From: Paracoccus methylovorus
GTDB lineage: Bacteria; Pseudomonadota; Alphaproteobacteria; Rhodobacterales; Rhodobacteraceae
Reading direction: 5' to 3'
Assembly (NCBI RefSeq): GCF_016919705.1
Contig: NZ_CP070368.1
Coordinates: 372,001-436,000, forward strand
DNA length: 64,000 nucleotides
Below the pieces are notes generated by a model. The model was not told the origin of the DNA. It did no database searches and worked only from the letters and a program-made list of their open reading frames with translations. Made by a program: the position numbers and the translations under genes. Positions within the stretch are counted from its first letter, which is position 1; each line of letters starts with the position of its first letter. Positions 1-64,000 of the stretch are shown piece after piece.

Positions 1-173
1 ACGCCTGCGTCGGTGCGACCTGCGGCGGCGATCCGTGCGCCGGCCGCAAAGCCGGGATCGAGCCGAGCCAGCGCCGCCTCGACCGTGCCCTGAACGCTGG
101 GCCGGTCGGCCTGCGCCTGCCAGCCGGCAAAAGGACCGCCGTCATATTCGATCAGCAAAGCAAAGCGGGGCAT
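1..173 (-). CDS. truA: tRNA pseudouridine synthase A, N-terminal part (runs off the window)
   Basis: The minus strand from ATG at 173 encodes 57 residues before the window edge. TruA converts uridines 38-40 in the anticodon arm of tRNAs to pseudouridine. The start [19 protein letters not shown] is the typical TruA first strand, and the catalytic motif GRTDAG is at residues 52-57 with the nucleophile Asp55 just before the edge. The ATG follows the stop of the XpaC-like gene by three bases, so the two are probably co-transcribed. The remaining roughly 200 residues are outside the window. Confidence 0.9.
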
Positions 174-176
174 GGT

Positions 177-1151
177 CTAACGGCGCGGCTTTTCGGATTC
201 GCGGGGGATCAGCAGGTCGTCAAGCGTCATCGGGCTTTGCAACTCCGCCGGCTCGGCCGGAGTTGGCGGGGGACGCACTCCTTCGCGCGCCAGCCGTTCG
301 CGCAGAACGCTGATCTCGATATCCAGATCGGCTCGGCCACCTTCCAGCAACTTGGCGCGGCGGGCGGCGAATTCGGTTTCCAGATCGTTTAGCAGCGTCT
401 CGTAATCCTGTCGTGCGCGCGGGTGGCGGGTCTGGGCGTAAAGGTCGGCGAACTTGATCGTCGCGTCGCGCGCGCCTTGCAGATAGATGCTGAGGTAGCG
501 GCGCAAGGCGCCGATATTGTCGGGGTTATCCTCGACATGGGTGAAAAGATCGCGTGCGGCGGCGGCGAACAGGGCGACGCGGGCCTCTAGGCGCCGGTCG
601 CCGGTGCGCAGGATGGCGTCCTGCATGGCTTTCAGATGCGCCTCTCCCTCGGTCACGATGCGGTGGACGCGATCCTGCTGGACCCCGTCTATGCCCTCCA
701 TGCCCTTGTCGCGCATCGGGTCGCTGCCGAAGGACAGCCAGTGCAGCATGGCGCCGGCAAGGCCGATCACCCCGGCCCCGGCCTCTGCGCCCGGCACATA
801 TGCGCCCAAGGCGAGGCCGAGCCCGGTCAGGATGCCGCCGAAAAGCTTGCGCGGGATCGCCGGGCGGCGTGCGACGCGACGGGCGTCATAGGCTGCCTCG
901 GCCTGCAACCCCTCGCGCGTCATCCACATGCCCGAGGCGATGCTACCAAAGGCGAGCAGATGCAGCGCCAGCCCGGCCGGATCCTGCCAGAACGCGCTGA
1001 TGAGAAAGGGAATCGCCATGATGGTGACCCAGCGCGTGCGCGATTCCAGCGGGTGGCGGATCTCGCCGGGGGCGGGGCGCGCGGACAGGCGCGGGTCGTT
1101 TTCGTCAAGCCGGGGCTGGGGCGAGAAACGACCGCCGAAACGTTTTGCCAT
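177..1151 (-). CDS. XpaC-like (5-bromo-4-chloroindolyl phosphate hydrolysis family) membrane protein
   Basis: This is a 324-residue protein of the XpaC family, which usually lies next to telA (toxic anion resistance). The molecular function is unresolved. Residues about 40-150 hold several hydrophobic segments (IMAIPFLISAFW, LHLLAFGSIASGMWM, LFGGILTGLGLALGAYV) separated by a short basic region. The C-terminal half is charged and helical, probably cytoplasmic. I start at the ATG at 1151 because it follows a purine-rich stretch (GAAGGGGG) and gives MAKRFGGRF; the longer in-frame start at 1268 would overlap the small ORF upstream. It is followed at once by truA. No telA is visible in the window. 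Confidence 0.7.
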   Translation of the reverse strand: MAKRFGGRFSPQPRLDENDPRLSARPAPGEIRHPLESRTRWVTIMAIPFLISAFWQDPAGLALHLLAFGSIASGMWMTREGLQAEAAYDARRVARRPAIPRKLFGGILTGLGLALGAYVPGAEAGAGVIGLAGAMLHWLSFGSDPMRDKGMEGIDGVQQDRVHRIVTEGEAHLKAMQDAILRTGDRRLEARVALFAAAARDLFTHVEDNPDNIGALRRYLSIYLQGARDATIKFADLYAQTRHPRARQDYETLLNDLETEFAARRAKLLEGGRADLDIEISVLRERLAREGVRPPPTPAEPAELQSPMTLDDLLIPRESEKPRR

Positions 1152-1162
1152 CGCCGCCCCCT

Positions 1163-1246
1163 TCAGCCCGCGCCCACGAAAGACGCATAGAGCGTCAAGC
1201 CCATCAACAGAAAGAAGGACAGGCGCTGCATCGCTTTCTGGGACAT
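1163..1246 (-). CDS. 27-residue membrane peptide upstream of the XpaC-like gene
   Basis: A short ORF starts at ATG 1246, preceded by GAAAGGAAG, and encodes MSQKAMQRLSFFLLMGLTLY plus seven more residues ending in VGAG. It would make one transmembrane helix with a short positively charged N-terminus. It stops 11 bases before the XpaC-like start, which suggests translational coupling or a leader role. It is too short to be judged by homology here. The hydrophobic composition and the ribosome binding site are the only support. Confidence 0.5.
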   Translation of the reverse strand: MSQKAMQRLSFFLLMGLTLYASFVGAG

Positions 1247-1324
1247 GGGCTTCCTTTCGGCGCATCATGCGGATTTATCGCAGGATATAGGACGTGGCGG
1301 GCGAGAACGGAAGAGCAGCCGGGT

Positions 1325-1410
1325 CAGGGGGCTCTGCCCCCCGCGCCTTATGTGCCCCTGAACGGGGCGCAAAAGGCGCTCCCCCCGGGATATTTGGGCA
1401 CGAAAGAAAC
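1325..1410. repeat. Composite intergenic palindromic repeat, full copy 1
   Basis: The segment contains GGGGG-CTCTG-CCCCC (1327-1342), then a nested hairpin with GCGCC/GGCGC outer and TGCCCC/CGGGG inner arms (about 1343-1380), then CCCCCCGGGATATTTGGGCA and CGAAAGAA. The same parts occur in the opposite orientation at 8086-8166. It sits between the XpaC operon and tRNA-Gly. It may act as a terminator or processing signal, but that is inference. Confidence 0.6.
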
Positions 1411-1444
1411 CGGGACCCGCAGAGCGGCTGGCAAAGCGAAAGGA

Positions 1445-1518
1445 TGGAGCGGGTGATGGGAATCGAACCCACGTATTCAGCTTGGAAGGCTGCTGCTCTA
1501 CCATTGAGCTACACCCGC
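1445..1518 (-). tRNA. tRNA-Gly(TCC)
   Basis: Read on the minus strand, the molecule starts GCGGGTGTAGCTCAATGGTA and closes its acceptor stem with CACCCGC at 1449-1455, giving seven base pairs. The anticodon loop is CTTCCAA, so the anticodon is TCC. The T arm contains GGTTCGATTCC. The discriminator base is T and CCA is encoded at 1445-1447. It is transcribed away from trkH, towards the XpaC-like operon. Confidence 0.97.
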
Positions 1519-1604
1519 GTTGCGCCTTTCTATAGGGTCTGGAAAGTCCTTGTGCAAGCGCCGCGCGCTTGACGGTTGCATGGAGGCGGGGCAAGCAGGT
1601 CGGC

Positions 1605-3053
1605 ATGATCGATATCCGTCCCGTGGCCAATATCGTCGGCAAGGTCGTCGTCACGCTGGGGACGGCGATGGCGCTGCCCATGCTGGTCGATTGGTGGCAT
1701 GGCGATGCGCATTGGCTGATCTTTCTGGAATGCGGGATTCTGACCGTGCTGGCGGGCAGTCTGGTGGCGCTGTCCACGCGGCAGAAAGACAAATCGCTGA
1801 CGATCCAGCAGGTCTTTTTGCTGACCGCGCTGCTGTGGCTGGTGGTGCCGGTGGCCGGGGCGCTGCCCTTCATGCTGGGGGCGCCGCATGCGAGCTTTAC
1901 CGACGCCTATTTCGAGGCCATGTCGGGTGTGACCACCACCGGGACCACGGCATTCCCCCAGCTTGACGGCCTGCCCAAGGGCACGAACCTGTGGCGGGCG
2001 TTCCTGAACTGGTCGGGAGGCCTGGGGATCATCGTTGTCGCCATGATTTTCCTGCCGGTGATGAAGGTCGGCGGCATGCAGTTCTTTCGTTCGGAAGGGT
2101 TCGACACACTGGGCAAGATCCTGCCGCGCGCCTTTGACATCGCGCGCGAGATGACGGGCGTATATTTTGCCATGACCGCAAGCTGCATGGTGGTCTATAT
2201 CCTGCTTGGCATGAAGGGGTTCGATGCGCTGGTGCTGGCGCTGTCCACCTGCTCGACCGGGGGGTTTTCCAACTACGACGCCAGCTTTGCGCCTTTCATC
2301 GGGCCGGCCGAATATGCGGCGTCGTTTTTCATGATCCTGGCCTCGATCCCCTTCATCCGCATGGTGCAGCTGATCCGCGGTTCGGTCGAGCCGATCTGGC
2401 GCGACATTCAGGTCCGGGCCTATCTGCGCTGGACCTTTTACGCCGTCGCGGTGGTCGTGCTTTACCGGCTTTTATGGCTTGAAGCAAAAAACCCCTTCGA
2501 TGTGATTCGCGAGACGACCTTCAACGTGATCTCGACCTTTTCGGGCACGGGTTTCGCCTCGACCGATGTGACGCAATGGGGGCATTTCCCCTTTGTCATC
2601 CTGATCGTGGTCGGGTTGATCGGCGGTTGCACCGGGTCGACCTCGTGTTCGGTCAAGGTGTTCCGCTATCTGGTGCTGTTGCAGGCGGTCAAGGCGCAGT
2701 TGCGGCGCATGCAGTCGCCGCATCGGGTGTTTCCGCTGCTTTACGACGGCCGGCCGCTGGGCGAGGACGTGGTCGATTCGGTCATGGCCTTTTTCACCCT
2801 GTTCATCCTGACCTTCGGCCTGCTGATCGTCGGTCTGGCGCTGACAGGGTTGCACCCGCGCACCGCGCTGACCGCAGCCTGGACCGCCATCGCCAATGTC
2901 GGCGTGGTCTGGGGACCTGAGTTGACGCCAGACGGGGCGGTGACGGATTTCCCCACCGCCTCGAAATGGCTGATGATCGGCGGCATGTATCTGGGCCGGC
3001 TGGAACTGATCTCGGTTCTGGTCCTGCTGCTGCCGCGGTTCTGGCGCGCCTAA
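1605..3053 (+). CDS. trkH: Trk/Ktr-type potassium uptake protein, TrkH
   Basis: This 482-residue inner-membrane protein is the potassium-translocating subunit of a Trk system, which normally works with the NAD-binding TrkA subunit (not in this window). The four selectivity-filter repeats are visible in order: VTTTGTTAF, CSTGGFSNYD, FSGTGFASTD and ANVGVVWGPEL, each between paired transmembrane helices. I start at ATG 1605 (MIDIRPVANIVGKVV) because the first hydrophobic helix begins soon after; the upstream in-frame ATG would add 12 residues and approach the tRNA. The stop codon overlaps that of the convergent gene by four bases. Confidence 0.92.
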   Translation: MIDIRPVANIVGKVVVTLGTAMALPMLVDWWHGDAHWLIFLECGILTVLAGSLVALSTRQKDKSLTIQQVFLLTALLWLVVPVAGALPFMLGAPHASFTDAYFEAMSGVTTTGTTAFPQLDGLPKGTNLWRAFLNWSGGLGIIVVAMIFLPVMKVGGMQFFRSEGFDTLGKILPRAFDIAREMTGVYFAMTASCMVVYILLGMKGFDALVLALSTCSTGGFSNYDASFAPFIGPAEYAASFFMILASIPFIRMVQLIRGSVEPIWRDIQVRAYLRWTFYAVAVVVLYRLLWLEAKNPFDVIRETTFNVISTFSGTGFASTDVTQWGHFPFVILIVVGLIGGCTGSTSCSVKVFRYLVLLQAVKAQLRRMQSPHRVFPLLYDGRPLGEDVVDSVMAFFTLFILTFGLLIVGLALTGLHPRTALTAAWTAIANVGVVWGPELTPDGAVTDFPTASKWLMIGGMYLGRLELISVLVLLLPRFWRA

Positions 3054-4513
3054 TCCTGCGCGGTTGCCGGAGCGATGGCGGGGGCGATGGCTGGGGCTTC
3101 GGGTTGTGCCTCGGTCGCGCCGGGGGCAAAGCGGGACAGGTTGTCCGAGATTTCCGCTGCCAGACGGTGCTGGTCCTCGGGGTCCGAGACCGGCCAGATC
3201 AGCACGAATCCCTGCACGCGCCCGTCCACGACACGGCCCTCGGCATGGCTGATATGGGTCTGATTGCGTCCGTCCAGCGTGATGGCGCCGCGCTCTACCT
3301 TGCGTTCCGGCGCCGGCACCCAGCCAAGCGCGGTGACAAGACCGGCAAGGTCCAGCATCTCTTGCTGGCCGCCGGGCTGCGAAAACAGGATCAGCGCCGC
3401 CCCCGAGCCGTTCCGGGGCCCATAGATCGACAATGCGCGTTCGGCGCGGTCGAATTGCAGCTTTTCCATGGGCGCGGGCAGCACAAGGCCGGTATGGCTG
3501 TCCTGAAGCTGGCTTAGCCCCATCTCGGCGCGCCATGCCTCGCGCCGCGCGATCAGTTCGGCCATGGCGGTCGCGGTATCGGGTGAGGCGCGCAGGCGTA
3601 CGATTTCCTCGGCGATGGCGGCACGCGTCATTGGGCCGTCCTTGCCGTCGATGCCCCCTTGGTAATGCCCGGCCCAACGCAGGGCGCGCTGGATGTCCTC
3701 AAGCGGCGGCATGGCGACCGGTGCGGCATCCGGGGCCGGGGGGGCGCCAAGGTCCGGCACTTTGCCGATGATCGCGATCTCGCCCATGTCCTCGCCCGGG
3801 GTCAGGAAGGCGTCCTTGGGCACGGCGCCCGCGTCCTTGAATGCCTTAAGCCAAGCGTTGCCGGTGACCTGTTCCATCGGGCCAAAGGCGATGGCCAGCC
3901 TGCCGTTGGGCAGGGTCCAGAGCCCGGCCTCTGGCAGCGTCTCGCGCCATTTCGCCAAAATCTCTTCGGCCTTGGCGCGATCGGTGGTGGATTCGAGGCG
4001 CAGGAAGAACTGCTCCGGCCTCTCGGCAACGGCTTCGATGGGCTCAGGTTGTGCCGGCGCAATTTCCGAGGGAGCCTCTGCGTCCATCTGATCGTCATTT
4101 TCCCCCGGTGGTTGAGCGGCGCCTTGCGGGAAGGTCGAGGCATTGCCCATCGGCGCTTGCGGCGCGGGCGGGACGGAACCGGCGGCCGCGGTCCCAAGAT
4201 GGGTCAATTCGCGCCCTTCGGCGGCGGACAGGAAGCTGTCGCCCGGCACCTTGCGCTCTTGCTTGAGCTGTTCCAGCCGCGCGGCCGCCTCGTCGCGCGG
4301 CATGGGGCCAAGCGCGATGCCGACCCAGCCGTCCGTCAGCGGAAAGGTCACGACGTCGGGGAATTGCGCGCTCCAGCCTTCGGCACTGGCATGGGCGGCG
4401 TCGCTGCCGCGCTTGGCCTCGATGCGGATCACCACATCCTCGGCCTGCGCTGCCGTGACGAAGGCAAGCGGCAGAGCCGTTCCAATGACGAATGCAAAGC
4501 GCCGCATGGGCAT
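3050..4513 (-). CDS. Secreted peptidoglycan-binding domain protein
   Basis: This 487-residue protein has an N-terminal signal peptide (MRRFAFVIGTALPLAFVTAAQA, cleavage near AQA-ED). Two SPOR-like repeats follow at about residues 28-110 and 165-250, each with the pattern hydrophobic strand, W/F-LTDGWVGIALGP or LPNGRLAIAFGP, and a final LTPGE or LSAAEG segment. A peptidoglycan-binding type 1 domain (LEDIQRALRWAGHYQGGIDG) begins at about 275. The last 170 residues form a further domain that I do not recognise. A cell-envelope role is likely; no catalytic motif was seen. The start has GAGAGGGAC directly upstream. It is divergent from glyQ. Confidence 0.65.
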   Translation of the reverse strand: MPMRRFAFVIGTALPLAFVTAAQAEDVVIRIEAKRGSDAAHASAEGWSAQFPDVVTFPLTDGWVGIALGPMPRDEAAARLEQLKQERKVPGDSFLSAAEGRELTHLGTAAAGSVPPAPQAPMGNASTFPQGAAQPPGENDDQMDAEAPSEIAPAQPEPIEAVAERPEQFFLRLESTTDRAKAEEILAKWRETLPEAGLWTLPNGRLAIAFGPMEQVTGNAWLKAFKDAGAVPKDAFLTPGEDMGEIAIIGKVPDLGAPPAPDAAPVAMPPLEDIQRALRWAGHYQGGIDGKDGPMTRAAIAEEIVRLRASPDTATAMAELIARREAWRAEMGLSQLQDSHTGLVLPAPMEKLQFDRAERALSIYGPRNGSGAALILFSQPGGQQEMLDLAGLVTALGWVPAPERKVERGAITLDGRNQTHISHAEGRVVDGRVQGFVLIWPVSDPEDQHRLAAEISDNLSRFAPGATEAQPEAPAIAPAIAPATAQD

Positions 4514-4593
4514 GTCCCTCTCATTGACCCTGCGCCGCCCTCTGCCTAGAAGGCGGCAGACATTTCCTGCCAGTTATGCCGAAGGACGCAGAG

Positions 4594-5544
4594 ATGACCA
4601 GCCCAAAGGACGGCCAAGTGGCGAAACCCGTTTGCTTTCAGGACGTGCTCCTGCGGCTGCAAACCTATTGGGCGGCACAGGGCTGCGCGGTGTTGCAACC
4701 CTATGACATGGAGGTCGGCGCCGGCACCTTCCACCCCGCGACCACCCTGCGCAGTCTGGGTGCGCGACCATGGGCCGCGGCCTATGTCCAGCCTTCGCGC
4801 CGCCCGACCGACGGGCGCTATGGCGAGAACCCGAACCGCCTGCAGCACTATTACCAGTATCAGGTCATCATCAAACCTTCGCCGCCGAACCTGCAGGAGC
4901 TTTATCTGGGCAGCCTCAAGGCAATCGGCCTTGATCCGATGATCCACGATGTCCGGTTCGTCGAGGACGACTGGGAAAGCCCGACGCTGGGCGCCTGGGG
5001 GCTGGGCTGGGAGGTCTGGTGCGACGGGATGGAGGTTAGCCAGTTCACCTATTTCCAGCAGGTCGGCGGGCACGATTGCCGTCCGGTTTCCGGCGAGCTG
5101 ACCTATGGTCTGGAACGGTTGGCCATGTATGTGCTGGGGGTCGAGCATGTCATGGACATGCCTTTCAACCCGCCCGGCAGCCCGATCCCGCTGACCTATG
5201 GCGATGTGTTCCGTCAGGCCGAGCGTGAATATTCCCGCTGGAACTTCGAGCAGGCCGATACGGACATGCTGTTTCAGCACTTCAAGGACGCCGAGGCGGA
5301 ATGCGACCGCATCCTGACCGCCGCCGAGACCGACAGCGCCGGCCGACGTATCCCGATGGCGCATCCCGCCTATGACCAGACGATCAAGGCCAGCCACCTG
5401 TTCAACCTTCTGGATGCGCGGGGCGTGATCTCGGTCACGGAACGTCAGGCCTATATCGGTCGCGTGCGCGCATTGGCGAAACGCTGCGCCGATCTGTTCG
5501 TCACAACCGAAGCGGCGGGTGTAGCTGCGGGAGAGGCGGTATGA
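4594..5544 (+). CDS. glyQ: Glycyl-tRNA synthetase alpha subunit
   Basis: GlyQ is the catalytic subunit of the alpha2-beta2 bacterial glycyl-tRNA synthetase and charges tRNA-Gly with glycine. Family-typical stretches include [18 protein letters not shown] near the start, [19 protein letters not shown], and the motif-2 region [20 protein letters not shown] start at ATG 4594 (MTSPKDG) because it has an AAGGA six to ten bases upstream, whereas the ATG at 4576 has none; the protein is then 316 residues. The stop overlaps the next gene by four bases (ATGA), and glyS follows, so glyQ-DUF6446-glyS form one operon. Confidence 0.96.
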
Positions 5545-6023
5545 GCTCGGGCAAGATCGTCGTTTCGATGCTGGTGCTGGTGGCCTTCCTGACCGGCTTT
5601 GCCGTGTGGTATTTGCAAGTATACGGCTTTTACGAAGAGATGGATGAAATCCAGGGCGCGCAACAGGTCGTCGTCACCGACGCGCAAGGCGTGGTCCACC
5701 CGGTCACCATCGGGCAGTTCCGGGCCATCGACGCCACAAGCTCGCCTATCCGCTACCGCGCCTGCTTTATGCTGGATCCGGCCCAGGTCGCGGATGCCGC
5801 ACCCTATCCCGATGCGACGCCGCTGAACGGGCCGGGGTGGTTCAAATGCTATTCCGCCAAGGCGCTGACCGCCGATCTGGAATCGGGCGCGGCGCGTGCC
5901 GTGCTGGGGCAAAGCGAAATCCGCCCCGATGTGGATCTGGTGATCGCGGTCTATCCCGATGGCCGGGCCTTCGGCTGGCACCAATACAACGACAAGACCC
6001 CCGAACGCGGAGTGATGGACTGA
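5541..6023 (+). CDS. Small membrane-anchored DUF6446-type protein between glyQ and glyS
   Basis: This 160-residue protein has one N-terminal transmembrane helix ([20 protein letters not shown]) followed by a periplasmic domain with two cysteines (YRACFM and WFKCYS) that could pair. The function is unknown. It is translationally coupled on both sides, with ATGA at the glyQ stop and TGATG at the glyS start. That tight nesting between the two synthetase subunits is common in Rhodobacterales but does not itself imply a role in tRNA charging. Confidence 0.75.
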
Positions 6024-8080
6024 TGCCCGACCTTCTGATCGAGCTTTTCTCGGAGGAGATCCCGGCGCGGATGCAGACCCGCGCCCGTGAGGATCTGAAG
6101 AAACTCGTCACCGACGGGCTGGTCGAGGCCGGCCTGACCTATAAATCGGCCGGCGCCTTCAGCACGCCCCGCCGGCTGGTGCTGACCATCGAGGACCTGA
6201 CGGAGCAAAGCCCCACGACTCGGGAAGAGCGCAAGGGCCCACGCGTCGATGCGCCCGAAGCCGCGCTCGAGGGGTTTTTGCGCTCGACCGGCCTGACCCG
6301 AGATCAGCTCAAGGCGCGGGACGACAAAAAGGGACAGGTCTGGTTTGCCACCGTCGTGAAACCCGGCCGGGCTGCCGCCGAGATCGCGGCCGAGGTGCTT
6401 GAGGCGACGATCCGCAACTTCCCGTGGCCGAAATCCATGCGCTGGGGCTCGGGCAACCTGCGTTGGGTGCGGCCGCTGCATTCTATCATCTGCCTGCTCA
6501 GCAACGAAACCGGCGCAAGCGTGGTGCCGCTGGAGATCGAGGGCATAAGCGCCGGCAACACCACCCGCGGCCATCGCTTCATGGCCCCGGACCGGATTAC
6601 GGTGTCGGGCTTTGAGGATTATGCCGCCAAGCTGCGCCGCGCCCGCGTCATGCTGGACCCAGCCGAACGCGAAGCCGCGATCCGGCAAGAGGCGGCGAAC
6701 CTTGCCTTTGCCCGGGGATGGGAAATCGTGCCGGATGACGGCCTGCTTGCTGAGGTCGCGGGCCTCGTCGAATGGCCGGTGCCGCTGATGGGCGCCATCG
6801 AAGAGCGGTTCCTGTCGCTGCCCCCCGAGGTGCTGCAAACCTCGATGAAGGAACACCAGAAGTTCTTCTCGGCCCGCAATCCCAAAACCGGGCGCATCGA
6901 AGGCTTCGTCACCGTGGCGAATATCGAAACGCCGGATCAGGGCGAAACCATCCTCAGGGGCAACCAGCGCGTGCTTGCCGCCCGTCTGTCGGATGCGGCA
7001 TTCTTCTGGGAAAACGACCTGCGCGAGGCCAAGGCCGGGATGCAGGACTGGGCTGAGGGGCTCAAGCACGTCACCTTCCAAAGCAAGCTTGGCTCTCAGG
7101 CCGACCGTATCGCGCGCATCGCCGCGCTGGCGCGTGAAATCGCACCGCTTGTCGGGGCGGATGCGGAACAGGCGGAACAGGCAGCGCGGGTGGCGAAACT
7201 CGACCTGCGCTCGGCCATGGTCGGCGAGTTCCCGGAACTGCAAGGCACCATGGGCCGCTATTATGCACTGAATGCCGGCGTGCCCGAGCCCGTCGCCGAT
7301 GCCGCCCGCGACCATTACTCGCCGCTCGGCCCCGCGGACGCGGTGCCTTCGGCCCCGGTCTCGGTCGCGGTGGCGCTGGCCGACAAGCTGGACACGTTGA
7401 CCGGCTTCTGGGCCATCGACGAAAAGCCCACCGGCTCGAAAGACCCCTTCGCGCTGCGCCGTGCTGCGCTTGGTGTGATCCGGCTGGTGCTGGTGAACGG
7501 GGTGCGCGCCGATCTTGGCAAGGTTCTTGCCCAAGCCTATCCGGGTGCCGATGCGGCGGATCTGCTCGCCTTCTTCCACGACCGGCTCAAGGTCCACCTG
7601 CGGGATCAGGGTATCCGCCATGACGTCATCGATGCCGTGCTGGCGATGCCCGGCAACGACGACCTCGTCCTGCTGGTCAACCGCGCCACTGCGCTTTCGG
7701 ATGTGCTGGGAACCAAGGACGGTCCCAACCTGCTGCAAGGGCTCAAGCGCGCCTCGAACATCCTCAGCCAGGCCGAGGAAAAGGATGGCGTCGAATACAG
7801 CTTCGGCGCCGATCCGAAATTCGCCGAAACCGCGGAGGAACGCGCGCTGTTCGTGGCACTGGACAGGGCCGAACCGGCCATACGCGATGCCGTGGCACGC
7901 GAGGACTTCCCCGCCGCCATGACTGCCATCGCCAGCCTGCGCGCTCCGATCGACGCCTTTTTCGAAGCGGTCCAGATCAATGCCGACAACCAGATCCTGC
8001 GCCGCAATCGGTTGAATCTGCTGTCCCGCATTCGCGATGCAGGCCGCTTGATTGCTGATTTCGGCAGGGTCGAGGGTTGA
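6023..8080 (+). CDS. glyS: Glycyl-tRNA synthetase beta subunit
   Basis: GlyS is the tRNA-binding partner of GlyQ. From ATG 6023 the protein is 685 residues, the usual size. It opens [18 protein letters not shown], the standard GlyS N-terminus, and has family stretches FPWPKSMRWGSGNLRWVRPL, EHQKFFSARN and DKLDTLTGFWAIDEKPTGSK. The C-terminal 120 residues form the helical anticodon-binding-like region. The longer in-frame extension upstream of 6023 lies inside the preceding gene and was rejected. The composite repeat at 8086 begins six bases after the stop codon. Confidence 0.96.
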   Translation: MPDLLIELFSEEIPARMQTRAREDLKKLVTDGLVEAGLTYKSAGAFSTPRRLVLTIEDLTEQSPTTREERKGPRVDAPEAALEGFLRSTGLTRDQLKARDDKKGQVWFATVVKPGRAAAEIAAEVLEATIRNFPWPKSMRWGSGNLRWVRPLHSIICLLSNETGASVVPLEIEGISAGNTTRGHRFMAPDRITVSGFEDYAAKLRRARVMLDPAEREAAIRQEAANLAFARGWEIVPDDGLLAEVAGLVEWPVPLMGAIEERFLSLPPEVLQTSMKEHQKFFSARNPKTGRIEGFVTVANIETPDQGETILRGNQRVLAARLSDAAFFWENDLREAKAGMQDWAEGLKHVTFQSKLGSQADRIARIAALAREIAPLVGADAEQAEQAARVAKLDLRSAMVGEFPELQGTMGRYYALNAGVPEPVADAARDHYSPLGPADAVPSAPVSVAVALADKLDTLTGFWAIDEKPTGSKDPFALRRAALGVIRLVLVNGVRADLGKVLAQAYPGADAADLLAFFHDRLKVHLRDQGIRHDVIDAVLAMPGNDDLVLLVNRATALSDVLGTKDGPNLLQGLKRASNILSQAEEKDGVEYSFGADPKFAETAEERALFVALDRAEPAIRDAVAREDFPAAMTAIASLRAPIDAFFEAVQINADNQILRRNRLNLLSRIRDAGRLIADFGRVEG

Positions 8081-8085
8081 TCGGC

Positions 8086-8166
8086 TTCTTTCGTGTCAAA
8101 ATATCCCGGGGGAACGCTCCTGCGGCCCCGTCGAGGGGCCGCAGGAGCGTGGGGGCAGCGCCCCCG
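8086..8166. repeat. Composite intergenic palindromic repeat, full copy 2, with a perfect 16-bp inverted repeat
   Basis: It reads TTCTTTCG, a spacer, AAATATCCCGGGGG, then the arms ACGCTCCTGCGGCCCC (8114-8129) and GGGGCCGCAGGAGCGT (8135-8150) around a five-base loop, and ends with GGGGGC-AGC-GCCCCC (8151-8166). The module order is the exact reverse complement of that at 1325-1410. Placed six bases after glyS, it could end or protect the glyQ operon transcript. Confidence 0.65.
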
Positions 8167-8219
8167 TTTCGGTCGGCGGTTGAGTGACCGCCATCTTGGT
8201 CCGGCTGGCACTGTCGCAG

Positions 8220-8240
8220 GGGTATTTGGCAACGAAGAAG
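8220..8240 (+). repeat. GGGTATTT core copy of the intergenic repeat
   Basis: GGGTATTT is followed two bases later by CAACGAAGAAG. Similar cores occur at 14911, 39176, 39223 (inverted), 55093 (inverted) and 56568 (inverted). It lies between glyS and the dikinase gene, 80 bases before the latter. Confidence 0.55.
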
Positions 8241-8319
8241 CGGGTGGCGTTCGATCCTCATCCACCGCCGTTCTTCGCACTTGCAGCAATGCAGTGCCCG
8301 TGCCTAATGTGACGGCATC

Positions 8320-10914
8320 ATGACCGCGCTGACAGATCCCGGAGCCATCGTCGAAATCACCCCCTCGGCGGGGGTCGAGACCGCGCGTCACGGCTGGCGC
8401 GCGAAATGCCTGCAACGACTGATCCGCATGGAATTGCCGGTGCCGACAAGCTTTGCCCTGTCGGCCGAGGCGGTGCGCGCCATTGCCGGCGGCCATATGC
8501 CAGACCGCGCATGTCTGGCCGCGATCATCGAGCGGGCTGACGGGCTGATCAGCGTCCGACCTTCGGCGGTGAATCCGGCATGGGGCGGGCCGGGAACGGT
8601 GCTGAATGTCGGTATCAACCACGAGCGCCACGCCCGGCTGGTGAAAAGCCGGGGCAAGGCGGCGGCGGATGCGATCTATCTGGGTTTCGTGCAGTCCTAT
8701 GCGATCCATGTCGCCCGGCTGGACCCGGACATGTTCTCGGACAGCGACGGTGGGCTCGAGGCCGCGCTGCGTGCCTATGAGGATGAGACCGACGAGGAAT
8801 TTCCCCAGGACCCCGCCCGCCAACTGGCCGAGGTGCTGCGCTCGATGGCGCGTGCCTGGGATGGACCGACGGCGCGGCTGTTGCGTCAGGCAAAGGGTGC
8901 GCCCGCCATCGCGCCCTTGGGCTTGGTGGTGCAGGACATGGCGCTGGCCATCGGGCCGGGGGTTACCGGCTCGGGGACCATTCAGTTCACCGACAGCGTG
9001 ACCGGCGCCCCGCGCATCACTGGCCGCTTTCGTGGCCAGACCCAGGGTCGCTCCAAGGGCGAGGGGGCGGAAACGCTTTATTTGACCCGCGACCCCCGCG
9101 GCCCTTCGCTGGAGGAGGCCGCGCCCGAGGTGTTCGCCGATCTGGTCCGATTTGGCGTGGCTGCCCGCGAACGCCTGCGCGAAGAGATGCAGATCGAATT
9201 CGTCGTCTCGGACAGCCGGCTTTCGATCATCGATGCAGTGCGGCTGCAACGCAGTTCGCGCGCCAGCGTGCGCATCGCCGTCACGCTGGTCCGCGACGGC
9301 ATCATCTCGCCGGAAGAGGCAGTGATGCGGGTCGAGCCACGGGCGCTGTCCGATCTGCTGCACCATCAGGTCGATCCGCGCGCGCCCCGCGACGTCATCG
9401 CGCGCGGCATCAACGCCAGCCCCGGCGCTGCGACCGGCCGTATCGTCTTTACGGCCGCCGCTGCTCAGGCCGCGCAAGCGCGGGGCGACCGCTGCGTGCT
9501 GGTGCGTCGCGAAACCGTGCCCGAGGACATCCGCGGCATGCATGCCGCAGTCGCTGTGCTGACCGAACGCGGGGGGATGACCAGCCACGCGGCGGTGATC
9601 GCCCGCGGTATCGGTCTGCCCTGTATCGTCGGCGCCAGCGACATCTCGATCGACGCCCGCGCGCGCACCCTGCTTGTCGGCAGGCGAATGTTCCACGAGG
9701 GCGAGGAAATTACCATTGACGGGACCTCGGGCGAGGTGCTGGCGGGTGCCGCCGAGATGCTGGAACCCGCGCTGGATGACAGTTTCACCCAGCTTCTGGA
9801 ATGGGCCGACGCGCATTGCCGCATTTCGGTCCGCGCCAATGCCGACACGCCCGAGGACGCCCGCACCGCGCGCATGTTCAATGCGCAGGGCATCGGGCTT
9901 TGCCGCACCGAGCATATGTTTTTCAACGACCAGCGCCTGCCAGCCATGCGCGAGATGATCTTTGCTGGCAGCCCCGAGGATCGTCGCCTGTCGCTGGAGC
10001 GTCTGTTGCCCATGCAGCGCAGCGATTTCGCGGCGCTGTTCGAGATCATGGCCGGCCTGCCGGTCACGATCCGTCTTTTCGACCCGCCGCTGCACGAGTT
10101 CTTGCCGCACGACCGCGAGGGGATGCGGGAATTGGCCGAATCGCTGGACCTGCCCTTGTCGGACGTTACCCGACGGGTCGAGGCGCTGAGCGAATTCAAC
10201 CCGATGCTGGGCATGCGCGGCGTGCGGCTGGGGATTACCGTGCCGGAAATCTATGACATGCAGGCCCGGGCCATCTTCGAGGCCACTATCGAGGCCAGCC
10301 ATAACGGCGATCCTGTGGTGCCCGAGATCATGATCCCGCTGGTCAGCGCCCGGCGCGAGGTCGAGCTGGTCAAGACCCGCATCGACGCCGTGGCCGCGGC
10401 CGTCCGCAATGAGACGCGCAAGGACTTTACCTATCGTCTGGGCGTCATGGTCGAAACCCCGCGTGCGGCGCTGCGCGCTGGTGATATTGCCGAGCATTCG
10501 GCCTTTTTGTCATTCGGCACCAATGACCTGACGCAGATGACATATGGGCTGTCGCGCGACGATGCGGGGCGCTTCATGGGTATCTATGTCAGCCAAGGCG
10601 TATATGCCGAGGACCCTTTTCACATTCTGGACCGTGACGGGGTGGGCGAACTTGTCGCCATCGGCACCGAACGCGCCCGCAGTCACAAGCCGGACATCAC
10701 GATTTCGGTTTGCGGCGAGCACGGTGGCAACCCCGAATCCATCGCCTTCTGCCTGCGGGCCGGGGTGAACTATGTCTCGTGCTCACCCTTTCGGGTGCCG
10801 ATAGCGCGTCTGGCGGCGGCGCAAGAATCGATTCTCATGGCCCGGGAAGAGGCCGAATTGCCTGCGACATCAGCGCATGGCGTTCGCGGGTTTGGGCCGG
10901 AATCTGCCCGTTAA
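8320..10914 (+). CDS. ppdK: Pyruvate phosphate dikinase homologue with divergent ATP-grasp domain
   Basis: Pyruvate phosphate dikinase interconverts pyruvate, ATP and phosphate with phosphoenolpyruvate, AMP and pyrophosphate. The 864-residue product keeps the central phosphohistidine motif (GGMTSHAAVIARG, about residue 420) and the C-terminal PEP/pyruvate barrel motifs RTEHMFF, GTNDLTQMTYG and CGEHGG with the catalytic cysteine. The N-terminal nucleotide-binding part is unusual: the SVRSGA-type motif reads SVRPSA and the expected GEDVVAG-type loop is replaced by RGQTQGRSKGEG. It is therefore clearly of the PPDK family, but ATP use is less certain. It stands alone after glyS. Confidence 0.85.
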   Translation: MTALTDPGAIVEITPSAGVETARHGWRAKCLQRLIRMELPVPTSFALSAEAVRAIAGGHMPDRACLAAIIERADGLISVRPSAVNPAWGGPGTVLNVGINHERHARLVKSRGKAAADAIYLGFVQSYAIHVARLDPDMFSDSDGGLEAALRAYEDETDEEFPQDPARQLAEVLRSMARAWDGPTARLLRQAKGAPAIAPLGLVVQDMALAIGPGVTGSGTIQFTDSVTGAPRITGRFRGQTQGRSKGEGAETLYLTRDPRGPSLEEAAPEVFADLVRFGVAARERLREEMQIEFVVSDSRLSIIDAVRLQRSSRASVRIAVTLVRDGIISPEEAVMRVEPRALSDLLHHQVDPRAPRDVIARGINASPGAATGRIVFTAAAAQAAQARGDRCVLVRRETVPEDIRGMHAAVAVLTERGGMTSHAAVIARGIGLPCIVGASDISIDARARTLLVGRRMFHEGEEITIDGTSGEVLAGAAEMLEPALDDSFTQLLEWADAHCRISVRANADTPEDARTARMFNAQGIGLCRTEHMFFNDQRLPAMREMIFAGSPEDRRLSLERLLPMQRSDFAALFEIMAGLPVTIRLFDPPLHEFLPHDREGMRELAESLDLPLSDVTRRVEALSEFNPMLGMRGVRLGITVPEIYDMQARAIFEATIEASHNGDPVVPEIMIPLVSARREVELVKTRIDAVAAAVRNETRKDFTYRLGVMVETPRAALRAGDIAEHSAFLSFGTNDLTQMTYGLSRDDAGRFMGIYVSQGVYAEDPFHILDRDGVGELVAIGTERARSHKPDITISVCGEHGGNPESIAFCLRAGVNYVSCSPFRVPIARLAAAQESILMAREEAELPATSAHGVRGFGPESAR

Positions 10915-11096
10915 CCTTTTTCTAGTCGGCGGGTTTCCGCCAAAATCCTTTAATTTCAATCGAATCGTGCCGTTCACGTCCATGTGGGCTGGCACGCCCC
11001 GTCTTGTTTCGGGCCTTTAACCCCAGATCGCCGCCCCAAGGGTGGATCTTCCGACGAAACAAGCCGGGCGGGGCCCGGACCGAAAACAGGACCAAC

Positions 11097-11633
11097 ATGT
11101 CGATTTCGAAGTCATGGCTGGCGCGCGTTTCCGTATGTGTAGCTGTCGCTCTTTCGCCTGTCGCCACCGTTCCGGCCTTGGCCGATGGAAAGCACCAGGT
11201 CGCTTATGAAACCAAGGCCACGCGTTCGCGCGAGGCTACCGCCAAGATCAATCCGACCGATCTGCAATGCCTGACCGAGGCGCTGTATTTCGAGGCGCGC
11301 GGCGAAGGCGTGCAGGGCCAGCAAGCCGTGGCCGAGGTGATTCTGAACCGCGTGGATCATCCGCGTTTCCCCCAGACCGTTTGCGGGGTTGTGAACCAGC
11401 GCGGCCAGTTCACCTATAACAAGAACGCCCGTATCCGCGAAAAAGGTACCTTCGCCCGTGTTCAAAAGGTTGCCATGGCTGCGCTGGCAGGCGCGCCCCG
11501 CACGTTGACGAACGGCGCGACCTATTTCCATGCCCGCGGCGTCAAGCCGTCCTGGAGCAACCGTTTCGAGCGCACGATCCGGATCGGCAGCCATACTTTT
11601 TATCGTTCGGATCGTCGGCTGGCCTCGAACTGA
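11097..11633 (+). CDS. SleB/CwlJ-type cell wall hydrolase
   Basis: From ATG 11097 the 178-residue product has a signal peptide (SWLARVSVCVAVALSPVATV, cleavage near ALA-DG). A Hydrolase_2 (SleB) domain follows from about residue 55: LQCLTEALYFEARGEG with the catalytic-type glutamates, QQAVAEVILNRVDHPRFPQT, VCGVVNQ, and a final FHARGVKPSW. These enzymes cut the glycan strand of peptidoglycan. In non-sporulating Rhodobacterales they act in wall remodelling. The gene appears monocistronic, with a terminator-like hairpin at 11664. Confidence 0.85.
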   Translation: MSISKSWLARVSVCVAVALSPVATVPALADGKHQVAYETKATRSREATAKINPTDLQCLTEALYFEARGEGVQGQQAVAEVILNRVDHPRFPQTVCGVVNQRGQFTYNKNARIREKGTFARVQKVAMAALAGAPRTLTNGATYFHARGVKPSWSNRFERTIRIGSHTFYRSDRRLASN

Positions 11634-11663
11634 GGCGGCGACGCAAATCTGCTGCACGATGCG

Positions 11664-11695
11664 CGGCCCTGTCCCTTGCGGCGGGGCCGTTTTCC
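11664..11695 (+). terminator. Probable Rho-independent terminator of the SleB-type gene
   Basis: CGGCCC (11664-11669) pairs with GGGCCG (11684-11689), followed by TTTTCC. It lies 30 bases after the hydrolase stop codon and just before the folB start at 11712. Confidence 0.55.
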
Positions 11696-11711
11696 TGAAT
11701 ACACAGGCGCT

Positions 11712-12494
11712 ATGGAACAGCCTGATCGTATCCACCTGCGCGACTATATCCTCTCGACCGAGATCGGCGCCTTCCAGACCGAGCGGGGCCAGCCGCAACG
11801 GCTGCGCTTTAATATCGAGGTTGATCTTACCTGCCACGTCGTCGGCGTGAACGATGAGGTGGACCGGATCCTGTCCTATGACATCCTGACCGGTGCCGTC
11901 GCGGCGGGGCTGGCGGACCGCCGCTATGATCTGCTGGAAACGCTGGCCGAAAAGATCGCCGCGCAGATCCTGGCCCATCCACGCGCGGCGCAGGTCTCGG
12001 TCACGGTCGAGAAGCTGGACCGCATCCCCGGGGCGTTGGGCGTGACGCTGGTGAGACGTCAGGCACGGGTCGAGGCAGAGGCCATTCAGGCCCCGATACG
12101 CGTCATCTTTCACGGCCGCGAGCTGACGCTGCCCGAGGGTGCGGTGGCGCTGGTGCCCGACGCGCCGAACCTGCCGCTGCCGCAGGGTGGCAACGCGCGC
12201 GAGATCGAATTACTGGCGCTGGATCAGGCCGCCTGGGCGCTGGCGGGCCGTCTGGGCTTGACCGTGGCCGACAGCCGCACCGAGCTGGACTGGGCGGCGA
12301 CCGAACGTCGCGCCGTCGTCTGGGCGCCGGCCCGGATGGTGCGCGACGTGGCGGGGCTTGCGGCGGACCCGATCGTTCTGGCGCCGTGGCTGGCCGAGCG
12401 GCTGGGGGCAAGCCAGCTTGACTGGGCGCTGCCTGGGGGCGTGCCCGCGCCGGCGGTGCCGGCAGGTTTCCGCGTTCCGACAGGGCGGCTTTGA
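11712..12494 (+). CDS. folB: Dihydroneopterin aldolase with a C-terminal extension
   Basis: Residues 1 to about 120 match dihydroneopterin aldolase, which makes 6-hydroxymethyl-7,8-dihydropterin for folate. Visible are DRIHLRDYILSTEIGAFQTE, the catalytic-type pair in LSYDILT, and the C-terminal strand VSVTVEKLDRIPGA. The protein is 260 residues, about twice the usual length; the extra 140 residues (VIFHGRELTLPEGAVAL onward) have no motif I recognise. I start at ATG 11712 (MEQPDR). folP follows 45 bases later and glmM after it, giving a folB-folP-glmM order. The extension may be a fused second domain conserved in Rhodobacterales. Confidence 0.85.
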   Translation: MEQPDRIHLRDYILSTEIGAFQTERGQPQRLRFNIEVDLTCHVVGVNDEVDRILSYDILTGAVAAGLADRRYDLLETLAEKIAAQILAHPRAAQVSVTVEKLDRIPGALGVTLVRRQARVEAEAIQAPIRVIFHGRELTLPEGAVALVPDAPNLPLPQGGNAREIELLALDQAAWALAGRLGLTVADSRTELDWAATERRAVVWAPARMVRDVAGLAADPIVLAPWLAERLGASQLDWALPGGVPAPAVPAGFRVPTGRL

Positions 12495-12539
12495 TCTTCG
12501 TCCTTGCATCGTCCGCGCACCGGCATAAAGACCCAAGCC

Positions 12540-13511
12540 ATGACCGAATATTTCCGCCCAATTCCCAGTGAAACGGGCCGCTGGCAACTGGCTGGCGGCT
12601 GGGTGCGTTTCTCGCAATTCGAGCTTTTACGCCGGGGGAAGGCGCCCTGCGTCGTGGACAGCGCCCCCGAGGCCGTGCTTGCGGCGCTGACCGCGCCGCG
12701 CGCGCCGCTGCTGGGCCTGTCGTTGGAATGCCCGCGCATCATGGGTATCGTCAACACCACGCCCGACAGTTTTTCGGACGGCGGCACCTATGATGGGGCC
12801 AAGCAGGCGCGGCTTTTGGCCCGGCAGGGGGCCGAGATCCTGGACATCGGCGGCGAATCGACCCGGCCGGGCGCGCGCGAGGTGCCCGTCACCGAAGAGA
12901 TCGCCCGCATCACCCCGGCCATTGCTGCAGTGCGGGGGCTGGCGGCGATCTCGGTCGATACGCGCAAGGCTGCAGTGGCGCGGGCGGCTATCGGTGCAGG
13001 CGCGGGGCTGATCAACGATGTCTCGGGCTTTGATTTCGACCCTGCCATGGCCGGGGCGGTGGCGTCGGCTGGCGTGCCGGTTTGCCTGATGCATGCGCAA
13101 GGCATTCCCGAAACCATGCAGGACAACCCGACCTATGGCGACGTGCTGCTGGATGTCTATGACGCGCTGGCAGCGCGGATTGCCCGTGCCGAAACGGCCG
13201 GCATTGCCCGCGACAGGATCGTGATCGATCCGGGCATTGGTTTTGGCAAGACGCAAGAGCATAATCTGGCCATCCTGCGGCGGATCTCGGTTTATCATGG
13301 GCTGGGCTGCGCCATTTTGCTGGGTATCTCGCGCAAGCGGTTCATCGGCAGCATCGGCGGGGCCGAGCGACCGGCGGACCGGATGGCGGGAACGCTGGCA
13401 CTGACATTGGCCGGGGTCGCGCAGGGCATACAGATACACCGCGTCCATGACGTGGCAGAAACAAGGCAGGGCCTTGCCCTTTGGCGGGCCGTGACCACAG
13501 AGAAAAAATGA
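12540..13511 (+). CDS. folP: Dihydropteroate synthase
   Basis: FolP condenses 6-hydroxymethyl-dihydropterin pyrophosphate with p-aminobenzoate to make dihydropteroate. The 323-residue protein has an N-terminal extension of about 65 residues before the TIM barrel. Barrel motifs are [14 protein letters not shown] (pyrophosphate site), [26 protein letters not shown] and [12 protein letters not shown] chose ATG 12540 (MTEYFRPI) over the upstream in-frame ATG at 12504 because the latter encodes a low-complexity basic leader. glmM starts ten bases after its stop. Confidence 0.95.
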
Positions 13512-13521
13512 GCGGGGCAAG

Positions 13522-14865
13522 ATGAGCAGGAAACTTTTCGGCACCGATGGCGTGCGGGGCCGCGCCAATACCTATCCGATGACGGCCGAGATGGCGCTGC
13601 GCCTTGGCGCCGCCGCCGGCCGCTATTTCCGCCGCAAGGGCGAGGACCACCACCGTGTCGTCATTGGCAAGGACACGCGGCTGTCGGGTTATATGCTGGA
13701 GAACGCCTTGACGGCGGGGCTGACCTCGACCGGCATGAACGTGCTGCTGCTGGGCCCGGTGCCGACGCCCGCGGTGGGGTATCTGACCCGCTCGATGCGG
13801 GCGGATGTGGGCATCATGATCTCGGCCAGCCACAATCCGGCGCATGACAACGGCATCAAGTTCTTTGGCCCGGACGGGTTCAAGCTGTCCGACGAGGCCG
13901 AGGCCGAGATCGAAGCCATCGTCGAAGGCGAGATCATCCCGTCTCAGCCCAACAACATCGGTCGCGCCAAGCGCATCGACGACGGGCGTGGGCGTTATGT
14001 CGAATATGCCAAGACCACCTTCCCATCGGGCAAGCGTCTGGACGGGCTGAAGGTCGTGGTGGATTGCGCCAATGGCGCCGCCTATCGCGCCGCCCCGGAT
14101 GTGCTGTGGGAACTGGGCGCTGAGGTGATTCCGCTGGGGGTCAGCCCCAATGGCTACAACATCAACGACGGGCTGGGTTCGACCCATCCTGAAGCCTGCG
14201 CCCAAGCCGTGCTGGAACATGGCGCCGACATGGGCATCAGCCTGGACGGCGATGCGGATCGGGTGATGATCGTCGATGAAATGGGCCAGGTGGCCGATGG
14301 CGACCAGATCATGGCGCTGTTGGCCGATCGCTGGGCGACGCAAGGCCGGCTGCGCGGCGGGGCCTTGGTGGCGACCGTCATGTCGAACCTGGGCCTTGAG
14401 CGGTTTCTGCAAGGGCGCGGGTTGCGGCTGGAGCGCACTGCCGTGGGCGACCGCTATGTCGTCGAACGGATGCGCGGTGCGGGCTTCAACCTTGGCGGCG
14501 AGCAATCGGGGCATATCGTGATGACCGATTACGCCACCACCGGCGATGGGCTGATCGCCAGCCTGCAATTTCTGGCGGCGATGTCGGATAGTGGCAAGCG
14601 CGCCTCGGAACTGGTGGCGCAGTTCGAGCCGGTGCCGCAGTTGCTGAAGAATGTGCGCTATGCCGTCGGCGCCGATCCGCTGTCCAAGGACAGCGTGCAG
14701 GCCGAGATCGCCCGGGCCGAGGCGCGGTTAGACGGTTGTGGCCGGGTGCTGATCCGCAAGTCCGGCACCGAGCCGCTGATCCGTGTCATGGCCGAGGCCG
14801 AGGACGAAACCGTCCTGCGCGAGGTGGTGGATAATATCGTCGCGGCGGTCGAAAAAGCCGCCTGA
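13522..14865 (+). CDS. glmM: Phosphoglucosamine mutase
   Basis: GlmM converts glucosamine-6-phosphate to glucosamine-1-phosphate, the step before UDP-GlcNAc for peptidoglycan and lipopolysaccharide. The 447-residue protein has all four signatures: the phosphoserine loop ISASHNP (active Ser about 103), the metal loop DGDADR, the sugar loop GGEQSGH, and the phosphate loop [12 protein letters not shown]. It directly follows folP. This pairing is widespread in bacteria. Confidence 0.97.
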
Positions 14866-14910
14866 ATGGTGCCCTTGTCTGCGCTGGCGCGCTTGTGGTG
14901 GCCTTGGCAT

Positions 14911-14932
14911 GGGTATTTAGGCAACGAAGAAA
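14911..14932 (+). repeat. GGGTATTT core copy of the intergenic repeat
   Basis: GGGTATTTAGGCAACGAAGA lies between the glmM stop (14865) and the convergent monooxygenase stop (14949). No GC-rich palindrome is attached to this copy. Confidence 0.55.
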
Positions 14933-14948
14933 GCCGGACGTCGCCCTG

Positions 14949-16070
14949 TTACACGGCTGTCGGGTCGTAGTCGTAGAGCCAGCCGAAACGTTCGATCAAC
15001 CGCGTGGGCGCCAGGCGCGACACCGCGCGCAGTCCGGCATGTGCCACTGCACGGGTCGGTCCGCGCAGGTGGTAGTTGCGGGCGTTGGCATTGGCCGCAG
15101 CGACAATGCGCTGGCAGCGGGGCTGGCGCAGGGATTGGAACCGCGCCAGTGCGGTCTTTTGATCGGGCCCGGCGTCGAGGCAGGCGGCCAGCACCCATGC
15201 GTCCTCGATCGCCATGACCGCGCCTTGCGCCATGAAGGGCAGGGTGGGATGCGCCGCATCGCCGATCAGGGCGCGGTTTCCGTCCTGCCAATGCGCCGCG
15301 ACCGGGTGGCGGTGGAGGCCCCAGATGCCAACCTGCTGGACCTGCGCCAGCCAGCCCGGGACGGGACCGCCGAAACGGGCAAAAGCTGCGCATAAATCCG
15401 CAGGATCGCCGGGGATCGACCAGCCCTCTGCCTGCCAATCGGGACGTTCGACCACGGCGACGATGTTGCGCTGGCCAAAGCCCAGCGGATAGCTGACCAG
15501 ATGCCGGCCCGGTCCCATGAAGACCTGCGCCATCGGCGGCGCATCGGCTTCGCAGGGAACAAGCGCCCGCCAGGCGGTCTGCCCGGTGAAAAAAGGCGTC
15601 TCAACGCCGTTCAGAAGCGGGCGCAGGCGGCTTTTTACCCCATCTGCGCCGATGAGCAGCGCAACCTGGGGCAGATCGGTTACCTCATGGTCCAGCTTGA
15701 TGTGGACGCCGGATTCCCGTGCGGCTTCTTCCAGCATGGCGACCAGTCGGGCGCGATGCACAAGGCGGAACGCATCTTGGGGGCGGTAACGCGCCAGATC
15801 CAGCCGCGCCACAAGCCGGCCGGCGGAATCGCAAAGCTCAACCCGTTCGGAGGGAACCGAGATGGCCCGGAATCGCGATTCAAGCCCAAGCGCGGCGAGT
15901 ACGCGCACCGCATTGGGGGAAATCTGCAGGCCGGCACCGACTTCGCGCAGCGCGCCGGCGCGTTCCAGCACCGTGACCTGCGCCCCGCGTTGGGCCAATG
16001 CGCAAGCCGCGGTCAGACCGGCCACGCCTGCGCCGATGATGGTGACGGTATGCTGTTTCAGGCCGGACAT
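14949..16070 (-). CDS. FAD-dependent monooxygenase (salicylate hydroxylase/UbiH-like)
   Basis: The 373-residue protein is a single-component class A flavin monooxygenase. The Rossmann motif GAGVAGLTAACALAQRG is at residues about 13-29, the ADP-ribose/NADPH motif LLIGADGVKSRLR at about 140, and the FAD-binding motif ALIGDAAHPTLPFMAQG at about 275. The substrate cannot be told from the sequence; aromatic hydroxylation or a ubiquinone-ring step are both possible. It lies 40 bases downstream of dksA on the same strand, separated by a GC-rich hairpin. Confidence 0.75.
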   Translation of the reverse strand: MSGLKQHTVTIIGAGVAGLTAACALAQRGAQVTVLERAGALREVGAGLQISPNAVRVLAALGLESRFRAISVPSERVELCDSAGRLVARLDLARYRPQDAFRLVHRARLVAMLEEAARESGVHIKLDHEVTDLPQVALLIGADGVKSRLRPLLNGVETPFFTGQTAWRALVPCEADAPPMAQVFMGPGRHLVSYPLGFGQRNIVAVVERPDWQAEGWSIPGDPADLCAAFARFGGPVPGWLAQVQQVGIWGLHRHPVAAHWQDGNRALIGDAAHPTLPFMAQGAVMAIEDAWVLAACLDAGPDQKTALARFQSLRQPRCQRIVAAANANARNYHLRGPTRAVAHAGLRAVSRLAPTRLIERFGWLYDYDPTAV

Positions 16071-16090
16071 GGCGCCTTACCTGCGAAAGC

Positions 16091-16105
16091 GGCCCCAAAG
16101 GGGCC
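16091..16105 (-). terminator. GC-rich hairpin after dksA
   Basis: GGCCCC-AAA-GGGGCC is followed on the minus strand by GCTTTCGC. It lies five bases after the dksA stop and before the monooxygenase start, so it may be a terminator or an attenuator between the two genes. The T run is poor. Confidence 0.4.
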
Positions 16106-16110
16106 GGCGG

Positions 16111-16533
16111 TCAGTCGTCGCGATGCACGCGTTCACGCCGTTCATGGCGTTCCTGCGCTTCCAGCGTCATGGTGGCGATCGGGCGCGCGTCCAGCCGTTT
16201 AAGGCTGATCGGCTCTCCGGTCATTTCGCAGTAGCCGTATTCGCCGGTTTCGATGCGCCGCAATGCCGCGTCGATCTTGGTCACCAGCTTGCGCTGACGG
16301 TCGCGGGTGCGCAGTTCCAGCGAGCGGTCGGTTTCTTCCGAGGCACGGTCGGCGAGATCGGGCACATTGCGGCCGCTGTCCTGCAATCCTTCAAGCGTTT
16401 CGGCCGACTGGTCCAGAAGTTCCTGCTTCCAAGCGATCAGTTTACGGCGGAAATATTCGAGCTGCCGCTCGTTCATGAAAGGTTCGTCTTCGGCGGGGCG
16501 ATAATCTTCTGGCAGAAAGGTCTGGGCTTTCAT
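16111..16533 (-). CDS. dksA: RNA polymerase-binding transcription factor DksA, single-cysteine zinc-site variant
   Basis: DksA enters the RNA polymerase secondary channel and, with ppGpp, adjusts transcription of rRNA and biosynthetic genes. The 140-residue protein has the two coiled-coil helices (about 20-55 and 75-105) with the tip DLADRASEE carrying the key aspartates. The C-terminal zinc region reads YGYCEMTGEPISLKRLDARP, so only one of the four usual cysteines is present. This is known for Rhodobacter sphaeroides DksA, which still works. Divergent from moxR. Confidence 0.93.
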   Translation of the reverse strand: MKAQTFLPEDYRPAEDEPFMNERQLEYFRRKLIAWKQELLDQSAETLEGLQDSGRNVPDLADRASEETDRSLELRTRDRQRKLVTKIDAALRRIETGEYGYCEMTGEPISLKRLDARPIATMTLEAQERHERRERVHRDD

Positions 16534-16693
16534 CGTTCCTCCGGGAGCCGGGCGACTGGATGCCCGGTCCTTGCGGCCCCCTTAAAGTATGACAGATGAA
16601 TTGTCACTAGCCCATTCCGACAGGTTTGGCCTGCGGCTTGCGAAGCGGGCGGTGGCTGGCTAGGTTCGCGCAGATTACGCAAAGGACAGGCGG

Positions 16694-17533
16694 ATGCAGT
16701 TTTCCTCGACCGAGACCTATGTGGCGCCACCCGATCTGGCCATGGCGGTGAATGCGGCGATCACGCTGGAACGCCCCCTTTTGGTCAAGGGAGAGCCGGG
16801 AACCGGCAAAACCGAGCTTGCGCGGCAGATTGCCGCCAGCCTGAACCTGCCCATCGTCGAATGGAACGTCAAATCCACCACCCGGGCGCAACAGGGGCTT
16901 TACGAATACGATGCCGTGTCCCGATTGCGCGACAGCCAACTGGGCGATGCGCGGGTTCACGATATCGCGAACTACATCCGCAAGGGCAAGCTGTGGCAGG
17001 CGTTCGAGGCCGACAGCAAGATCGTCCTGCTGATCGATGAGATCGACAAAGCCGACATCGAGTTCCCCAACGACCTGCTGCAGGAACTCGACCGGATGGA
17101 ATTCCACGTCTATGAAACCGGCGAGACGGTGCAGGCGCGTCATCGGCCGGTGGTCATCATCACCTCGAACAATGAAAAGGAACTGCCGGACGCCTTTTTG
17201 CGCCGCTGCTTTTTCCACTACATCCGTTTTCCCGATGCCGAGACGCTGAAGCGCATCGTCGACGTGCATTATCCCGGCCTGAAGGGCCGTATCCTTGACG
17301 AGGCTCTGACCCAGTTCCTTGAACTGCGCGAGGTTCAGGGGCTGAAGAAAAAGCCATCGACCAGTGAACTTCTGGACTGGCTCAAGCTGATCCTGGCCGA
17401 GGATCTGTCGCCCGAGGATCTGAAACGCCCGGCGGGCGAGATGCTGCCGAAACTGCATGGCGCGCTGCTGAAGAACGAACAGGACGTGGCGCTGTTCGAG
17501 CGGCTGGCCTTTATGGCGCGGCGGCAGCGATGA
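16694..17533 (+). CDS. MoxR-family AAA+ ATPase
   Basis: The 279-residue protein has Walker A GEPGTGKTEL (about residues 36-45), Walker B VLLIDEIDKAD (about 115), sensor 1 ITSNNEKELPDAFLRRC with the arginine finger, and a C-terminal lid domain. MoxR ATPases act as chaperones that activate metal-dependent enzymes or complexes, usually with a partner that has a von Willebrand A domain. Here the next gene is a GNAT enzyme, so the partner is missing locally. The start has AAAGGACAGGCGG just upstream. Confidence 0.9.
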   Translation: MQFSSTETYVAPPDLAMAVNAAITLERPLLVKGEPGTGKTELARQIAASLNLPIVEWNVKSTTRAQQGLYEYDAVSRLRDSQLGDARVHDIANYIRKGKLWQAFEADSKIVLLIDEIDKADIEFPNDLLQELDRMEFHVYETGETVQARHRPVVIITSNNEKELPDAFLRRCFFHYIRFPDAETLKRIVDVHYPGLKGRILDEALTQFLELREVQGLKKKPSTSELLDWLKLILAEDLSPEDLKRPAGEMLPKLHGALLKNEQDVALFERLAFMARRQR

Positions 17534-17970
17534 TCCGCGCGCTTGGGCCCGACGACCGCAAGGACTGGCAACGGCTCTATCAGGGCTATCAGGCGTTCTA
17601 TGGTTTCGAGGACCGGCCGGAGTCCTTTTACGACCGGGCCTTTGCACGCTTGATGGCGCAAGATCCGCGTGACTTTCACGGGCTGGTGGCCGAGGCGGAT
17701 GGCAGGCTGCTGGGCCTGACGCATTATGTCTTTCACCCCAACCTGTGGCGCGACGAGGGCGTCTGCTATTTGCAGGATCTGTTCACCGCCCCCGAGGCCC
17801 GCGGCCGTGGCATCGCCCGCGCCCTGATCGAGGGTGTCTATGCCGAGGCCGACCGTGCCGGCATTCCCGCCGTCTATTGGCTGACGGCCGAAGACAACTA
17901 TCCCGGCCGCATGCTCTATGACCGGGTGGGGCAGAAATCGCCCTTCATTCGCTATAACCGAAAGCTGTAA
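17530..17970 (+). CDS. GNAT-family N-acetyltransferase
   Basis: A 146-residue GCN5-related acetyltransferase. The acetyl-CoA loop is DLFTAPEARGRGIARALIEG at about residues 87-106 (the R/Q-x-x-G-x-G/A motif), preceded by the strand LLGLTHYVFHP and followed by a VYWLTAEDNYPGRMLYDRVG segment. The substrate is unknown. Its start overlaps the moxR-type stop by four bases (ATGA), so the two are translated together. Confidence 0.85.
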   Translation: MIRALGPDDRKDWQRLYQGYQAFYGFEDRPESFYDRAFARLMAQDPRDFHGLVAEADGRLLGLTHYVFHPNLWRDEGVCYLQDLFTAPEARGRGIARALIEGVYAEADRAGIPAVYWLTAEDNYPGRMLYDRVGQKSPFIRYNRKL

Positions 17971-17976
17971 AGCAAA

Positions 17977-17996
17977 GGGCGGCCCAAAGGCCGCCC
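17977..17996 (-). terminator. Terminator hairpin between the GNAT gene and the lytic transglycosylase
   Basis: GGGCGGCC-CAAA-GGCCGCCC forms an eight-base-pair stem. On the minus strand it is followed by TTTGCTTT, which suits termination of the transglycosylase transcript; on the plus strand the tail is C-rich. Confidence 0.5.
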
Positions 17997-18018
17997 CCGC
18001 GATCTGCTGTCCCTCGCC

Positions 18019-18513
18019 TTAGCGCAGGCCGGTCGCTTGCAGCAGGCCCTTGCGCTTGGCTTCGTAATAATAGCCACGGGCATACCATTGCACCGCAGCA
18101 TCCTTGTTGCCGTCGGCGACCATATAGGCGCCGCGCAGATATTTGACGCCGTATTTCAGGTTCGTCTCGGCATCCAGCAACCCGGCGGGCGAGCCGCTGT
18201 AGCCCATGCCGCGTGCCGTGGCGGGCAGGATCTGCATCAGCCCATAATAAGGGCCGTTGCGGGCGCCGGGACGATGGCGCGATTCGCGGATGACGACACG
18301 ATGCACCAGATCGACCGGCACCTCGTATTCCGCGGCGTATTTGTTGATCAGCCGGCGCAGCTCGGGCGTCTCGTTCGGGTGCAGGTTGGCGATCTGCGCG
18401 GCCGAGGCGCGCGGCTCTACCAGATAGCGGCGGTCGGGATCGACCCGGTTGTCGCCGCAGGCACCGACGGTCAGCATGCCGCCCAGTACCAACAGTCCGA
18501 TCATGGATTTCAT
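18019..18513 (-). CDS. Lipoprotein lytic transglycosylase (SLT domain)
   Basis: The 164-residue protein has a lipoprotein signal peptide ending in the lipobox LTVGAC (Cys19) and an SLT domain. The catalytic glutamate is in VHRVVIRESRHRPGA, followed by the GLMQILPATARGMG and NLKYGVKYLRGAY motifs of family 1 transglycosylases. It cuts peptidoglycan from the outer or inner membrane surface. The second half of the domain is compact and ends soon after WYARGYYYEAKR. It is convergent with the GNAT gene. Confidence 0.88.
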   Translation of the reverse strand: MKSMIGLLVLGGMLTVGACGDNRVDPDRRYLVEPRASAAQIANLHPNETPELRRLINKYAAEYEVPVDLVHRVVIRESRHRPGARNGPYYGLMQILPATARGMGYSGSPAGLLDAETNLKYGVKYLRGAYMVADGNKDAAVQWYARGYYYEAKRKGLLQATGLR

Positions 18514-18570
18514 GACTGCCCCTTGTCTTGTAATTGACTAAGGGATTAGCCACAGCCGGGCCTGCCGGGG

Positions 18571-18607
18571 AAATCAAAAGAAAGGGCCGCCCAGCAACGA
18601 GCGGCCC
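18571..18607 (-). terminator. Rho-independent terminator downstream of lpdA
   Basis: GGGCCGC (18584-18590) pairs with GCGGCCC (18601-18607). On the minus strand the hairpin is followed by TTTCTTTTGATTT. A second inverted repeat, GAAACCC/GGGTTTC at about 18616-18642, lies between it and the lpdA stop. This probably ends the suc-lpdA transcript. Confidence 0.65.
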
Positions 18608-18659
18608 ATCGGCGGAAACCCGCCGCACTGCGGCATGGGTTTCGGTGAAGTTTCGCCGA

Positions 18660-20054
18660 TCAGGCGTGAATCGCGCCGTCGCCGCAGGCCAATGCCGCCT
18701 CGCGCACCGCTTCCGAGCAGGTCGGATGGGCGTGGCAGGTCAGGGCGATGTCTTGGGCCGAGGCGCCGAATTCCATCGCCACGCAGATCTCGTGAATCAT
18801 CTCGCCGGCGTTGGGACCGATGATGTGACAGCCCAGCACCCGGTCGGTTTCGGCATCCGCGATCAACTTGACGAAGCCCTCGGCCTGGAACAGCGCCTTG
18901 GCCCGTGCATTGCCCATAAAGGGGAATTTGCCGACCTTGACCTTGCGGTCGCCGGCCTTTGCGGCCTCTTCCGTCAGACCGACCGAGGCGACCTCGGGCG
19001 TGGTATAGATCACGCCGGGGATGACGTCGTAATTGACGTGGCCATGCTTGCCGGCGATGACCTCGGCAACCGCCATGCCCTCATCCTCGGCCTTATGCGC
19101 CAGCATGGGGCCCGGCACTGCGTCGCCGATGGCATAGATGCCCGGTGCGCTGGTCTGCCAATGATCGTCGATCTGGATAAAGCCACGGTCGGTCAGGGCG
19201 ACGCCGATCTTGTCAAGGCCAAGCCCCGCGACATAGGGACGGCGGCCGGTGGCGACCAGCACACATTCGGCCTTGATCTCATGTTCGCTGTCGTCCTTGC
19301 GCAGCTTGTATTTGACTTCGGCCTTGTCCTTTTCGACCTCGACTTCAGAGACGGCGGCGCCCAGGACGAATTTCAACCCCTGTTTCGCCAGGATCTTCTG
19401 GAACTGCTTTTGCACCTCGCCGTCCATGCCGGGGGTAATGGCGTCGAGGAATTCCACCACGGTCACCTCGGCGCCCAGACGGGCATAAGCCGAGCCCAGC
19501 TCCAGCCCGATCACGCCGGCGCCGATCACCACCATCGACTTGGGGATCTTGGGCAGGGACAGCGCGCCGGTGGAATCGACGACGATGCCGGCGTCATTGT
19601 CCACCTCGACCCCTTTCAGGCTGGCCGGTTCCGAACCCGAGGCGATAACGATGTTCTTCGTTTCATGGATCTGGTCGCCGACCTTGACCTTGCCCGGTGC
19701 CTCGATGCTGGCCCAGCCTTTCAGCCAGTCGATCTTGTTCTTCTTGAACAGGAACTCGATGCCCTTGGTGTTGCCGCCCACCGTTTCGGCCTTGTAGCCC
19801 TGCATCTTGGCCCAATCGACCTTGGGCTTGGCGCCCATCAGGCCCATCTTTTCGAAATTCTCGTGGGTTTCATGCAGCATGTGGCTGGCATGCAGCAGCG
19901 CCTTGGAGGGGATGCAGCCGACGTTCAGGCAGGTCCCGCCCAGCGTCTCGCGCCCTTCGACGCAGGCGACCTTCAGGCCCAGCTGGGCGGCGCGGATCGC
20001 GCAGACATAGCCGCCGGGACCGGCGCCGATCACGATCAGATCATAGGTGGGCAT
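18660..20054 (-). CDS. lpdA: Dihydrolipoyl dehydrogenase (E3)
   Basis: This FAD enzyme reoxidises the dihydrolipoyl groups of 2-oxo acid dehydrogenases and passes electrons to NAD. The 464-residue protein shows the FAD motif [19 protein letters not shown], the redox-active disulfide [13 protein letters not shown], the NAD motif [20 protein letters not shown], the second FAD motif [18 protein letters not shown], and the C-terminal catalytic HAHPTCSE. It is the last gene of the suc block and presumably supplies E3 to SucAB. A good ribosome site (AAGGAGAG) precedes ATG 20054. Confidence 0.97.
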
Positions 20055-20105
20055 TCAGGCTCTCCTTGCAGTTCGCGGCACCTTCCCCGGCACCGCCCGT
20101 TCGGT

Positions 20106-20498
20106 TCAGGTAAACAATGTGGTCAGGATCATCACCATCGTGGCGATGAAACCCACCGCCCAGATGGCCGAGCGCCAAGGCGACCAGCCAAAGGCATAGG
20201 CGGGGATGTAAAGCAGCCGCGCCAGCAGATAGAGCCAGGCGCAAAATACGGTCAGGGGCGAGCCCGCATCGCCCAACACCACCAAAAGCACGGCGATGGT
20301 GAACAGGATCAGCGCCTCGAAATGATTGTTCACCGCGCGGCGCAACCGGCCGGTCAGGGCCGAGAACTCTGGTTGCGTATCGCGCGGGCTGGCGTTCCAT
20401 TTGGCGCCCACATCGCGGTTCATCGATGCGGCGGCCAGGCCGATCTGCGCGGCCTGAAGCAGCGCCGCAAGGGCAAGGGCGGTGGTTTCGGCGGCCAT
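20106..20498 (-). CDS. MAPEG-family membrane protein
   Basis: A 130-residue inner-membrane protein with four predicted helices. It has the MAPEG-type pattern: an N-terminal helix, RRAVNNHFEALILF, a short loop, and ARLLYIPAYAFG. Members are related to microsomal glutathione S-transferases, but many bacterial ones are uncharacterised. Its start overlaps the stop of the upstream 85-codon gene (TGATG), and lpdA follows 51 bases later. Confidence 0.8.
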   Translation of the reverse strand: MAAETTALALAALLQAAQIGLAAASMNRDVGAKWNASPRDTQPEFSALTGRLRRAVNNHFEALILFTIAVLLVVLGDAGSPLTVFCAWLYLLARLLYIPAYAFGWSPWRSAIWAVGFIATMVMILTTLFT

Positions 20499-20755
20499 CA
20501 GGCAGTCTCGACGAAATGGAACCGGGTGGCCGAGACACCGGCCTGACTGTTGAAGACCCCCGCTGCGCCCTCAAGATAGGCCTTGGCGGCCGCGGTGTCG
20601 TGGACTTGGTAAAGAGCCCAGACATTTTGGTCGTTCTCGCGCCACAGCTGCAAAAGCGACAGGCCGTTGTTGCGGCGATCCTCGGCATCCGCATCGAAGG
20701 CGGGCCGGAAGCTGGCGTAATCTGCGATGCTGTAATGGGCAATCATCTGGTTCAT
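20498..20755 (-). CDS. Small protein of unknown function, possibly a dimeric alpha/beta barrel
   Basis: An 85-residue cytoplasmic protein beginning MNQMIAHYSIADYASFRPAF. The strand-helix-strand rhythm (IAHYSIADYASFRPAFDADA, then VWALYQVHDTAAAKAYLEG) resembles the ferredoxin-like folds of antibiotic-monooxygenase-like proteins, but no active-site motif is seen. It lies between sucB and the MAPEG gene on the same strand. The function is unknown. Confidence 0.6.
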   Translation of the reverse strand: MNQMIAHYSIADYASFRPAFDADAEDRRNNGLSLLQLWRENDQNVWALYQVHDTAAAKAYLEGAAGVFNSQAGVSATRFHFVETA

Positions 20756-20904
20756 GGGACACTCCTCTGTTTCGGCCCGGCTTGCCTCTTGGGATAAGCG
20801 GCAAACGGCCCCTGCGGGTCAACGAAACGGGCCGGAAAGAGTTGCGCGGCATGGATGCCGGTGGTGGTGGACCGGGGGCGGGGCAACCGCCCCCGGAGCA
20901 GGGC

Positions 20905-22452
20905 TTACAGATCCATCAGCAGGCGACGAGGATCCTCGAGCGCTTCCTTGACGCGGACGAGGAAGGTCACGGCGCCCTTGCCGTCCACGATGCGGTGGTC
21001 ATAGCTCAGCGCCAGATACATCATCGGGCGGATCACGATCTGGCCGTCCACGACGACCGGGCGTTCCTGGATCTTGTGCATGCCAAGGATGCCCGACTGC
21101 GGCGGGTTCAGGATCGGCGAGGACATCAGCGAGCCGTAGACGCCGCCGTTCGAGATGGTGAAGGTGCCGCCCTGCATTTCAGCCATGGTCAGCTTGCCGT
21201 CGCGGGCGCGCAGGCCAAGCTCGGCGATTTCCTTTTCGATCCGGGCAAAGCTTTTCTGCTCGGCATCGCGCACGACCGGAACCACCAGACCGTTCGGCGT
21301 GCCGACCGCAACGCCCATATGAACGAAGTTCTTGTAAACGACGTCGCTGCCGTCGATTTCGGCGTTGACCTCGGGCACTTCCTTCAGCGCGTGGCAGCAG
21401 GCTTTCACGAAGAAGGACATGAAGCCCAGCTTCACCTTGTGCTTCTTCTCGAACTGATCCTTGTAGGCGTTGCGCAGTTCCATGATCGCCTTCATGTCCA
21501 CCTCGTTATAGGTGGTCAGCATGGCGGCGGTGTTCTGCGCATCCTTGAGCCGGCGGGCGATGGTGGCGCGCAGGCGGGTCATCTTGACGCGCTCTTCGCG
21601 GGCCGCATCTTCGGCCGAGCTGGGTGCGCGCGGCGCCTGTGCCGGTGCCGGGGCGGACGAGGCGGCTGCAGGTGCCGAAGCGGCGCGGGCCACGTCTTCT
21701 TTCATCACGCGGCCGTCGCGGCCGGTGCCGGTGACGGCATCACGCGCGATGCCGGCCTCGGCCATGGCCTTCTTGGCTGAGGGCGCGTCTTCGACATCCT
21801 TGCGCTCTTGCGGCGTCTCGGGGCCGGCACCGGGCGATTGCACGGCTGCCGCAGCAGCTTCGGGTTGGGCGGCGGCGGGGCTGGCGGCACCGGCCGCGCC
21901 CTCGGTGATGATGGCCAACCGGGCGCTGGCTTCTACCGTTGCGCCTTCGGGGGCGAGGATCTCGGCCAGCACGCCCGCGGCGGGGCTGGGCACCTCGACC
22001 GAAACCTTGTCGGTTTCCAGCTCGCACAGCATCTCGTCCTGTGCGACCGCGTCGCCCACCTTCTTGAACCAGGTCGCCACCGTGGCTTCGGTAACGCTTT
22101 CGCCCAGGGTGGGCACCATCACGTCGACGGATTTTCCGCTCATCTTTCTCTGTCCTTCCTGAGCCTTCGTGCCCGCATCAGCCTTGGGCAACATTTCTTC
22201 CGGGCCAGCATCGCCCTGTTCCATGATTTGTGCGAGCAGCGCATTGGGCGCGACCACCGCACCCTCGGGGGCGACGATCTCGGCCAGCTTGCCGGCGACG
22301 GGCGAGGGCACCTCGACCGTCACCTTGTCGGTTTCCAACTCGCACAGCATTTCATCCACGGCGACGCGGTCGCCCGGTTTCTTGAACCAGGTGGCCACCG
22401 TCGCTTCGGATACCGATTCCCCTAGGGCGGGGACGCGTAGTTCCACTGCCAT
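20905..22452 (-). CDS. sucB: 2-oxoglutarate dehydrogenase E2 (dihydrolipoyl succinyltransferase) with two lipoyl domains
   Basis: SucB transfers the succinyl group from lipoate to coenzyme A. The 515-residue protein has two lipoyl domains, at residues about 1-77 and 104-180; each carries the lipoylated lysine in CELETDK. Then come an alanine- and proline-rich linker, a peripheral-subunit-binding domain ([20 protein letters not shown]), a second linker and the catalytic domain with [12 protein letters not shown] near the end. Most SucB proteins have one lipoyl domain. An in-frame ATG at 22143, directly before the second domain and behind AGGAAGGACAGAAAG, could start a one-lipoyl form. It begins one base after the sucA stop. 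Confidence 0.95.
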
Positions 22453-22453
22453 C

Positions 22454-25420
22454 TCAGGCCCCGACAGTGATGGCTTCGTGGACCAGCGCCTCTTGCTCGG
22501 CCTTGTGGCGCGAGGCAAGGCCGGTGGCCGGCGAAGCCGCAGCATGGCGGCCGACATAGCGCGCCCGATCATGCTTGGCGCCGATGCGCGACAGGACCCA
22601 TTCGATATTGGGCTCGACAAAGGTCCAGCCGCCCTGGTTCTTGGGCTCTTCCTGACACCAGACGATTTCGGCGTCCTTGAAGCGTTCCAGCTCTTTGGAC
22701 ATGGTCTGGGCCGGGAAGGGATAGAACTGCTCCAGCCGCAGGATATAGACATCGTCCGCCCCCGCCGCGTCGCGGGCCTGCGCGAGATCGTAATAGACCT
22801 TGCCCGAGCAGATCACCACGCGACGGATCTTGTCGTCGGCGACCAGCTTGAATTCGGACTTGCCGCGATCGGCGTCGTCCTGAAGCACGCGATTGAAGGT
22901 CGAACCGGCCAGGAACTCATCCGCCGTGGACATTGCAAGCGGGTGACGCAGCAGCGATTTCGGCGTCATCAGCACCAGCGGTTTGCGGAAAGGGCGCTTC
23001 AACTGGCGACGCAGGATGTGGAAGTAGTTTGCCGGGGTGGTGCAGTTCGCCACGATCCAGTTGTCCTCGGCGCACATTTGCAGCCAGCGTTCCAGCCGGG
23101 CCGAGCTGTGCTCGGGGCCCTGACCCTCGTAGCCATGCGGCATCAGCATGACGAGACCCGACATGCGCAGCCATTTCTTTTCACCCGAGGTGATGAATTG
23201 GTCGAACATGATCTGGGCGCCGTTGGCGAAGTCGCCGAACTGCGCCTCCCACAGGGTCAGGGTGTTCGGCTCGGCCAGCGAATAGCCGTATTCAAATCCC
23301 AACACCGCATATTCGGACAGCATGGAGTCGATGACTTCGTAGCGTGCCTGACCGCCGCGAATGTGGTTCAGCGGGTAATGGCGTTCCTCGGTCTTCTGGT
23401 CGATAAAGGACGAGTGCCGCTGCGAGAAGGTGCCGCGCGTCGAATCCTGACCGGCAAGCCGCACCGGATTGCCATCCAGCAGCAACGAACCAAAGGCCAG
23501 CGCCTCACCGGTGGCCCAATCGAAGCCCTTGCCGGTCTCGAACATTTGCTTCTTGGCTTCCAGCAGGCGGCCCACGGTCTTGTGCAGGTCGAACCCGTCC
23601 GGCACGCGGGTCAGCGCGCCGCCGATCTCGGCCATGGTCTCGGCGGAAATGCCGGTCTGGCCCAGGTTTTCTTCGGCATGCTCGGCCTCGATGCCAGACC
23701 ATTTTCCGTCCAGCCAGTCGGCCTTGTTCGGCTTGAAGTTCTTGCCGACCTCGAACTCTTCGTTGAGGTGGGCCTGGAAGGCGGTCTTCATCTCGTCGAT
23801 CACGCCCTCGGGGACCAGACCTTCGGCGACCAGACGCTCGGTATAAAGCTGCAGGGTGGTCTTGTGGCCCTTGATCGACTTGTACATCACCGGGTTGGTG
23901 AACATCGGCTCATCGCCTTCGTTGTGACCAAAGCGGCGATAGCAGAAGATGTCGAGCACCACGTCCTTGTGGAATTTCTGCCGGAACTCGATCGCGACCC
24001 GCGCGGCATGGACCACGGCCTCGGGGTCGTCGCCGTTGACGTGGAAGATCGGCGCTTCGACCATCAACGCGATATCGGTCGGATAAGGCGAGGTGCGGCT
24101 GAAATGCGGCGCGGTGGTAAAGCCGATCTGGTTGTTCACGACGATATGGATGCAACCGCCGGTACGATGGCCCTTGATGCCGGAAAGCTGGAAGCATTCC
24201 GCGACGATACCCTGACCGGCAAAGGCCGCATCGCCGTGCAGCAGGATCGGCAGCACCGCGGTGCGATGGGTCTGATCGGACATCTGGTCCTGCTTGGCGC
24301 GAACCTTGCCCAGCACCACCGGGTTCACCGCTTCCAAATGCGAGGGGTTGGCGGTCAGCGACAGGTGTACGGTATTATCGTCAAAGGTGCGGTCGGACGA
24401 GGCGCCGAGGTGATATTTCACGTCGCCCGAGCCGTCCACGTCGTCGGGCTTGTAGCTGCCACCCTGAAATTCGTGGAAGATGGCGCGATAGGGTTTGCCC
24501 ATCACATTGGCCAGCACCGACAGGCGGCCGCGGTGCGGCATGCCGATTACCACGTCCTTCACGCCAAGCGCGCCGCCGCGCTTGATGATCTGTTCCATGG
24601 CCGGGATCAGCGCCTCGCCGCCGTCAAGGCCGAAGCGCTTGGTGCCCATGTATTTGACATGCAGGAACTTTTCGAAACCCTCGGCCTCGACCAGCTTGTT
24701 GAGGATGGCGCGCCGCCCTTCACGGGTAAAGGCGATTTCCTTGCCATAGCCCTCGATCCGTTCCTTCAGCCAGGCGGCTTCCTCGGGGTTCGAAATATGC
24801 ATGAATTGCAGCGCGAAGGTGCCGCAATAGGTGCGCTTCATCAGGTCCACGATCTGCCGGATCGTGGCGATTTGCAGGCCAAGCACATTGTCGATGAAGA
24901 TCGGGCGATCCAGATCGGCATCGGTGAAGCCGTAGGTCTTGGGGTCCAGCTCGCCGTGGTCGGGGATCTCGCGCATATCCAGCGGGTCCAGATCGGCGTG
25001 CAGATGGCCCCGGATGCGGAAGGCGCGGATCAGCATGATCGCGCGAACGCTGTCCAGCACGGCCCGCTTGAGCTGATCGTCCGTCAGGCTGACGCCTTTT
25101 TCGCCGGCCTTGGCGGCGATCTTGTCCAGTGCCGCCTTGGCCTCGGTCTTGGGCAGGATCGGCCATTCGCCGGTCAGCGCCGCCGTGTTGTCGTCGGCAG
25201 GCATCGGCGGCCAGTCGGCACGGTGCCAGCTTGCGCCCTTGGCCTCGCGGGTAACGGTGGTCTCATCGTCGCCCAGGCTGCGGAAGAAGGCGTCCCACGC
25301 CTGATCGACCGCCGCAGGGTTTTGGGCCCACTGACCGTAAAGCTGCTCGACATAGGCCGCATTATGGCCCTGCAGAAAGCTTGAGTCGTGGAAGGCCGAG
25401 TTGGGGGATTGATCGTTCAT
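22454..25420 (-). CDS. sucA: 2-oxoglutarate dehydrogenase E1 component
   Basis: SucA is the thiamine-diphosphate E1 that decarboxylates 2-oxoglutarate and succinylates SucB. From ATG 25420, behind GGAGG, the protein is 988 residues. Family stretches are [20 protein letters not shown] at the start, [18 protein letters not shown], the ThDP region [34 protein letters not shown], and [16 protein letters not shown] rendered here as [14 protein letters not shown]. The longer in-frame ORF upstream of 25420 lies inside the glycosyltransferase gene and was rejected. Confidence 0.97.
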
Positions 25421-25440
25421 TGGCTTGCCTCCGGGGAATC

Positions 25441-26604
25441 TTATCGGTTCGCGCCTTGATCGGGCGCGGTCGCATTGTTCTGGCCAGGTCCGGGGGGCGC
25501 CCCGGACATGAGCCTGGTTTGAAAGTCCTGATACCATGCCGGCAGCCCGGCGCGCGGTTGGCGCAGCAGGGCAGGCAGCTTGCGGCCGGCCAGCAGGGCG
25601 CCGCGCAGTTGCGGCAGATCCCAGCGGCCTCCGGCGATGTCTTTTGGCAGTTCGGCCAGCACCATGCGCGGATACCACAGCGCATAGCGGACCATATCGC
25701 GGACCTGCCGTTCGGAATTGCGGCGCACGAAATAGGCGATGTTCAACAGCGCCAGCGCGGTATTGATCCGGCGCCTGTCGCGGCCTGCCGCTGCCTCCAG
25801 ATGACGGATATGCGCATCTGGCGCGATGGCCAGGATACCATGCCGGCCAAAGCGATAGCTGGCATCCAGATCCTCGGCGATCGAACTGCCGTTCAGCCCC
25901 TCGTCAAAGGGTTCGCGCAGCGCCAGATGGCGGCGCAGGGTCAGGGCGAAGCCGACGATGAAATTGACCCGGAACAGCCCATCGGGAAGGGTGCCGTCCC
26001 CCTGCCAGCGGCGCTCGGGCCGATCATAGCCCAGGAAACGCTGCTCGGCCGGGATCATCAACAGGTGACGCAGGACAAAGTCGATGCTGCGTTGCACAGG
26101 ACCAGCACGTCCCTCGATCAGCGCGCCGGCGCGGTTGGTCTGTTTCAGTTCATCCGCCGCAGCCCGGCCGGTCTCCTGCGTATTGCGGGCCGACAGGGCC
26201 ACGATACGGCCGGTCGTATCGGCGCGGTAATGCGCCATGATTTGCCCGGCGCATTCGGGATGCAGCAAGGCGTCATCGTCGATCATGAACAGGATGTCAG
26301 CGCGCGCCAGGGCGATGGCCTGATTGCGCTGCACGGTCAGGGATTTGCGCAGGGCGGGCACATAGGTCAGCGGACAGCCACCGGCTTCGGCAATCACCGC
26401 CTCGACCCCCTCGCGGTGCTGTGGCCAGTTGGCGCTGGCATCCACGATGACGATTTCGGACGGCCGCTCGGTCGAGGCCAGCGCCGCACGCACGCAATCG
26501 CAAAGCAGCTTGCCCCGGTTGTAGGTCGAAACGCACAGTGCCCAGTCCTGCGCCGCCACGGGCGAGGCTGCGCGTTCCACAGGCGGCAGGGGATGCGTGC
26601 TCAT
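25441..26604 (-). CDS. Family 2 glycosyltransferase inserted in the suc operon
   Basis: The 387-residue protein has a GT-A fold: ALCVSTYNRGKLLCDCVRAA near the start, IVIVDASANWPQ, LTVQRNQAIALARADILFMI, then the metal-binding DDDALLHPE. The acceptor region holds EDLDASYRFGRHG. It would transfer a sugar from a nucleotide sugar to an unknown acceptor. It starts at ATG 26604 (MSTHPLPPVE) and ends 20 bases before sucA. A glycosyltransferase in this position has no obvious link to the TCA cycle; its coding character is like its neighbours. Confidence 0.85.
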   Translation of the reverse strand: MSTHPLPPVERAASPVAAQDWALCVSTYNRGKLLCDCVRAALASTERPSEIVIVDASANWPQHREGVEAVIAEAGGCPLTYVPALRKSLTVQRNQAIALARADILFMIDDDALLHPECAGQIMAHYRADTTGRIVALSARNTQETGRAAADELKQTNRAGALIEGRAGPVQRSIDFVLRHLLMIPAEQRFLGYDRPERRWQGDGTLPDGLFRVNFIVGFALTLRRHLALREPFDEGLNGSSIAEDLDASYRFGRHGILAIAPDAHIRHLEAAAGRDRRRINTALALLNIAYFVRRNSERQVRDMVRYALWYPRMVLAELPKDIAGGRWDLPQLRGALLAGRKLPALLRQPRAGLPAWYQDFQTRLMSGAPPGPGQNNATAPDQGANR

Positions 26605-26722
26605 GCCGCACCTCGCCTTGGCAGGGCAGGGCCGTGAGCCGGACAAGGCATTGCCCCGGCGGTTCTGACGACGATCTGGCGACGACGGCGGTCCAATCTG
26701 GCACCTGCTGGTAAAGTCTGGC

Positions 26723-26752
26723 GCGGCCCCATGTAAGCTAGGCAGGGGCCGC
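26723..26752 (-). other. Inverted repeat between sucD and the glycosyltransferase gene
   Basis: GCGGCCCC and GGGGCCGC, eight bases each, flank a 14-base loop in the 175-base gap. No T run follows on the minus strand, so it is more likely an RNA processing or stability element than a terminator. The rest of the gap shows no ORF. Confidence 0.4.
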
Positions 26753-26779
26753 ACCTAAGTCAAAAGCCTTACGAAAAGG

Positions 26780-27664
26780 TTATCGGCCCAGAGCTTTCAG
26801 CACAGCCTCACCCAAGCCGGCGGGGCTGTCGGCAACGATGATCCCGGCCGATTTCATGGCCTCGATCTTCGATTCCGCGTCGCCCTTGCCGCCCGAGACG
26901 ATGGCGCCGGCATGGCCCATGCGACGGCCCTTCGGTGCGGTGCGCCCGGCGATGAAACCGGCGGTCGGCTTCCATTTGCCCTTGCGCTTCTGCTCGGCCA
27001 GGAACTCGGCGGCCTCTTCCTCGGCCGAGCCACCGATCTCGCCGATCATGATGATCGACTCGGTCTCGGGGTCGTCCAGGAACATGCGCAGCACGTCGAT
27101 ATGCTCCATGCCCTTGATGGGGTCGCCGCCGATGCCCACGGCCGAGGACTGGCCCAAGCCCACGTCAGAGGTCTGTTTCACCGCTTCATAGGTCAGTGTC
27201 CCCGAGCGCGAGACCACGCCGACCGAACCGCGCTTGAAGATGGAACCCGGCATGATGCCGATCTTGCATTCGTCTGGAGTCATGATGCCGGGGCAGTTCG
27301 GCCCGATCAGCAGCGATTTGCTGCCTTCCAGCGCGCGCTTGACCTTCATCATGTCCAGCACCGGGATGCCTTCGGTGATGCAGACGATCAGCGGGATCTC
27401 GGCGTCGATGGCTTCCAGGATCGAATCGGCCGCGAAAGGCGGCGGAACGTAGATGGCGGTCGCATTGGCGCCGGTTTGCACCGCGGCCTCGTGGACCGAG
27501 TTGAAGACCGGCAGGCCCAGATGCTCGGTGCCGCCTTTGCCGGGGGTCACGCCGCCGACCATCTTGGTGCCGTAGGCGATCGCCTGTTCGGTGTGAAAAG
27601 TGCCTTGTGAGCCGGTAAGGCCCTGGCAGATGACTTTGGTGTCTTTGTTGACGAGAACGGCCAT
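26780..27664 (-). CDS. sucD: Succinyl-CoA synthetase alpha subunit
   Basis: SucD holds the coenzyme A site and the phosphohistidine of succinyl-CoA synthetase, which makes ATP or GTP from succinyl-CoA. The 294-residue protein has the CoA motif [15 protein letters not shown] at about residues 15-29, [11 protein letters not shown], and the active histidine in [15 protein letters not shown] (about 250). It lies downstream of sucC, separated by a small secreted-protein gene. A GGAG-like site (AGGAGACGC) precedes the ATG. Confidence 0.97.
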
Positions 27665-27679
27665 GATGCGTCTCCTGAA

Positions 27680-28177
27680 TTAGCGGCGCGCAAGCGCCAT
27701 GATGGTTGTGCCGCGCAGCACGTTGAGATTGGCGTCCTCCTCGATCAACAGCAGGACGGGGATATTCTTGAAAACCCCCGTCCAAACCCGATCGTAACGG
27801 CCTGTATCTCCGTGCTTTTCGACTGCATGTGCAATTTTCAGCCAAGGCTGGATCAATACTTCGCCTTCGGCCAACGTCATTGCGCGAACGGTGATCGAAC
27901 ACCCTTCCACGCTGTCCGCAGCACCCGGCAAGATAACGACGGTGCGGAAATTGGCTGCGCTATAGGCGCGCAGCGCGCCCGTGGCTTCGCGTGGCTGGAA
28001 GCCTACGGCCCGCAATGCGTCGATCACCCCGCGTCGGTCTGGCATCTGCTCAGCGCAGATCTGCACTGCTTCCGCCGCCTTGCCGATTGCTTCGGCACGT
28101 GGCGAGGACTGTGCAAGGACCGGCGACGCGACCAGAAGGCCGAGAGCAAGGACTGCGCGGAGCGAATGACGCATCAT
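27680..28177 (-). CDS. Secreted protein of unknown function between sucC and sucD
   Basis: The 165-residue protein has a signal peptide ([20 protein letters not shown], cleavage after VLA) and a periplasmic domain of about 140 residues with two cysteines (QICAEQ and VEGCSITV). No family is recognised. It starts seven bases after the sucC stop and ends 15 bases before the sucD ATG, so it is an operon member. Its place between two subunits of one enzyme is unusual. Confidence 0.7.
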
Positions 28178-28184
28178 CGCCTTG

Positions 28185-29378
28185 TTACCCCTTCACCGCC
28201 TTGACGATCTTTTGCGCGGCATCCGACAGGTCGTCGGCGGCAATCACGTTCAGGCCCGATTCGCCGATGATCTGCTTGCCGAGCTCGACGTTCGTGCCTT
28301 CCAGACGCACGACCAGCGGGACTTGCAGCCCGACCTCTTTCACCGCGGCGATGATGCCTTCGGCGATGATGTCGCAGCGCATGATGCCGCCAAAGATGTT
28401 GACCAGAATGCCTTTGACGTTCGGATCCGAGGTGATGATCTTGAACGCCTCGGTCACCTTTTCCTTGGTCGCGCCGCCACCGACGTCCAGGAAGTTCGCG
28501 GGCTCGGCACCGAACAGCTTGATGATGTCCATGGTGGCCATGGCCAGCCCGGCACCATTCACCATGCAGCCGATCTCACCGTCCAGCGCGATGTAGTTCA
28601 GGTCGAACTTCGAGGCTGCCAGTTCCTTGGGGTCTTCCTCGGTCTCGTCGCGCAGCGCCAGGATGTCGGGCTGACGATAGAGGGCGTTGTTGTCGAAGCC
28701 CATCTTGGCGTCCAGCGCCTTGAGGTTGCCGTCGGTCATCACGATCAGCGGGTTGATCTCCAGCATCTCCATGTCTTTTTCGATGAACATGCGATACAGG
28801 TTCTTAACCAGCGCCACGCATTGCTTGACCTGCGGGCCTTTCAGACCCAGGGCAAAGGCCACGCGGCGGCCGTGGAAATCCGAAAGCCCCGAGGCCGGAT
28901 CGACGCTGAAGCTGACGATCTTTTCCGGGGTCGAGGCTGCGACTTCCTCGATGTCCATGCCGCCTTCGGTCGAGGCGACGAAGCTGACACGCGAGGTGCC
29001 GCGATCGACCAGCAGCGCCAGATACAACTCGCGCTCGATGTCGCTGCCGTCTTCGATATAGATACGGTTGACCTGCTTACCGGTTTCACCCGTCTGGTGG
29101 GTGACAAGCGTGCGGCCCAGCATCTGGCGGGTCAGTTCCTCGGCCTCTTCGACCGATTTCGCCAGCCGGACGCCGCCTTTTTCACCGGCTTCCTTTTCCT
29201 TGAAGTGACCTTTGCCGCGGCCGCCGGCATGGATCTGCGCCTTGATGACCCAAAGCGGACCGTCGAGTTCCCCCGCCGCCGCTTTGGCTTCGTCGGCCTT
29301 CATCACCACCCGCCCGTCAGAGACTGGCGCGCCGTATTGGCGCAGCAGCGCCTTGGCCTGGTATTCATGGATGTTCAT
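28185..29378 (-). CDS. sucC: Succinyl-CoA synthetase beta subunit
   Basis: The 397-residue protein starts [19 protein letters not shown], the typical SucC opening, followed by the ATP-grasp fold: [16 protein letters not shown], the EINPLIV motif in [12 protein letters not shown], and the C-terminal flavodoxin-like domain with [14 protein letters not shown]. It is the first gene of the minus-strand suc operon, with about 320 bases of upstream DNA that contain the paired palindromes at 29484-29514. Confidence 0.97.
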
Positions 29379-29483
29379 GGTACTTCCCCGCAGTTATCGG
29401 TTGGCCGGGCTTGTGCCACATTTGATGCGCGCCCCAAAGCAATATGATGGCGGAATCCCCAAAACATGCGGGAATCAGGCTTT

Positions 29484-29514
29484 TGCGATCACAGTATTCA
29501 AGGCTGTGATCACA
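29484..29514 (-). promoter_or_regulatory. Paired palindromic operator-like sites upstream of sucC
   Basis: In the direction of sucC transcription the sites are TGTGATCACA (29514-29505) and TGTGATCGCA (29493-29484), 21 bases apart start to start with an 11-base spacer. The second is followed by AAAG. They end 105 bases before the sucC ATG. The sdhC upstream region has the same arrangement at 34491-34521. The regulator is unknown. The rest of the 29379-29699 gap holds the sucC leader and the mdh terminator. Confidence 0.6.
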
Positions 29515-29646
29515 AAATCTGCTTGACAGCATCGACACCCCAGGAATCCGCGCTTGCTACAACCCAAGGTGCAGCGCTGGCTGGCCGTGGCGCGGCAGGT
29601 ATCGCGGTCCATTCCGGCTTTGGGTCGCAAGGCGGGCTGCGCAATG

Positions 29647-29672
29647 AAAAAACCCCGCCGTCGCCGGCGGGG
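29647..29672 (-). terminator. Rho-independent terminator of mdh
   Basis: CCCCGCCG-TCGC-CGGCGGGG is followed on the minus strand by TTTTTT. It lies 28 bases after the mdh stop codon and separates mdh from the sucC promoter region. Confidence 0.85.
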
Positions 29673-29699
29673 CCTTTAGCAGTCAGGCGTGAGAAGGGA

Positions 29700-30698
<999 letters not shown>

Positions 30699-30846
30699 CT
30701 AGTCCCTTGGGATGGGAATCGCAAGCCTTCGCTGTGGGGCAAGAGCCGAATTCGGCCTTTGTCAATCGCTAACATGACCACCCGGCCCGCATTGCCCATG
30801 GCATCGCGCTGGACTAGTCCGGTTTTCAGGACAACGGAGCGCGCCG

Positions 30847-31581
30847 ATGGATATGTTGGGCTGGGTGTTGGCGGTCATCGCCGCCTTTTCGATCGGGCTG
30901 GCCAAGGGAGGGCTGTCGATGGTCGGCACCATCTCGGTGCCGCTGATGGCGCTGGTCATGTCGCCGGTGCAGGCGGCAGGGATCCTGCTGCCGGTATATA
31001 TCGTCTCGGATATCGGCGGGCTGATCGCCTTTCGGCGGGATTTCGACCGCCGGGTGCTGCGGACGATCGTGCCGGGGGCGGTGACCGGGATCGGGCTGGG
31101 CTGGGCCACGGCGCATCACGTGAACGACGCGCAGGTCGGGCTGATCGTCGGGGTCATCGGGGTGACCTTCGCGCTGAACGCCCTGTTGCGCAGCCATGTG
31201 AACAGCACCGCCCGCCCGCCGCGCTGGGGGGCGGGCACTCTGTGGGGGCTGGTGTCGGGCTATACCAGCTTTGTGTCCCACTCTGGCGCTGCGCCCTATC
31301 AGGTCTATGCCCAGCCGTTGCGCATGTCGCCGCTGACCTATGCCGGGACCACCACGATCTTCTTTGCCATCTGCAACGCCGTGAAGCTGATTCCCTATGC
31401 CATGCTTGGCCAGCTTTCGGCGCATAACCTGTCGATGGCCGCCGTGCTGATGGTGCCCGGCGTGCTGGGGGTGTTTGCCGGGCTATGGCTGGTCCGCCGC
31501 ATGTCGCCGCGCATATTCTACAGTTTCATCACCTGGGCGCTGATGCTGGTTTCGATCAAGCTGATCTGGGACGGGTTCTGA
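30847..31581 (+). CDS. TauE/SafE (TSUP) family permease
   Basis: A 244-residue membrane protein with about eight hydrophobic helices. The duplicated TSUP motif is visible as AKGGLSMVGTISVPLMALV in the first half and the related SHSGAAPYQVY in the second. Family members export or import sulfite, sulfoacetate, taurine or other organic anions. The substrate is unknown; its position next to malyl-CoA and mesaconyl-CoA genes would allow an organic acid, but this is only a guess. It is divergent from mdh. Confidence 0.85.
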   Translation: MDMLGWVLAVIAAFSIGLAKGGLSMVGTISVPLMALVMSPVQAAGILLPVYIVSDIGGLIAFRRDFDRRVLRTIVPGAVTGIGLGWATAHHVNDAQVGLIVGVIGVTFALNALLRSHVNSTARPPRWGAGTLWGLVSGYTSFVSHSGAAPYQVYAQPLRMSPLTYAGTTTIFFAICNAVKLIPYAMLGQLSAHNLSMAAVLMVPGVLGVFAGLWLVRRMSPRIFYSFITWALMLVSIKLIWDGF

Positions 31582-31661
31582 TGCCGCAGCGCGGCAAATG
31601 AGTGCTTGCGATTCGGGTCGTTTCCGGGCAGCTTCGCGCAAGATTATTACGCGAGGCCCCG

Positions 31662-32501
31662 ATGACCCGTCCCTATCGTTCCGTCCTGTATATTCCGGCC
31701 GCCAATGCCCGGGCCATGGAAAAGGCCCAGACGCTGGCCGCCGATGCGATTATTTTCGACCTTGAGGACGCGGTTGCGCCTGCGGAAAAGGCCGGTGCGC
31801 GCGAATTGCTGGCCCGGGCATTGCTGGCGGATTACAGCGGGCGGGCCAGAATCGTACGCATCAACGGGCTTGAAACCGAATGGGGCGAAGGCGACGCCCG
31901 AGCCTTTGCCACGGGTGCCGACGCGGTGCTGGTGCCCAAGGTCAGCCGGGGCTCTGATCTGGACCGCGTGGCGGCACTGGTGCCCGATGCGCCGCTGTGG
32001 GCGATGATGGAAACCGCCGAAGGCATGCTGAATGCCGCCGAGATCGCCGCCCATCCGCGTTTGCAGGGCATGGTCATGGGCACCAACGATCTGGCCAAGG
32101 AACTGAACTCGCGCTTTCGCGCCGACCGGCTGCCGATGATGGCGGGGCTGGGGCTTTGCCTGCTGGCGGCCCGGGCGCATGGCCGCGTGATCGTCGATGG
32201 CGTCTTCAACGCCTTCAAGGACGAAGATGGCCTGCGCTTCGAATGCGAACAGGGCCGCGATATGGGTTTCGACGGCAAGACCCTGATCCATCCGGCGCAG
32301 CTGGCCATTACCAATGAGGTCTTTGCCCCGTCCGAGCCAGAGATCGAACTGGCCCGCCGGCAGATCGCGGCGTTCGACGAGGCCAAGGCGCAGGGCAAGG
32401 GGGTCGCGGTGGTCGATGGCAAGATCGTCGAGAACCTGCATGTCGAAACCGCCCGCGCTACGCTTGCCAAGGCGGCGGCGATTGCCGAACTCGCGGGGTG
32501 A
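31662..32501 (+). CDS. HpcH/HpaI-family malyl-CoA lyase or (3S)-malyl-CoA thioesterase (Mcl2 type)
   Basis: The 279-residue protein is a CitE-like enzyme. Visible motifs are RSVLYIPAANARAMEKAQ, the acidic metal site FDLEDAVAPAEKA, MMETAEGMLNA, and GTNDLAKEL. In Rhodobacter sphaeroides the equivalent gene near mdh and sdh is mcl2, a (3S)-malyl-CoA thioesterase of the ethylmalonyl-CoA pathway. The length and the neighbouring mesaconyl-CoA hydratase favour that role; the longer bifunctional Mcl1 is less likely. ATG 31662 (MTRPYRS) follows GAGGCCCCG. Confidence 0.8.
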   Translation: MTRPYRSVLYIPAANARAMEKAQTLAADAIIFDLEDAVAPAEKAGARELLARALLADYSGRARIVRINGLETEWGEGDARAFATGADAVLVPKVSRGSDLDRVAALVPDAPLWAMMETAEGMLNAAEIAAHPRLQGMVMGTNDLAKELNSRFRADRLPMMAGLGLCLLAARAHGRVIVDGVFNAFKDEDGLRFECEQGRDMGFDGKTLIHPAQLAITNEVFAPSEPEIELARRQIAAFDEAKAQGKGVAVVDGKIVENLHVETARATLAKAAAIAELAG

Positions 32502-32545
32502 TGGCAAAGTAAGCGCCATTAACATCCAGCGAAAGGACAAGCCAG

Positions 32546-33088
32546 ATGTTCATCCTTATCCTCGGAGTGGCGCTATGGTGGGCGGCGCATCTTCTCAAAC
32601 GGCTGGCGTTGGGGCTTCGCGACAGGCTTGGCCGGGGCGGAGTGGCGGGCGCGCTGCTGGTCTCGGTCGTGCTGATGGTGATCGGCTATCGCATGGCGGA
32701 CGGGCCGTCCTGGTGGGGCGCGACGGCGCCGCTGAAGGGCGTCAACAACATCCTGGTGCTCGCGTCCTTCTATCTCTTTGCCGCCGACGGGATGAAGACG
32801 CGCATCACCCGGCATATCCGCCACCCGCAACTGACCGGCTTTGCGCTGTGGGCCTTTGCGCATCTGCTGCCGAACGGCGACCTGCCCAGTTTCGTGCTGT
32901 TCGGCGGGCTGTTGCTGTGGGCGCTGGTCGAGATGGCCGTCCTGAACCGTGCGCAGCCGGGCTGGACCCCGCCTGCCGGCCCGTTCCCCGCGCGCAAAGA
33001 GATCATGGCGGCAGTCGGGGCCATCGTCGTGCTGCTGGTCGTGGGGCTGATCCACGCCTGGCTTGGCTATAATCCGTTCGGAAGCTGA
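32546..33088 (+). CDS. NnrU-family membrane protein
   Basis: A 180-residue protein with about five hydrophobic helices and the NnrU pattern: RHIRHPQLTGFALWAFAHLLPNGD in the middle. NnrU proteins were first linked to nitric oxide metabolism in Rhodobacter but many occur outside denitrification clusters. Related sequences include the isoprenoid-modifying ZCIS family. Its role here is unknown. Confidence 0.8.
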   Translation: MFILILGVALWWAAHLLKRLALGLRDRLGRGGVAGALLVSVVLMVIGYRMADGPSWWGATAPLKGVNNILVLASFYLFAADGMKTRITRHIRHPQLTGFALWAFAHLLPNGDLPSFVLFGGLLLWALVEMAVLNRAQPGWTPPAGPFPARKEIMAAVGAIVVLLVVGLIHAWLGYNPFGS

Positions 33089-33101
33089 TCTGGGGGCCAA
33101 G

Positions 33102-33308
33102 ATGCCAAGAATCTATCGCCTGTTGACCGAGGACGACACCTCGGCCTTTTGCCACAAGGTCAGCGCTGCGCTGTCCAAGGGGTGGGAGCTGCACGGCGAT
33201 CCCGCCTATGCCTTTGACGCGGCGCGCGGTGTGATGCGCTGCGCTCAGGCCGTCACCAAGGAAATCGCGGACGACTATCACCCCGAGATGAAGCTGGGCC
33301 AGCAATAA
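33102..33308 (+). CDS. DUF1737 small protein
   Basis: From ATG 33102 the product is 68 residues: MPRIYRLLTEDDTSAFCHKV and then ALSKGWELHGDPAYAFD, which is the DUF1737 signature. The function is unknown. It lies between NnrU and the mesaconyl-CoA hydratase and ends nine bases before the latter start. Confidence 0.75.
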   Translation: MPRIYRLLTEDDTSAFCHKVSAALSKGWELHGDPAYAFDAARGVMRCAQAVTKEIADDYHPEMKLGQQ

Positions 33309-33317
33309 GGAGCCATG

Positions 33318-34352
33318 ATGAGCAAGACCAATCCGGGCCGTTTCTTCGAAGATTACCAGGTCGGCCAGGTGATCCGCCATGCCGTGCCGCGAACCGTGGC
33401 CGAGGGTGAGCGCGCACTTTACCACGCGCTTTATCCGGCAAGGCACGCGCTGTATTCCTCGGACGAATTCGCGGCCGCTTCGGGGCTGGACGGCAGCCCG
33501 ATGGATGATCTGGTCGCTTTTCACATCATCTTCGGCAAGACGGTGCCCGACATCAGCCTGAACGCGGTGGCCAATCTGGGCTATGCCGAGGGGCGCTGGC
33601 TGAAACCTGTCTGGCCGGGCGACACCTTGCGCGCGGAATCCGAGGTGATCGGCGTCAAGGAAAACTCGAACGGCAAGTCCGGCGTTGTCTATGTACGCAC
33701 GCGCGGCCTGAACCAGATGGACGAGGTGGTGCTGGAATATGTGCGCTGGGTGATGGTGCGCAAAGGCGACGCCTCGGCCCCCGCACCTCAGCCGGTTGTG
33801 CCGGATCTCGCCAAATCCGTTGCGCCGGAGGATCTGGTGGTCCCCGAGGGGCTGGATTTCGCGCAATACGATTTCACTCTGGCCGGTGAGCCGCATCGCT
33901 GGGGCGATTACCGGATTGGCGAGATCATCGACCACGTCGATGGCGTCACCATCGAGGAAGCCGAGCATATGCTGGCCACCCGTTTGTGGCAGAACACCGC
34001 CAAGGTGCATTTCGACGCCACCTTCCGCGAGGATGGCAAGCGGCTGATCTATGGCGGGCACGTCATCAGCATGGCCCGCGCGCTCAGCTTCAACGGCCTT
34101 GCCAATGCGCAGATGATCGCGGCGCTGAATGGTGGGGCGCATGCCAATCCCTGCTTTGCCGGCGACACGATCCGGGCCTGGTCCGAGGTTCTGGACAAGG
34201 CGGATACGCATGCGCCCGGTGTCGGCGCGATCCGGTTGCGGCTGGTCGCGCATAAGGGTTCGGCCGGTGATCACGCTTTGAAGGGAGAGGGCGGGAAATA
34301 CGCCCCGCAAGTGCTGCTGGATCTGGATTACTGGGCCTTGATGCCGAAATAA
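33318..34352 (+). CDS. mch: Mesaconyl-CoA hydratase
   Basis: The enzyme hydrates mesaconyl-CoA to beta-methylmalyl-CoA in the ethylmalonyl-CoA pathway of acetate assimilation. The 344-residue protein has two MaoC-like hot-dog domains; the first holds ASGLDGSPMDDLVAFHIIFG and the second GGHVISMARALSFNGL. The order malyl-CoA enzyme, NnrU, DUF1737, hydratase, then sdh resembles Rhodobacter sphaeroides. AAGGAG at 33307-33312 gives better spacing to ATG 33318 than to the ATG at 33315. Confidence 0.88.
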   Translation: MSKTNPGRFFEDYQVGQVIRHAVPRTVAEGERALYHALYPARHALYSSDEFAAASGLDGSPMDDLVAFHIIFGKTVPDISLNAVANLGYAEGRWLKPVWPGDTLRAESEVIGVKENSNGKSGVVYVRTRGLNQMDEVVLEYVRWVMVRKGDASAPAPQPVVPDLAKSVAPEDLVVPEGLDFAQYDFTLAGEPHRWGDYRIGEIIDHVDGVTIEEAEHMLATRLWQNTAKVHFDATFREDGKRLIYGGHVISMARALSFNGLANAQMIAALNGGAHANPCFAGDTIRAWSEVLDKADTHAPGVGAIRLRLVAHKGSAGDHALKGEGGKYAPQVLLDLDYWALMPK

Positions 34353-34490
34353 CCAGCCCTTCTTTCCGGTGCGGAGGGCATGCGAATGCCCCCGCGCCCC
34401 AGTTGAACGCGACAGAATCCCTAGGTTATTGGGGGAAATAGTCTGGTTCGACCCTGATACCGCAATCATTCCTCGGGGGCAGGGTGTATC

Positions 34491-34521
34491 CGTGATCACA
34501 GCTGGCAGTTGCGTGATCACA
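34491..34521 (+). promoter_or_regulatory. Paired palindromic operator-like sites upstream of sdhC
   Basis: CGTGATCACA occurs at 34491-34500 and again at 34512-34521, exactly 21 bases apart, with AAAAGG after the second. They lie 144 bases before the sdhC ATG within the 313-base intergenic stretch 34353-34665, which shows no credible ORF. The layout copies that upstream of sucC. The palindrome is TGTGA-TCACA-like with no gap, unlike a classical CRP site, which has six bases between half-sites. Confidence 0.6.
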
Positions 34522-34665
34522 AAAGGGGAAAACTGTCGCATATCCGCCTTATGTCTGGTATCCGCCCGTGACAGATGCGACAAGGCCGCTAAAAGAAAAT
34601 CCAAATTTCGGCCAGCCCTCGCCGCCAGCCGTCGCGCGTGGGGCCTGAACGCAGGAGAGCGCATC

Positions 34666-35058
34666 ATGGCTGACGTCAACCGGGGTAACCGGCCATTGTC
34701 ACCGCATTTGCAGGTCTATCGCCTGCCACTTGCCGCAATCACCTCGATCATGACTCGTATCACCGGCCATGCGCTGGTTGCCGGGATCGTGCTGATTACC
34801 TGGTGGCTGGTCGCCGCCGTGACCTCGCCGGGCGCCTTCGCCTGCGCCGACTGGGTGGTCCGGTCCTGGCTGGGCTTCATCATCCTGACCGGTTCGATGT
34901 GGGCGCTGTGGTATCACCTGCTCGCCGGCCTGCGCCACCTGTTCTACGACGCCGGCTATGGGATGGAGATCGAACAGGCACAGAAATCCAGTCAGGCGCT
35001 GATCGCCGGTTCGGTCATTCTGGCCGTGCTGACGCTGATCATCTTCTTTGCGTTCTGA
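34666..35058 (+). CDS. sdhC: Succinate dehydrogenase cytochrome b556 subunit
   Basis: SdhC is one of two membrane anchors of complex II and helps bind heme b and ubiquinone. The 130-residue protein starts MADVNRGNRPLSPHLQVYRL and has three helices. Typical motifs are RPLSPHLQVY and SIMTRITGHAL, and the heme-ligand-type histidine is in WYHLLAGLRHLFYD. The start at 34666 has AGGAGAG upstream. sdhD follows 16 bases after the stop. Confidence 0.95.
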   Translation: MADVNRGNRPLSPHLQVYRLPLAAITSIMTRITGHALVAGIVLITWWLVAAVTSPGAFACADWVVRSWLGFIILTGSMWALWYHLLAGLRHLFYDAGYGMEIEQAQKSSQALIAGSVILAVLTLIIFFAF

Positions 35059-35074
35059 GGAAAGGGCAGGGATC

Positions 35075-35464
35075 ATGCGTTACATCACCCCCCGTAAAAC
35101 CGCCGAGGGACTGGGCTCTGCCCACGAAGGCACCCAACACCACTGGGCCATGACCGTCTCGGCCGTGGCGCTGCTCGTGCTGACGCCCTTGTTCATGATC
35201 GTCGTCGCCCGCGCCATCGGCCTGTCGCAGGAGCAACTGCTGGCCTATTTCGGGCACCCCTTTCCGGCCGTCATCACCGGGCTTTTCGTAGTCGTGGGCA
35301 TGATCCACTTCATCAAAGGCACGCGGATCATGATCGACGACTATTTCCAGGGTGGGGTGCGCAAGGGCGCCATCATCTTTTCCGTCATCTTCGGCTGGGC
35401 GGTGATCGCCTCTGCCGTTTATGCGCTGGCCCGGATGGGTCTTGGCGCAATCGTCGTCCTCTGA
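35075..35464 (+). CDS. sdhD: Succinate dehydrogenase membrane anchor subunit
   Basis: The 129-residue protein from ATG 35075 (MRYITPRKTAEGLGSAHEGT) has three hydrophobic helices. WAMTVSAVALLVLTPLFMIV is the first, and a conserved histidine lies in GMIHFIKGTRIMIDDY, which fits the SdhD family. With SdhC it anchors SdhAB to the inner membrane. sdhA starts nine bases after its stop. Confidence 0.93.
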   Translation: MRYITPRKTAEGLGSAHEGTQHHWAMTVSAVALLVLTPLFMIVVARAIGLSQEQLLAYFGHPFPAVITGLFVVVGMIHFIKGTRIMIDDYFQGGVRKGAIIFSVIFGWAVIASAVYALARMGLGAIVVL

Positions 35465-35473
35465 GGTTCCGCC

Positions 35474-37276
35474 ATGGCTGCTTACAAATACGAAACACAC
35501 GAATATGATGTCGTGGTCGTCGGTGCCGGTGGCGCGGGCCTGCGCGCAACACTGGGCATGGCCGAACAGGGCCTGCGCACCGCCTGTGTGACCAAGGTCT
35601 TTCCGACCCGCTCGCATACGGTCGCGGCGCAGGGCGGGATCGCGGCATCGCTGTCGAACATGGGCCCGGACAACTGGCAGTGGCACCTGTATGACACCGT
35701 CAAGGGCTCTGACTGGCTGGGTGACACCGACGCCATGGAGTATCTGGCGCGCGAGGCCCCCAAGGCGGTCTATGAGCTGGAACACTACGGCGTGCCTTTT
35801 TCCCGCACCGAAGAGGGCAAGATCTATCAACGCCCCTTTGGCGGCCATACCACCGAATTCGGCGAAGGCCCGCCGGTGCAGCGCACCTGCGCTGCCGCCG
35901 ACCGCACCGGCCACGCCATCCTGCACACGCTTTACGGCCAGTCGCTGAAGGAAAAGGCGGAATTCTTCGTCGAATATTTCGCGCTGGACCTGATCATCAC
36001 CGACGGTGCCTGCACCGGCGTGGTTTGCTGGAAGCTGGATGACGGCACCATTCACGTCTTCAACGCCAAGATGGTGGTGCTGGCGACGGGCGGCTATGGC
36101 CGCGCCTATTTCAGCGCCACCTCGGCCCATACCTGCACCGGCGACGGCGGGGGCATGGTTGCCCGCGCGGGTCTGCCGCTGCAAGACATGGAATTCGTGC
36201 AGTTCCACCCGACCGGGATCTATGGCTCGGGCTGTCTGATCACCGAAGGCGCGCGGGGCGAAGGCGGTTATCTGACCAACTCCGAGGGCGAACGCTTCAT
36301 GGAGCGTTACGCACCGACCTACAAGGACTTGGCCAGCCGCGACGTGGTGTCGCGCTGCATCACCATCGAGATCCGCGAAGGCCGCGGTGTCGGTCCCAAC
36401 AAGGACCACATGCACCTGAACCTGATGCACCTGCCGCCGGAAAGCCTGGCCGAACGGCTGCCGGGTATCTCGGAATCGGCCAAGATCTTTGCGGGCGTGG
36501 ATGTCACGCGCGAGCCGATCCCGATTCTGCCGACCGTGCATTACAATATGGGCGGTATCCCGACCAACTATTGGGGCGAGGTGCTGAACCCGACGCAGGA
36601 CAGCCCCGATCAGGTCTTTCCCGGCCTGATGGCGGTGGGCGAAGCTGGCTGTGCCTCGGTCCACGGCGCGAACCGGCTGGGCTCGAACTCGCTGATCGAC
36701 CTTGTGGTGTTTGGTCGTGCCGCCGCGATTCGCGCCGGCAAGGTGATCGACCGCAAGGCACCTATTCCCGCGACCAACATCGAGCAGGTGGACAAGGCGC
36801 TGGACCGCTTCGACCGTATTCGCAATGCCAACGGAACGATCCCGACCGCCGAACTGCGGCTTGAGATGCAGCGCACCATGCAGGCCGATGCCGCCGTGTT
36901 CCGCACCGACAAGACCCTCGCCGAGGGCGTCGAGAAGATGAAGGTAATCGCGGGCAAACTGAACGACTTGAAGGTCACGGATCGCAGCCTGATCTGGAAC
37001 AGCGACCTCATGGAAACGCTGGAACTGACCAACCTGATGCCCAACGCGCTGTCGACCATTGTCGGGGCCGAGGCACGCAAGGAAAGCCGCGGCGCACATG
37101 CGCATGAGGACTACCCCGAGCGGGATGATGCCAACTGGCGCAAGCACTCGCTTGCGTGGATCGAAGGCAACGATGTTAAACTGGCTTATCGGCCTGTGCA
37201 CCTCGAGCCTCTGACCACGCAAGAGGAGGGCGGGATCGATTTGAAAAAAATCGCACCCAAAGCGAGGGTTTATTGA
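35474..37276 (+). CDS. sdhA: Succinate dehydrogenase flavoprotein subunit
   Basis: SdhA oxidises succinate to fumarate with covalently bound FAD. The 600-residue protein shows the FAD motif [20 protein letters not shown], the flavinylated histidine in [13 protein letters not shown], the substrate-site GARGEGGYL and RDVVSR, and [13 protein letters not shown]. It has the usual length. Its stop overlaps the start of a lipoprotein gene (TGATG), and sdhB follows only after two such genes. Confidence 0.98.
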
Positions 37277-37632
37277 TGCGTCTTCCTCTGATCCTGACCG
37301 CTGCCACGTTGGCCCTTTCGGGCTGCGTGGTGCAAAATCCCGGCATGGCGCCGGTGGCGCCGCTGCCGCTGCCGCAGGTAACGGCGCCTGATGCGGCGAT
37401 CCAGTCATCCGCCCGGGTCGTTGTCAACCGCGAGATGGCCAAGCGCCTGCCCGGCGCCAATGTCGCGCCCTATACCGATTGCGTGATGCAGAACGCCACT
37501 ACGGTAGAACTGACCGGCATCGCCAATTCCGATGCGGCCGCGGCGGGGAATGCCGTGGCGGCCATCGTCGGCCGTCCCGCGACGACGCAATGCATCGCCA
37601 GCGCCGCAGCCGCGGCCAAGCAGGCCGCGTGA
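37276..37632 (+). CDS. Small lipoprotein of unknown function inside the sdh operon (first)
   Basis: The 118-residue protein starts [20 protein letters not shown] with a clear lipobox (LSGC, Cys17). The mature part is alanine-rich with two more cysteines (TDCVMQ and TQCIAS) that may form a disulfide. The ATG overlaps the sdhA stop and the stop overlaps the next ATG, so translation is coupled throughout. No family is recognised. Confidence 0.7.
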   Translation: MRLPLILTAATLALSGCVVQNPGMAPVAPLPLPQVTAPDAAIQSSARVVVNREMAKRLPGANVAPYTDCVMQNATTVELTGIANSDAAAAGNAVAAIVGRPATTQCIASAAAAAKQAA

Positions 37633-37958
37633 TGAACAGGTGTGGCGCGCTTGGCCTGAGCTTTGCCCCGGCGCTGCTGGGGTTGGCGGCCTGCGCGCCC
37701 GCTCCTGTGCAGATTCCGGTCGAGCAGGCCGAGCAGGTCTGTATGGTCCAGGCGCTGGATGCGCGGGCGCCGCGCACTCAGGTCGGCCTCGGCGTCGGTT
37801 CGCACGGCCGTAGCGGCGGCTTCGTCAGGGTTGATCTGTCCTCGGATCAGATTCTGGGGCGCGACCCGGCCCAGATATTCAATCAATGCGTCCAGCGTCG
37901 CTCGGGGCAGATGCCCACGCGGTCGCTTTACGAACAACCGGGGTGGAGGGTGAATTGA
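37632..37958 (+). CDS. Small lipoprotein of unknown function inside the sdh operon (second)
   Basis: A 108-residue protein with a lipoprotein signal (LLGLAAC) followed by a proline-containing linker. The mature part includes QVCMVQALDARAPRTQVGLG and FNQCVQRRSG, again a cysteine pair. The repeated layout (lipobox plus two spaced cysteines) is shared with the gene before it, but the sequences are not clearly alike. It ends 54 bases before sdhB. Confidence 0.65.
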   Translation: MNRCGALGLSFAPALLGLAACAPAPVQIPVEQAEQVCMVQALDARAPRTQVGLGVGSHGRSGGFVRVDLSSDQILGRDPAQIFNQCVQRRSGQMPTRSLYEQPGWRVN

Positions 37959-38012
37959 CCCCTTCCGCCCAAGCCACCGCATGACGGCGGTCTGACCACC
38001 AGGAGAGTCCCA

Positions 38013-38792
38013 ATGGTCCAACTTACCCTTCCCAAGAACAGCCGCATGCGGGTCGGCAAGACCTGGCCCAAACCCCAGGGCGCCACGAATATCCGCCGTT
38101 TCAACATCTATCGCTGGGATCCCGATACCGGAGAGAACCCGCGCATCGACACCTATTTCCTTGATATGGACAAATGCGGTCCCATGATTCTGGACGCGCT
38201 GATCAAGATCAAGAATGAGATCGACCCAACGCTGACTTTCCGCCGCTCCTGCCGCGAGGGGATCTGCGGTTCCTGCGCGATGAATATCGACGGTGGCAAC
38301 CACCTGGCCTGCATTTATGGCATGGACGAGGTGAAGGGCGACGTGAACATCTATCCGCTGCCCCACATGCCGGTGGTCAAGGATCTGATACCCGACCTGA
38401 CGCATTTCTACGCCCAGCATGCCTCGGTCCAGCCCTATCTGATTACGGAAACGCCGACCCCGGACAAAGAGTGGCGCCAGTCGATCGAGGATCGCAAGAA
38501 GCTGGACGGTCTTTATGAATGCGTGATGTGTGCCTGTTGCTCGACTTCCTGCCCCAGCTATTGGTGGAATGGCGATCGTTACCTGGGGCCGGCGGCGCTT
38601 CTGCATGCCTATCGCTGGATCATCGACAGCCGCGATGAGGCGACGGGCGATCGTCTGGATTCGCTGGAGGACCCGTTCAAGCTTTATCGGTGCCACACGA
38701 TCATGAACTGCACGAATACCTGTCCCAAAGGGCTGAACCCCGCCAAGGCCATCGCCTCGATCAAGCATATGATGGTGGACCGTATCGTCTGA
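38013..38792 (+). CDS. sdhB: Succinate dehydrogenase iron-sulfur subunit
   Basis: SdhB carries electrons from FAD to ubiquinone through three iron-sulfur clusters. The 259-residue protein has the [2Fe-2S] motif [16 protein letters not shown], the [4Fe-4S] motif [16 protein letters not shown], and the [3Fe-4S] residues [17 protein letters not shown]. The tryptophan pair after SCPSY lies in the quinone site. A GGAGAG site precedes ATG 38013. It ends the sdh operon. Confidence 0.98.
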
Positions 38793-38921
38793 TTTGCATG
38801 CCGGTCATGGCCGGTATGTCGCGTTATGCCGTTTGACGCCGCGTCGCAGAACTGGATTTCTCTGCTGCGCGGCGTTATCTTTTCGGTCGGGGAGAGCAAA
38901 CGTCCACCCGGAGACTTTCGG

Positions 38922-39083
38922 ATGAAAACCCTTGCCGAAACGCAAAAACCAAGCGCCAAACTGGCCGTGCTGAAACCGGCCAAGGCAGAAAATCGTGCGG
39001 CGCTGGCCGTGCTGGAGCAGATGTACGGATATTTCAGCTTCGATCCGATGCCGATGGAAGCCGATATCCGCCAAGCTGCCTGA
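38922..39083 (+). CDS. Small conserved-looking protein downstream of sdhB
   Basis: From ATG 38922, behind GGAGACTTTCGG, the product is 53 residues: MKTLAETQKPSAKLAVLKPA, then a lysine- and alanine-rich middle, and a C-terminus with EQMYGYFSFDPMPMEADI. It is charged, without a membrane segment. The function is unknown. A strong terminator follows at 39118, which supports expression. Confidence 0.55.
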   Translation: MKTLAETQKPSAKLAVLKPAKAENRAALAVLEQMYGYFSFDPMPMEADIRQAA

Positions 39084-39117
39084 ACGCGGCTCTTTCGCTC
39101 GCCCATGCGAGCCTTTC

Positions 39118-39150
39118 AGCGCGGCTTCCCGGCCGCGCTTTTGTTTTTGT
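39118..39150 (+). terminator. Rho-independent terminator after the small gene
   Basis: AGCGCGGC (39118-39125) and GCCGCGCT (39132-39139) pair around a six-base loop, followed by TTTGTTTTTGT. It would end transcripts from the sdh operon and the small downstream gene. Confidence 0.8.
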
Positions 39151-39175
39151 CGCCGCTCTTGCTGCACGTTTTCTT

Positions 39176-39237
39176 GGGTATTTTTACAACGAAGAAGTTG
39201 CAGGCTGTGTCTGGGCTTCTCTGTTGTTTAAATACCC
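39176..39237. repeat. Two inverted GGGTATTT core copies
   Basis: GGGTATTTTTACAACGAAGA lies at 39176-39195 and an opposite copy, GTTGTTTAAATACCC, at 39223-39237. They form an inverted pair about 25 bases apart in the gap between the small gene and the DUF1989 gene. Confidence 0.5.
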
Positions 39238-39322
39238 CGGCAACAGGCGAGCCGGGCCTGGCGAGGCGGGGCTTCAGCGCCAAGGCTTGCGATAAGGGGG
39301 AGCGGCGCTTAGCATTCGTCAC

Positions 39323-40156
39323 ATGACCCACATTACTCCTGATGACGCCGCCGCTCGCCGGGCCGTTCGCCCGGTTATTTGTTACCCAAACGAAACGCTT
39401 CCTGATCCGGACCTGCCCGGTTTGCAGGCGATACGGCTGACGGCACGAAAAGCCGGAGAATGTATGATCCCGCCCCGAGAGGCGCGCTGTTTTCATGTTC
39501 CGGCAGGACATTTCTTTCGCATTACCAGCGTCGAAGGGCCGCAGGTCGGGGATTTGAATCTGTGGTCCGCTGCGGCTCCGCAAGAGCGGTTCTATTCCGG
39601 CAAGACACGGGCGCTGCACGGCTCGCATCTGACGCGTGGGGCTCGCATGTGGTCAAGCTTTCCGCATTTGCGCCCCATGGCCACCGTCACCCAAGACACA
39701 TTGGAGTGGTACGGTATCGATGAATATGGCGGCTCGGTGCATGACGTGATCGGGACGCGGTGCGACCCCTATACGCATCACCTGCTCAACGGGCATGATT
39801 ATCATCATTGTTGCCATTCCAATCTTGTGAATGCGCTCATGGCCGAGTTGAATCTGATACGCGGCGAGGCCGAGCCCTTGGTGCACGATGTCCTGAATGT
39901 CTTCATGTGCACCGGCTTTACCCGCGACACGGGCCAGTATTTCATGAAGGCAAGTCCGGTGCGTCCTGGCGACTACATCGAGTTCTTTGCCGAAATCGAT
40001 CTGATAGGCGGGCTTTCAGCTTGTCCGGGTGGCGATTGCGGCAGCGCACATTCCAGTGACGCCGCCGCCTGCCATCCGTTGTTGGTCGAGATTTATGCGC
40101 CGGCCCAGACCATGGTGCGCCCGCAGTCCGGACCAAACGACTATCGCTGGCCTTAG
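39323..40156 (+). CDS. DUF1989 (urea carboxylase-associated family) protein
   Basis: The 277-residue protein has the family stretches FRITSVEGPQVGDLNLWSA, GTRCDPYTHHLLNG, HHCCHSNLVNAL, and CPGGDCGSAHSSDAAACHPL near the end. The many cysteines and histidines could bind a metal, but the function is not firmly established. Family members often lie with urea carboxylase or amino-acid genes, which are absent here. The stop overlaps that of the convergent hydrolase gene. Confidence 0.8.
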   Translation: MTHITPDDAAARRAVRPVICYPNETLPDPDLPGLQAIRLTARKAGECMIPPREARCFHVPAGHFFRITSVEGPQVGDLNLWSAAAPQERFYSGKTRALHGSHLTRGARMWSSFPHLRPMATVTQDTLEWYGIDEYGGSVHDVIGTRCDPYTHHLLNGHDYHHCCHSNLVNALMAELNLIRGEAEPLVHDVLNVFMCTGFTRDTGQYFMKASPVRPGDYIEFFAEIDLIGGLSACPGGDCGSAHSSDAAACHPLLVEIYAPAQTMVRPQSGPNDYRWP

Positions 40157-40845
40157 AGCGAGATTGGCTCCATCACCTCGGGCTCGATCACCTTGACGCC
40201 GGGCAGGCCGGCCTTCAGCGCCTCGGCACTCTGCTCCAGCAGCGGGAAGGTCTTGTAATGGCAGGGGATCACGGTCTTGAAGTTGAAGTATTTCCGCGCC
40301 GCCCATGCTGCGCGATCCATGTCCATGGTGAAATGTCCGCCTGCGCACAGGATGCCGATGTCGGGCTGATGATACTCGCCCATCCATGCCATGTCGGCCA
40401 TGATGTCCGTATCGCCTGATACATAGATCACATGGCCTTCCCCCGCGATCATATAGCCCGATTCATGGCCGGCATAGACCGGCCCCTCATTCCCGTCGAA
40501 GGAAGAGGAGTGGCTTGCATTCACCATCGTTACCTTCGCCCCGCCCAGATCGACCGTGCCGCCTTTGTTGAAGCCCAACCCCTCGACGCTCTGATGCGTC
40601 TGCCAGGTGTTGATCAGGTCGTAGATGCCGACCACCGGAATCTTGAGCTCACGCGCGATGGAAAGGGTGTCGCCGGTATGATCGCCGTGACCGTGGGTCA
40701 GCAGAATATGGGTGGCGCCGCGGATCGCCTCGTCGCGCTTGTCCTCGGGAAAGACCGGATTGCCGGAAAGCCAGGGGTCGATCAGGATTACCGCCTGTTC
40801 GATTTCCAGCCGGAAGCCGGAGTGGCCAAGCCAGGTCAGTTTCAT
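40153..40845 (-). CDS. UPF0173 metal-dependent hydrolase (metallo-beta-lactamase fold)
   Basis: The 230-residue protein starts MKLTWLGHSGFRLEI at ATG 40845, behind AAAAGGAG. The metal motif is LLTHGHGDHTGD at about residues 48-59, and later ligands are in NASHSSSFDG, SGDTDIM and IPCHYKTFP. It follows the UPF0173 family closely. The substrate is unknown. The long upstream ORF extension reaches into the gatC promoter region and was rejected. Confidence 0.9.
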   Translation of the reverse strand: MKLTWLGHSGFRLEIEQAVILIDPWLSGNPVFPEDKRDEAIRGATHILLTHGHGDHTGDTLSIARELKIPVVGIYDLINTWQTHQSVEGLGFNKGGTVDLGGAKVTMVNASHSSSFDGNEGPVYAGHESGYMIAGEGHVIYVSGDTDIMADMAWMGEYHQPDIGILCAGGHFTMDMDRAAWAARKYFNFKTVIPCHYKTFPLLEQSAEALKAGLPGVKVIEPEVMEPISL

Positions 40846-40975
40846 GGGAAGGCTCCTTTTCTTGCGCTGCCGCATCCTGCCAAGCCGCCGGGCGGTCGTA
40901 AAGTTCCGCCTGCACGGGTCCTTGCCCCGCCCCGGCCGCCCCGGTAAAACCCGGCCCAAGCGAAAGGAGCCTCTC

Positions 40976-41263
40976 ATGGCGATCACCGAGGACGAAGCCC
41001 GCAAGGTCGCGCATCTGGCGCGGATTGCGGTCAAGGACGCCGACCTGCCCGCGCTGGCGCAGGAGTTGAACGGCATCCTGCATTTCATGGAACAGCTGAA
41101 CGAGGTCGATGTCGATGGCGTGGAGCCGATGACTGGCGTTGAGCCGATGCGTCTTAAGCGTCGTCAGGACATCGTCACCGATGGCGAGATGCAGGACCTG
41201 ATCCTGAAAAACGCGCCCGATGCGCGCGAGGGCTTCTTTGCCGTGCCGAAGGTGGTGGAATGA
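40976..41263 (+). CDS. gatC: Aspartyl/glutamyl-tRNA amidotransferase subunit C
   Basis: GatC is the small subunit that stabilises GatA and GatB of the tRNA-dependent amidotransferase. The 95-residue protein shows [17 protein letters not shown] at the start, [20 protein letters not shown] and the C-terminal [17 protein letters not shown] 40976 follows AAAGGAG. It overlaps gatA by four bases. gatB is not in the window. Confidence 0.96.
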
Positions 41264-42741
41264 GCGATCTGAACAAACTGACCATTGCCGAGGCCCGCGA
41301 CGGGTTGCGCAAGGGCGATTTCACCAGCGTCCAACTGACCGATGCCTGCCTTGGCGCTATCGAGGCTGCGGGTGCGCTGAACGCCTATTGCCACAGGACG
41401 CCTGAAAAGGCGCGCGAGATGGCGGCGACGGCTGACAAGCGCATTGCTGCGGGCGGTGCACCCGGCATGTGCGGCATCCCCTTGGGCATCAAGGACTTGT
41501 TCTGCACCAAGGGCGTCCCCTCGCAGGCGGCGAGCCGGATTCTGGAAGGTTTCCTGCCGCAATATGAATCGACCGTGACCCAGAACCTTTGGGATGCCGG
41601 GGCGGTCATGCTGGGCAAGCTCAGCATGGACGAATTCGCCATGGGCTCGTCGAATGAAAGTGCCTGCTATGGCCCGGTGGTGAGCCCCTGGAAGGTCGAT
41701 GACCGGCAGTTGACGCCGGGCGGCTCTTCGGGTGGCTCCGCGACGGCGGTGGCGGCGGATCTGTGTCTGGCCGCAACCGGCACGGATACCGGCGGCTCGA
41801 TCCGCCAGCCGGCAGCCTTTACCGGCACGGTGGGGCTGAAGCCCACCTATGGCCGGGTCAGCCGCTGGGGCGTGATTGCATTCGCCAGTTCGCTGGATCA
41901 GGCCGGGCCAATGACCAAATCGGTGCGCGACGCGGCGATCATGCTGGGCGCCATGGCTTCGGTCGACGCCAAGGATTCGACCAGTGCCGAGCGGGAGGTG
42001 CCGGATTACGAAGCCGCCCTGACCGGCGATATCCGCGGCAAACGGATCGGCATTCCGCGCGAATATCGCATGGATGGCATGTCGGACGAGATCGACGGGC
42101 TTTGGCACAAGGCGGCCGAGATGCTGCGCGACGCCGGCGCAGAAGTGGTGGATATCAGCCTGCCGCATACGAAATATGCGCTGCCGGCCTATTACGTCAT
42201 TGCCCCGGCCGAGGCCTCGTCGAACCTCGCCCGCTATGACGGAGTGCGCTATGGTCGCCGTGCCCGGCTGGGCGCGGGCGATGGCGTGGTCGAGATGTAT
42301 GAAAAGACCCGCGCCGAAGGCTTTGGCCCCGAGGTGCAGCGCCGCGTCATGATCGGCACCTATGTGCTGTCGGCGGGTTTCTATGACGCTTATTACAACC
42401 GCGCCCGCAAGGTCCGTGCACTGATCAAGCGCGATTTCGACCAGGTCTATGCTGATGGTATCGATGCGATCCTGACACCTGCCACCCCCAGCGCCGCATT
42501 CGGTCTGGGCGAGATGTCGGGCAAGGACCCGGTCGAAATGTATCTGAACGACGTTTTCACCGTCACGGTGAACCTGGCCGGCCTGCCGGGTATTTCGGTG
42601 CCGGTGGGGCTGGACCGGCAAGGTCTGCCGCTGGGCATGCAGTTGATCGGCCGGCCTTGGGACGAGGGCGGGCTGTTGAATCTTGCGCAAAGCCTCGAAT
42701 CTGCGGCAGGGTTCAGGGCGAAACCCTCGCGCTGGTGGTAA
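41260..42741 (+). CDS. gatA: Aspartyl/glutamyl-tRNA amidotransferase subunit A
   Basis: GatA releases ammonia from glutamine for conversion of misacylated Glu-tRNA-Gln or Asp-tRNA-Asn. The 493-residue amidase has the catalytic lysine in IPLGIKDLF, the glycine- and serine-rich [13 protein letters not shown] with the cis-serine, and [14 protein letters not shown] with the nucleophile serine. Coupled to gatC (ATGA). Confidence 0.97.
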
Positions 42742-42764
42742 CCGGCCTTAAACGGGAGAGTCCG

Positions 42765-43286
42765 ATGCGGAACCTGGCGATTCTGGCAGTGCTTGGCCTT
42801 GCTGCCTGCGGCGAAAATACCGGCTGGAACCCGAATTACAGCGCCATGCATAATGGTTCCCCCTATGCCGAATACCTGCAAGCGCGCGAAGGCGCGCTGC
42901 AGGGCAAGGGTGCGGTGCCTAAGGTCATTCCCGTTCAACTGCCTGCGCAGGCCCCGACCGCTGCCGAAATCGCCGGGACTTCGGTGAAGCAGCCGGCCGC
43001 AGGCGCGCCAGTTGCCGCCCCGGCAACGCCGCAGGCTGTGCCCCCGACGCTGGCCCATTACGCGCAGCAGGAAACGCAGGCCCCCGGAACCCGGAAATAC
43101 CAGCGCAGCGGCGGTTCCGAATCGACAGCGGCGCGCGCTTGCCGCAGCTATGCCAGCGCGGATGGGGCACAGGCCGCTTTTCTTGCAGCAGGCGGGCCGG
43201 TGATCGATCCGCAAGGACTGGACCCGGATGGCGACGGCTTCGTCTGTGGCTGGGATCCGCGTCCACTGCGTCAATCCGGGCTTTGA
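42765..43286 (+). CDS. Lipoprotein with a C-terminal excalibur-like motif
   Basis: The 173-residue protein has a lipoprotein signal peptide (MRNLAILAVLGLAACG, Cys15). A long alanine- and proline-rich linker spans about residues 60-115. The C-terminal 45 residues hold ARACRSYASADGAQAAF and DPDGDGFVCGWDP, which matches the pattern of excalibur calcium-binding motifs (two cysteines and DxDxDG). It follows gatA closely. The role is unknown, perhaps at the cell surface. Confidence 0.72.
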   Translation: MRNLAILAVLGLAACGENTGWNPNYSAMHNGSPYAEYLQAREGALQGKGAVPKVIPVQLPAQAPTAAEIAGTSVKQPAAGAPVAAPATPQAVPPTLAHYAQQETQAPGTRKYQRSGGSESTAARACRSYASADGAQAAFLAAGGPVIDPQGLDPDGDGFVCGWDPRPLRQSGL

Positions 43287-43951
43287 GCCTGTCGCCCAAT
43301 CACGGCGACCGGCGTGGACAGCAGCCGGAATTGGTCGTGATTCATTATACCGGGATGGCGGACGGCCCTTCGGCCCGCGAACGGCTTTGCGATCCATCTG
43401 CCGAGGTGAGCGCGCACTGGCTGATCCATGAAGACGGGCTGACAGATGCATTGGTGCCCGAGGATCGCCGTGCCTGGCATGCGGGCGCAGGCTCGTGGCA
43501 AGGGCGCGAGGATGTGAATTCGCGCAGCATCGGCATCGAACTGGTCAACCCCGGCGACCGCCCTTTTCCTGAACCGCAGATGACGGCGCTGGAGGCTTTG
43601 CTGCGCGGCATCATGTCGCGCTGGTCGATCGGCCCTGCGGCGGTCATTGCCCACTCCGATATGGCGCCGGGACGCAAGATCGACCCCGGCCCGAGATTTG
43701 ATTGGTGCCGGTTGGCCTTGCAGGGGCTGGCGATCTGGCCAGAAGGCGTGGGCGTGGATATGCCGCTGGCCGAAAGTCTGACCGATATCGGCTATCCTGA
43801 TGTCCCGGCGAGGCTTGCGGCATTCCGCCTGCGCTTTCGCCCTTGGGCCGATGGCCCCGAGGATGCCTTGGATAGGCGAGCGGCGGCGGCGCTGGCTCAG
43901 AGTCTGGCGAAAAGCGCCTCGATCCGGCGGGTCTCGGCTTCCGATCCATAG
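43283..43951 (+). CDS. AmpD-like N-acetylmuramoyl-L-alanine amidase
   Basis: This zinc amidase releases the peptide stem from muramyl-peptides. Ligand motifs are LVVIHYTGM near the start and VIAHSDMAPGRKIDPGPRFDW near residue 130, with EDRRAWHAGAGSW and SIGIELVNPG between. It is about 222 residues. There is no ATG near the start; I use TTG 43283, which overlaps the previous stop (TTGA). The last 55 bases overlap the 3' end of the convergent rlmJ. No signal peptide is visible, so it is probably cytoplasmic recycling, as for AmpD. Confidence 0.82.
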   Translation: MSLSPNHGDRRGQQPELVVIHYTGMADGPSARERLCDPSAEVSAHWLIHEDGLTDALVPEDRRAWHAGAGSWQGREDVNSRSIGIELVNPGDRPFPEPQMTALEALLRGIMSRWSIGPAAVIAHSDMAPGRKIDPGPRFDWCRLALQGLAIWPEGVGVDMPLAESLTDIGYPDVPARLAAFRLRFRPWADGPEDALDRRAAAALAQSLAKSASIRRVSASDP

Positions 43952-44673
43952 GGCGGGTTCAGCACGAACATGCCAGAGCCGACCATGCCGTGACCGGCCC
44001 GGGCGGGTGGAAAGCGCACCTCGGACAGCAATGCGTCGGGATGGTCGCTGCGCAGCGCCTGGATCATGGGCGCATGGCGGTTGTCGGTCAGCAGCGGATA
44101 CCACAGCACGATCACGCCGATATTCCACTTGCGCGCGAGTTTGGAGATATGGCGGGGAATGGCGGTGTAATCGGCCTTGACCTCATAGCTGGGGTCGATC
44201 AGCAGCAGCCCCCGGCGCGGCGTGGGTGGACAGACTGCCTGCGCCATCTGGAAGCCGTCCTGACGGTGCAGATGTGCAAAATCCGTGATCTCTGACAGTG
44301 CCTGATGCTCGGTTGGATGCAGTTCGGCCAGATGCGTCACATCGCCCGGACGCAGGAAATGCCGCGCGATCAGGGGTGAACCGGGATAGGCCGTGGCACC
44401 GTATTCGGCGCGGACGGCATCCAACGCCTGACATAGCGGGTGATCGGCGGGAAGCCAGTTTTCGGACAGCGCACGGGTGATGCCGTTTGCCGCCTCTCCG
44501 GTCTTGTCGGCCTCGGCCGAGGTCAGGTCGTAAAGCCCGCGTCCTGCATGGGTTTCCAGATAGCTAAGCGGTTTGGGCTTGGCCGTCAGATAGGCCAGCA
44601 TCGACGCCAGCAGCGCATGCTTGTGCAGATCGGCCAGATTCCCGGCATGATAGGCGTGCTGATAGGACAACAT
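43897..44673 (-). CDS. rlmJ: 23S rRNA (adenine2030-N6)-methyltransferase RlmJ
   Basis: RlmJ methylates A2030 of 23S rRNA. The 258-residue protein starts MLSYQHAYHAGNLADLHKH, the family N-terminus, and has the SAM region SYLETHAGRGLYDL and the catalytic motif. That motif reads LLLIDPSYEVK rather than the usual DPPYE, so one proline is replaced by serine. The 3' end overlaps the convergent amidase gene by 55 bases. It starts 27 bases beyond the tail of the small-RNA array. Confidence 0.92.
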   Translation of the reverse strand: MLSYQHAYHAGNLADLHKHALLASMLAYLTAKPKPLSYLETHAGRGLYDLTSAEADKTGEAANGITRALSENWLPADHPLCQALDAVRAEYGATAYPGSPLIARHFLRPGDVTHLAELHPTEHQALSEITDFAHLHRQDGFQMAQAVCPPTPRRGLLLIDPSYEVKADYTAIPRHISKLARKWNIGVIVLWYPLLTDNRHAPMIQALRSDHPDALLSEVRFPPARAGHGMVGSGMFVLNPPYGSEAETRRIEALFARL

Positions 44674-44699
44674 GTCCCGCGATTAACCCGATAGCCCGG

Positions 44700-44745
44700 A
44701 AATGAAAAGCGGCGGCGCCCAGGGAGGAGGAGGGGGCACCGCCGC
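44700..44745 (-). terminator. Terminator formed by the last array hairpin
   Basis: The stem GCGGCGG-C/T-GCCC at 44709-44745 is followed on the minus strand by TTTTCATTT. It is the tenth stem-loop of the array and also the likely 3' end of the whole DUF1127-array transcript. Confidence 0.75.
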
Positions 44746-45128
44746 GCAACGCTGGCCCAGGGAGGAGGAGGGGCCGCGTATGGGGTGCGGCAATGGCAGG
44801 GAGGAGGAAGCCATTACCGCGTGCTGACGATCCCAGGGAGGAGGAGGACCGTCGCATTCCGTCCCGCACCGAGGCGGGGATTTTGGCAGCGCCCTCCAGG
44901 GAGGAGGAGGGGAGGGCGCTGCGCATAACGGGAAGCCCAGGGAGGAGGAGGGGCTTCTCCGTATAGGTTTGGCGGCATCCTCAGGGAGGAGGAGGAGGAG
45001 GCTGCCGCCGTAACCGCGAGACCCAGGGAGAAGGAGGGATCTCGCCGTATAAAGTGGCGGCACCCTCAGGGAGGAGGAGGGAGGATGCCGCCTGAACCCG
45101 GACCCAAGGGAGGAGGAGTGGGTCGGGT
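44709..45128 (-). ncRNA. Array of ten CcsR/cuckoo-type stem-loop small RNAs
   Basis: Ten tandem stem-loops occur at 45096-45128, 45056-45092, 45016-45045, 44971-45009, 44928-44962, 44886-44922, 44823-44855, 44787-44820, 44749-44779 and 44709-44745. Each has arms of about 8-12 bases that differ between units but pair within a unit, and each loop on the minus strand carries CCTCCTCCC or a close variant (the third reads CTCCTTCTCCC; the eighth begins with TT). This is the conserved loop motif of the CcsR RNAs of Rhodobacter sphaeroides, which are processed from a transcript with a DUF1127 gene. The loops resemble the anti-Shine-Dalgarno sequence. The period is about 42 bases. The array starts 10 bases after the DUF1127 stop. 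Confidence 0.85.
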
Positions 45129-45138
45129 GTTCCGTTTC

Positions 45139-45369
45139 TTATTTCGTTCCCCAGGCGGCTTCATAAGCCACGCTGCGGATATTGCTGCGGTTCAGGCCCA
45201 GGTCGTCCAGTTCGCGGGTCGACAGGTCTGCCAGTTCCCGCAGGGTCTGGCGATAGACCGCGCGGCGGGCCATATAGTCGCGGGCGTTGGCCACGAATTT
45301 CGCGATCGCGCCGTTGCCAGCGATGCCGTTGCGGTGCGTACCGCCATGGATCAGATCGAGAACAGCCAT
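45139..45369 (-). CDS. ccaF1: DUF1127 protein, CcaF1 homologue
   Basis: The 76-residue protein starts MAVLDLIHGGTHRNGIAGNG at ATG 45369; an in-frame GTG three codons earlier is less likely. The DUF1127 domain is in the C-terminal half: RQTLRELADLSTRELDDLGL followed by NRSNI. In Rhodobacter sphaeroides the matching protein CcaF1 binds RNA and affects maturation of CcsR and UpsM small RNAs. The gene heads the stem-loop array on the same strand, so both are expected from one transcript. Confidence 0.85.
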   Translation of the reverse strand: MAVLDLIHGGTHRNGIAGNGAIAKFVANARDYMARRAVYRQTLRELADLSTRELDDLGLNRSNIRSVAYEAAWGTK

Positions 45370-45432
45370 TTCATACACTCTTTCGTCTTGCGGATGGCGC
45401 GGTCGGTTTTTCCTGTCGCGCTGTTGAGAAGA

Positions 45433-45460
45433 ACATGGCCCTTTTTCTGCATCTGCACAA
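45433..45460 (-). promoter_or_regulatory. Candidate promoter for the DUF1127-array transcript
   Basis: On the minus strand TTGTGC and CCATGT are separated by 16 bases, 64 bases before the ATG. In Rhodobacter the equivalent transcript uses RpoHI/RpoHII promoters, and TTG with a C-rich -10 suits these. The match is only by eye. The rest of the gap 45370-45696 is AT-rich near 45520-45600 and has no credible gene; it should also hold the mrp promoter. Confidence 0.4.
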
Positions 45461-45696
45461 CGGCCGCGGGCGAGATGCTGCTATGCAGAATCTACATGGC
45501 TGTTTCGGGGACACTGTTACAAAGCGTTAATAATCCGCGAATTTTTCAGATATTTTACAAGCTCAATCAAGTTTCTCTAGCAGGTGAGTCGTATTTTACG
45601 CGGGGTCACAAGCGGTTAGCGGTATCAGTCCGAGACGCGACTTGCCGATCCCGGCTCAAATTGCCATGCTGCGGGCGCTTTGAACCGGGGGTTGCC

Positions 45697-46803
45697 ATGA
45701 CGATATCGCGCGAACGTGTACTTCAGGAACTTGCTCAGATTGCGGTTCCGGGGGGCGGAAGCCTGGTATCGGAGGATCTCGTGCGCGCGCTCACCGTGGA
45801 ATCGGGGGTGGTGCGATTCGTCATCGAGGCGGCTGACGCGGCAACCGCCCGGGCCTTTGCCCCTGTGGAGGCCGAGGCCGAACGCCGACTTTCCGCACTG
45901 CCGGGCGTCGGGAAAGTGCAGATCGTCACAACCGCCCCTGCCGCTCCGCGCGGTGCCGCGCCGCAGGTGGTTGCGCGTTCGGGTGAAGGCGACGTGCCAC
46001 CCAGCCTGAAGATTGGCCGCCACCCGACACCGCAGGCCGGACCGGCACCGGTCAGCGGTGTGGCGCGTATCCTTGCCATCGGTTCGGGCAAAGGCGGGGT
46101 GGGTAAATCCACCCTGACCTCGAATCTCGCGGTGGCTCTGGCGCGCAAGGGACGCAGGGTCGGGCTGCTTGATGCCGATATCTATGGCCCTTCACAGCCC
46201 CGGATGCTGGGCCTGACCGGACAACGTCCGACCAGCGACGGCCAGATGATCGAGCCGCTGCACGCCCATGGGGTCACCGTCATGTCGCTGGGCCTGATGA
46301 TGAAGGAGGGCGAGGCGGTCGTCTGGCGCGGTCCCATGCTGATGGGCGCGCTGCAGCAGATGCTCAATCAGGTGAAATGGGGCGAGTTGGACGTGCTGTT
46401 GGTCGATCTGCCGCCGGGCACGGGGGATGTGCAACTGTCGCTGTGCCAAAAGGCGCAGGTCAGCGGTGCGATCATCGTCTCGACCCCGCAGGATGTGGCG
46501 TTGATCGACGCGCGCCGCGCCATCGACATGTTCGACAAGCTCAAGACCCCGGTGCTGGGGCTGGTCGAGAACATGTCCACCTATATCTGCCCGAACTGCG
46601 GTCACGAGGAGCATCTGTTCGGCCATGGCGGTGTCGCCGCCGAGGCGCAGAAGCTGGAATTGCCTTTCCTTGGCGAGATCCCGCTGAATCTGGACGTGCG
46701 CATGGCGGGCGACGCGGGCACGCCGGTCGCGGCCGGCGACGGCCCGGTGGCGCAATCCTTTGCCCGGCTCGCCGAGCGGCTGATTGCTGGTGGCATGGCG
46801 TAA
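45697..46803 (+). CDS. mrp: Mrp/ApbC-type iron-sulfur cluster carrier ATPase
   Basis: The 368-residue protein loads iron-sulfur clusters onto target enzymes. An N-terminal MIP18-like domain (about 1-75) is followed by a linker and the ATPase domain with the deviant Walker A GSGKGGVGKSTLTSNLAVAL, VDLPPGTGDVQLSL, and the cluster motif CPNCG at about 295-299. I start at ATG 45697, since the upstream reading frame runs into the array region. Confidence 0.95.
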   Translation: MTISRERVLQELAQIAVPGGGSLVSEDLVRALTVESGVVRFVIEAADAATARAFAPVEAEAERRLSALPGVGKVQIVTTAPAAPRGAAPQVVARSGEGDVPPSLKIGRHPTPQAGPAPVSGVARILAIGSGKGGVGKSTLTSNLAVALARKGRRVGLLDADIYGPSQPRMLGLTGQRPTSDGQMIEPLHAHGVTVMSLGLMMKEGEAVVWRGPMLMGALQQMLNQVKWGELDVLLVDLPPGTGDVQLSLCQKAQVSGAIIVSTPQDVALIDARRAIDMFDKLKTPVLGLVENMSTYICPNCGHEEHLFGHGGVAAEAQKLELPFLGEIPLNLDVRMAGDAGTPVAAGDGPVAQSFARLAERLIAGGMA

Positions 46804-46835
46804 AGCCCTTCCGCCGGCCCCGCGCTGCGGCGTTA

Positions 46836-46873
46836 TGGGAAAACACCGGAACAGTCTCTGGGAAATCATGGGA
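46836..46873 (+). promoter_or_regulatory. Putative MraZ-type boxes, distal cluster
   Basis: TGGGA is found at 46836, 46859 and 46869; the last two are exactly 10 bases apart with a five-base spacer, as in Escherichia coli MraZ operators. They lie about 580 bases before mraZ. Confidence 0.45.
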
Positions 46874-46992
46874 ATGACGCCGGGATTCCGAATCACCGGG
46901 CTGTGATTGCGTGTGATACCCCTCCGAATCGCGGGTTCTTTCCCCACCTTTGCGGTCCTGAGGCCCGCCAGCAGTGCGGCGGCGGACGATTC

Positions 46993-47007
46993 TGGGAAAC
47001 TGTGGGA
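46993..47007 (+). promoter_or_regulatory. Putative MraZ-type boxes, proximal cluster
   Basis: TGGGA at 46993 and 47003 is separated by AACTG, the 10-base period of MraZ binding sites. Two TACCACA copies follow within 45 bases. The stretch fits autoregulation of the dcw promoter, but a -10/-35 pair could not be assigned with confidence. Confidence 0.55.
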
Positions 47008-47184
47008 TTTATTTACCACATTGCGCCCACCTACCACATCTTGTGGTTGCTGGGCGATAGTATCCGAAACCTTCCCCTGTAATCGCGCTGCCGTGAATTT
47101 GTTCACGGCTCGTTCGCTGGCGGTAGCCCGCCTGAGTCGAGCTTTGCTCCAAACAAATCCATTGCGTCCCGTAAATTCCCATGG

Positions 47185-47408
47185 CATCCCTTGATCACGG
47201 AACGGGCTCAAGGGGCATCAAGACCCCAAAAGGCGACAAGCAGCTTCATACAGGCAACCCGTATCCGAAACGACCTGCGGCGCGCGAGCAGCACCTCCCC
47301 CAGGTGGCGCGAAACGCAGGGCGCGATCCCCGAAACTACGGGGCCCAGAGATGGGAACGAGGGTGGCGGATCGGGCAGTGGCAGCAGCCCGGTCCGCCTT
47401 TCCTTTTC
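47185..47408 (+). ncRNA. Candidate UpsM-type small RNA in the mraZ leader
   Basis: In Rhodobacter sphaeroides the dcw cluster has a long leader that ends at a Rho-independent terminator and gives the abundant 206-nucleotide sRNA UpsM. Here a terminator lies at 47365-47408, 44 bases before the mraZ start, and the preceding 200 bases contain paired segments such as CCCTTGA/TCAAGGGG and CCCCG/CGGGG. The 5' end is an estimate. The 46804-47451 gap is about 650 bases without a credible gene. Confidence 0.5.
47365..47408 (+). terminator. Strong Rho-independent terminator or attenuator ahead of mraZ
   Basis: GGCGGATCGGGC (47365-47376) pairs with GCCCGGTCCGCC (47387-47398) through 12 bases with one G-T pair, followed by TTTCCTTTTC. 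It lies within the mraZ leader, so transcripts must read through to express the dcw genes. Confidence 0.8.
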
Positions 47409-47451
47409 GGGCAAACCGGAAAGGTCGGGACAGTGGAAGGAGCGCGGGCCA

Positions 47452-47958
47452 TTGGCACGCAGGTTCAGAGGGTCGGAAGAGGTCAAGGTCGACGCGAAAG
47501 GTCGCGTTTCGATCCCGGCCAAGTTCCGCCGCGTCTTTGAAGCTTGCGACCCTGATTGGCAGGCCGGCAAGCGTCCGCAACTGGTTGTCGTCTTCGGAAC
47601 CCGCGACTGGAAATACCTGCAGCTTTTCACCATGGAAGCCATGGACGAGATCGACAACGGCATCTCGGCCATGAAGCGCGGCAGTGCCGAACGCAACCTG
47701 CTGGAAAACATCTATCACGGTCACGCGGAAGAGGCGGATATCGACGGCGACGGCCGGCTGGTCCTGCCGCAGAAGCTGCGCGAAAAGATCGGTCTGACCG
47801 ACAGCGCCTTTTTCATCTCGGCCGGCGACAGCCTCAAGGTCTGGTCGCCCGAAAACTATGCCGAAGAAGAGCGCCGGCTGGAGGAGCTGGTTCCCGATTT
47901 CGAACCGGGCGCCGACCCCTTGTCACTGCTGGCCTCGGGGCCGCGTGAGGAGGGCTAA
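47452..47958 (+). CDS. mraZ: Transcriptional regulator MraZ
   Basis: MraZ is the AbrB-like repressor of the dcw cluster. The 168-residue protein starts at TTG 47452, preceded by GGAAGGAG, and has two MraZ repeats: [20 protein letters not shown] near the start and [20 protein letters not shown] in the second half. No ATG fits the family N-terminus; the much longer upstream extension of the ORF is not typical. It begins the dcw operon, and rsmH starts two bases after its stop. Confidence 0.9.
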
Positions 47959-47960
47959 GG

Positions 47961-48929
47961 ATGGCCGAAGCTCCGCATATCCCTGTCCTGCTTGGCCCGC
48001 TGTTGCGGGCCGTTGCGCCTGTGAAGGGCGTCTGGGTCGATGGCACCTTTGGCGCCGGCGGCTATGCGCGCGGCTTGCTGGCGCAGGGCGCGGATCGGGT
48101 GATCGGTATCGATCGCGATCCGGCCGTCTTTCGCATGGCCGCGGGATGGGCAGAGGAATACGGCGACCGGCTGCAACTGACCCTTGGCACGTTTTCCGAT
48201 CTGGACAAGCTGGCCGGCGAGTTGGTCGATGGCGTCGTGCTGGATCTTGGCGTCAGTTCGATGCAGTTGGATCAACCCGAGCGCGGTTTTTCCTTTCTTC
48301 GCGATGGTCCGCTGGACATGCGCATGGGCGGCGATGGCCCGACGGCGGCCGAACTGCTGAACACCGCCCCCGAAGAGGTGATCGCCAATGTGCTTTACCT
48401 TTATGGCGAGGAGCGCGCTTCGCGCCGTATCGCCCGTGCCATCGTGGCGGCGCGCCCGCTGAGCCGGACGGGCCAGTTGTCGGATATCGTTGCCGGATGT
48501 CTGCCGCGGCCCAAGCCGGGACAAAGCCATCCTTCGACCCGCGCGTTTCAGGCGATCCGTATCTGGGTGAACGACGAGTTCGGCCAGTTGGTCGCCGGTC
48601 TTGCCGCGGCTGAACGCGCCCTGCGCCCGGGCGGTAAGCTGGCAGTGGTCAGCTTTCATTCGCTTGAGGACCGGATCGTCAAGCGGTTCATGCAGGCGCG
48701 TTCGAACAGCGCAGGCGGCGGTAGCCGCTACGCGCCTGAAACCGCGCGGCAAGAGGCGGCGTTCAAGCTGCCCTTCCGTCGCGCCATCGGCCCGGACGAG
48801 ACTGAGCTTGCGACGAACCCGCGTTCGCGCTCGGCGCTTTTGCGGGTCGGCATCCGCACCGAGGCGCAGGCGGGTCGGGTTGATCCGGCGTCTTTAGGTC
48901 TGCCATTGCTGTCGGAAAGGGGTGCGTGA
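47961..48929 (+). CDS. rsmH: 16S rRNA (cytosine1402-N4)-methyltransferase
   Basis: RsmH methylates C1402 in the ribosome P site. The 322-residue protein has [12 protein letters not shown] near the start, the SAM-site [36 protein letters not shown], and the C-terminal [16 protein letters not shown]. The ribosome site GGAGG lies just before the ATG. Its stop overlaps the ftsL ATG (TGATG). Confidence 0.97.
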
Positions 48930-49315
48930 TGCGATCCGTGCTTTACCTTTTGACGGCGCTGGCGGTGATGGGGCTGGCTTTCTGGGCCTATCGCGAGAAT
49001 TACCGCACCCAATCGGCCATCAGCGAGATGAGCGATATCCAGCGCCAGATCGGTCGTTTGCGCGAGGATCTGGGCGTCCAGCGCGCCGAATGGGCGTATC
49101 TGAACCGTCCAGAACGGCTGCGCCAACTGGTCGATCTGAATTTCGACCGGCTGAAGCTGGTGCCTTTTGGTTCTGATCAGTTCGTTGATGTCGGCCAAGT
49201 GGCCTTCCCGACGCCAAGGGCACCCGAGCCCAGTGCAGATACCGCCGGCAACGATGTGCCGGTGGAACGTCCCGCCGGGTTTCCGCCCCGCAGACCACAG
49301 GAGAGCACGCCATGA
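48929..49315 (+). CDS. ftsL: Cell division protein FtsL
   Basis: FtsL is a small bitopic protein that joins FtsB and FtsQ at the septum and helps activate FtsWI. The 128-residue protein has an N-terminal helix (VLYLLTALAVMGLAFWAY) followed by a predicted coiled coil (ISEMSDIQRQIGRLREDLGV). Its position between rsmH and ftsI is decisive. It lacks strong sequence conservation, as usual. It overlaps ftsI by four bases. Confidence 0.85.
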   Translation: MRSVLYLLTALAVMGLAFWAYRENYRTQSAISEMSDIQRQIGRLREDLGVQRAEWAYLNRPERLRQLVDLNFDRLKLVPFGSDQFVDVGQVAFPTPRAPEPSADTAGNDVPVERPAGFPPRRPQESTP

Positions 49316-51117
49316 TCCGCACCCCGCTGCGCCCGCTGGCCCGCATCCTTCGCGCCCGCGAAACCGGAGAGAATCCCGACGCCATCGAGGCCGAGAACCG
49401 CGCCCAACGGCATGCCGAGATTCAGGAAAAGGCGCGCGGCAGCGCCCGCACCCGGCTGTTCTTCATGTCCTGTGCCTTTGCGCTGGCCTTTGGCACTGTG
49501 GGCGCCAAGATGGGTGTGCTGGCTGCCAGCCAGCCCAGCGAGCCCAGAGTTCAGACCACCGGCGCCCAGATCATCTCGCAGCGCGCCGATATCACCGACC
49601 GGCATGGGCGGGTTCTGGCCACGAACCTGCTGACCCATTCGCTTTATGCTCATCCCCAGCAAATGGTGGAACCCGAACGTGCAGCGCGTGAGCTGGTGAG
49701 CATCTTTCCCGATCTGGATATTGAGCGTCTGAACAAGGACTTTACCGGCAAGCGCACCTTCGTCTGGATCAAGAAGAAGATTAGCCCCGAACAGATGCAG
49801 GCCGTGCATGACATCGGCGAGCCCGGCCTTTTGTTCGGCCCGCGCGAGATGCGGCTGTATCCGAACGGCCAGATCGCGGCCCATATTCTGGGCGGCGCCA
49901 CCTTTGGCAAAGAGGACGTGGCCAGCGCCGAGGTCGTGGGCGTCGCCGGCGTCGAAAAGGCATTTGACCACTGGTTGCGCGACCCTGCCAATGACGGCGC
50001 GCCCCTGACCCTTTCGCTGGACCTGACCGTTCAGGCCGCGTTGGAGGAGGTGCTGGGCAATGGCATGAAGGTCATGAACGCCAGGGGCGCCACCGGCATC
50101 CTGATGGAAGTCAAGACCGGTGAGATCGTCGCAATGGCCAGCCTGCCCGACTTCGACCCCAACGACCGGCCGCGTCCCCTGCTCAAGGGGGATGCCTCGG
50201 ACAGCCCGCTGTTCAACCGCGCGGTGCAGGGCCAGTACGAGCTTGGCTCGACCTTCAAGATATTTCCGGTGGCGCAGGCCATCGACCTCAAGCTGGTCAG
50301 CCCGGCCACGATGATCAACGCCAAGGCCCCGATGAAGATCGGCAAATACCTGATCAACGAATTCCGAGGCCACAACTACGGCACGCTTTCGGTCACGGAT
50401 ATCATCGTGAAGTCGTCGAACGTTGGCACTGTCCGCATCGCGCAACTGCTGGGCCCGGAACGGCAAAAGGATTTTCTGGAGAAGCTGGGCTTTTTCGAGC
50501 CGACTTCGATCGAGATGAGCGAGGCGCCGACGGGTAAGCCTCTCGTGCCGAAACGCTGGCCGGCCGTGACCTCGGCCACGGTGGCTTTTGGTCATGGTCT
50601 GGCCGCCAGCCCGCTGCACCTTGCGACCGCCTATGCCACGGTTGCCAACGGCGGCAAGCGGGTGATGCCGACCCTGATTCACGACCGCACCCATCGCGGG
50701 GGCGAACAGGTGCTTTCCCCCGAGGCCGCGAACATTGCCGTGCAACTGCTGCGTCAGGTGGTGGTCCGGGGCAGCGGCCGCAGCGCCAACGTCGAGGGGT
50801 ATGAGGTCGCGGGCAAGACCGGCACCGCCGACAAGCCGCGCCCGACGGGGGGCTATTATGGCAACAAGGTCGTTTCGACCTTCGCCTCGGTCTTCCCGGC
50901 CAGCAATCCGCAATATGTCCTGGTCCTGTCCCTGGACGAGCCCTCGTCCATCGGTGCGGGTGGCGAAAGCCGCACTGCCGGCACGACCTCCGTGCCGGTT
51001 GCCGCCGAGGTGATACGTCGCGTCGCTCCGCTGCTGGGCCTGCGACCAACCACGGAAACGCAGCTGCCGATGGTTGAACGGCCTTTGCCGGATCGGCTAA
51101 AGCTCGTTTCGAACTGA
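49312..51117 (+). CDS. ftsI: Septal peptidoglycan transpeptidase FtsI (PBP3)
   Basis: FtsI cross-links septal peptidoglycan with FtsW. The 601-residue protein has a single N-terminal helix (LFFMSCAFALAFGTVGA), a pedestal domain, and a transpeptidase domain with the active serine in ELGSTFKIFPV, the SxN motif in VKSSNVGTVR and the KTG motif in EVAGKTGTADKP. Its stop overlaps murE. Confidence 0.97.
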   Translation: MIRTPLRPLARILRARETGENPDAIEAENRAQRHAEIQEKARGSARTRLFFMSCAFALAFGTVGAKMGVLAASQPSEPRVQTTGAQIISQRADITDRHGRVLATNLLTHSLYAHPQQMVEPERAARELVSIFPDLDIERLNKDFTGKRTFVWIKKKISPEQMQAVHDIGEPGLLFGPREMRLYPNGQIAAHILGGATFGKEDVASAEVVGVAGVEKAFDHWLRDPANDGAPLTLSLDLTVQAALEEVLGNGMKVMNARGATGILMEVKTGEIVAMASLPDFDPNDRPRPLLKGDASDSPLFNRAVQGQYELGSTFKIFPVAQAIDLKLVSPATMINAKAPMKIGKYLINEFRGHNYGTLSVTDIIVKSSNVGTVRIAQLLGPERQKDFLEKLGFFEPTSIEMSEAPTGKPLVPKRWPAVTSATVAFGHGLAASPLHLATAYATVANGGKRVMPTLIHDRTHRGGEQVLSPEAANIAVQLLRQVVVRGSGRSANVEGYEVAGKTGTADKPRPTGGYYGNKVVSTFASVFPASNPQYVLVLSLDEPSSIGAGGESRTAGTTSVPVAAEVIRRVAPLLGLRPTTETQLPMVERPLPDRLKLVSN

Positions 51118-52616
51118 TGAGCGGAGGTTCCGTGACTGATCGGGCGATGCGGCTGTCTCTTTTGGGGCTGCGAGGAGACAAGGGGCGCGACCCCGAGATA
51201 ACGGGGCTTTCCGTGGATTCACGGCAGGTCAAGCCGGGCCATTTGTTCGCCGCGCTGCCGGGTTCGGCCACGCATGGCGGCGAGTTCATCCAATACGCGC
51301 TGCGCCAACAGGCGGGCGCCATCCTGACCGACCGCAAGGGTGCCGAGATTGCTGCGGCCCAGCTTGCCGGCTCGGATGCAGCACTGGTCGTGGCCGAGGA
51401 TCCCCGCGCCGCGCTGGCCGGTGCCGCGGCGCTGTGGTTCGCCGCCCAGCCCGAAACCACGGTCGCCGTCACCGGCACCTCGGGCAAAACCTCGGTCGCT
51501 ACCTTTACCCGCCAGATCTGGCAGGCGCTGGGGCACAAGGCGATCAGTTTGGGCACCATGGGCGTGCAGGGCGACTATCAGGCCAAGCTGGCCCATACCA
51601 CGCCCGAGCCGATCACCCTGCATCGCGTGCTGGCCGAGGCTGCCGCCGCAGGCGTCACCCATGCGGCGATGGAGGCGTCGTCGCACGGTCTGGACCAACG
51701 CCGTCTGGACGGGGTGCGGCTGAAGGCGGGAGCTTTCACCAATTTCAGCCAGGACCACTTGGATTATCACAAGGATTTCGACGAATATTTCGCCGCCAAG
51801 GCGCTGCTGTTCGATCATCTGCTGGAAGAAGGCGCGGGTGCGGTCATCAACATCGACGATCCGCGCGGACGGCAGATGGCGCTGATCGCCAAGGATCGCG
51901 ACCTGAAACTGACCACCATCGGCCGCGAGGCGGGTGCCGATCTGCGCATCCTCGGCCAGCGTTACGACGCGACCGGTCAGGACCTGCGCTTCAGCTTTCA
52001 CGGTCAGGCACATCTGGTGCGGCTGGCGTTGATCGGCGGCTTTCAGGCGGAAAACGTGCTTGCCGCTGCTGGTCTGGCCATTGCCGTTGGCGACACGCCC
52101 GCCCGCGTGATCGAGACCCTGCCGGGCCTGACCACCGTGCGCGGTCGGATGGAACTGGCTGCCGTGCGCGACAACGGCGCCGCCGTCTTCGTCGATTACA
52201 GCCATAAGCCCGGCGCGCTGGCCTCGGCCCTGCAAAGCCTGCGTCCGCATGTCATGGGCCGCATCGTCGTGGTCTTTGGCGCGGGCGGCGACCGCGACCG
52301 GCTCAAGCGCCCCTTGATGGGCGAGGCGGCGCGGCAATTCGCCGACATCGTCTATGTGACCGACGACAACCCGCGTTCGGAAGACCCGGCCGCGATCCGC
52401 GCCGAGGTCATGGCCGGCGCCGGTCCCGAGGCCATCGAAGTCGGCGATCGGGCCGAGGCGATCCTGCGCGGTGTCGATGCGCTGCAACCGGGCGATGCGC
52501 TGCTGATCGCGGGCAAGGGGCACGAAACCGGCCAGATCATTGGCAATGACGTTTACCCCTTCGACGATGCCGAGCAGGCCTCGGTGGCGGTCGCGGCGCT
52601 GGATGGCAAGATATGA
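51117..52616 (+). CDS. murE: UDP-MurNAc-L-Ala-D-Glu:meso-diaminopimelate ligase
   Basis: MurE adds the third stem residue to the peptidoglycan precursor. The 499-residue protein has the ATP loop VAVTGTSGKTSVATF, ITLHRVLAEA, the lysine-containing EASSHGLDQRR, and the DNPR motif in VTDDNPRSEDPA, which indicates meso-diaminopimelate rather than lysine. The start overlaps the ftsI stop, and murF overlaps its end. Confidence 0.96.
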   Translation: MSGGSVTDRAMRLSLLGLRGDKGRDPEITGLSVDSRQVKPGHLFAALPGSATHGGEFIQYALRQQAGAILTDRKGAEIAAAQLAGSDAALVVAEDPRAALAGAAALWFAAQPETTVAVTGTSGKTSVATFTRQIWQALGHKAISLGTMGVQGDYQAKLAHTTPEPITLHRVLAEAAAAGVTHAAMEASSHGLDQRRLDGVRLKAGAFTNFSQDHLDYHKDFDEYFAAKALLFDHLLEEGAGAVINIDDPRGRQMALIAKDRDLKLTTIGREAGADLRILGQRYDATGQDLRFSFHGQAHLVRLALIGGFQAENVLAAAGLAIAVGDTPARVIETLPGLTTVRGRMELAAVRDNGAAVFVDYSHKPGALASALQSLRPHVMGRIVVVFGAGGDRDRLKRPLMGEAARQFADIVYVTDDNPRSEDPAAIRAEVMAGAGPEAIEVGDRAEAILRGVDALQPGDALLIAGKGHETGQIIGNDVYPFDDAEQASVAVAALDGKI

Positions 52617-53998
52617 CGCTGTGGACTTCGCGCGATGCCGTGGCTGCGACCGGGGGCCGCGCCACCCGTGATTTCGCGGTGACTGGCGTATCCATCGACA
52701 CCCGCACCATTCAGCCGGGCGATCTGTTCGTCGCCCTGCAGGCTGCCCGCGACGGCCATGATTTCGTCGCGCAGGCACTGGAGAAAGGTGCCACCGCCGC
52801 GCTGGTCAGCCGCCTGCCCGAAGGGGTGCCCGAGGATGCGCCGCTGCTGGTGGTGCCCGAGGTCCTGGCCGCGCTTGAAGCGCTGGGCCGTGCGGGCCGT
52901 GCCCGAATGCGTGGCAAGGTCATTGCCATCACCGGCTCGGTCGGCAAGACCTCGACCAAGGAAATGGCCCGTATCGCGCTGACCGGGCAGGGCAATATTC
53001 ACGCAGCCGAGGCCAGCTACAACAACCATTGGGGCGTGCCCCTGACCTTGGCGCGCATGCCCGAAGACACCGATTTTGCCATTGTCGAGATCGGCATGAA
53101 CCACCCGGGCGAGATCGAGCCGCTGGCGCGCATCGCCCGGCCGCATGTCGCGATGATCACTACGGTTGCCGCCGCCCATCTGGAAGCATTCGGTGCCATC
53201 GAAGGGATCGCGCGGGAAAAGGGCGCGGTCTTTCGTGGCCTGACCCAACCCGGTACCGCCATCATCCCCGAGGATCTGCCGGTTACGCAGTTGTTGCGCG
53301 ACTGCGCCGATGCGGCCGGCGCACTCGTCATCGGCTTTGGCCAGCAGGGCATGGCAAAGCCGCTCAAGGCCGAAACCGTGGACGGCGCGACCCCGGTGCG
53401 CGCCCGGGTGCTGGGCGAGACAGCGGATTTCACGCTGGCCAGTGCCGGCACGCATTTCGTGATGAACGCCGTCGGTGTGCTGGCCGCACTTTCTGCAGCC
53501 GGCGCCGATGTGCAAAAGGCCGCAAAACACCTGTCGGACTGGCGCCCGCCGCTGGGTCGCGGCGCGGTCGAGGTTCTGGGCGGCATCCGACTGATCGACG
53601 ACGCCTATAATTCCAATCCCACCTCGCTTTCGGCAGGGCTGGCGACGCTGGCGCGCCTGACCGGTGGCCGCCGGGTGGCAATTCTGGGCGACATGCTGGA
53701 ACTTGGCCCGGATGAGATCGCCATGCATGCCGACATGGCCACCGACCCTTCGATGCTGGCTGTCGATCTGGTCCACACCGCCGGTCCGCTTATGCGCGCC
53801 TTGCACGAGGCATTGCCCCGGGACAAACGCGGACTGCATGCCGAAACAGCCGCCGAACTGGCTGCGCGTGCGGGCGATCTGGTCGCGCCCGGCGATATCG
53901 TGCTCGTGAAGGGTTCGAAGTCCTCCAAGGTCTCGACAGTGGTTGACGCGCTGCGGCGAACCAGCCAAAGCACGCCCCCTGGCGAAAGGACAGCGTAA
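52613..53998 (+). CDS. murF: UDP-MurNAc-tripeptide:D-Ala-D-Ala ligase
   Basis: MurF adds D-Ala-D-Ala to finish the precursor pentapeptide. The 461-residue protein has the ATP loop [42 protein letters not shown], and [19 protein letters not shown]. It couples to murE through ATGA and to mraY through TAATG. Confidence 0.96.
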
Positions 53999-55080
53999 TG
54001 CTCTATTGGCTCACGAACCTCTCCGACGGCGGGGATTTCTTCAACCTGTTCCGCTATATCACCTTTCGGGCGGGCGGTGCCTTCTTTACCGCGCTGGTCT
54101 TTGGCTTTCTTTTCGGACGGCCGCTGATCGACCTGCTGCGCCGCAAGCAGAAAAAGGGCCAGCCCATCCGCGACGACGGGCCGCAAAACCATTTCTCCAA
54201 GGCGGGCACACCGACCATGGGCGGCCTGCTGATCCTGGCCGCGCTGGTGGTGGGCACGCTGCTTTGGGCGCGTCTCGACAATGGCTATGTCTGGATCGTG
54301 CTGCTGGTCACGCTGGGGTTCGCCGCCATCGGGTTTGCCGACGACTATGCCAAGGTCACCAAACAGCATCATGCCGGCCTGTCGGGAAGAATACGATTGC
54401 TGCTTGGACTGTGCATCGCCGCGGGTGCAGGGGCCGCAGCCGCCTGGATGCACCCCCCAGCGCTCAGCGGGGAACTGGCGCTGCCCTTCCTCAAGGACAC
54501 GCTGATCAATCTGGGCCTGTTCTATGTGCCATTCGCCGTGCTGGTGATTCTGGGCGCGGCCAATGCCGTGAACCTTACCGACGGATTGGACGGGCTGGCG
54601 ATCATGCCGGTGATGATCGCGGCGGGCAGCTTTGCGGTGATCGCCTATATGGTCGGTAACGCGAATTTCGCAAATTACCTGGGCGTGCATTTCGTGCCGG
54701 GCACGGGTGAACTCGCCGTCTTCGTGGCGGCCCTTATTGGCGGAGGCTTGGGCTTTCTGTGGTACAACGCCCCTCCGGCCGCCGTCTTCATGGGCGACAC
54801 AGGCAGCCTGGCACTGGGTGGCGCGCTGGGTGCCATCGCCGTCGTGACCAAGCATGAGATCGTGCTGGCCATTGTCGGCGGGCTTTTCGTGGTCGAGGCG
54901 CTGTCGGTCATCATCCAGGTGCTCTACTTCAAGCGCACCGGCAAACGCGTGTTCCTGATGGCTCCCATCCACCACCATTTCGAAAAGAAGGGCTGGGGCG
55001 AAGCGCAGATCGTCATCCGCTTCTGGATCATCGCGCTGATTCTGGCGTTGATCGGACTTGCGACGTTGAAACTGCGCTGA
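53998..55080 (+). CDS. mraY: Phospho-MurNAc-pentapeptide translocase
   Basis: MraY makes lipid I from UDP-MurNAc-pentapeptide and undecaprenyl phosphate. The 360-residue protein has about ten membrane helices. Signature stretches are [23 protein letters not shown] with the metal aspartates, [16 protein letters not shown] and [15 protein letters not shown]. After its stop a truncated repeat element separates it from murD by 79 bases. Confidence 0.97.
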
Positions 55081-55092
55081 CAGAGTTTCTCC

Positions 55093-55135
55093 GTTTGCAA
55101 ATACCCTCAGGGGGTCCGGGGGGCGAAGCGCCCCC
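55093..55135. repeat. Partial composite intergenic repeat after mraY
   Basis: GTTTGCAAATACCC is followed by GGGGGGCG-AAG-CGCCCCC (hairpin). This keeps the AAATA-CCC core and the terminal GGGGGC/GCCCCC hairpin of copies 1 and 2 but lacks the long middle palindrome. Confidence 0.55.
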
Positions 55136-55159
55136 GGCTGCTACAGCGAAGGAAATACC

Positions 55160-56560
55160 ATGATCACGGTCCAGGGCGTCCAGAACCAGACCATCGCCGT
55201 GCTCGGTCTCGGCCGCTCGGGTCGTGCCACGGTCGCCGCCCTTGCAGCGGGCGGCGCTCAGGTTGTCGTCTGGGACGATGGCGTCGATACGCGCGAACAG
55301 GCGGCACAGGACGGGTTGCAGGTTCTCGACCTGACCCGCGAACAGGATTGGGCGGGGATATCGGCGCTGATTACCAGCCCCGGAATCCCGCATCTCTATC
55401 CCCGGCCGCATCCGGTCATTGCCCGCGCCTATGATCTCGGCGTGCCGGTGGACAACGATATCGGGCTGTTCTTTCGCAGCTTCGCCACTACCGATTGGGA
55501 GCAGTTCGCAACCACGCCCCGGGTGATCGCCGTCACCGGCTCGAATGGCAAATCGACCACCACGGCGCTGATCCACCACATCCTGAGAGAGGCCGGCCGT
55601 CCGACCCAGATGGGCGGCAACATAGGTACCGGCGTCCTGTCACTGGAACCTGCTCATGATGGAGAGGTTGTGGTGCTTGAGCTTTCCAGCTACCAGACCG
55701 ACCTTGCCCGTGCCCTGACTCCGGATGTGGCAGTCTTTACCAACCTCTCCCCCGACCACCTTGACCGGCATGGCGGCCTTGGGGGCTATTTCGCTGCCAA
55801 GCGCAGGCTCTTTGCCGAGGGCGGCCCGGACCGCGCCGTGATCGGTGTCGATGAGGTCGAAGGCAATTATCTGGCCAATCAACTCGCCATGAGCGCCGCC
55901 GATGATCGGGTGATCCGGGTCGCATCCGGTCAGAAACTGGAAGGGTTCGGCTGGTCGGTCTTTGCCCGAAAGGGCTTTCTCTCCGAATACCGCAAGGGGC
56001 GTCAGGTTGCGTCGTTCGACCTGCGTGAGGTGACCGGATTGCCGGGCGCGCATAATCACCAGAACGCCTGCGCCGCCTATGCTGCGACCCGCGCCGTCGG
56101 CATCCCCCCCCGAGAGATCGAGCGTGCCTTCCATAGTTTCCAGGGCCTGCCACACCGCAGCCAGACTGTGGCCGAGATCGATGGCGTCCGCTGGGTCAAT
56201 GACAGTAAGGCGACGAATGTCGATGCCGCCGCCAAGGCGCTGGCTGCCTTTCCGCGTATCCGCTGGATCGCCGGCGGCATGGGTAAGGAGGGCGGGATCG
56301 AGGCACTGACCCCTTTCCTTGGGACGGTGGTGAAAGCCTATCTCATTGGCCACTCTGCCCGCGACTTTGCGCTTCAGATCGGCCAGATCCCTTACGAGAT
56401 CGCGGAAACCATGGAACAAGCCATCGCGCGGGCCAAAGCCGAGGCCCAGCCGGGCGAGACCGTGCTGCTCGCGCCTGCAGCCGCCAGCTTCGACCAATAC
56501 CCCGATTTTGAGAAACGCGGCGAACATTTCACTGCACTGGTTCAGGCCCTGCAGCCCTGA
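55160..56560 (+). CDS. murD: UDP-MurNAc-L-alanine:D-glutamate ligase
   Basis: MurD adds D-glutamate to UDP-MurNAc-L-Ala. The 466-residue protein has a Rossmann-like N-terminal domain ([20 protein letters not shown]), the ATP loop [30 protein letters not shown] and [17 protein letters not shown]. In most dcw clusters ftsW and murG follow; here the next gene is a porin on the opposite strand, so the cluster ends or is split. Confidence 0.96.
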
Positions 56561-56567
56561 TCTTCAC

Positions 56568-56583
56568 CGTTGCCCAAATACCC
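56568..56583. repeat. GGGTATTT core copy after murD (inverted)
   Basis: CGTTGCCCAAATACCC reads, on the other strand, GGGTATTTGGGCAACG. It lies seven bases after the murD stop. Confidence 0.5.
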
Positions 56584-56710
56584 ATAAACCAGCAACGCCA
56601 AAGCCAATGTACTCAGGATAGGGCTACCCCCCATTCCGCCGATTAGGGATTTGTGCACCTAAACCTTCCATCCTCGATGGATCCTGAAAGCAGAACCAAA
56701 GCGAGGCATC

Positions 56711-56745
56711 ATGAAAAAGGCCCCGGAACCGCCGGGGCCTTTCTT
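56711..56745. terminator. Bidirectional terminator between murD and the FadL-type gene
   Basis: AAGGCCCCGG (56717-56726) pairs with CCGGGGCCTT (56732-56741) around a five-base loop. TTTCTT follows on the plus strand and TTTTTCAT on the minus strand. It serves both convergent genes. Confidence 0.8.
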
Positions 56746-56758
56746 ATATCAGCAGGGC

Positions 56759-57886
56759 TCAGAAGGAATAGCCGATGCGGACACCGATTCCCCAAACCTC
56801 GCTGTCGTCCATTCGGGCCACTTCGTTTTTGTTGCCGCTAGGTCCCACACCGAGCGTTGCATCGCCCAGCTTGCTGTAGTTGATGCCGGTGGCGATCTTG
56901 ATGTTGTCCATGGTGTAGACCGCCGCCAGTGTCACGCCTTTGCGACCATTGACCGGAGCCAGTGGCGACACCGTGTCGCCCTCGCTCGGCTCATAGAGGA
57001 ACGAGATTGAACCCGACCAGTTGTCGGTGAACTTGCGTCCGACGCCGATCGTATAGGTGGTCGTATTCTCCACTTCCACAAGCGGGATATCCCCCACCGG
57101 CGTAGTGATCGGGAACAGGAAGTTATCCACTTGGAACTCGGACCATTTCACCCAACGGATCGAGCCGAAAAGCAACGTGTCCTGGGCAATACCGGTCTGA
57201 CCTTCCAGCAACCAGCTCCGCGGTGTTTTTACCGTGTACTTGTCGTTGAAGGCCATTGGCAGCGGGCCGCCGCTTTCGGTCATGTCGAAATCATGTTCGA
57301 TGGGCGAGTTGTAGGTCAGCGACACCCGTACCGCGATCTCTGGGACCTCGTAGGCGACGCCGGCCACCCAGCCGACGCCCCAGGTGCCGCCGATATCCAG
57401 ATTGTAGCCCGAGGTGGTCGAATAGCCGGCCCCCTGCAACGTGACGCCACCATCGGCATGTGAGCCGCGAATACCGCCATGCACCGAGAAATTGTTCTCG
57501 AATTTATAGCGCAGCAGGGCGGTATAGGTCGTGGAATTGACCTCGACCCTCGTGCCACCCAGCACGGGAGAGCCGTTGGGGGGCGATGGATAGCGAATAT
57601 CCGCGCCAAAGGGCTGCTCAATGATGATTGCGCCGGAAAGATTGTCGTTGAACTGATGCTTGTAGGCGAGCCCAAAGAAGCCGTAACCCTGTGCGACATC
57701 GCCGGTACCAAAGCCCGCGACGTCACGACCGCGCACGCTGGGATCCACGCCGCCAAAGCTTAGTTCCGCATAATTTCCCTGTTCGAACAGCGGCGCAAGC
57801 GATTGCGGTGCGCGTTCGATTCCGCCAGCAAGGACTGGTGCCGCCGTAGCCAGCAGGGCGCCAATGCCGGTGATGATCCTTTTCAT
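56759..57886 (-). CDS. OmpP1/FadL-family outer membrane transporter
   Basis: The 375-residue outer-membrane protein from ATG 57886, behind GGGAGGAAACT, has a signal peptide (RIITGIGALLATAAPVLAGG). It has the many alternating beta-strands of the FadL/TodX family and ends in an aromatic residue (GVRIGYSF). FadL-type channels take up long-chain fatty acids or aromatic hydrocarbons. The N-terminal hatch shows GGIERAPQSLAPLFEQGNYA, a family pattern. The substrate is unknown. Confidence 0.82.
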   Translation of the reverse strand: MKRIITGIGALLATAAPVLAGGIERAPQSLAPLFEQGNYAELSFGGVDPSVRGRDVAGFGTGDVAQGYGFFGLAYKHQFNDNLSGAIIIEQPFGADIRYPSPPNGSPVLGGTRVEVNSTTYTALLRYKFENNFSVHGGIRGSHADGGVTLQGAGYSTTSGYNLDIGGTWGVGWVAGVAYEVPEIAVRVSLTYNSPIEHDFDMTESGGPLPMAFNDKYTVKTPRSWLLEGQTGIAQDTLLFGSIRWVKWSEFQVDNFLFPITTPVGDIPLVEVENTTTYTIGVGRKFTDNWSGSISFLYEPSEGDTVSPLAPVNGRKGVTLAAVYTMDNIKIATGINYSKLGDATLGVGPSGNKNEVARMDDSEVWGIGVRIGYSF

Positions 57887-59646
<1,760 letters not shown>

Positions 59647-59737
59647 CATCCGGCGCGCGGCTGACCGGCCGCGCTTACCGAATCTTAATGGTCTTGCGCT
59701 AAAAAGGCCGACGGATTCCTGTCTTGACGGCCGTTTC

Positions 59738-60535
59738 ATGCTCCGCCTTCTTGCGCTTTTACATATTCTTGCGTTGATTTTGGTGCCCGTCCGGGTGGGC
59801 GCCCTGCCTTCTGCCGAGGTCTGTGAATGGGCCGCGCAGCAGGTGGCGGCTGAAACCGGTGTGCCGGCCGATATCCTGGGCGCACTGACCCTCACGGAAA
59901 CGGGGCGCAGGCTGAACGGTCTTGTGCGCCCTTGGGCCTGGAGCGCCAATGCCGAGGGGGAAGGCACCTGGTTTGATGACCCTGTCAGCGCCATCTCCTT
60001 TGCTCAGGACCGGGTGGACCAAGGGCGTTCCAACATCGACATCGGCTGCTTCCAGTTGAATTATCGCTGGCATGGCGCGCATTTCTCATCCCTCGCGCAG
60101 ATGTTCGATCCGCTGGAAAATGCCCGTTACGCAGCCCGGTTTTTGCGCCAGCTTCATGGCGAGATGGGCGATTGGCGTCTGGCGGCGGGGGCATTTCATT
60201 CCCGCACCCCGGTTCATGCGCAGCGTTATCTGGCGCGTTTCGATACGTTGCATCAGGTGCTGCGCGAGCGGGGGTTTTCGGGAATGACCGGCTCGCCCGA
60301 GACCTATAACAGTTTTGCCGGGATCAATTCGGGCCAGCGCAGGCGGGTGCGGGACAGGGTAATGCTGCTTGGTGCGCCGATTGGCAGTCAGGTCACTGGT
60401 CAGCCGGGTTCGCTGGCGGTTCTTGCGTCGGGCCGCTCGCCTGTGGGGGCGAGGGCGGGGCCGCTGCTTGGTGGCGGCCAGGTCGGTTCGGGCAAGGAGG
60501 GGGCATCTCTTTGGGGATCGGCCAAGCCACCCTGA
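59738..60535 (+). CDS. Secreted transglycosylase-like (SLT-fold) protein
   Basis: The 265-residue protein has a signal peptide (LLALLHILALILVPVRVGA). The lysozyme-like domain covers about residues 25-185: ILGALTLTETGRRLNG has the catalytic-type glutamate, NIDIGCFQLNYRWHG stands for the usual GLMQ motif, and NARYAARFLRQLHGEMGDW follows. The C-terminal 70 residues are glycine-rich and disordered. It probably cleaves peptidoglycan. The gene lies 91 bases after guaB. Confidence 0.78.
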   Translation: MLRLLALLHILALILVPVRVGALPSAEVCEWAAQQVAAETGVPADILGALTLTETGRRLNGLVRPWAWSANAEGEGTWFDDPVSAISFAQDRVDQGRSNIDIGCFQLNYRWHGAHFSSLAQMFDPLENARYAARFLRQLHGEMGDWRLAAGAFHSRTPVHAQRYLARFDTLHQVLRERGFSGMTGSPETYNSFAGINSGQRRRVRDRVMLLGAPIGSQVTGQPGSLAVLASGRSPVGARAGPLLGGGQVGSGKEGASLWGSAKPP

Positions 60536-60610
60536 TGGGATTGACAAAGCCCGGCTGCCATCTTCTCTGGGCGGCATCCTCTATCCGTCGCGCCCGGGAC
60601 GCAGCCTGAC

Positions 60611-61762
60611 ATGACGCCCTCTGCCCGCGTTGCCGCGGCCATCATTATCTTGGACCACATCCTGGAAGGGCAGGCCGCCGAAGCGGCACTGATCCGCTGG
60701 GCCCGGGCCAGCCGCTTTGCCGGCTCTGGCGACCGTGCAGCCGTTCGTGATCTGGTATTCGACGCTCTGCGTCGGCTGCGTTCTCGGGCCGCTTTGGGTG
60801 GGGTGCTGTCCGGGCGTGGGCTTTTGTTGGGCATGTGCCGTGAAGAGGGGATCGAACCCGCATCCTTGTTCACCGGTGATAGGTATGCGCCGTCCGCGCT
60901 ATCCGATGCTGAGCATCAGGCGGGCCATACATCCACGCCGGACGAGGCACTGGATTTGCCGGACTGGCTGATACCGCTGTGGCGGCAGGCGTTGGGTCCG
61001 GACGCGACGCCGGTTGCCTTGGCAATGCGCGACCGTGCGCCGGCCTGGCTGCGCGTGAATCAGCGGCGCACGGATCCCGACACCGCTGCAGCCGCTTTGG
61101 CCGAGCAGGGGGTTGCGACCGCCCCTCACCCCGAATTGCCAACAGCCTTACGCATTACCGACGGGGCCCGGCGGCTTGCCACCTGCTCTGCCTATCGCGA
61201 AGGTCTGGTGGAACTTCAGGATCTCTCCCCCCAGATGGCCTGCGCATTGCTGCCGGCGCGCGGCAGTCTGCTGGATTTTTGCGCAGGCGGCGGGGGTAAG
61301 GCGCTGGCTTTGGCCGCGCAAGGCGCGGGCCCGGTCACGGTGCATGACATTGATGCTGGACGTATGACTGATCTGCCGACGCGCGCCGAAAGGGCCGGTG
61401 TACACCTGCGTCTGACGGCGCCGGGTAAGGTTACAGGTCGGTTCGATACGGTTCTTGCCGACGTTCCCTGTTCGGGCAGCGGAACCTGGCGCCGCAGCCC
61501 GGATGCGAAATGGCGTTTGACGCGCGATGAATTGACACAGCTTGCAGCTTTGCAGAGCCGGATTCTAACCCAAGCGGCCGGGTTTGTCGCTGATGGTGGG
61601 CAATTGGCCTATATGACCTGCTCGGTGCTTTCCTGCGAAAACGACGAACAGGTGCAGGGTTTTTTAAATGAAAATCCGCAGTTTGAGCGGATTTTGGTGC
61701 GGCATTTTTCGCCCCTTTCTGCCTCTGACGGCTTTTATCTGGCTCTGATGCGCCGTCGTTAA
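60611..61762 (+). CDS. RsmB/NOP-family RNA cytosine-C5 methyltransferase
   Basis: The 383-residue protein has an N-terminal NusB-like helical region (about 1-80) and a methyltransferase domain. SAM-binding is LLDFCAGGGGKALALAAQ, and the two catalytic cysteines are in VLADVPCSGSGTWRRSPD and QLAYMTCSVLSCEN. It is an m5C methyltransferase of RNA, most likely 16S rRNA. I did not assign rsmB because several paralogues exist in Rhodobacterales. Confidence 0.85.
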   Translation: MTPSARVAAAIIILDHILEGQAAEAALIRWARASRFAGSGDRAAVRDLVFDALRRLRSRAALGGVLSGRGLLLGMCREEGIEPASLFTGDRYAPSALSDAEHQAGHTSTPDEALDLPDWLIPLWRQALGPDATPVALAMRDRAPAWLRVNQRRTDPDTAAAALAEQGVATAPHPELPTALRITDGARRLATCSAYREGLVELQDLSPQMACALLPARGSLLDFCAGGGGKALALAAQGAGPVTVHDIDAGRMTDLPTRAERAGVHLRLTAPGKVTGRFDTVLADVPCSGSGTWRRSPDAKWRLTRDELTQLAALQSRILTQAAGFVADGGQLAYMTCSVLSCENDEQVQGFLNENPQFERILVRHFSPLSASDGFYLALMRRR

Positions 61763-61818
61763 CCGTCTGTTAATGCGCGGTGGCTATGCAGTGAAAAATC
61801 ATGGTGACGAGGGGAAGG

Positions 61819-63861
61819 ATGAATTCGGAACGGTCGGAGACCCTGCGTTCGGCACAAATCGTCCTGCCTTTCCTGACACTGCCGGCGGTAGTTGGGGCGC
61901 TTTGGCTGGCGATGCAGCCGCAGGACGCGCAGGGGGGAATCACCCTGTTGATCGCAGGTGCGGTTGTAACCGCATGGTACCTGCTGGGCGGCGCTATCTC
62001 GGCACGCCATCTTTGGCGTGGGCTGGCAGTCCGGCGTGACCTCAATCGGGTTCTGCCCGCTGTCCTGCGTCATGACCTGCCATCCTTTGCGGTTAGTTCT
62101 GACGGTCTGATTTTGGCGCAAAATCAACTGGCGCTGGACAGAATCGGCGATCTGGTCGGCCGTTATATTCACGATACGTTAAGCCGGTGTCACGCCGACC
62201 CGATCACGTTCTGGAACGATCTCGGCCTCGGCTTGTCGCGCAATGGCAAGGTTCAGGCCGATCTGGGCGCCGCCGGAGAATATCGGGTGCTGCGAGAGGC
62301 TGGCTCCACCATCCAGCTGTGGCAGGCTGCCGCGGCCGAACGACCGATGCGGCCTACCGCCTTACCTCTGCGGCTCGAAGGGGATGATTTCGATCTGCTT
62401 CCGGTCTCGCTGCTGATCCTGGACCCCGCCGCCAATATTGTCCGGGCCAATACGGCCGCCTGCGACCTGCTTGGCAGGTCTCTCCCGGGACAGAACCTTG
62501 CCGTATTGCTGGACGGGCTTGGGCGTGAACTGGCGGATTGGGTTTCGGATGTCAGTGCGGGACGGACTGTCGGCAGTTGCGAGGTGCTGCATGTCAGGGC
62601 CCAGGGACCCGACCGATTCGTACAGTTGTCGCTGACGCGTGGGCGTGGCGAACATGTTACCGCGGTGCTTTCTGACGCCAGTGCACTCAAGACGCTTGAG
62701 GCGCAGTTCGTCCAAAGCCAAAAGATGCAGGCAATCGGGCAGCTTGCCGGTGGCATAGCGCATGACTTCAACAACCTTCTGACTGCGATTACCGGGCATT
62801 GCGACTTGCTGATGTTGCGCCATGATAAGGCAGATCCCGATTATGCCGACCTTGACCAGATCAGTCAGAACGCGAACCGAGCGGCAGCCCTGGTCCGGCA
62901 ATTGCTGGCGTTTTCTCGCAAGCAAACACTGAAACCCCGGATCATGGACCTGCGCGACACACTTTCAGAGCTGACCCATCTGCTTAACCGTCTGGTGGGT
63001 GAACGGATCGTGCTTACCTTTGATCACGATCCTGCGTTGAGGATGATCCATGCCGATCGTCGTCAACTTGAACAGGTCATCATGAACCTGGTGGTCAATG
63101 CTCGTGATGCCATGCCCGAAGGCGGCGACATAACCATCTGCACGGACAATGTCCAACTGGAGACGCGGACGGAATTTGGTCGTGTTGTTTTGCCGGCTGG
63201 GGACTATGTCCGGGTGCAGGTGCGCGACCAGGGCTGCGGCATTGCTTCAGACGATCTGATCAAAATCTTTGAACCGTTCTTTACCACCAAACGCACGGGT
63301 GAGGGTACGGGCCTGGGGCTTTCGACTGCCTATGGGATCGTCAAGCAGACCGGGGGCTATATCTTCTGCGATAGCATTCCGGAAGAAGGCAGCTGTTTTT
63401 CCCTGTTTTTTCCAGCTCATGATCGTAGAGCACCGGAAGAGGTGCAAAGGCCGGCTCCGGGCAGGCCGATGCGTGCGCGTCGTGATGTCGAGGCCACCGT
63501 ACTGCTGGTAGAGGATGAAGCTCCGGTTCGCGCCTTTGCCAGTCGCGCACTGAAGCTGCAAGGGTTCAATGTCCTCGAAGCGACCTGTGCCGAGGATGCC
63601 TTGTCGCTGCTGGCCAATCTCCGGCTGATGGTCGATGTATTCGTGACCGATGTGGTGATGCCGGGTATGGACGGTCCGACTTGGGTGCGTACGGCGCTGC
63701 GTGATCGGCCCGACACCAAGGTAATCTTCATGTCGGGCTATGCCGAGGATATTTTCTCGGAAGGGCGGCCGCCTGTACCCGATGCGGCCTTCCTCGCCAA
63801 GCCGTTTTCACTTTCGGATCTAACGGCCTTGGTGACCCGGCAACTGGAGGGTGCTGACTAG
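61819..63861 (+). CDS. cckA: Hybrid sensor histidine kinase, CckA type
   Basis: In alphaproteobacteria CckA phosphorylates ChpT, which passes phosphate to CtrA and CpdR. The 680-residue protein has two N-terminal helices (about 15-60), a PAS-like region (about 190-280), the H box GQLAGGIAHDFNNLLTAITG, the ATPase boxes NLVVNARDAMP and GTGLGLSTAYGIVKQTGG, and a C-terminal receiver with VLLVEDEAPVRAFA, the phosphorylated aspartate in FVTDVVMPGMDGP and FMSGYAEDIFSEG, the last a CckA hallmark. I start at ATG 61819 behind GAGG; an in-frame ATG at 61801 is possible. Confidence 0.87.
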   Translation: MNSERSETLRSAQIVLPFLTLPAVVGALWLAMQPQDAQGGITLLIAGAVVTAWYLLGGAISARHLWRGLAVRRDLNRVLPAVLRHDLPSFAVSSDGLILAQNQLALDRIGDLVGRYIHDTLSRCHADPITFWNDLGLGLSRNGKVQADLGAAGEYRVLREAGSTIQLWQAAAAERPMRPTALPLRLEGDDFDLLPVSLLILDPAANIVRANTAACDLLGRSLPGQNLAVLLDGLGRELADWVSDVSAGRTVGSCEVLHVRAQGPDRFVQLSLTRGRGEHVTAVLSDASALKTLEAQFVQSQKMQAIGQLAGGIAHDFNNLLTAITGHCDLLMLRHDKADPDYADLDQISQNANRAAALVRQLLAFSRKQTLKPRIMDLRDTLSELTHLLNRLVGERIVLTFDHDPALRMIHADRRQLEQVIMNLVVNARDAMPEGGDITICTDNVQLETRTEFGRVVLPAGDYVRVQVRDQGCGIASDDLIKIFEPFFTTKRTGEGTGLGLSTAYGIVKQTGGYIFCDSIPEEGSCFSLFFPAHDRRAPEEVQRPAPGRPMRARRDVEATVLLVEDEAPVRAFASRALKLQGFNVLEATCAEDALSLLANLRLMVDVFVTDVVMPGMDGPTWVRTALRDRPDTKVIFMSGYAEDIFSEGRPPVPDAAFLAKPFSLSDLTALVTRQLEGAD

Positions 63862-63887
63862 GCGAGCCCTCTGTCGCACGGCTTGGG

Positions 63888-64000
63888 TCAGAGCGAATCG
63901 TAAAGGGAAAAATCTTGTGCCATGATGTTGCGCAGCACGGTTTCCTGTTGGGCATCCAAGCTGACATCGACAGCTGGCGGTACATTCACGCGGGGCAAGC
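63888..64000 (-). CDS. 3' end of an unidentified gene, convergent with cckA
   Basis: The minus strand is open from the window edge to TGA at 63890-63888 and gives 36 residues, LPRVNVPPAVDVSLDAQQET followed by VLRNIMAQDFSLYDSL. The ending resembles the C-terminus of some sulfotransferase-like proteins, but this is weak. The gap of 26 bases to the cckA stop is typical for convergent genes. Confidence 0.45.
   Translation of the reverse strand, partial: LPRVNVPPAVDVSLDAQQETVLRNIMAQDFSLYDSL

Follow-up and report, generated by a model that had tools for sequence, protein, structure and literature searches.

A short gene for a DUF1127 protein lies on the minus strand of the window, by which we mean the whole 64-kb stretch of DNA that was analysed, and is followed on the same strand by ten hairpins, the first of which starts ~10 bases 3' of the DUF1127 stop codon and the last of which extends to 44709 (Table 1). 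Nine of the ten loops carry an exact CCTCCTCCC core, while the hairpin with its core at 45034 has CCTTCTCCC in its loop, which differs by one mismatch and is the sole inexact core. From core to core, the spacing along the array is 39, 43, 42, 44, 41, 63, 37, 39 and 38 nt, with the 63-nt step containing a small hairpin that lacks the motif. For the DUF1127 gene, the ATG at 45369 is a more likely start than the listed GTG at 45378. At the other end of the locus, hairpin 10 is a plausible candidate for a transcription terminator, with TTTTCATTT directly behind it; the terminator scan, whose limits do not allow for a loop of 13 such as this hairpin has, gave as its minus-strand match (44720-44707) a smaller stem inside the 3' arm of the same hairpin.

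Table 1. Features of the DUF1127 locus in the window, with the related hairpin pairs found in phages.
Feature	Position	Strand	Core start	Evidence or remark
PhaR-like box 1, CTGCATAGCAG	45478..45488	-		matches published PhaR form; predicted
-35-like element TTGTGC	45455..45460	-		
Second PhaR-like box, imperfect, CTGCATCTGCAC	45447..45458	+		part of two-box pattern 45445-45490
-10-like element CATGTT, 17 nt behind TTGTGC	45432..45437	-		conserved element
DUF1127 protein gene	45139..45369 (listed from GTG 45378)	-		PF06568, 46.5 bits, E 2.9e-12
Hairpin 1 (dimer 1, first)	45097..45127	-	45116	unit finder, covariation
Hairpin 2 (dimer 1, second)	45056..45092	-	45077	unit finder, covariation
Hairpin 3 (dimer 2), loop CCTTCTCCC	45013..45048	-	45034	unit finder
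Hairpin 4 (dimer 2)	44971..45009	-	44992	unit finder
Hairpin 5 (dimer 3)	44928..44962	-	44948	unit finder
Hairpin 6 (dimer 3)	44886..44922	-	44907	unit finder
Small hairpin without motif, between dimers 3 and 4	44862..44880	-		
Hairpin 7 (dimer 4)	44822..44856	-	44844	unit finder
Hairpin 8 (dimer 4)	44787..44820	-	44807	unit finder
Hairpin 9 (dimer 5)	44749..44779	-	44768	unit finder
Hairpin 10 (dimer 5), possible terminator	44709..44745	-	44730	unit finder; then TTTTCATTT
Phage-type pairs with CCTCCTCCC loops	L123, L127, L128, L136, L145, L155, L168, L172, L188 (viral contigs); L299-L301 (phage records)			

Across the whole window, the unit finder called no unit on the plus strand, and the ten units of the array were its only calls on the minus strand, which bears out the preliminary description in its claims of ten hairpins with the motif or a near match in the loop and of a minus-strand array. 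When the 440-nt array was subjected to 500 dinucleotide shuffles, a mean of 0.26 units and a maximum of 2 were found versus 10 in the real sequence, while 20 shuffles of the whole window gave a mean of 2 units and a maximum of 4. The fold z-score of the array was -11.4, and a hairpin's own 3' arm was the best partner of its 5' arm in all but units 2 and 4 (8 of 10). The 5' arm of hairpin 2 (45081-45092) is perfectly complementary over 12 nt to the 3' arm of hairpin 4 (44971-44982), so, judging by this match, the two hairpins could swap arms. The nine-base motif occurs in 24 exact copies genome-wide, nine of them in the array, versus 32 for the reversed control; since the motif alone is not rare, the evidence lies in its clustering and in the stems.

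Among the dimers of the array, the covariation test covered the first, using 30 Paracoccus sequences that comprised the window and 29 of 30 distinct rows (L024, which has a shorter second hairpin, was left out by hand). In this set, 96.7% of 576 cells were paired and both sides had changed in 13 of 20 pairs, each of which was matched by 0 of 500 shuffles, while the number of further pair types was matched by 47 of 500 and slid partners left 38-54% of cells paired. RNAalifold kept the second hairpin in full and did not keep the first, where the alignment is gapped. The compensatory stem changes that had been proposed from the window are thus found on the first dimer as covariation among relatives.

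The repeat unit of the array is the hairpin pair, as in the Rfam CcsR1 model, which describes a single RNA with two motif hairpins, and the window therefore holds about five CcsR equivalents rather than ten. In 22 Paracoccus arrays, the step from an odd to an even hairpin was ≤41 nt in 98% of 131 cases versus 30% of 110 even-to-odd steps; the corresponding values for 34 arrays of other genera were 83% of 154 and 17% of 133. The window has exactly one dimer fewer than the array of P. versutus, with the first dimer and the array end nearly identical, so one dimer was lost or gained between the two. A third, motif-free hairpin stands between some dimers, since a stem of at least 5 pairs was present in 88% of 74 distinct Paracoccus spacers and in 77% of 87 spacers between dimers of other genera, versus 24% and 40% of shuffled spacers, respectively, with a motif-like stretch that is possibly a missed unit in 6 Paracoccus and 5 other-genera spacers. 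A+T-rich linkers were considered as a mark of the dimer border and rejected on linker composition in both groups: the A+T content of linkers between dimers was not above that of linkers inside dimers either in Paracoccus (0.47 vs 0.52) or in other genera (0.39 vs 0.47), so composition gives no sign of cutting there. The "tenfold expansion" of the preliminary description had compared hairpins with RNAs; CcsR1 and RS0680a of R. sphaeroides each carry two hairpins, the latter being given two stem loops in the relevant part of PMC3927594.

Full-length matches to Rfam RF02791 (CcsR1) were obtained at dimers 1, 3 and 5, with scores of 50.3, 44.5 and 30.9 bits, so that the gathering cut-off of 65.3 bits was not reached in the window, and the best window match to RF02344 (ar14) scored 53.6 bits, under its cut-off of 58.8. 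Membership in either family by gathering score was rejected since all window matches fall below the cut-offs, and the Rfam hits that had been expected at all ten units failed to appear above threshold. The genome as a whole has five CcsR1 matches at E ≤ 0.001. The kind of locus that had been named, CcsR/cuckoo-type hairpins behind a DUF1127 gene, was supported: a short DUF1127 gene lies directly upstream on the same strand, and the hairpins combine CCUCCUCCC loops with variable stems. The locus is of the CIN1 type (a DUF1127 gene plus CcsR-like RNAs), which is an already known kind and carries this label in sections of PMC10253847.

Conservation in close relatives, which had been set beforehand as a refutation test, was found, with arrays read in 52 of the 61 genomes of the genus (a count that leaves out G041 and G055, among others). 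These arrays have 5-16 hairpins, with at least ten in 35 and an even number in 41, and, as cores with two or more mismatches escape the unit finder, some counts are too low. Ten is their median, so the survey removes the notion of ten units as exceptional and, with it, that of an expansion as a special event. DUF1127 lies upstream in 48 of the 52 arrays, and a profile search found no DUF1127 in the stretch around four (G021, G040, G044 and G050). One genome (G007) has DUF1127 without an array, five (G002, G013, G020, G033 and G054) yielded no more than isolated clusters of two or three hairpins, and G017 gave no CcsR1 match. At E ≤ 0.001, CcsR1 matched 60 of the 61 genus genomes, none over the gathering cut-off, and 163 of 198 family genomes (~one per genus), nine of them over it. 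A search of 14 control genomes returned one match, in Thermus composti and below the cut-off, and single weak CcsR1 matches therefore mean little. In other genera, 36 loci picked from the strongest CcsR1 matches and from loci of DUF1127 relatives have 3 to 17 hairpins; the array of G110, which we take to be R. sphaeroides 2.4.1, has 14 exact motif cores and a CcsR1 match of 106 bits.

The nearest relatives of the DUF1127 protein are from Paracoccus, that of P. versutus being 90% identical. An mrp-like gene is present within the stretch examined in 45 of 59 DUF1127-relative loci and an rlmJ-like gene in 31, and both are present in 15 of 15 of the loci L001-L015. At one locus (L108, G067:C6:19500-24000), 4.5 kb contain four DUF1127-like genes, and motif hairpins stand behind each of three of these; on the P. 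jeotgali plasmid pCBA4604-01, eight motif hairpins come after a DUF1127 gene (L302:2616-3138). Taken together, the array is real and well conserved, its unit number is average, and the locus is a standard DUF1127/CcsR-like one.

Among the regions upstream of the gene, 23 of 60 from Paracoccus and 15 of 36 from other genera contain the pattern TTG-N19..21-CATGTT, as does L100, a locus that we take to be from R. sphaeroides. A sigma-70 consensus promoter was looked for as well; its single hit (45579-45552) is not at the conserved element and was set aside. The likely single transcript for the DUF1127 gene and the array, put forward in the preliminary description, counts as supported.

A box of the form CTGCATRGCAG, which is the published PhaR form, lies 28-29 nt before the conserved promoter-like element. 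The PhaR site of R. sphaeroides is given as CTGCNNNGCAG in the portion of PMC12542648 that describes it, and the CTGCNNNGCAG box expected of a PhaR regulon member is present in the promoter region here (45478-45488). Among distinct upstream regions, in which distinct means not identical so that near relatives are counted apart, a PhaR-like box is present in 48 of 60 from Paracoccus and 16 of 37 from other genera, the first match always being CTGCATAGCAG or CTGCATGGCAG, while three scrambled palindromes were found in 0, 0 and 0 of the Paracoccus regions and 0, 0 and 1 of the others. The exact box is absent from 12 of the 60 and 21 of the 37 regions, and the box of L100 is imperfect. In the 21 Paracoccus and 7 other regions that have both the box and the TTG-N19..21-CATGTT element, the box is always 28 or 29 nt upstream of the TTG. 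Of 61 Paracoccus genomes, 8 contain the two-box pattern and none contains its reversed control. In the genome of the window (G000), it is found only at the DUF1127 locus (45445-45490) and at phaP, where phaC and phaP flank it. Four further genomes (G056-G059) have it at the DUF1127 locus and at a second place, and G011, G031 and G048 have it only away from that locus. The genome has a phaR gene (PF07879, PF05233). A literature search for PhaR and DUF1127 together gave no title on such a link.

We examined start sites that could pair with the loops. GGGAGGA followed by ATG at Shine-Dalgarno distance occurs 92 times in the genome, versus 5 times for the reversed pattern. Of these sites, 34 were read, namely 30 that are all on contig C1 and four chosen for a 9-nt match; 28 of them open a frame of ≥60 aa, or 25 without two repeats and one site antisense to the array. 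Solute-binding proteins of transporters account for 7 of the 25 (six by Pfam and one by NCBIfam TIGR03863). The four sites outside the array with a 9-nt match gave no pattern (transposase-like, DctP, and frames of 17 and 21 aa). Five GGGAGGA-ATG sites lie inside a single methanol/formaldehyde region of 11.5 kb (L338, G000:C1:2124800-2136281), where they surround a PQQ methanol/ethanol-family dehydrogenase and belong to S-(hydroxymethyl)glutathione synthase, a methanol-related c-type cytochrome, a PQQ-system ABC binding protein, an SRPBCC-type protein and a 192-aa protein. When the 31 distinct sites on contig C1 were placed at random, an equally dense cluster arose in 3 of 5000 trials; since the cluster was noticed afterwards, it is only a lead, albeit one consistent with the effect on C1 metabolism in R. 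sphaeroides. The predicted targets of NfeR1 are, in the passages of PMC10746234 that list them, mostly ABC transport systems. The earlier suggestion that each unit has its own targets found no support, as the loops are nearly identical and as, in the part of the same paper on NfeR1 silencing, that RNA silences ntrB at its translation start through any of three loops whose motifs are reported to be redundant.

A second pair of CCTCCTCCC hairpins in the genome lies on the minus strand at L080:3085-3157 (G000:C4, about 811084-811156). Two small genes flank it within a prophage-like stretch, and RecT-like, exonuclease-like and GapR-like genes are nearby. A very similar pair is present in the IMG/VR locus L158, and a comparison of the prophage dimer with phage records gave no match. 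The IMG/VR pattern scan returned at least 80 loci, at least 41 of them with two or more hairpins (26 with two and 15 with three or more among the matches listed). The three-hairpin loci for the most part look like rhizobial alpha-r14 and are possibly flanking host sequence; 6 of the 26 listed two-hairpin loci (L135, L151, L152, L167, L170 and L176) are covered by a frame of >200 aa and may therefore be chance pairs. In one phage two-hairpin type, represented by 12 sequences hand-picked as alike (three of them from the phage records phiLM21, RHph_TM3_3_3 and RHph_N28_2), 95.2% of 228 cells were paired and 11 of 19 pairs had changed on both sides, as in 0 of 500 shuffles; further pair types were matched by 49 of 500. 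The loops of phiLM21 and RHph_N28_2 are degenerate, and the unit finder does not call two units there. Seven loci of this type have an upstream gene in common, which is GapR-like in L127.

We tentatively propose, as a possibility that we regard as less likely to be right than wrong, that the PHB-sensing repressor PhaR controls the array through the predicted phaP-like two-box operator, so that PHB status would release about five CcsR-type RNAs silencing solute uptake and methanol/formaldehyde genes, with alphaproteobacterial phages carrying two-hairpin versions of what would be a carbon-storage-gated translation brake. If true, a PHB sensor before a broad anti-Shine-Dalgarno array would couple uptake and C1 metabolism to carbon storage in this family, in line with what is reported for CcsR and C1 metabolism; the phage-borne copies, if they hold, would imply that this generic translation-blocking device serves viruses too. 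The array itself is ordinary; what may be new is the possible carbon-storage switch and the phage hairpin pairs, and it is the candidate operator and the copies in phages that most merit testing.

As to how the locus works, we think it likely that it is a CIN1-type Paracoccus operon in which one promoter drives the DUF1127 protein and an array of five two-hairpin units that is processed to anti-Shine-Dalgarno RNAs. By analogy with R. sphaeroides and S. meliloti, the array would be expressed, processed and used to silence targets. One promoter would give a transcript for the small DUF1127 protein and the RNA array directly behind it, probably ending in the terminator hairpin. This stress-type precursor would probably be cut between units, as RNase E and CcaF1, itself a DUF1127 protein, mature the CcsR RNAs of R. 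sphaeroides, to yield ~80-nt RNAs presenting loops such as CUCCUCCUCCCU. By base-pairing with purine-rich Shine-Dalgarno sequences, the loops would reduce the translation of a group of mRNAs that probably includes those of transporter binding proteins and C1 genes, and changes of unit number by whole dimers would set the dose. Published CcaF1/CcsR and NfeR1 work backs this proposal, as far as the relevant passages of PMC10253847, PMC8307010 and PMC10746234 go. Counting against it are the Rfam matches below cut-off, the linkers without an A+T signal, the four of 52 arrays for which no DUF1127 was found, and the possibility, raised in part of PMC12501420, that DUF1127 proteins work through contacts with proteins and not on RNA.

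The near-identical loops on differing stems, together with a unit number that varies from 5 to 16 in Paracoccus, would also suit a long, largely unprocessed sponge whose ten loops titrate ribosome-binding purine stretches or the DUF1127 protein, with loop number as the function. We consider such a sponge unlikely, since the strict dimer layout suggests two-hairpin products and the R. sphaeroides CcsR precursor is described as processed in the pertinent section of PMC10253847. A role mainly in cis, with the array serving as a 3' UTR element that either protects the DUF1127 mRNA or makes it less stable and that does little in trans, is quite improbable: although the array begins so close behind the stop codon and DUF1127 precedes most arrays, two- and three-hairpin loci exist without DUF1127 in the stretch examined, phages included, and the loop is kept despite stem variation. 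That purine-poor repeats merely resemble hairpins by chance, or that the array is a piece of a protein gene, is hardly credible; a listed 126-aa frame does cross the array (44683-45063, minus), but the shuffles and the arm specificity contradict such an origin, as does conservation of the array behind DUF1127, and the covariation effectively refutes it.

The operon that we favour resembles the ccaF1-CcsR1-4 operon of R. sphaeroides, in which a DUF1127 gene is likewise followed by RNAs with CCUCCUCCC loops and two motif hairpins per RNA, and the TTGTGC-N17-CATGTT element is shared with L100, the locus presumed to be from that species. The two differ in stems and spacers, in that the CcsR1 matches of the window are below gathering score, and in the PhaR-like box, which is perfect in the window and imperfect in L100. 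With the CIN1 locus and the cuckoo RNA family (Reinkensmeier and Giegerich 2015), the window shares a short DUF1127 protein gene with CcsR-like hairpins; it differs in its ten hairpins, as the cuckoo family is reported to have 2 to 4 adjacent hairpins. The rhizobial NfeR1/alpha-r14 RNAs and SmelA075/SmelA099 differ in having 3 or 4 hairpins per RNA, according to the parts of PMC3927594 and PMC10746234 that describe them, but have in common with the array the loop motif and, probably, the mechanism of blocking Shine-Dalgarno sequences.
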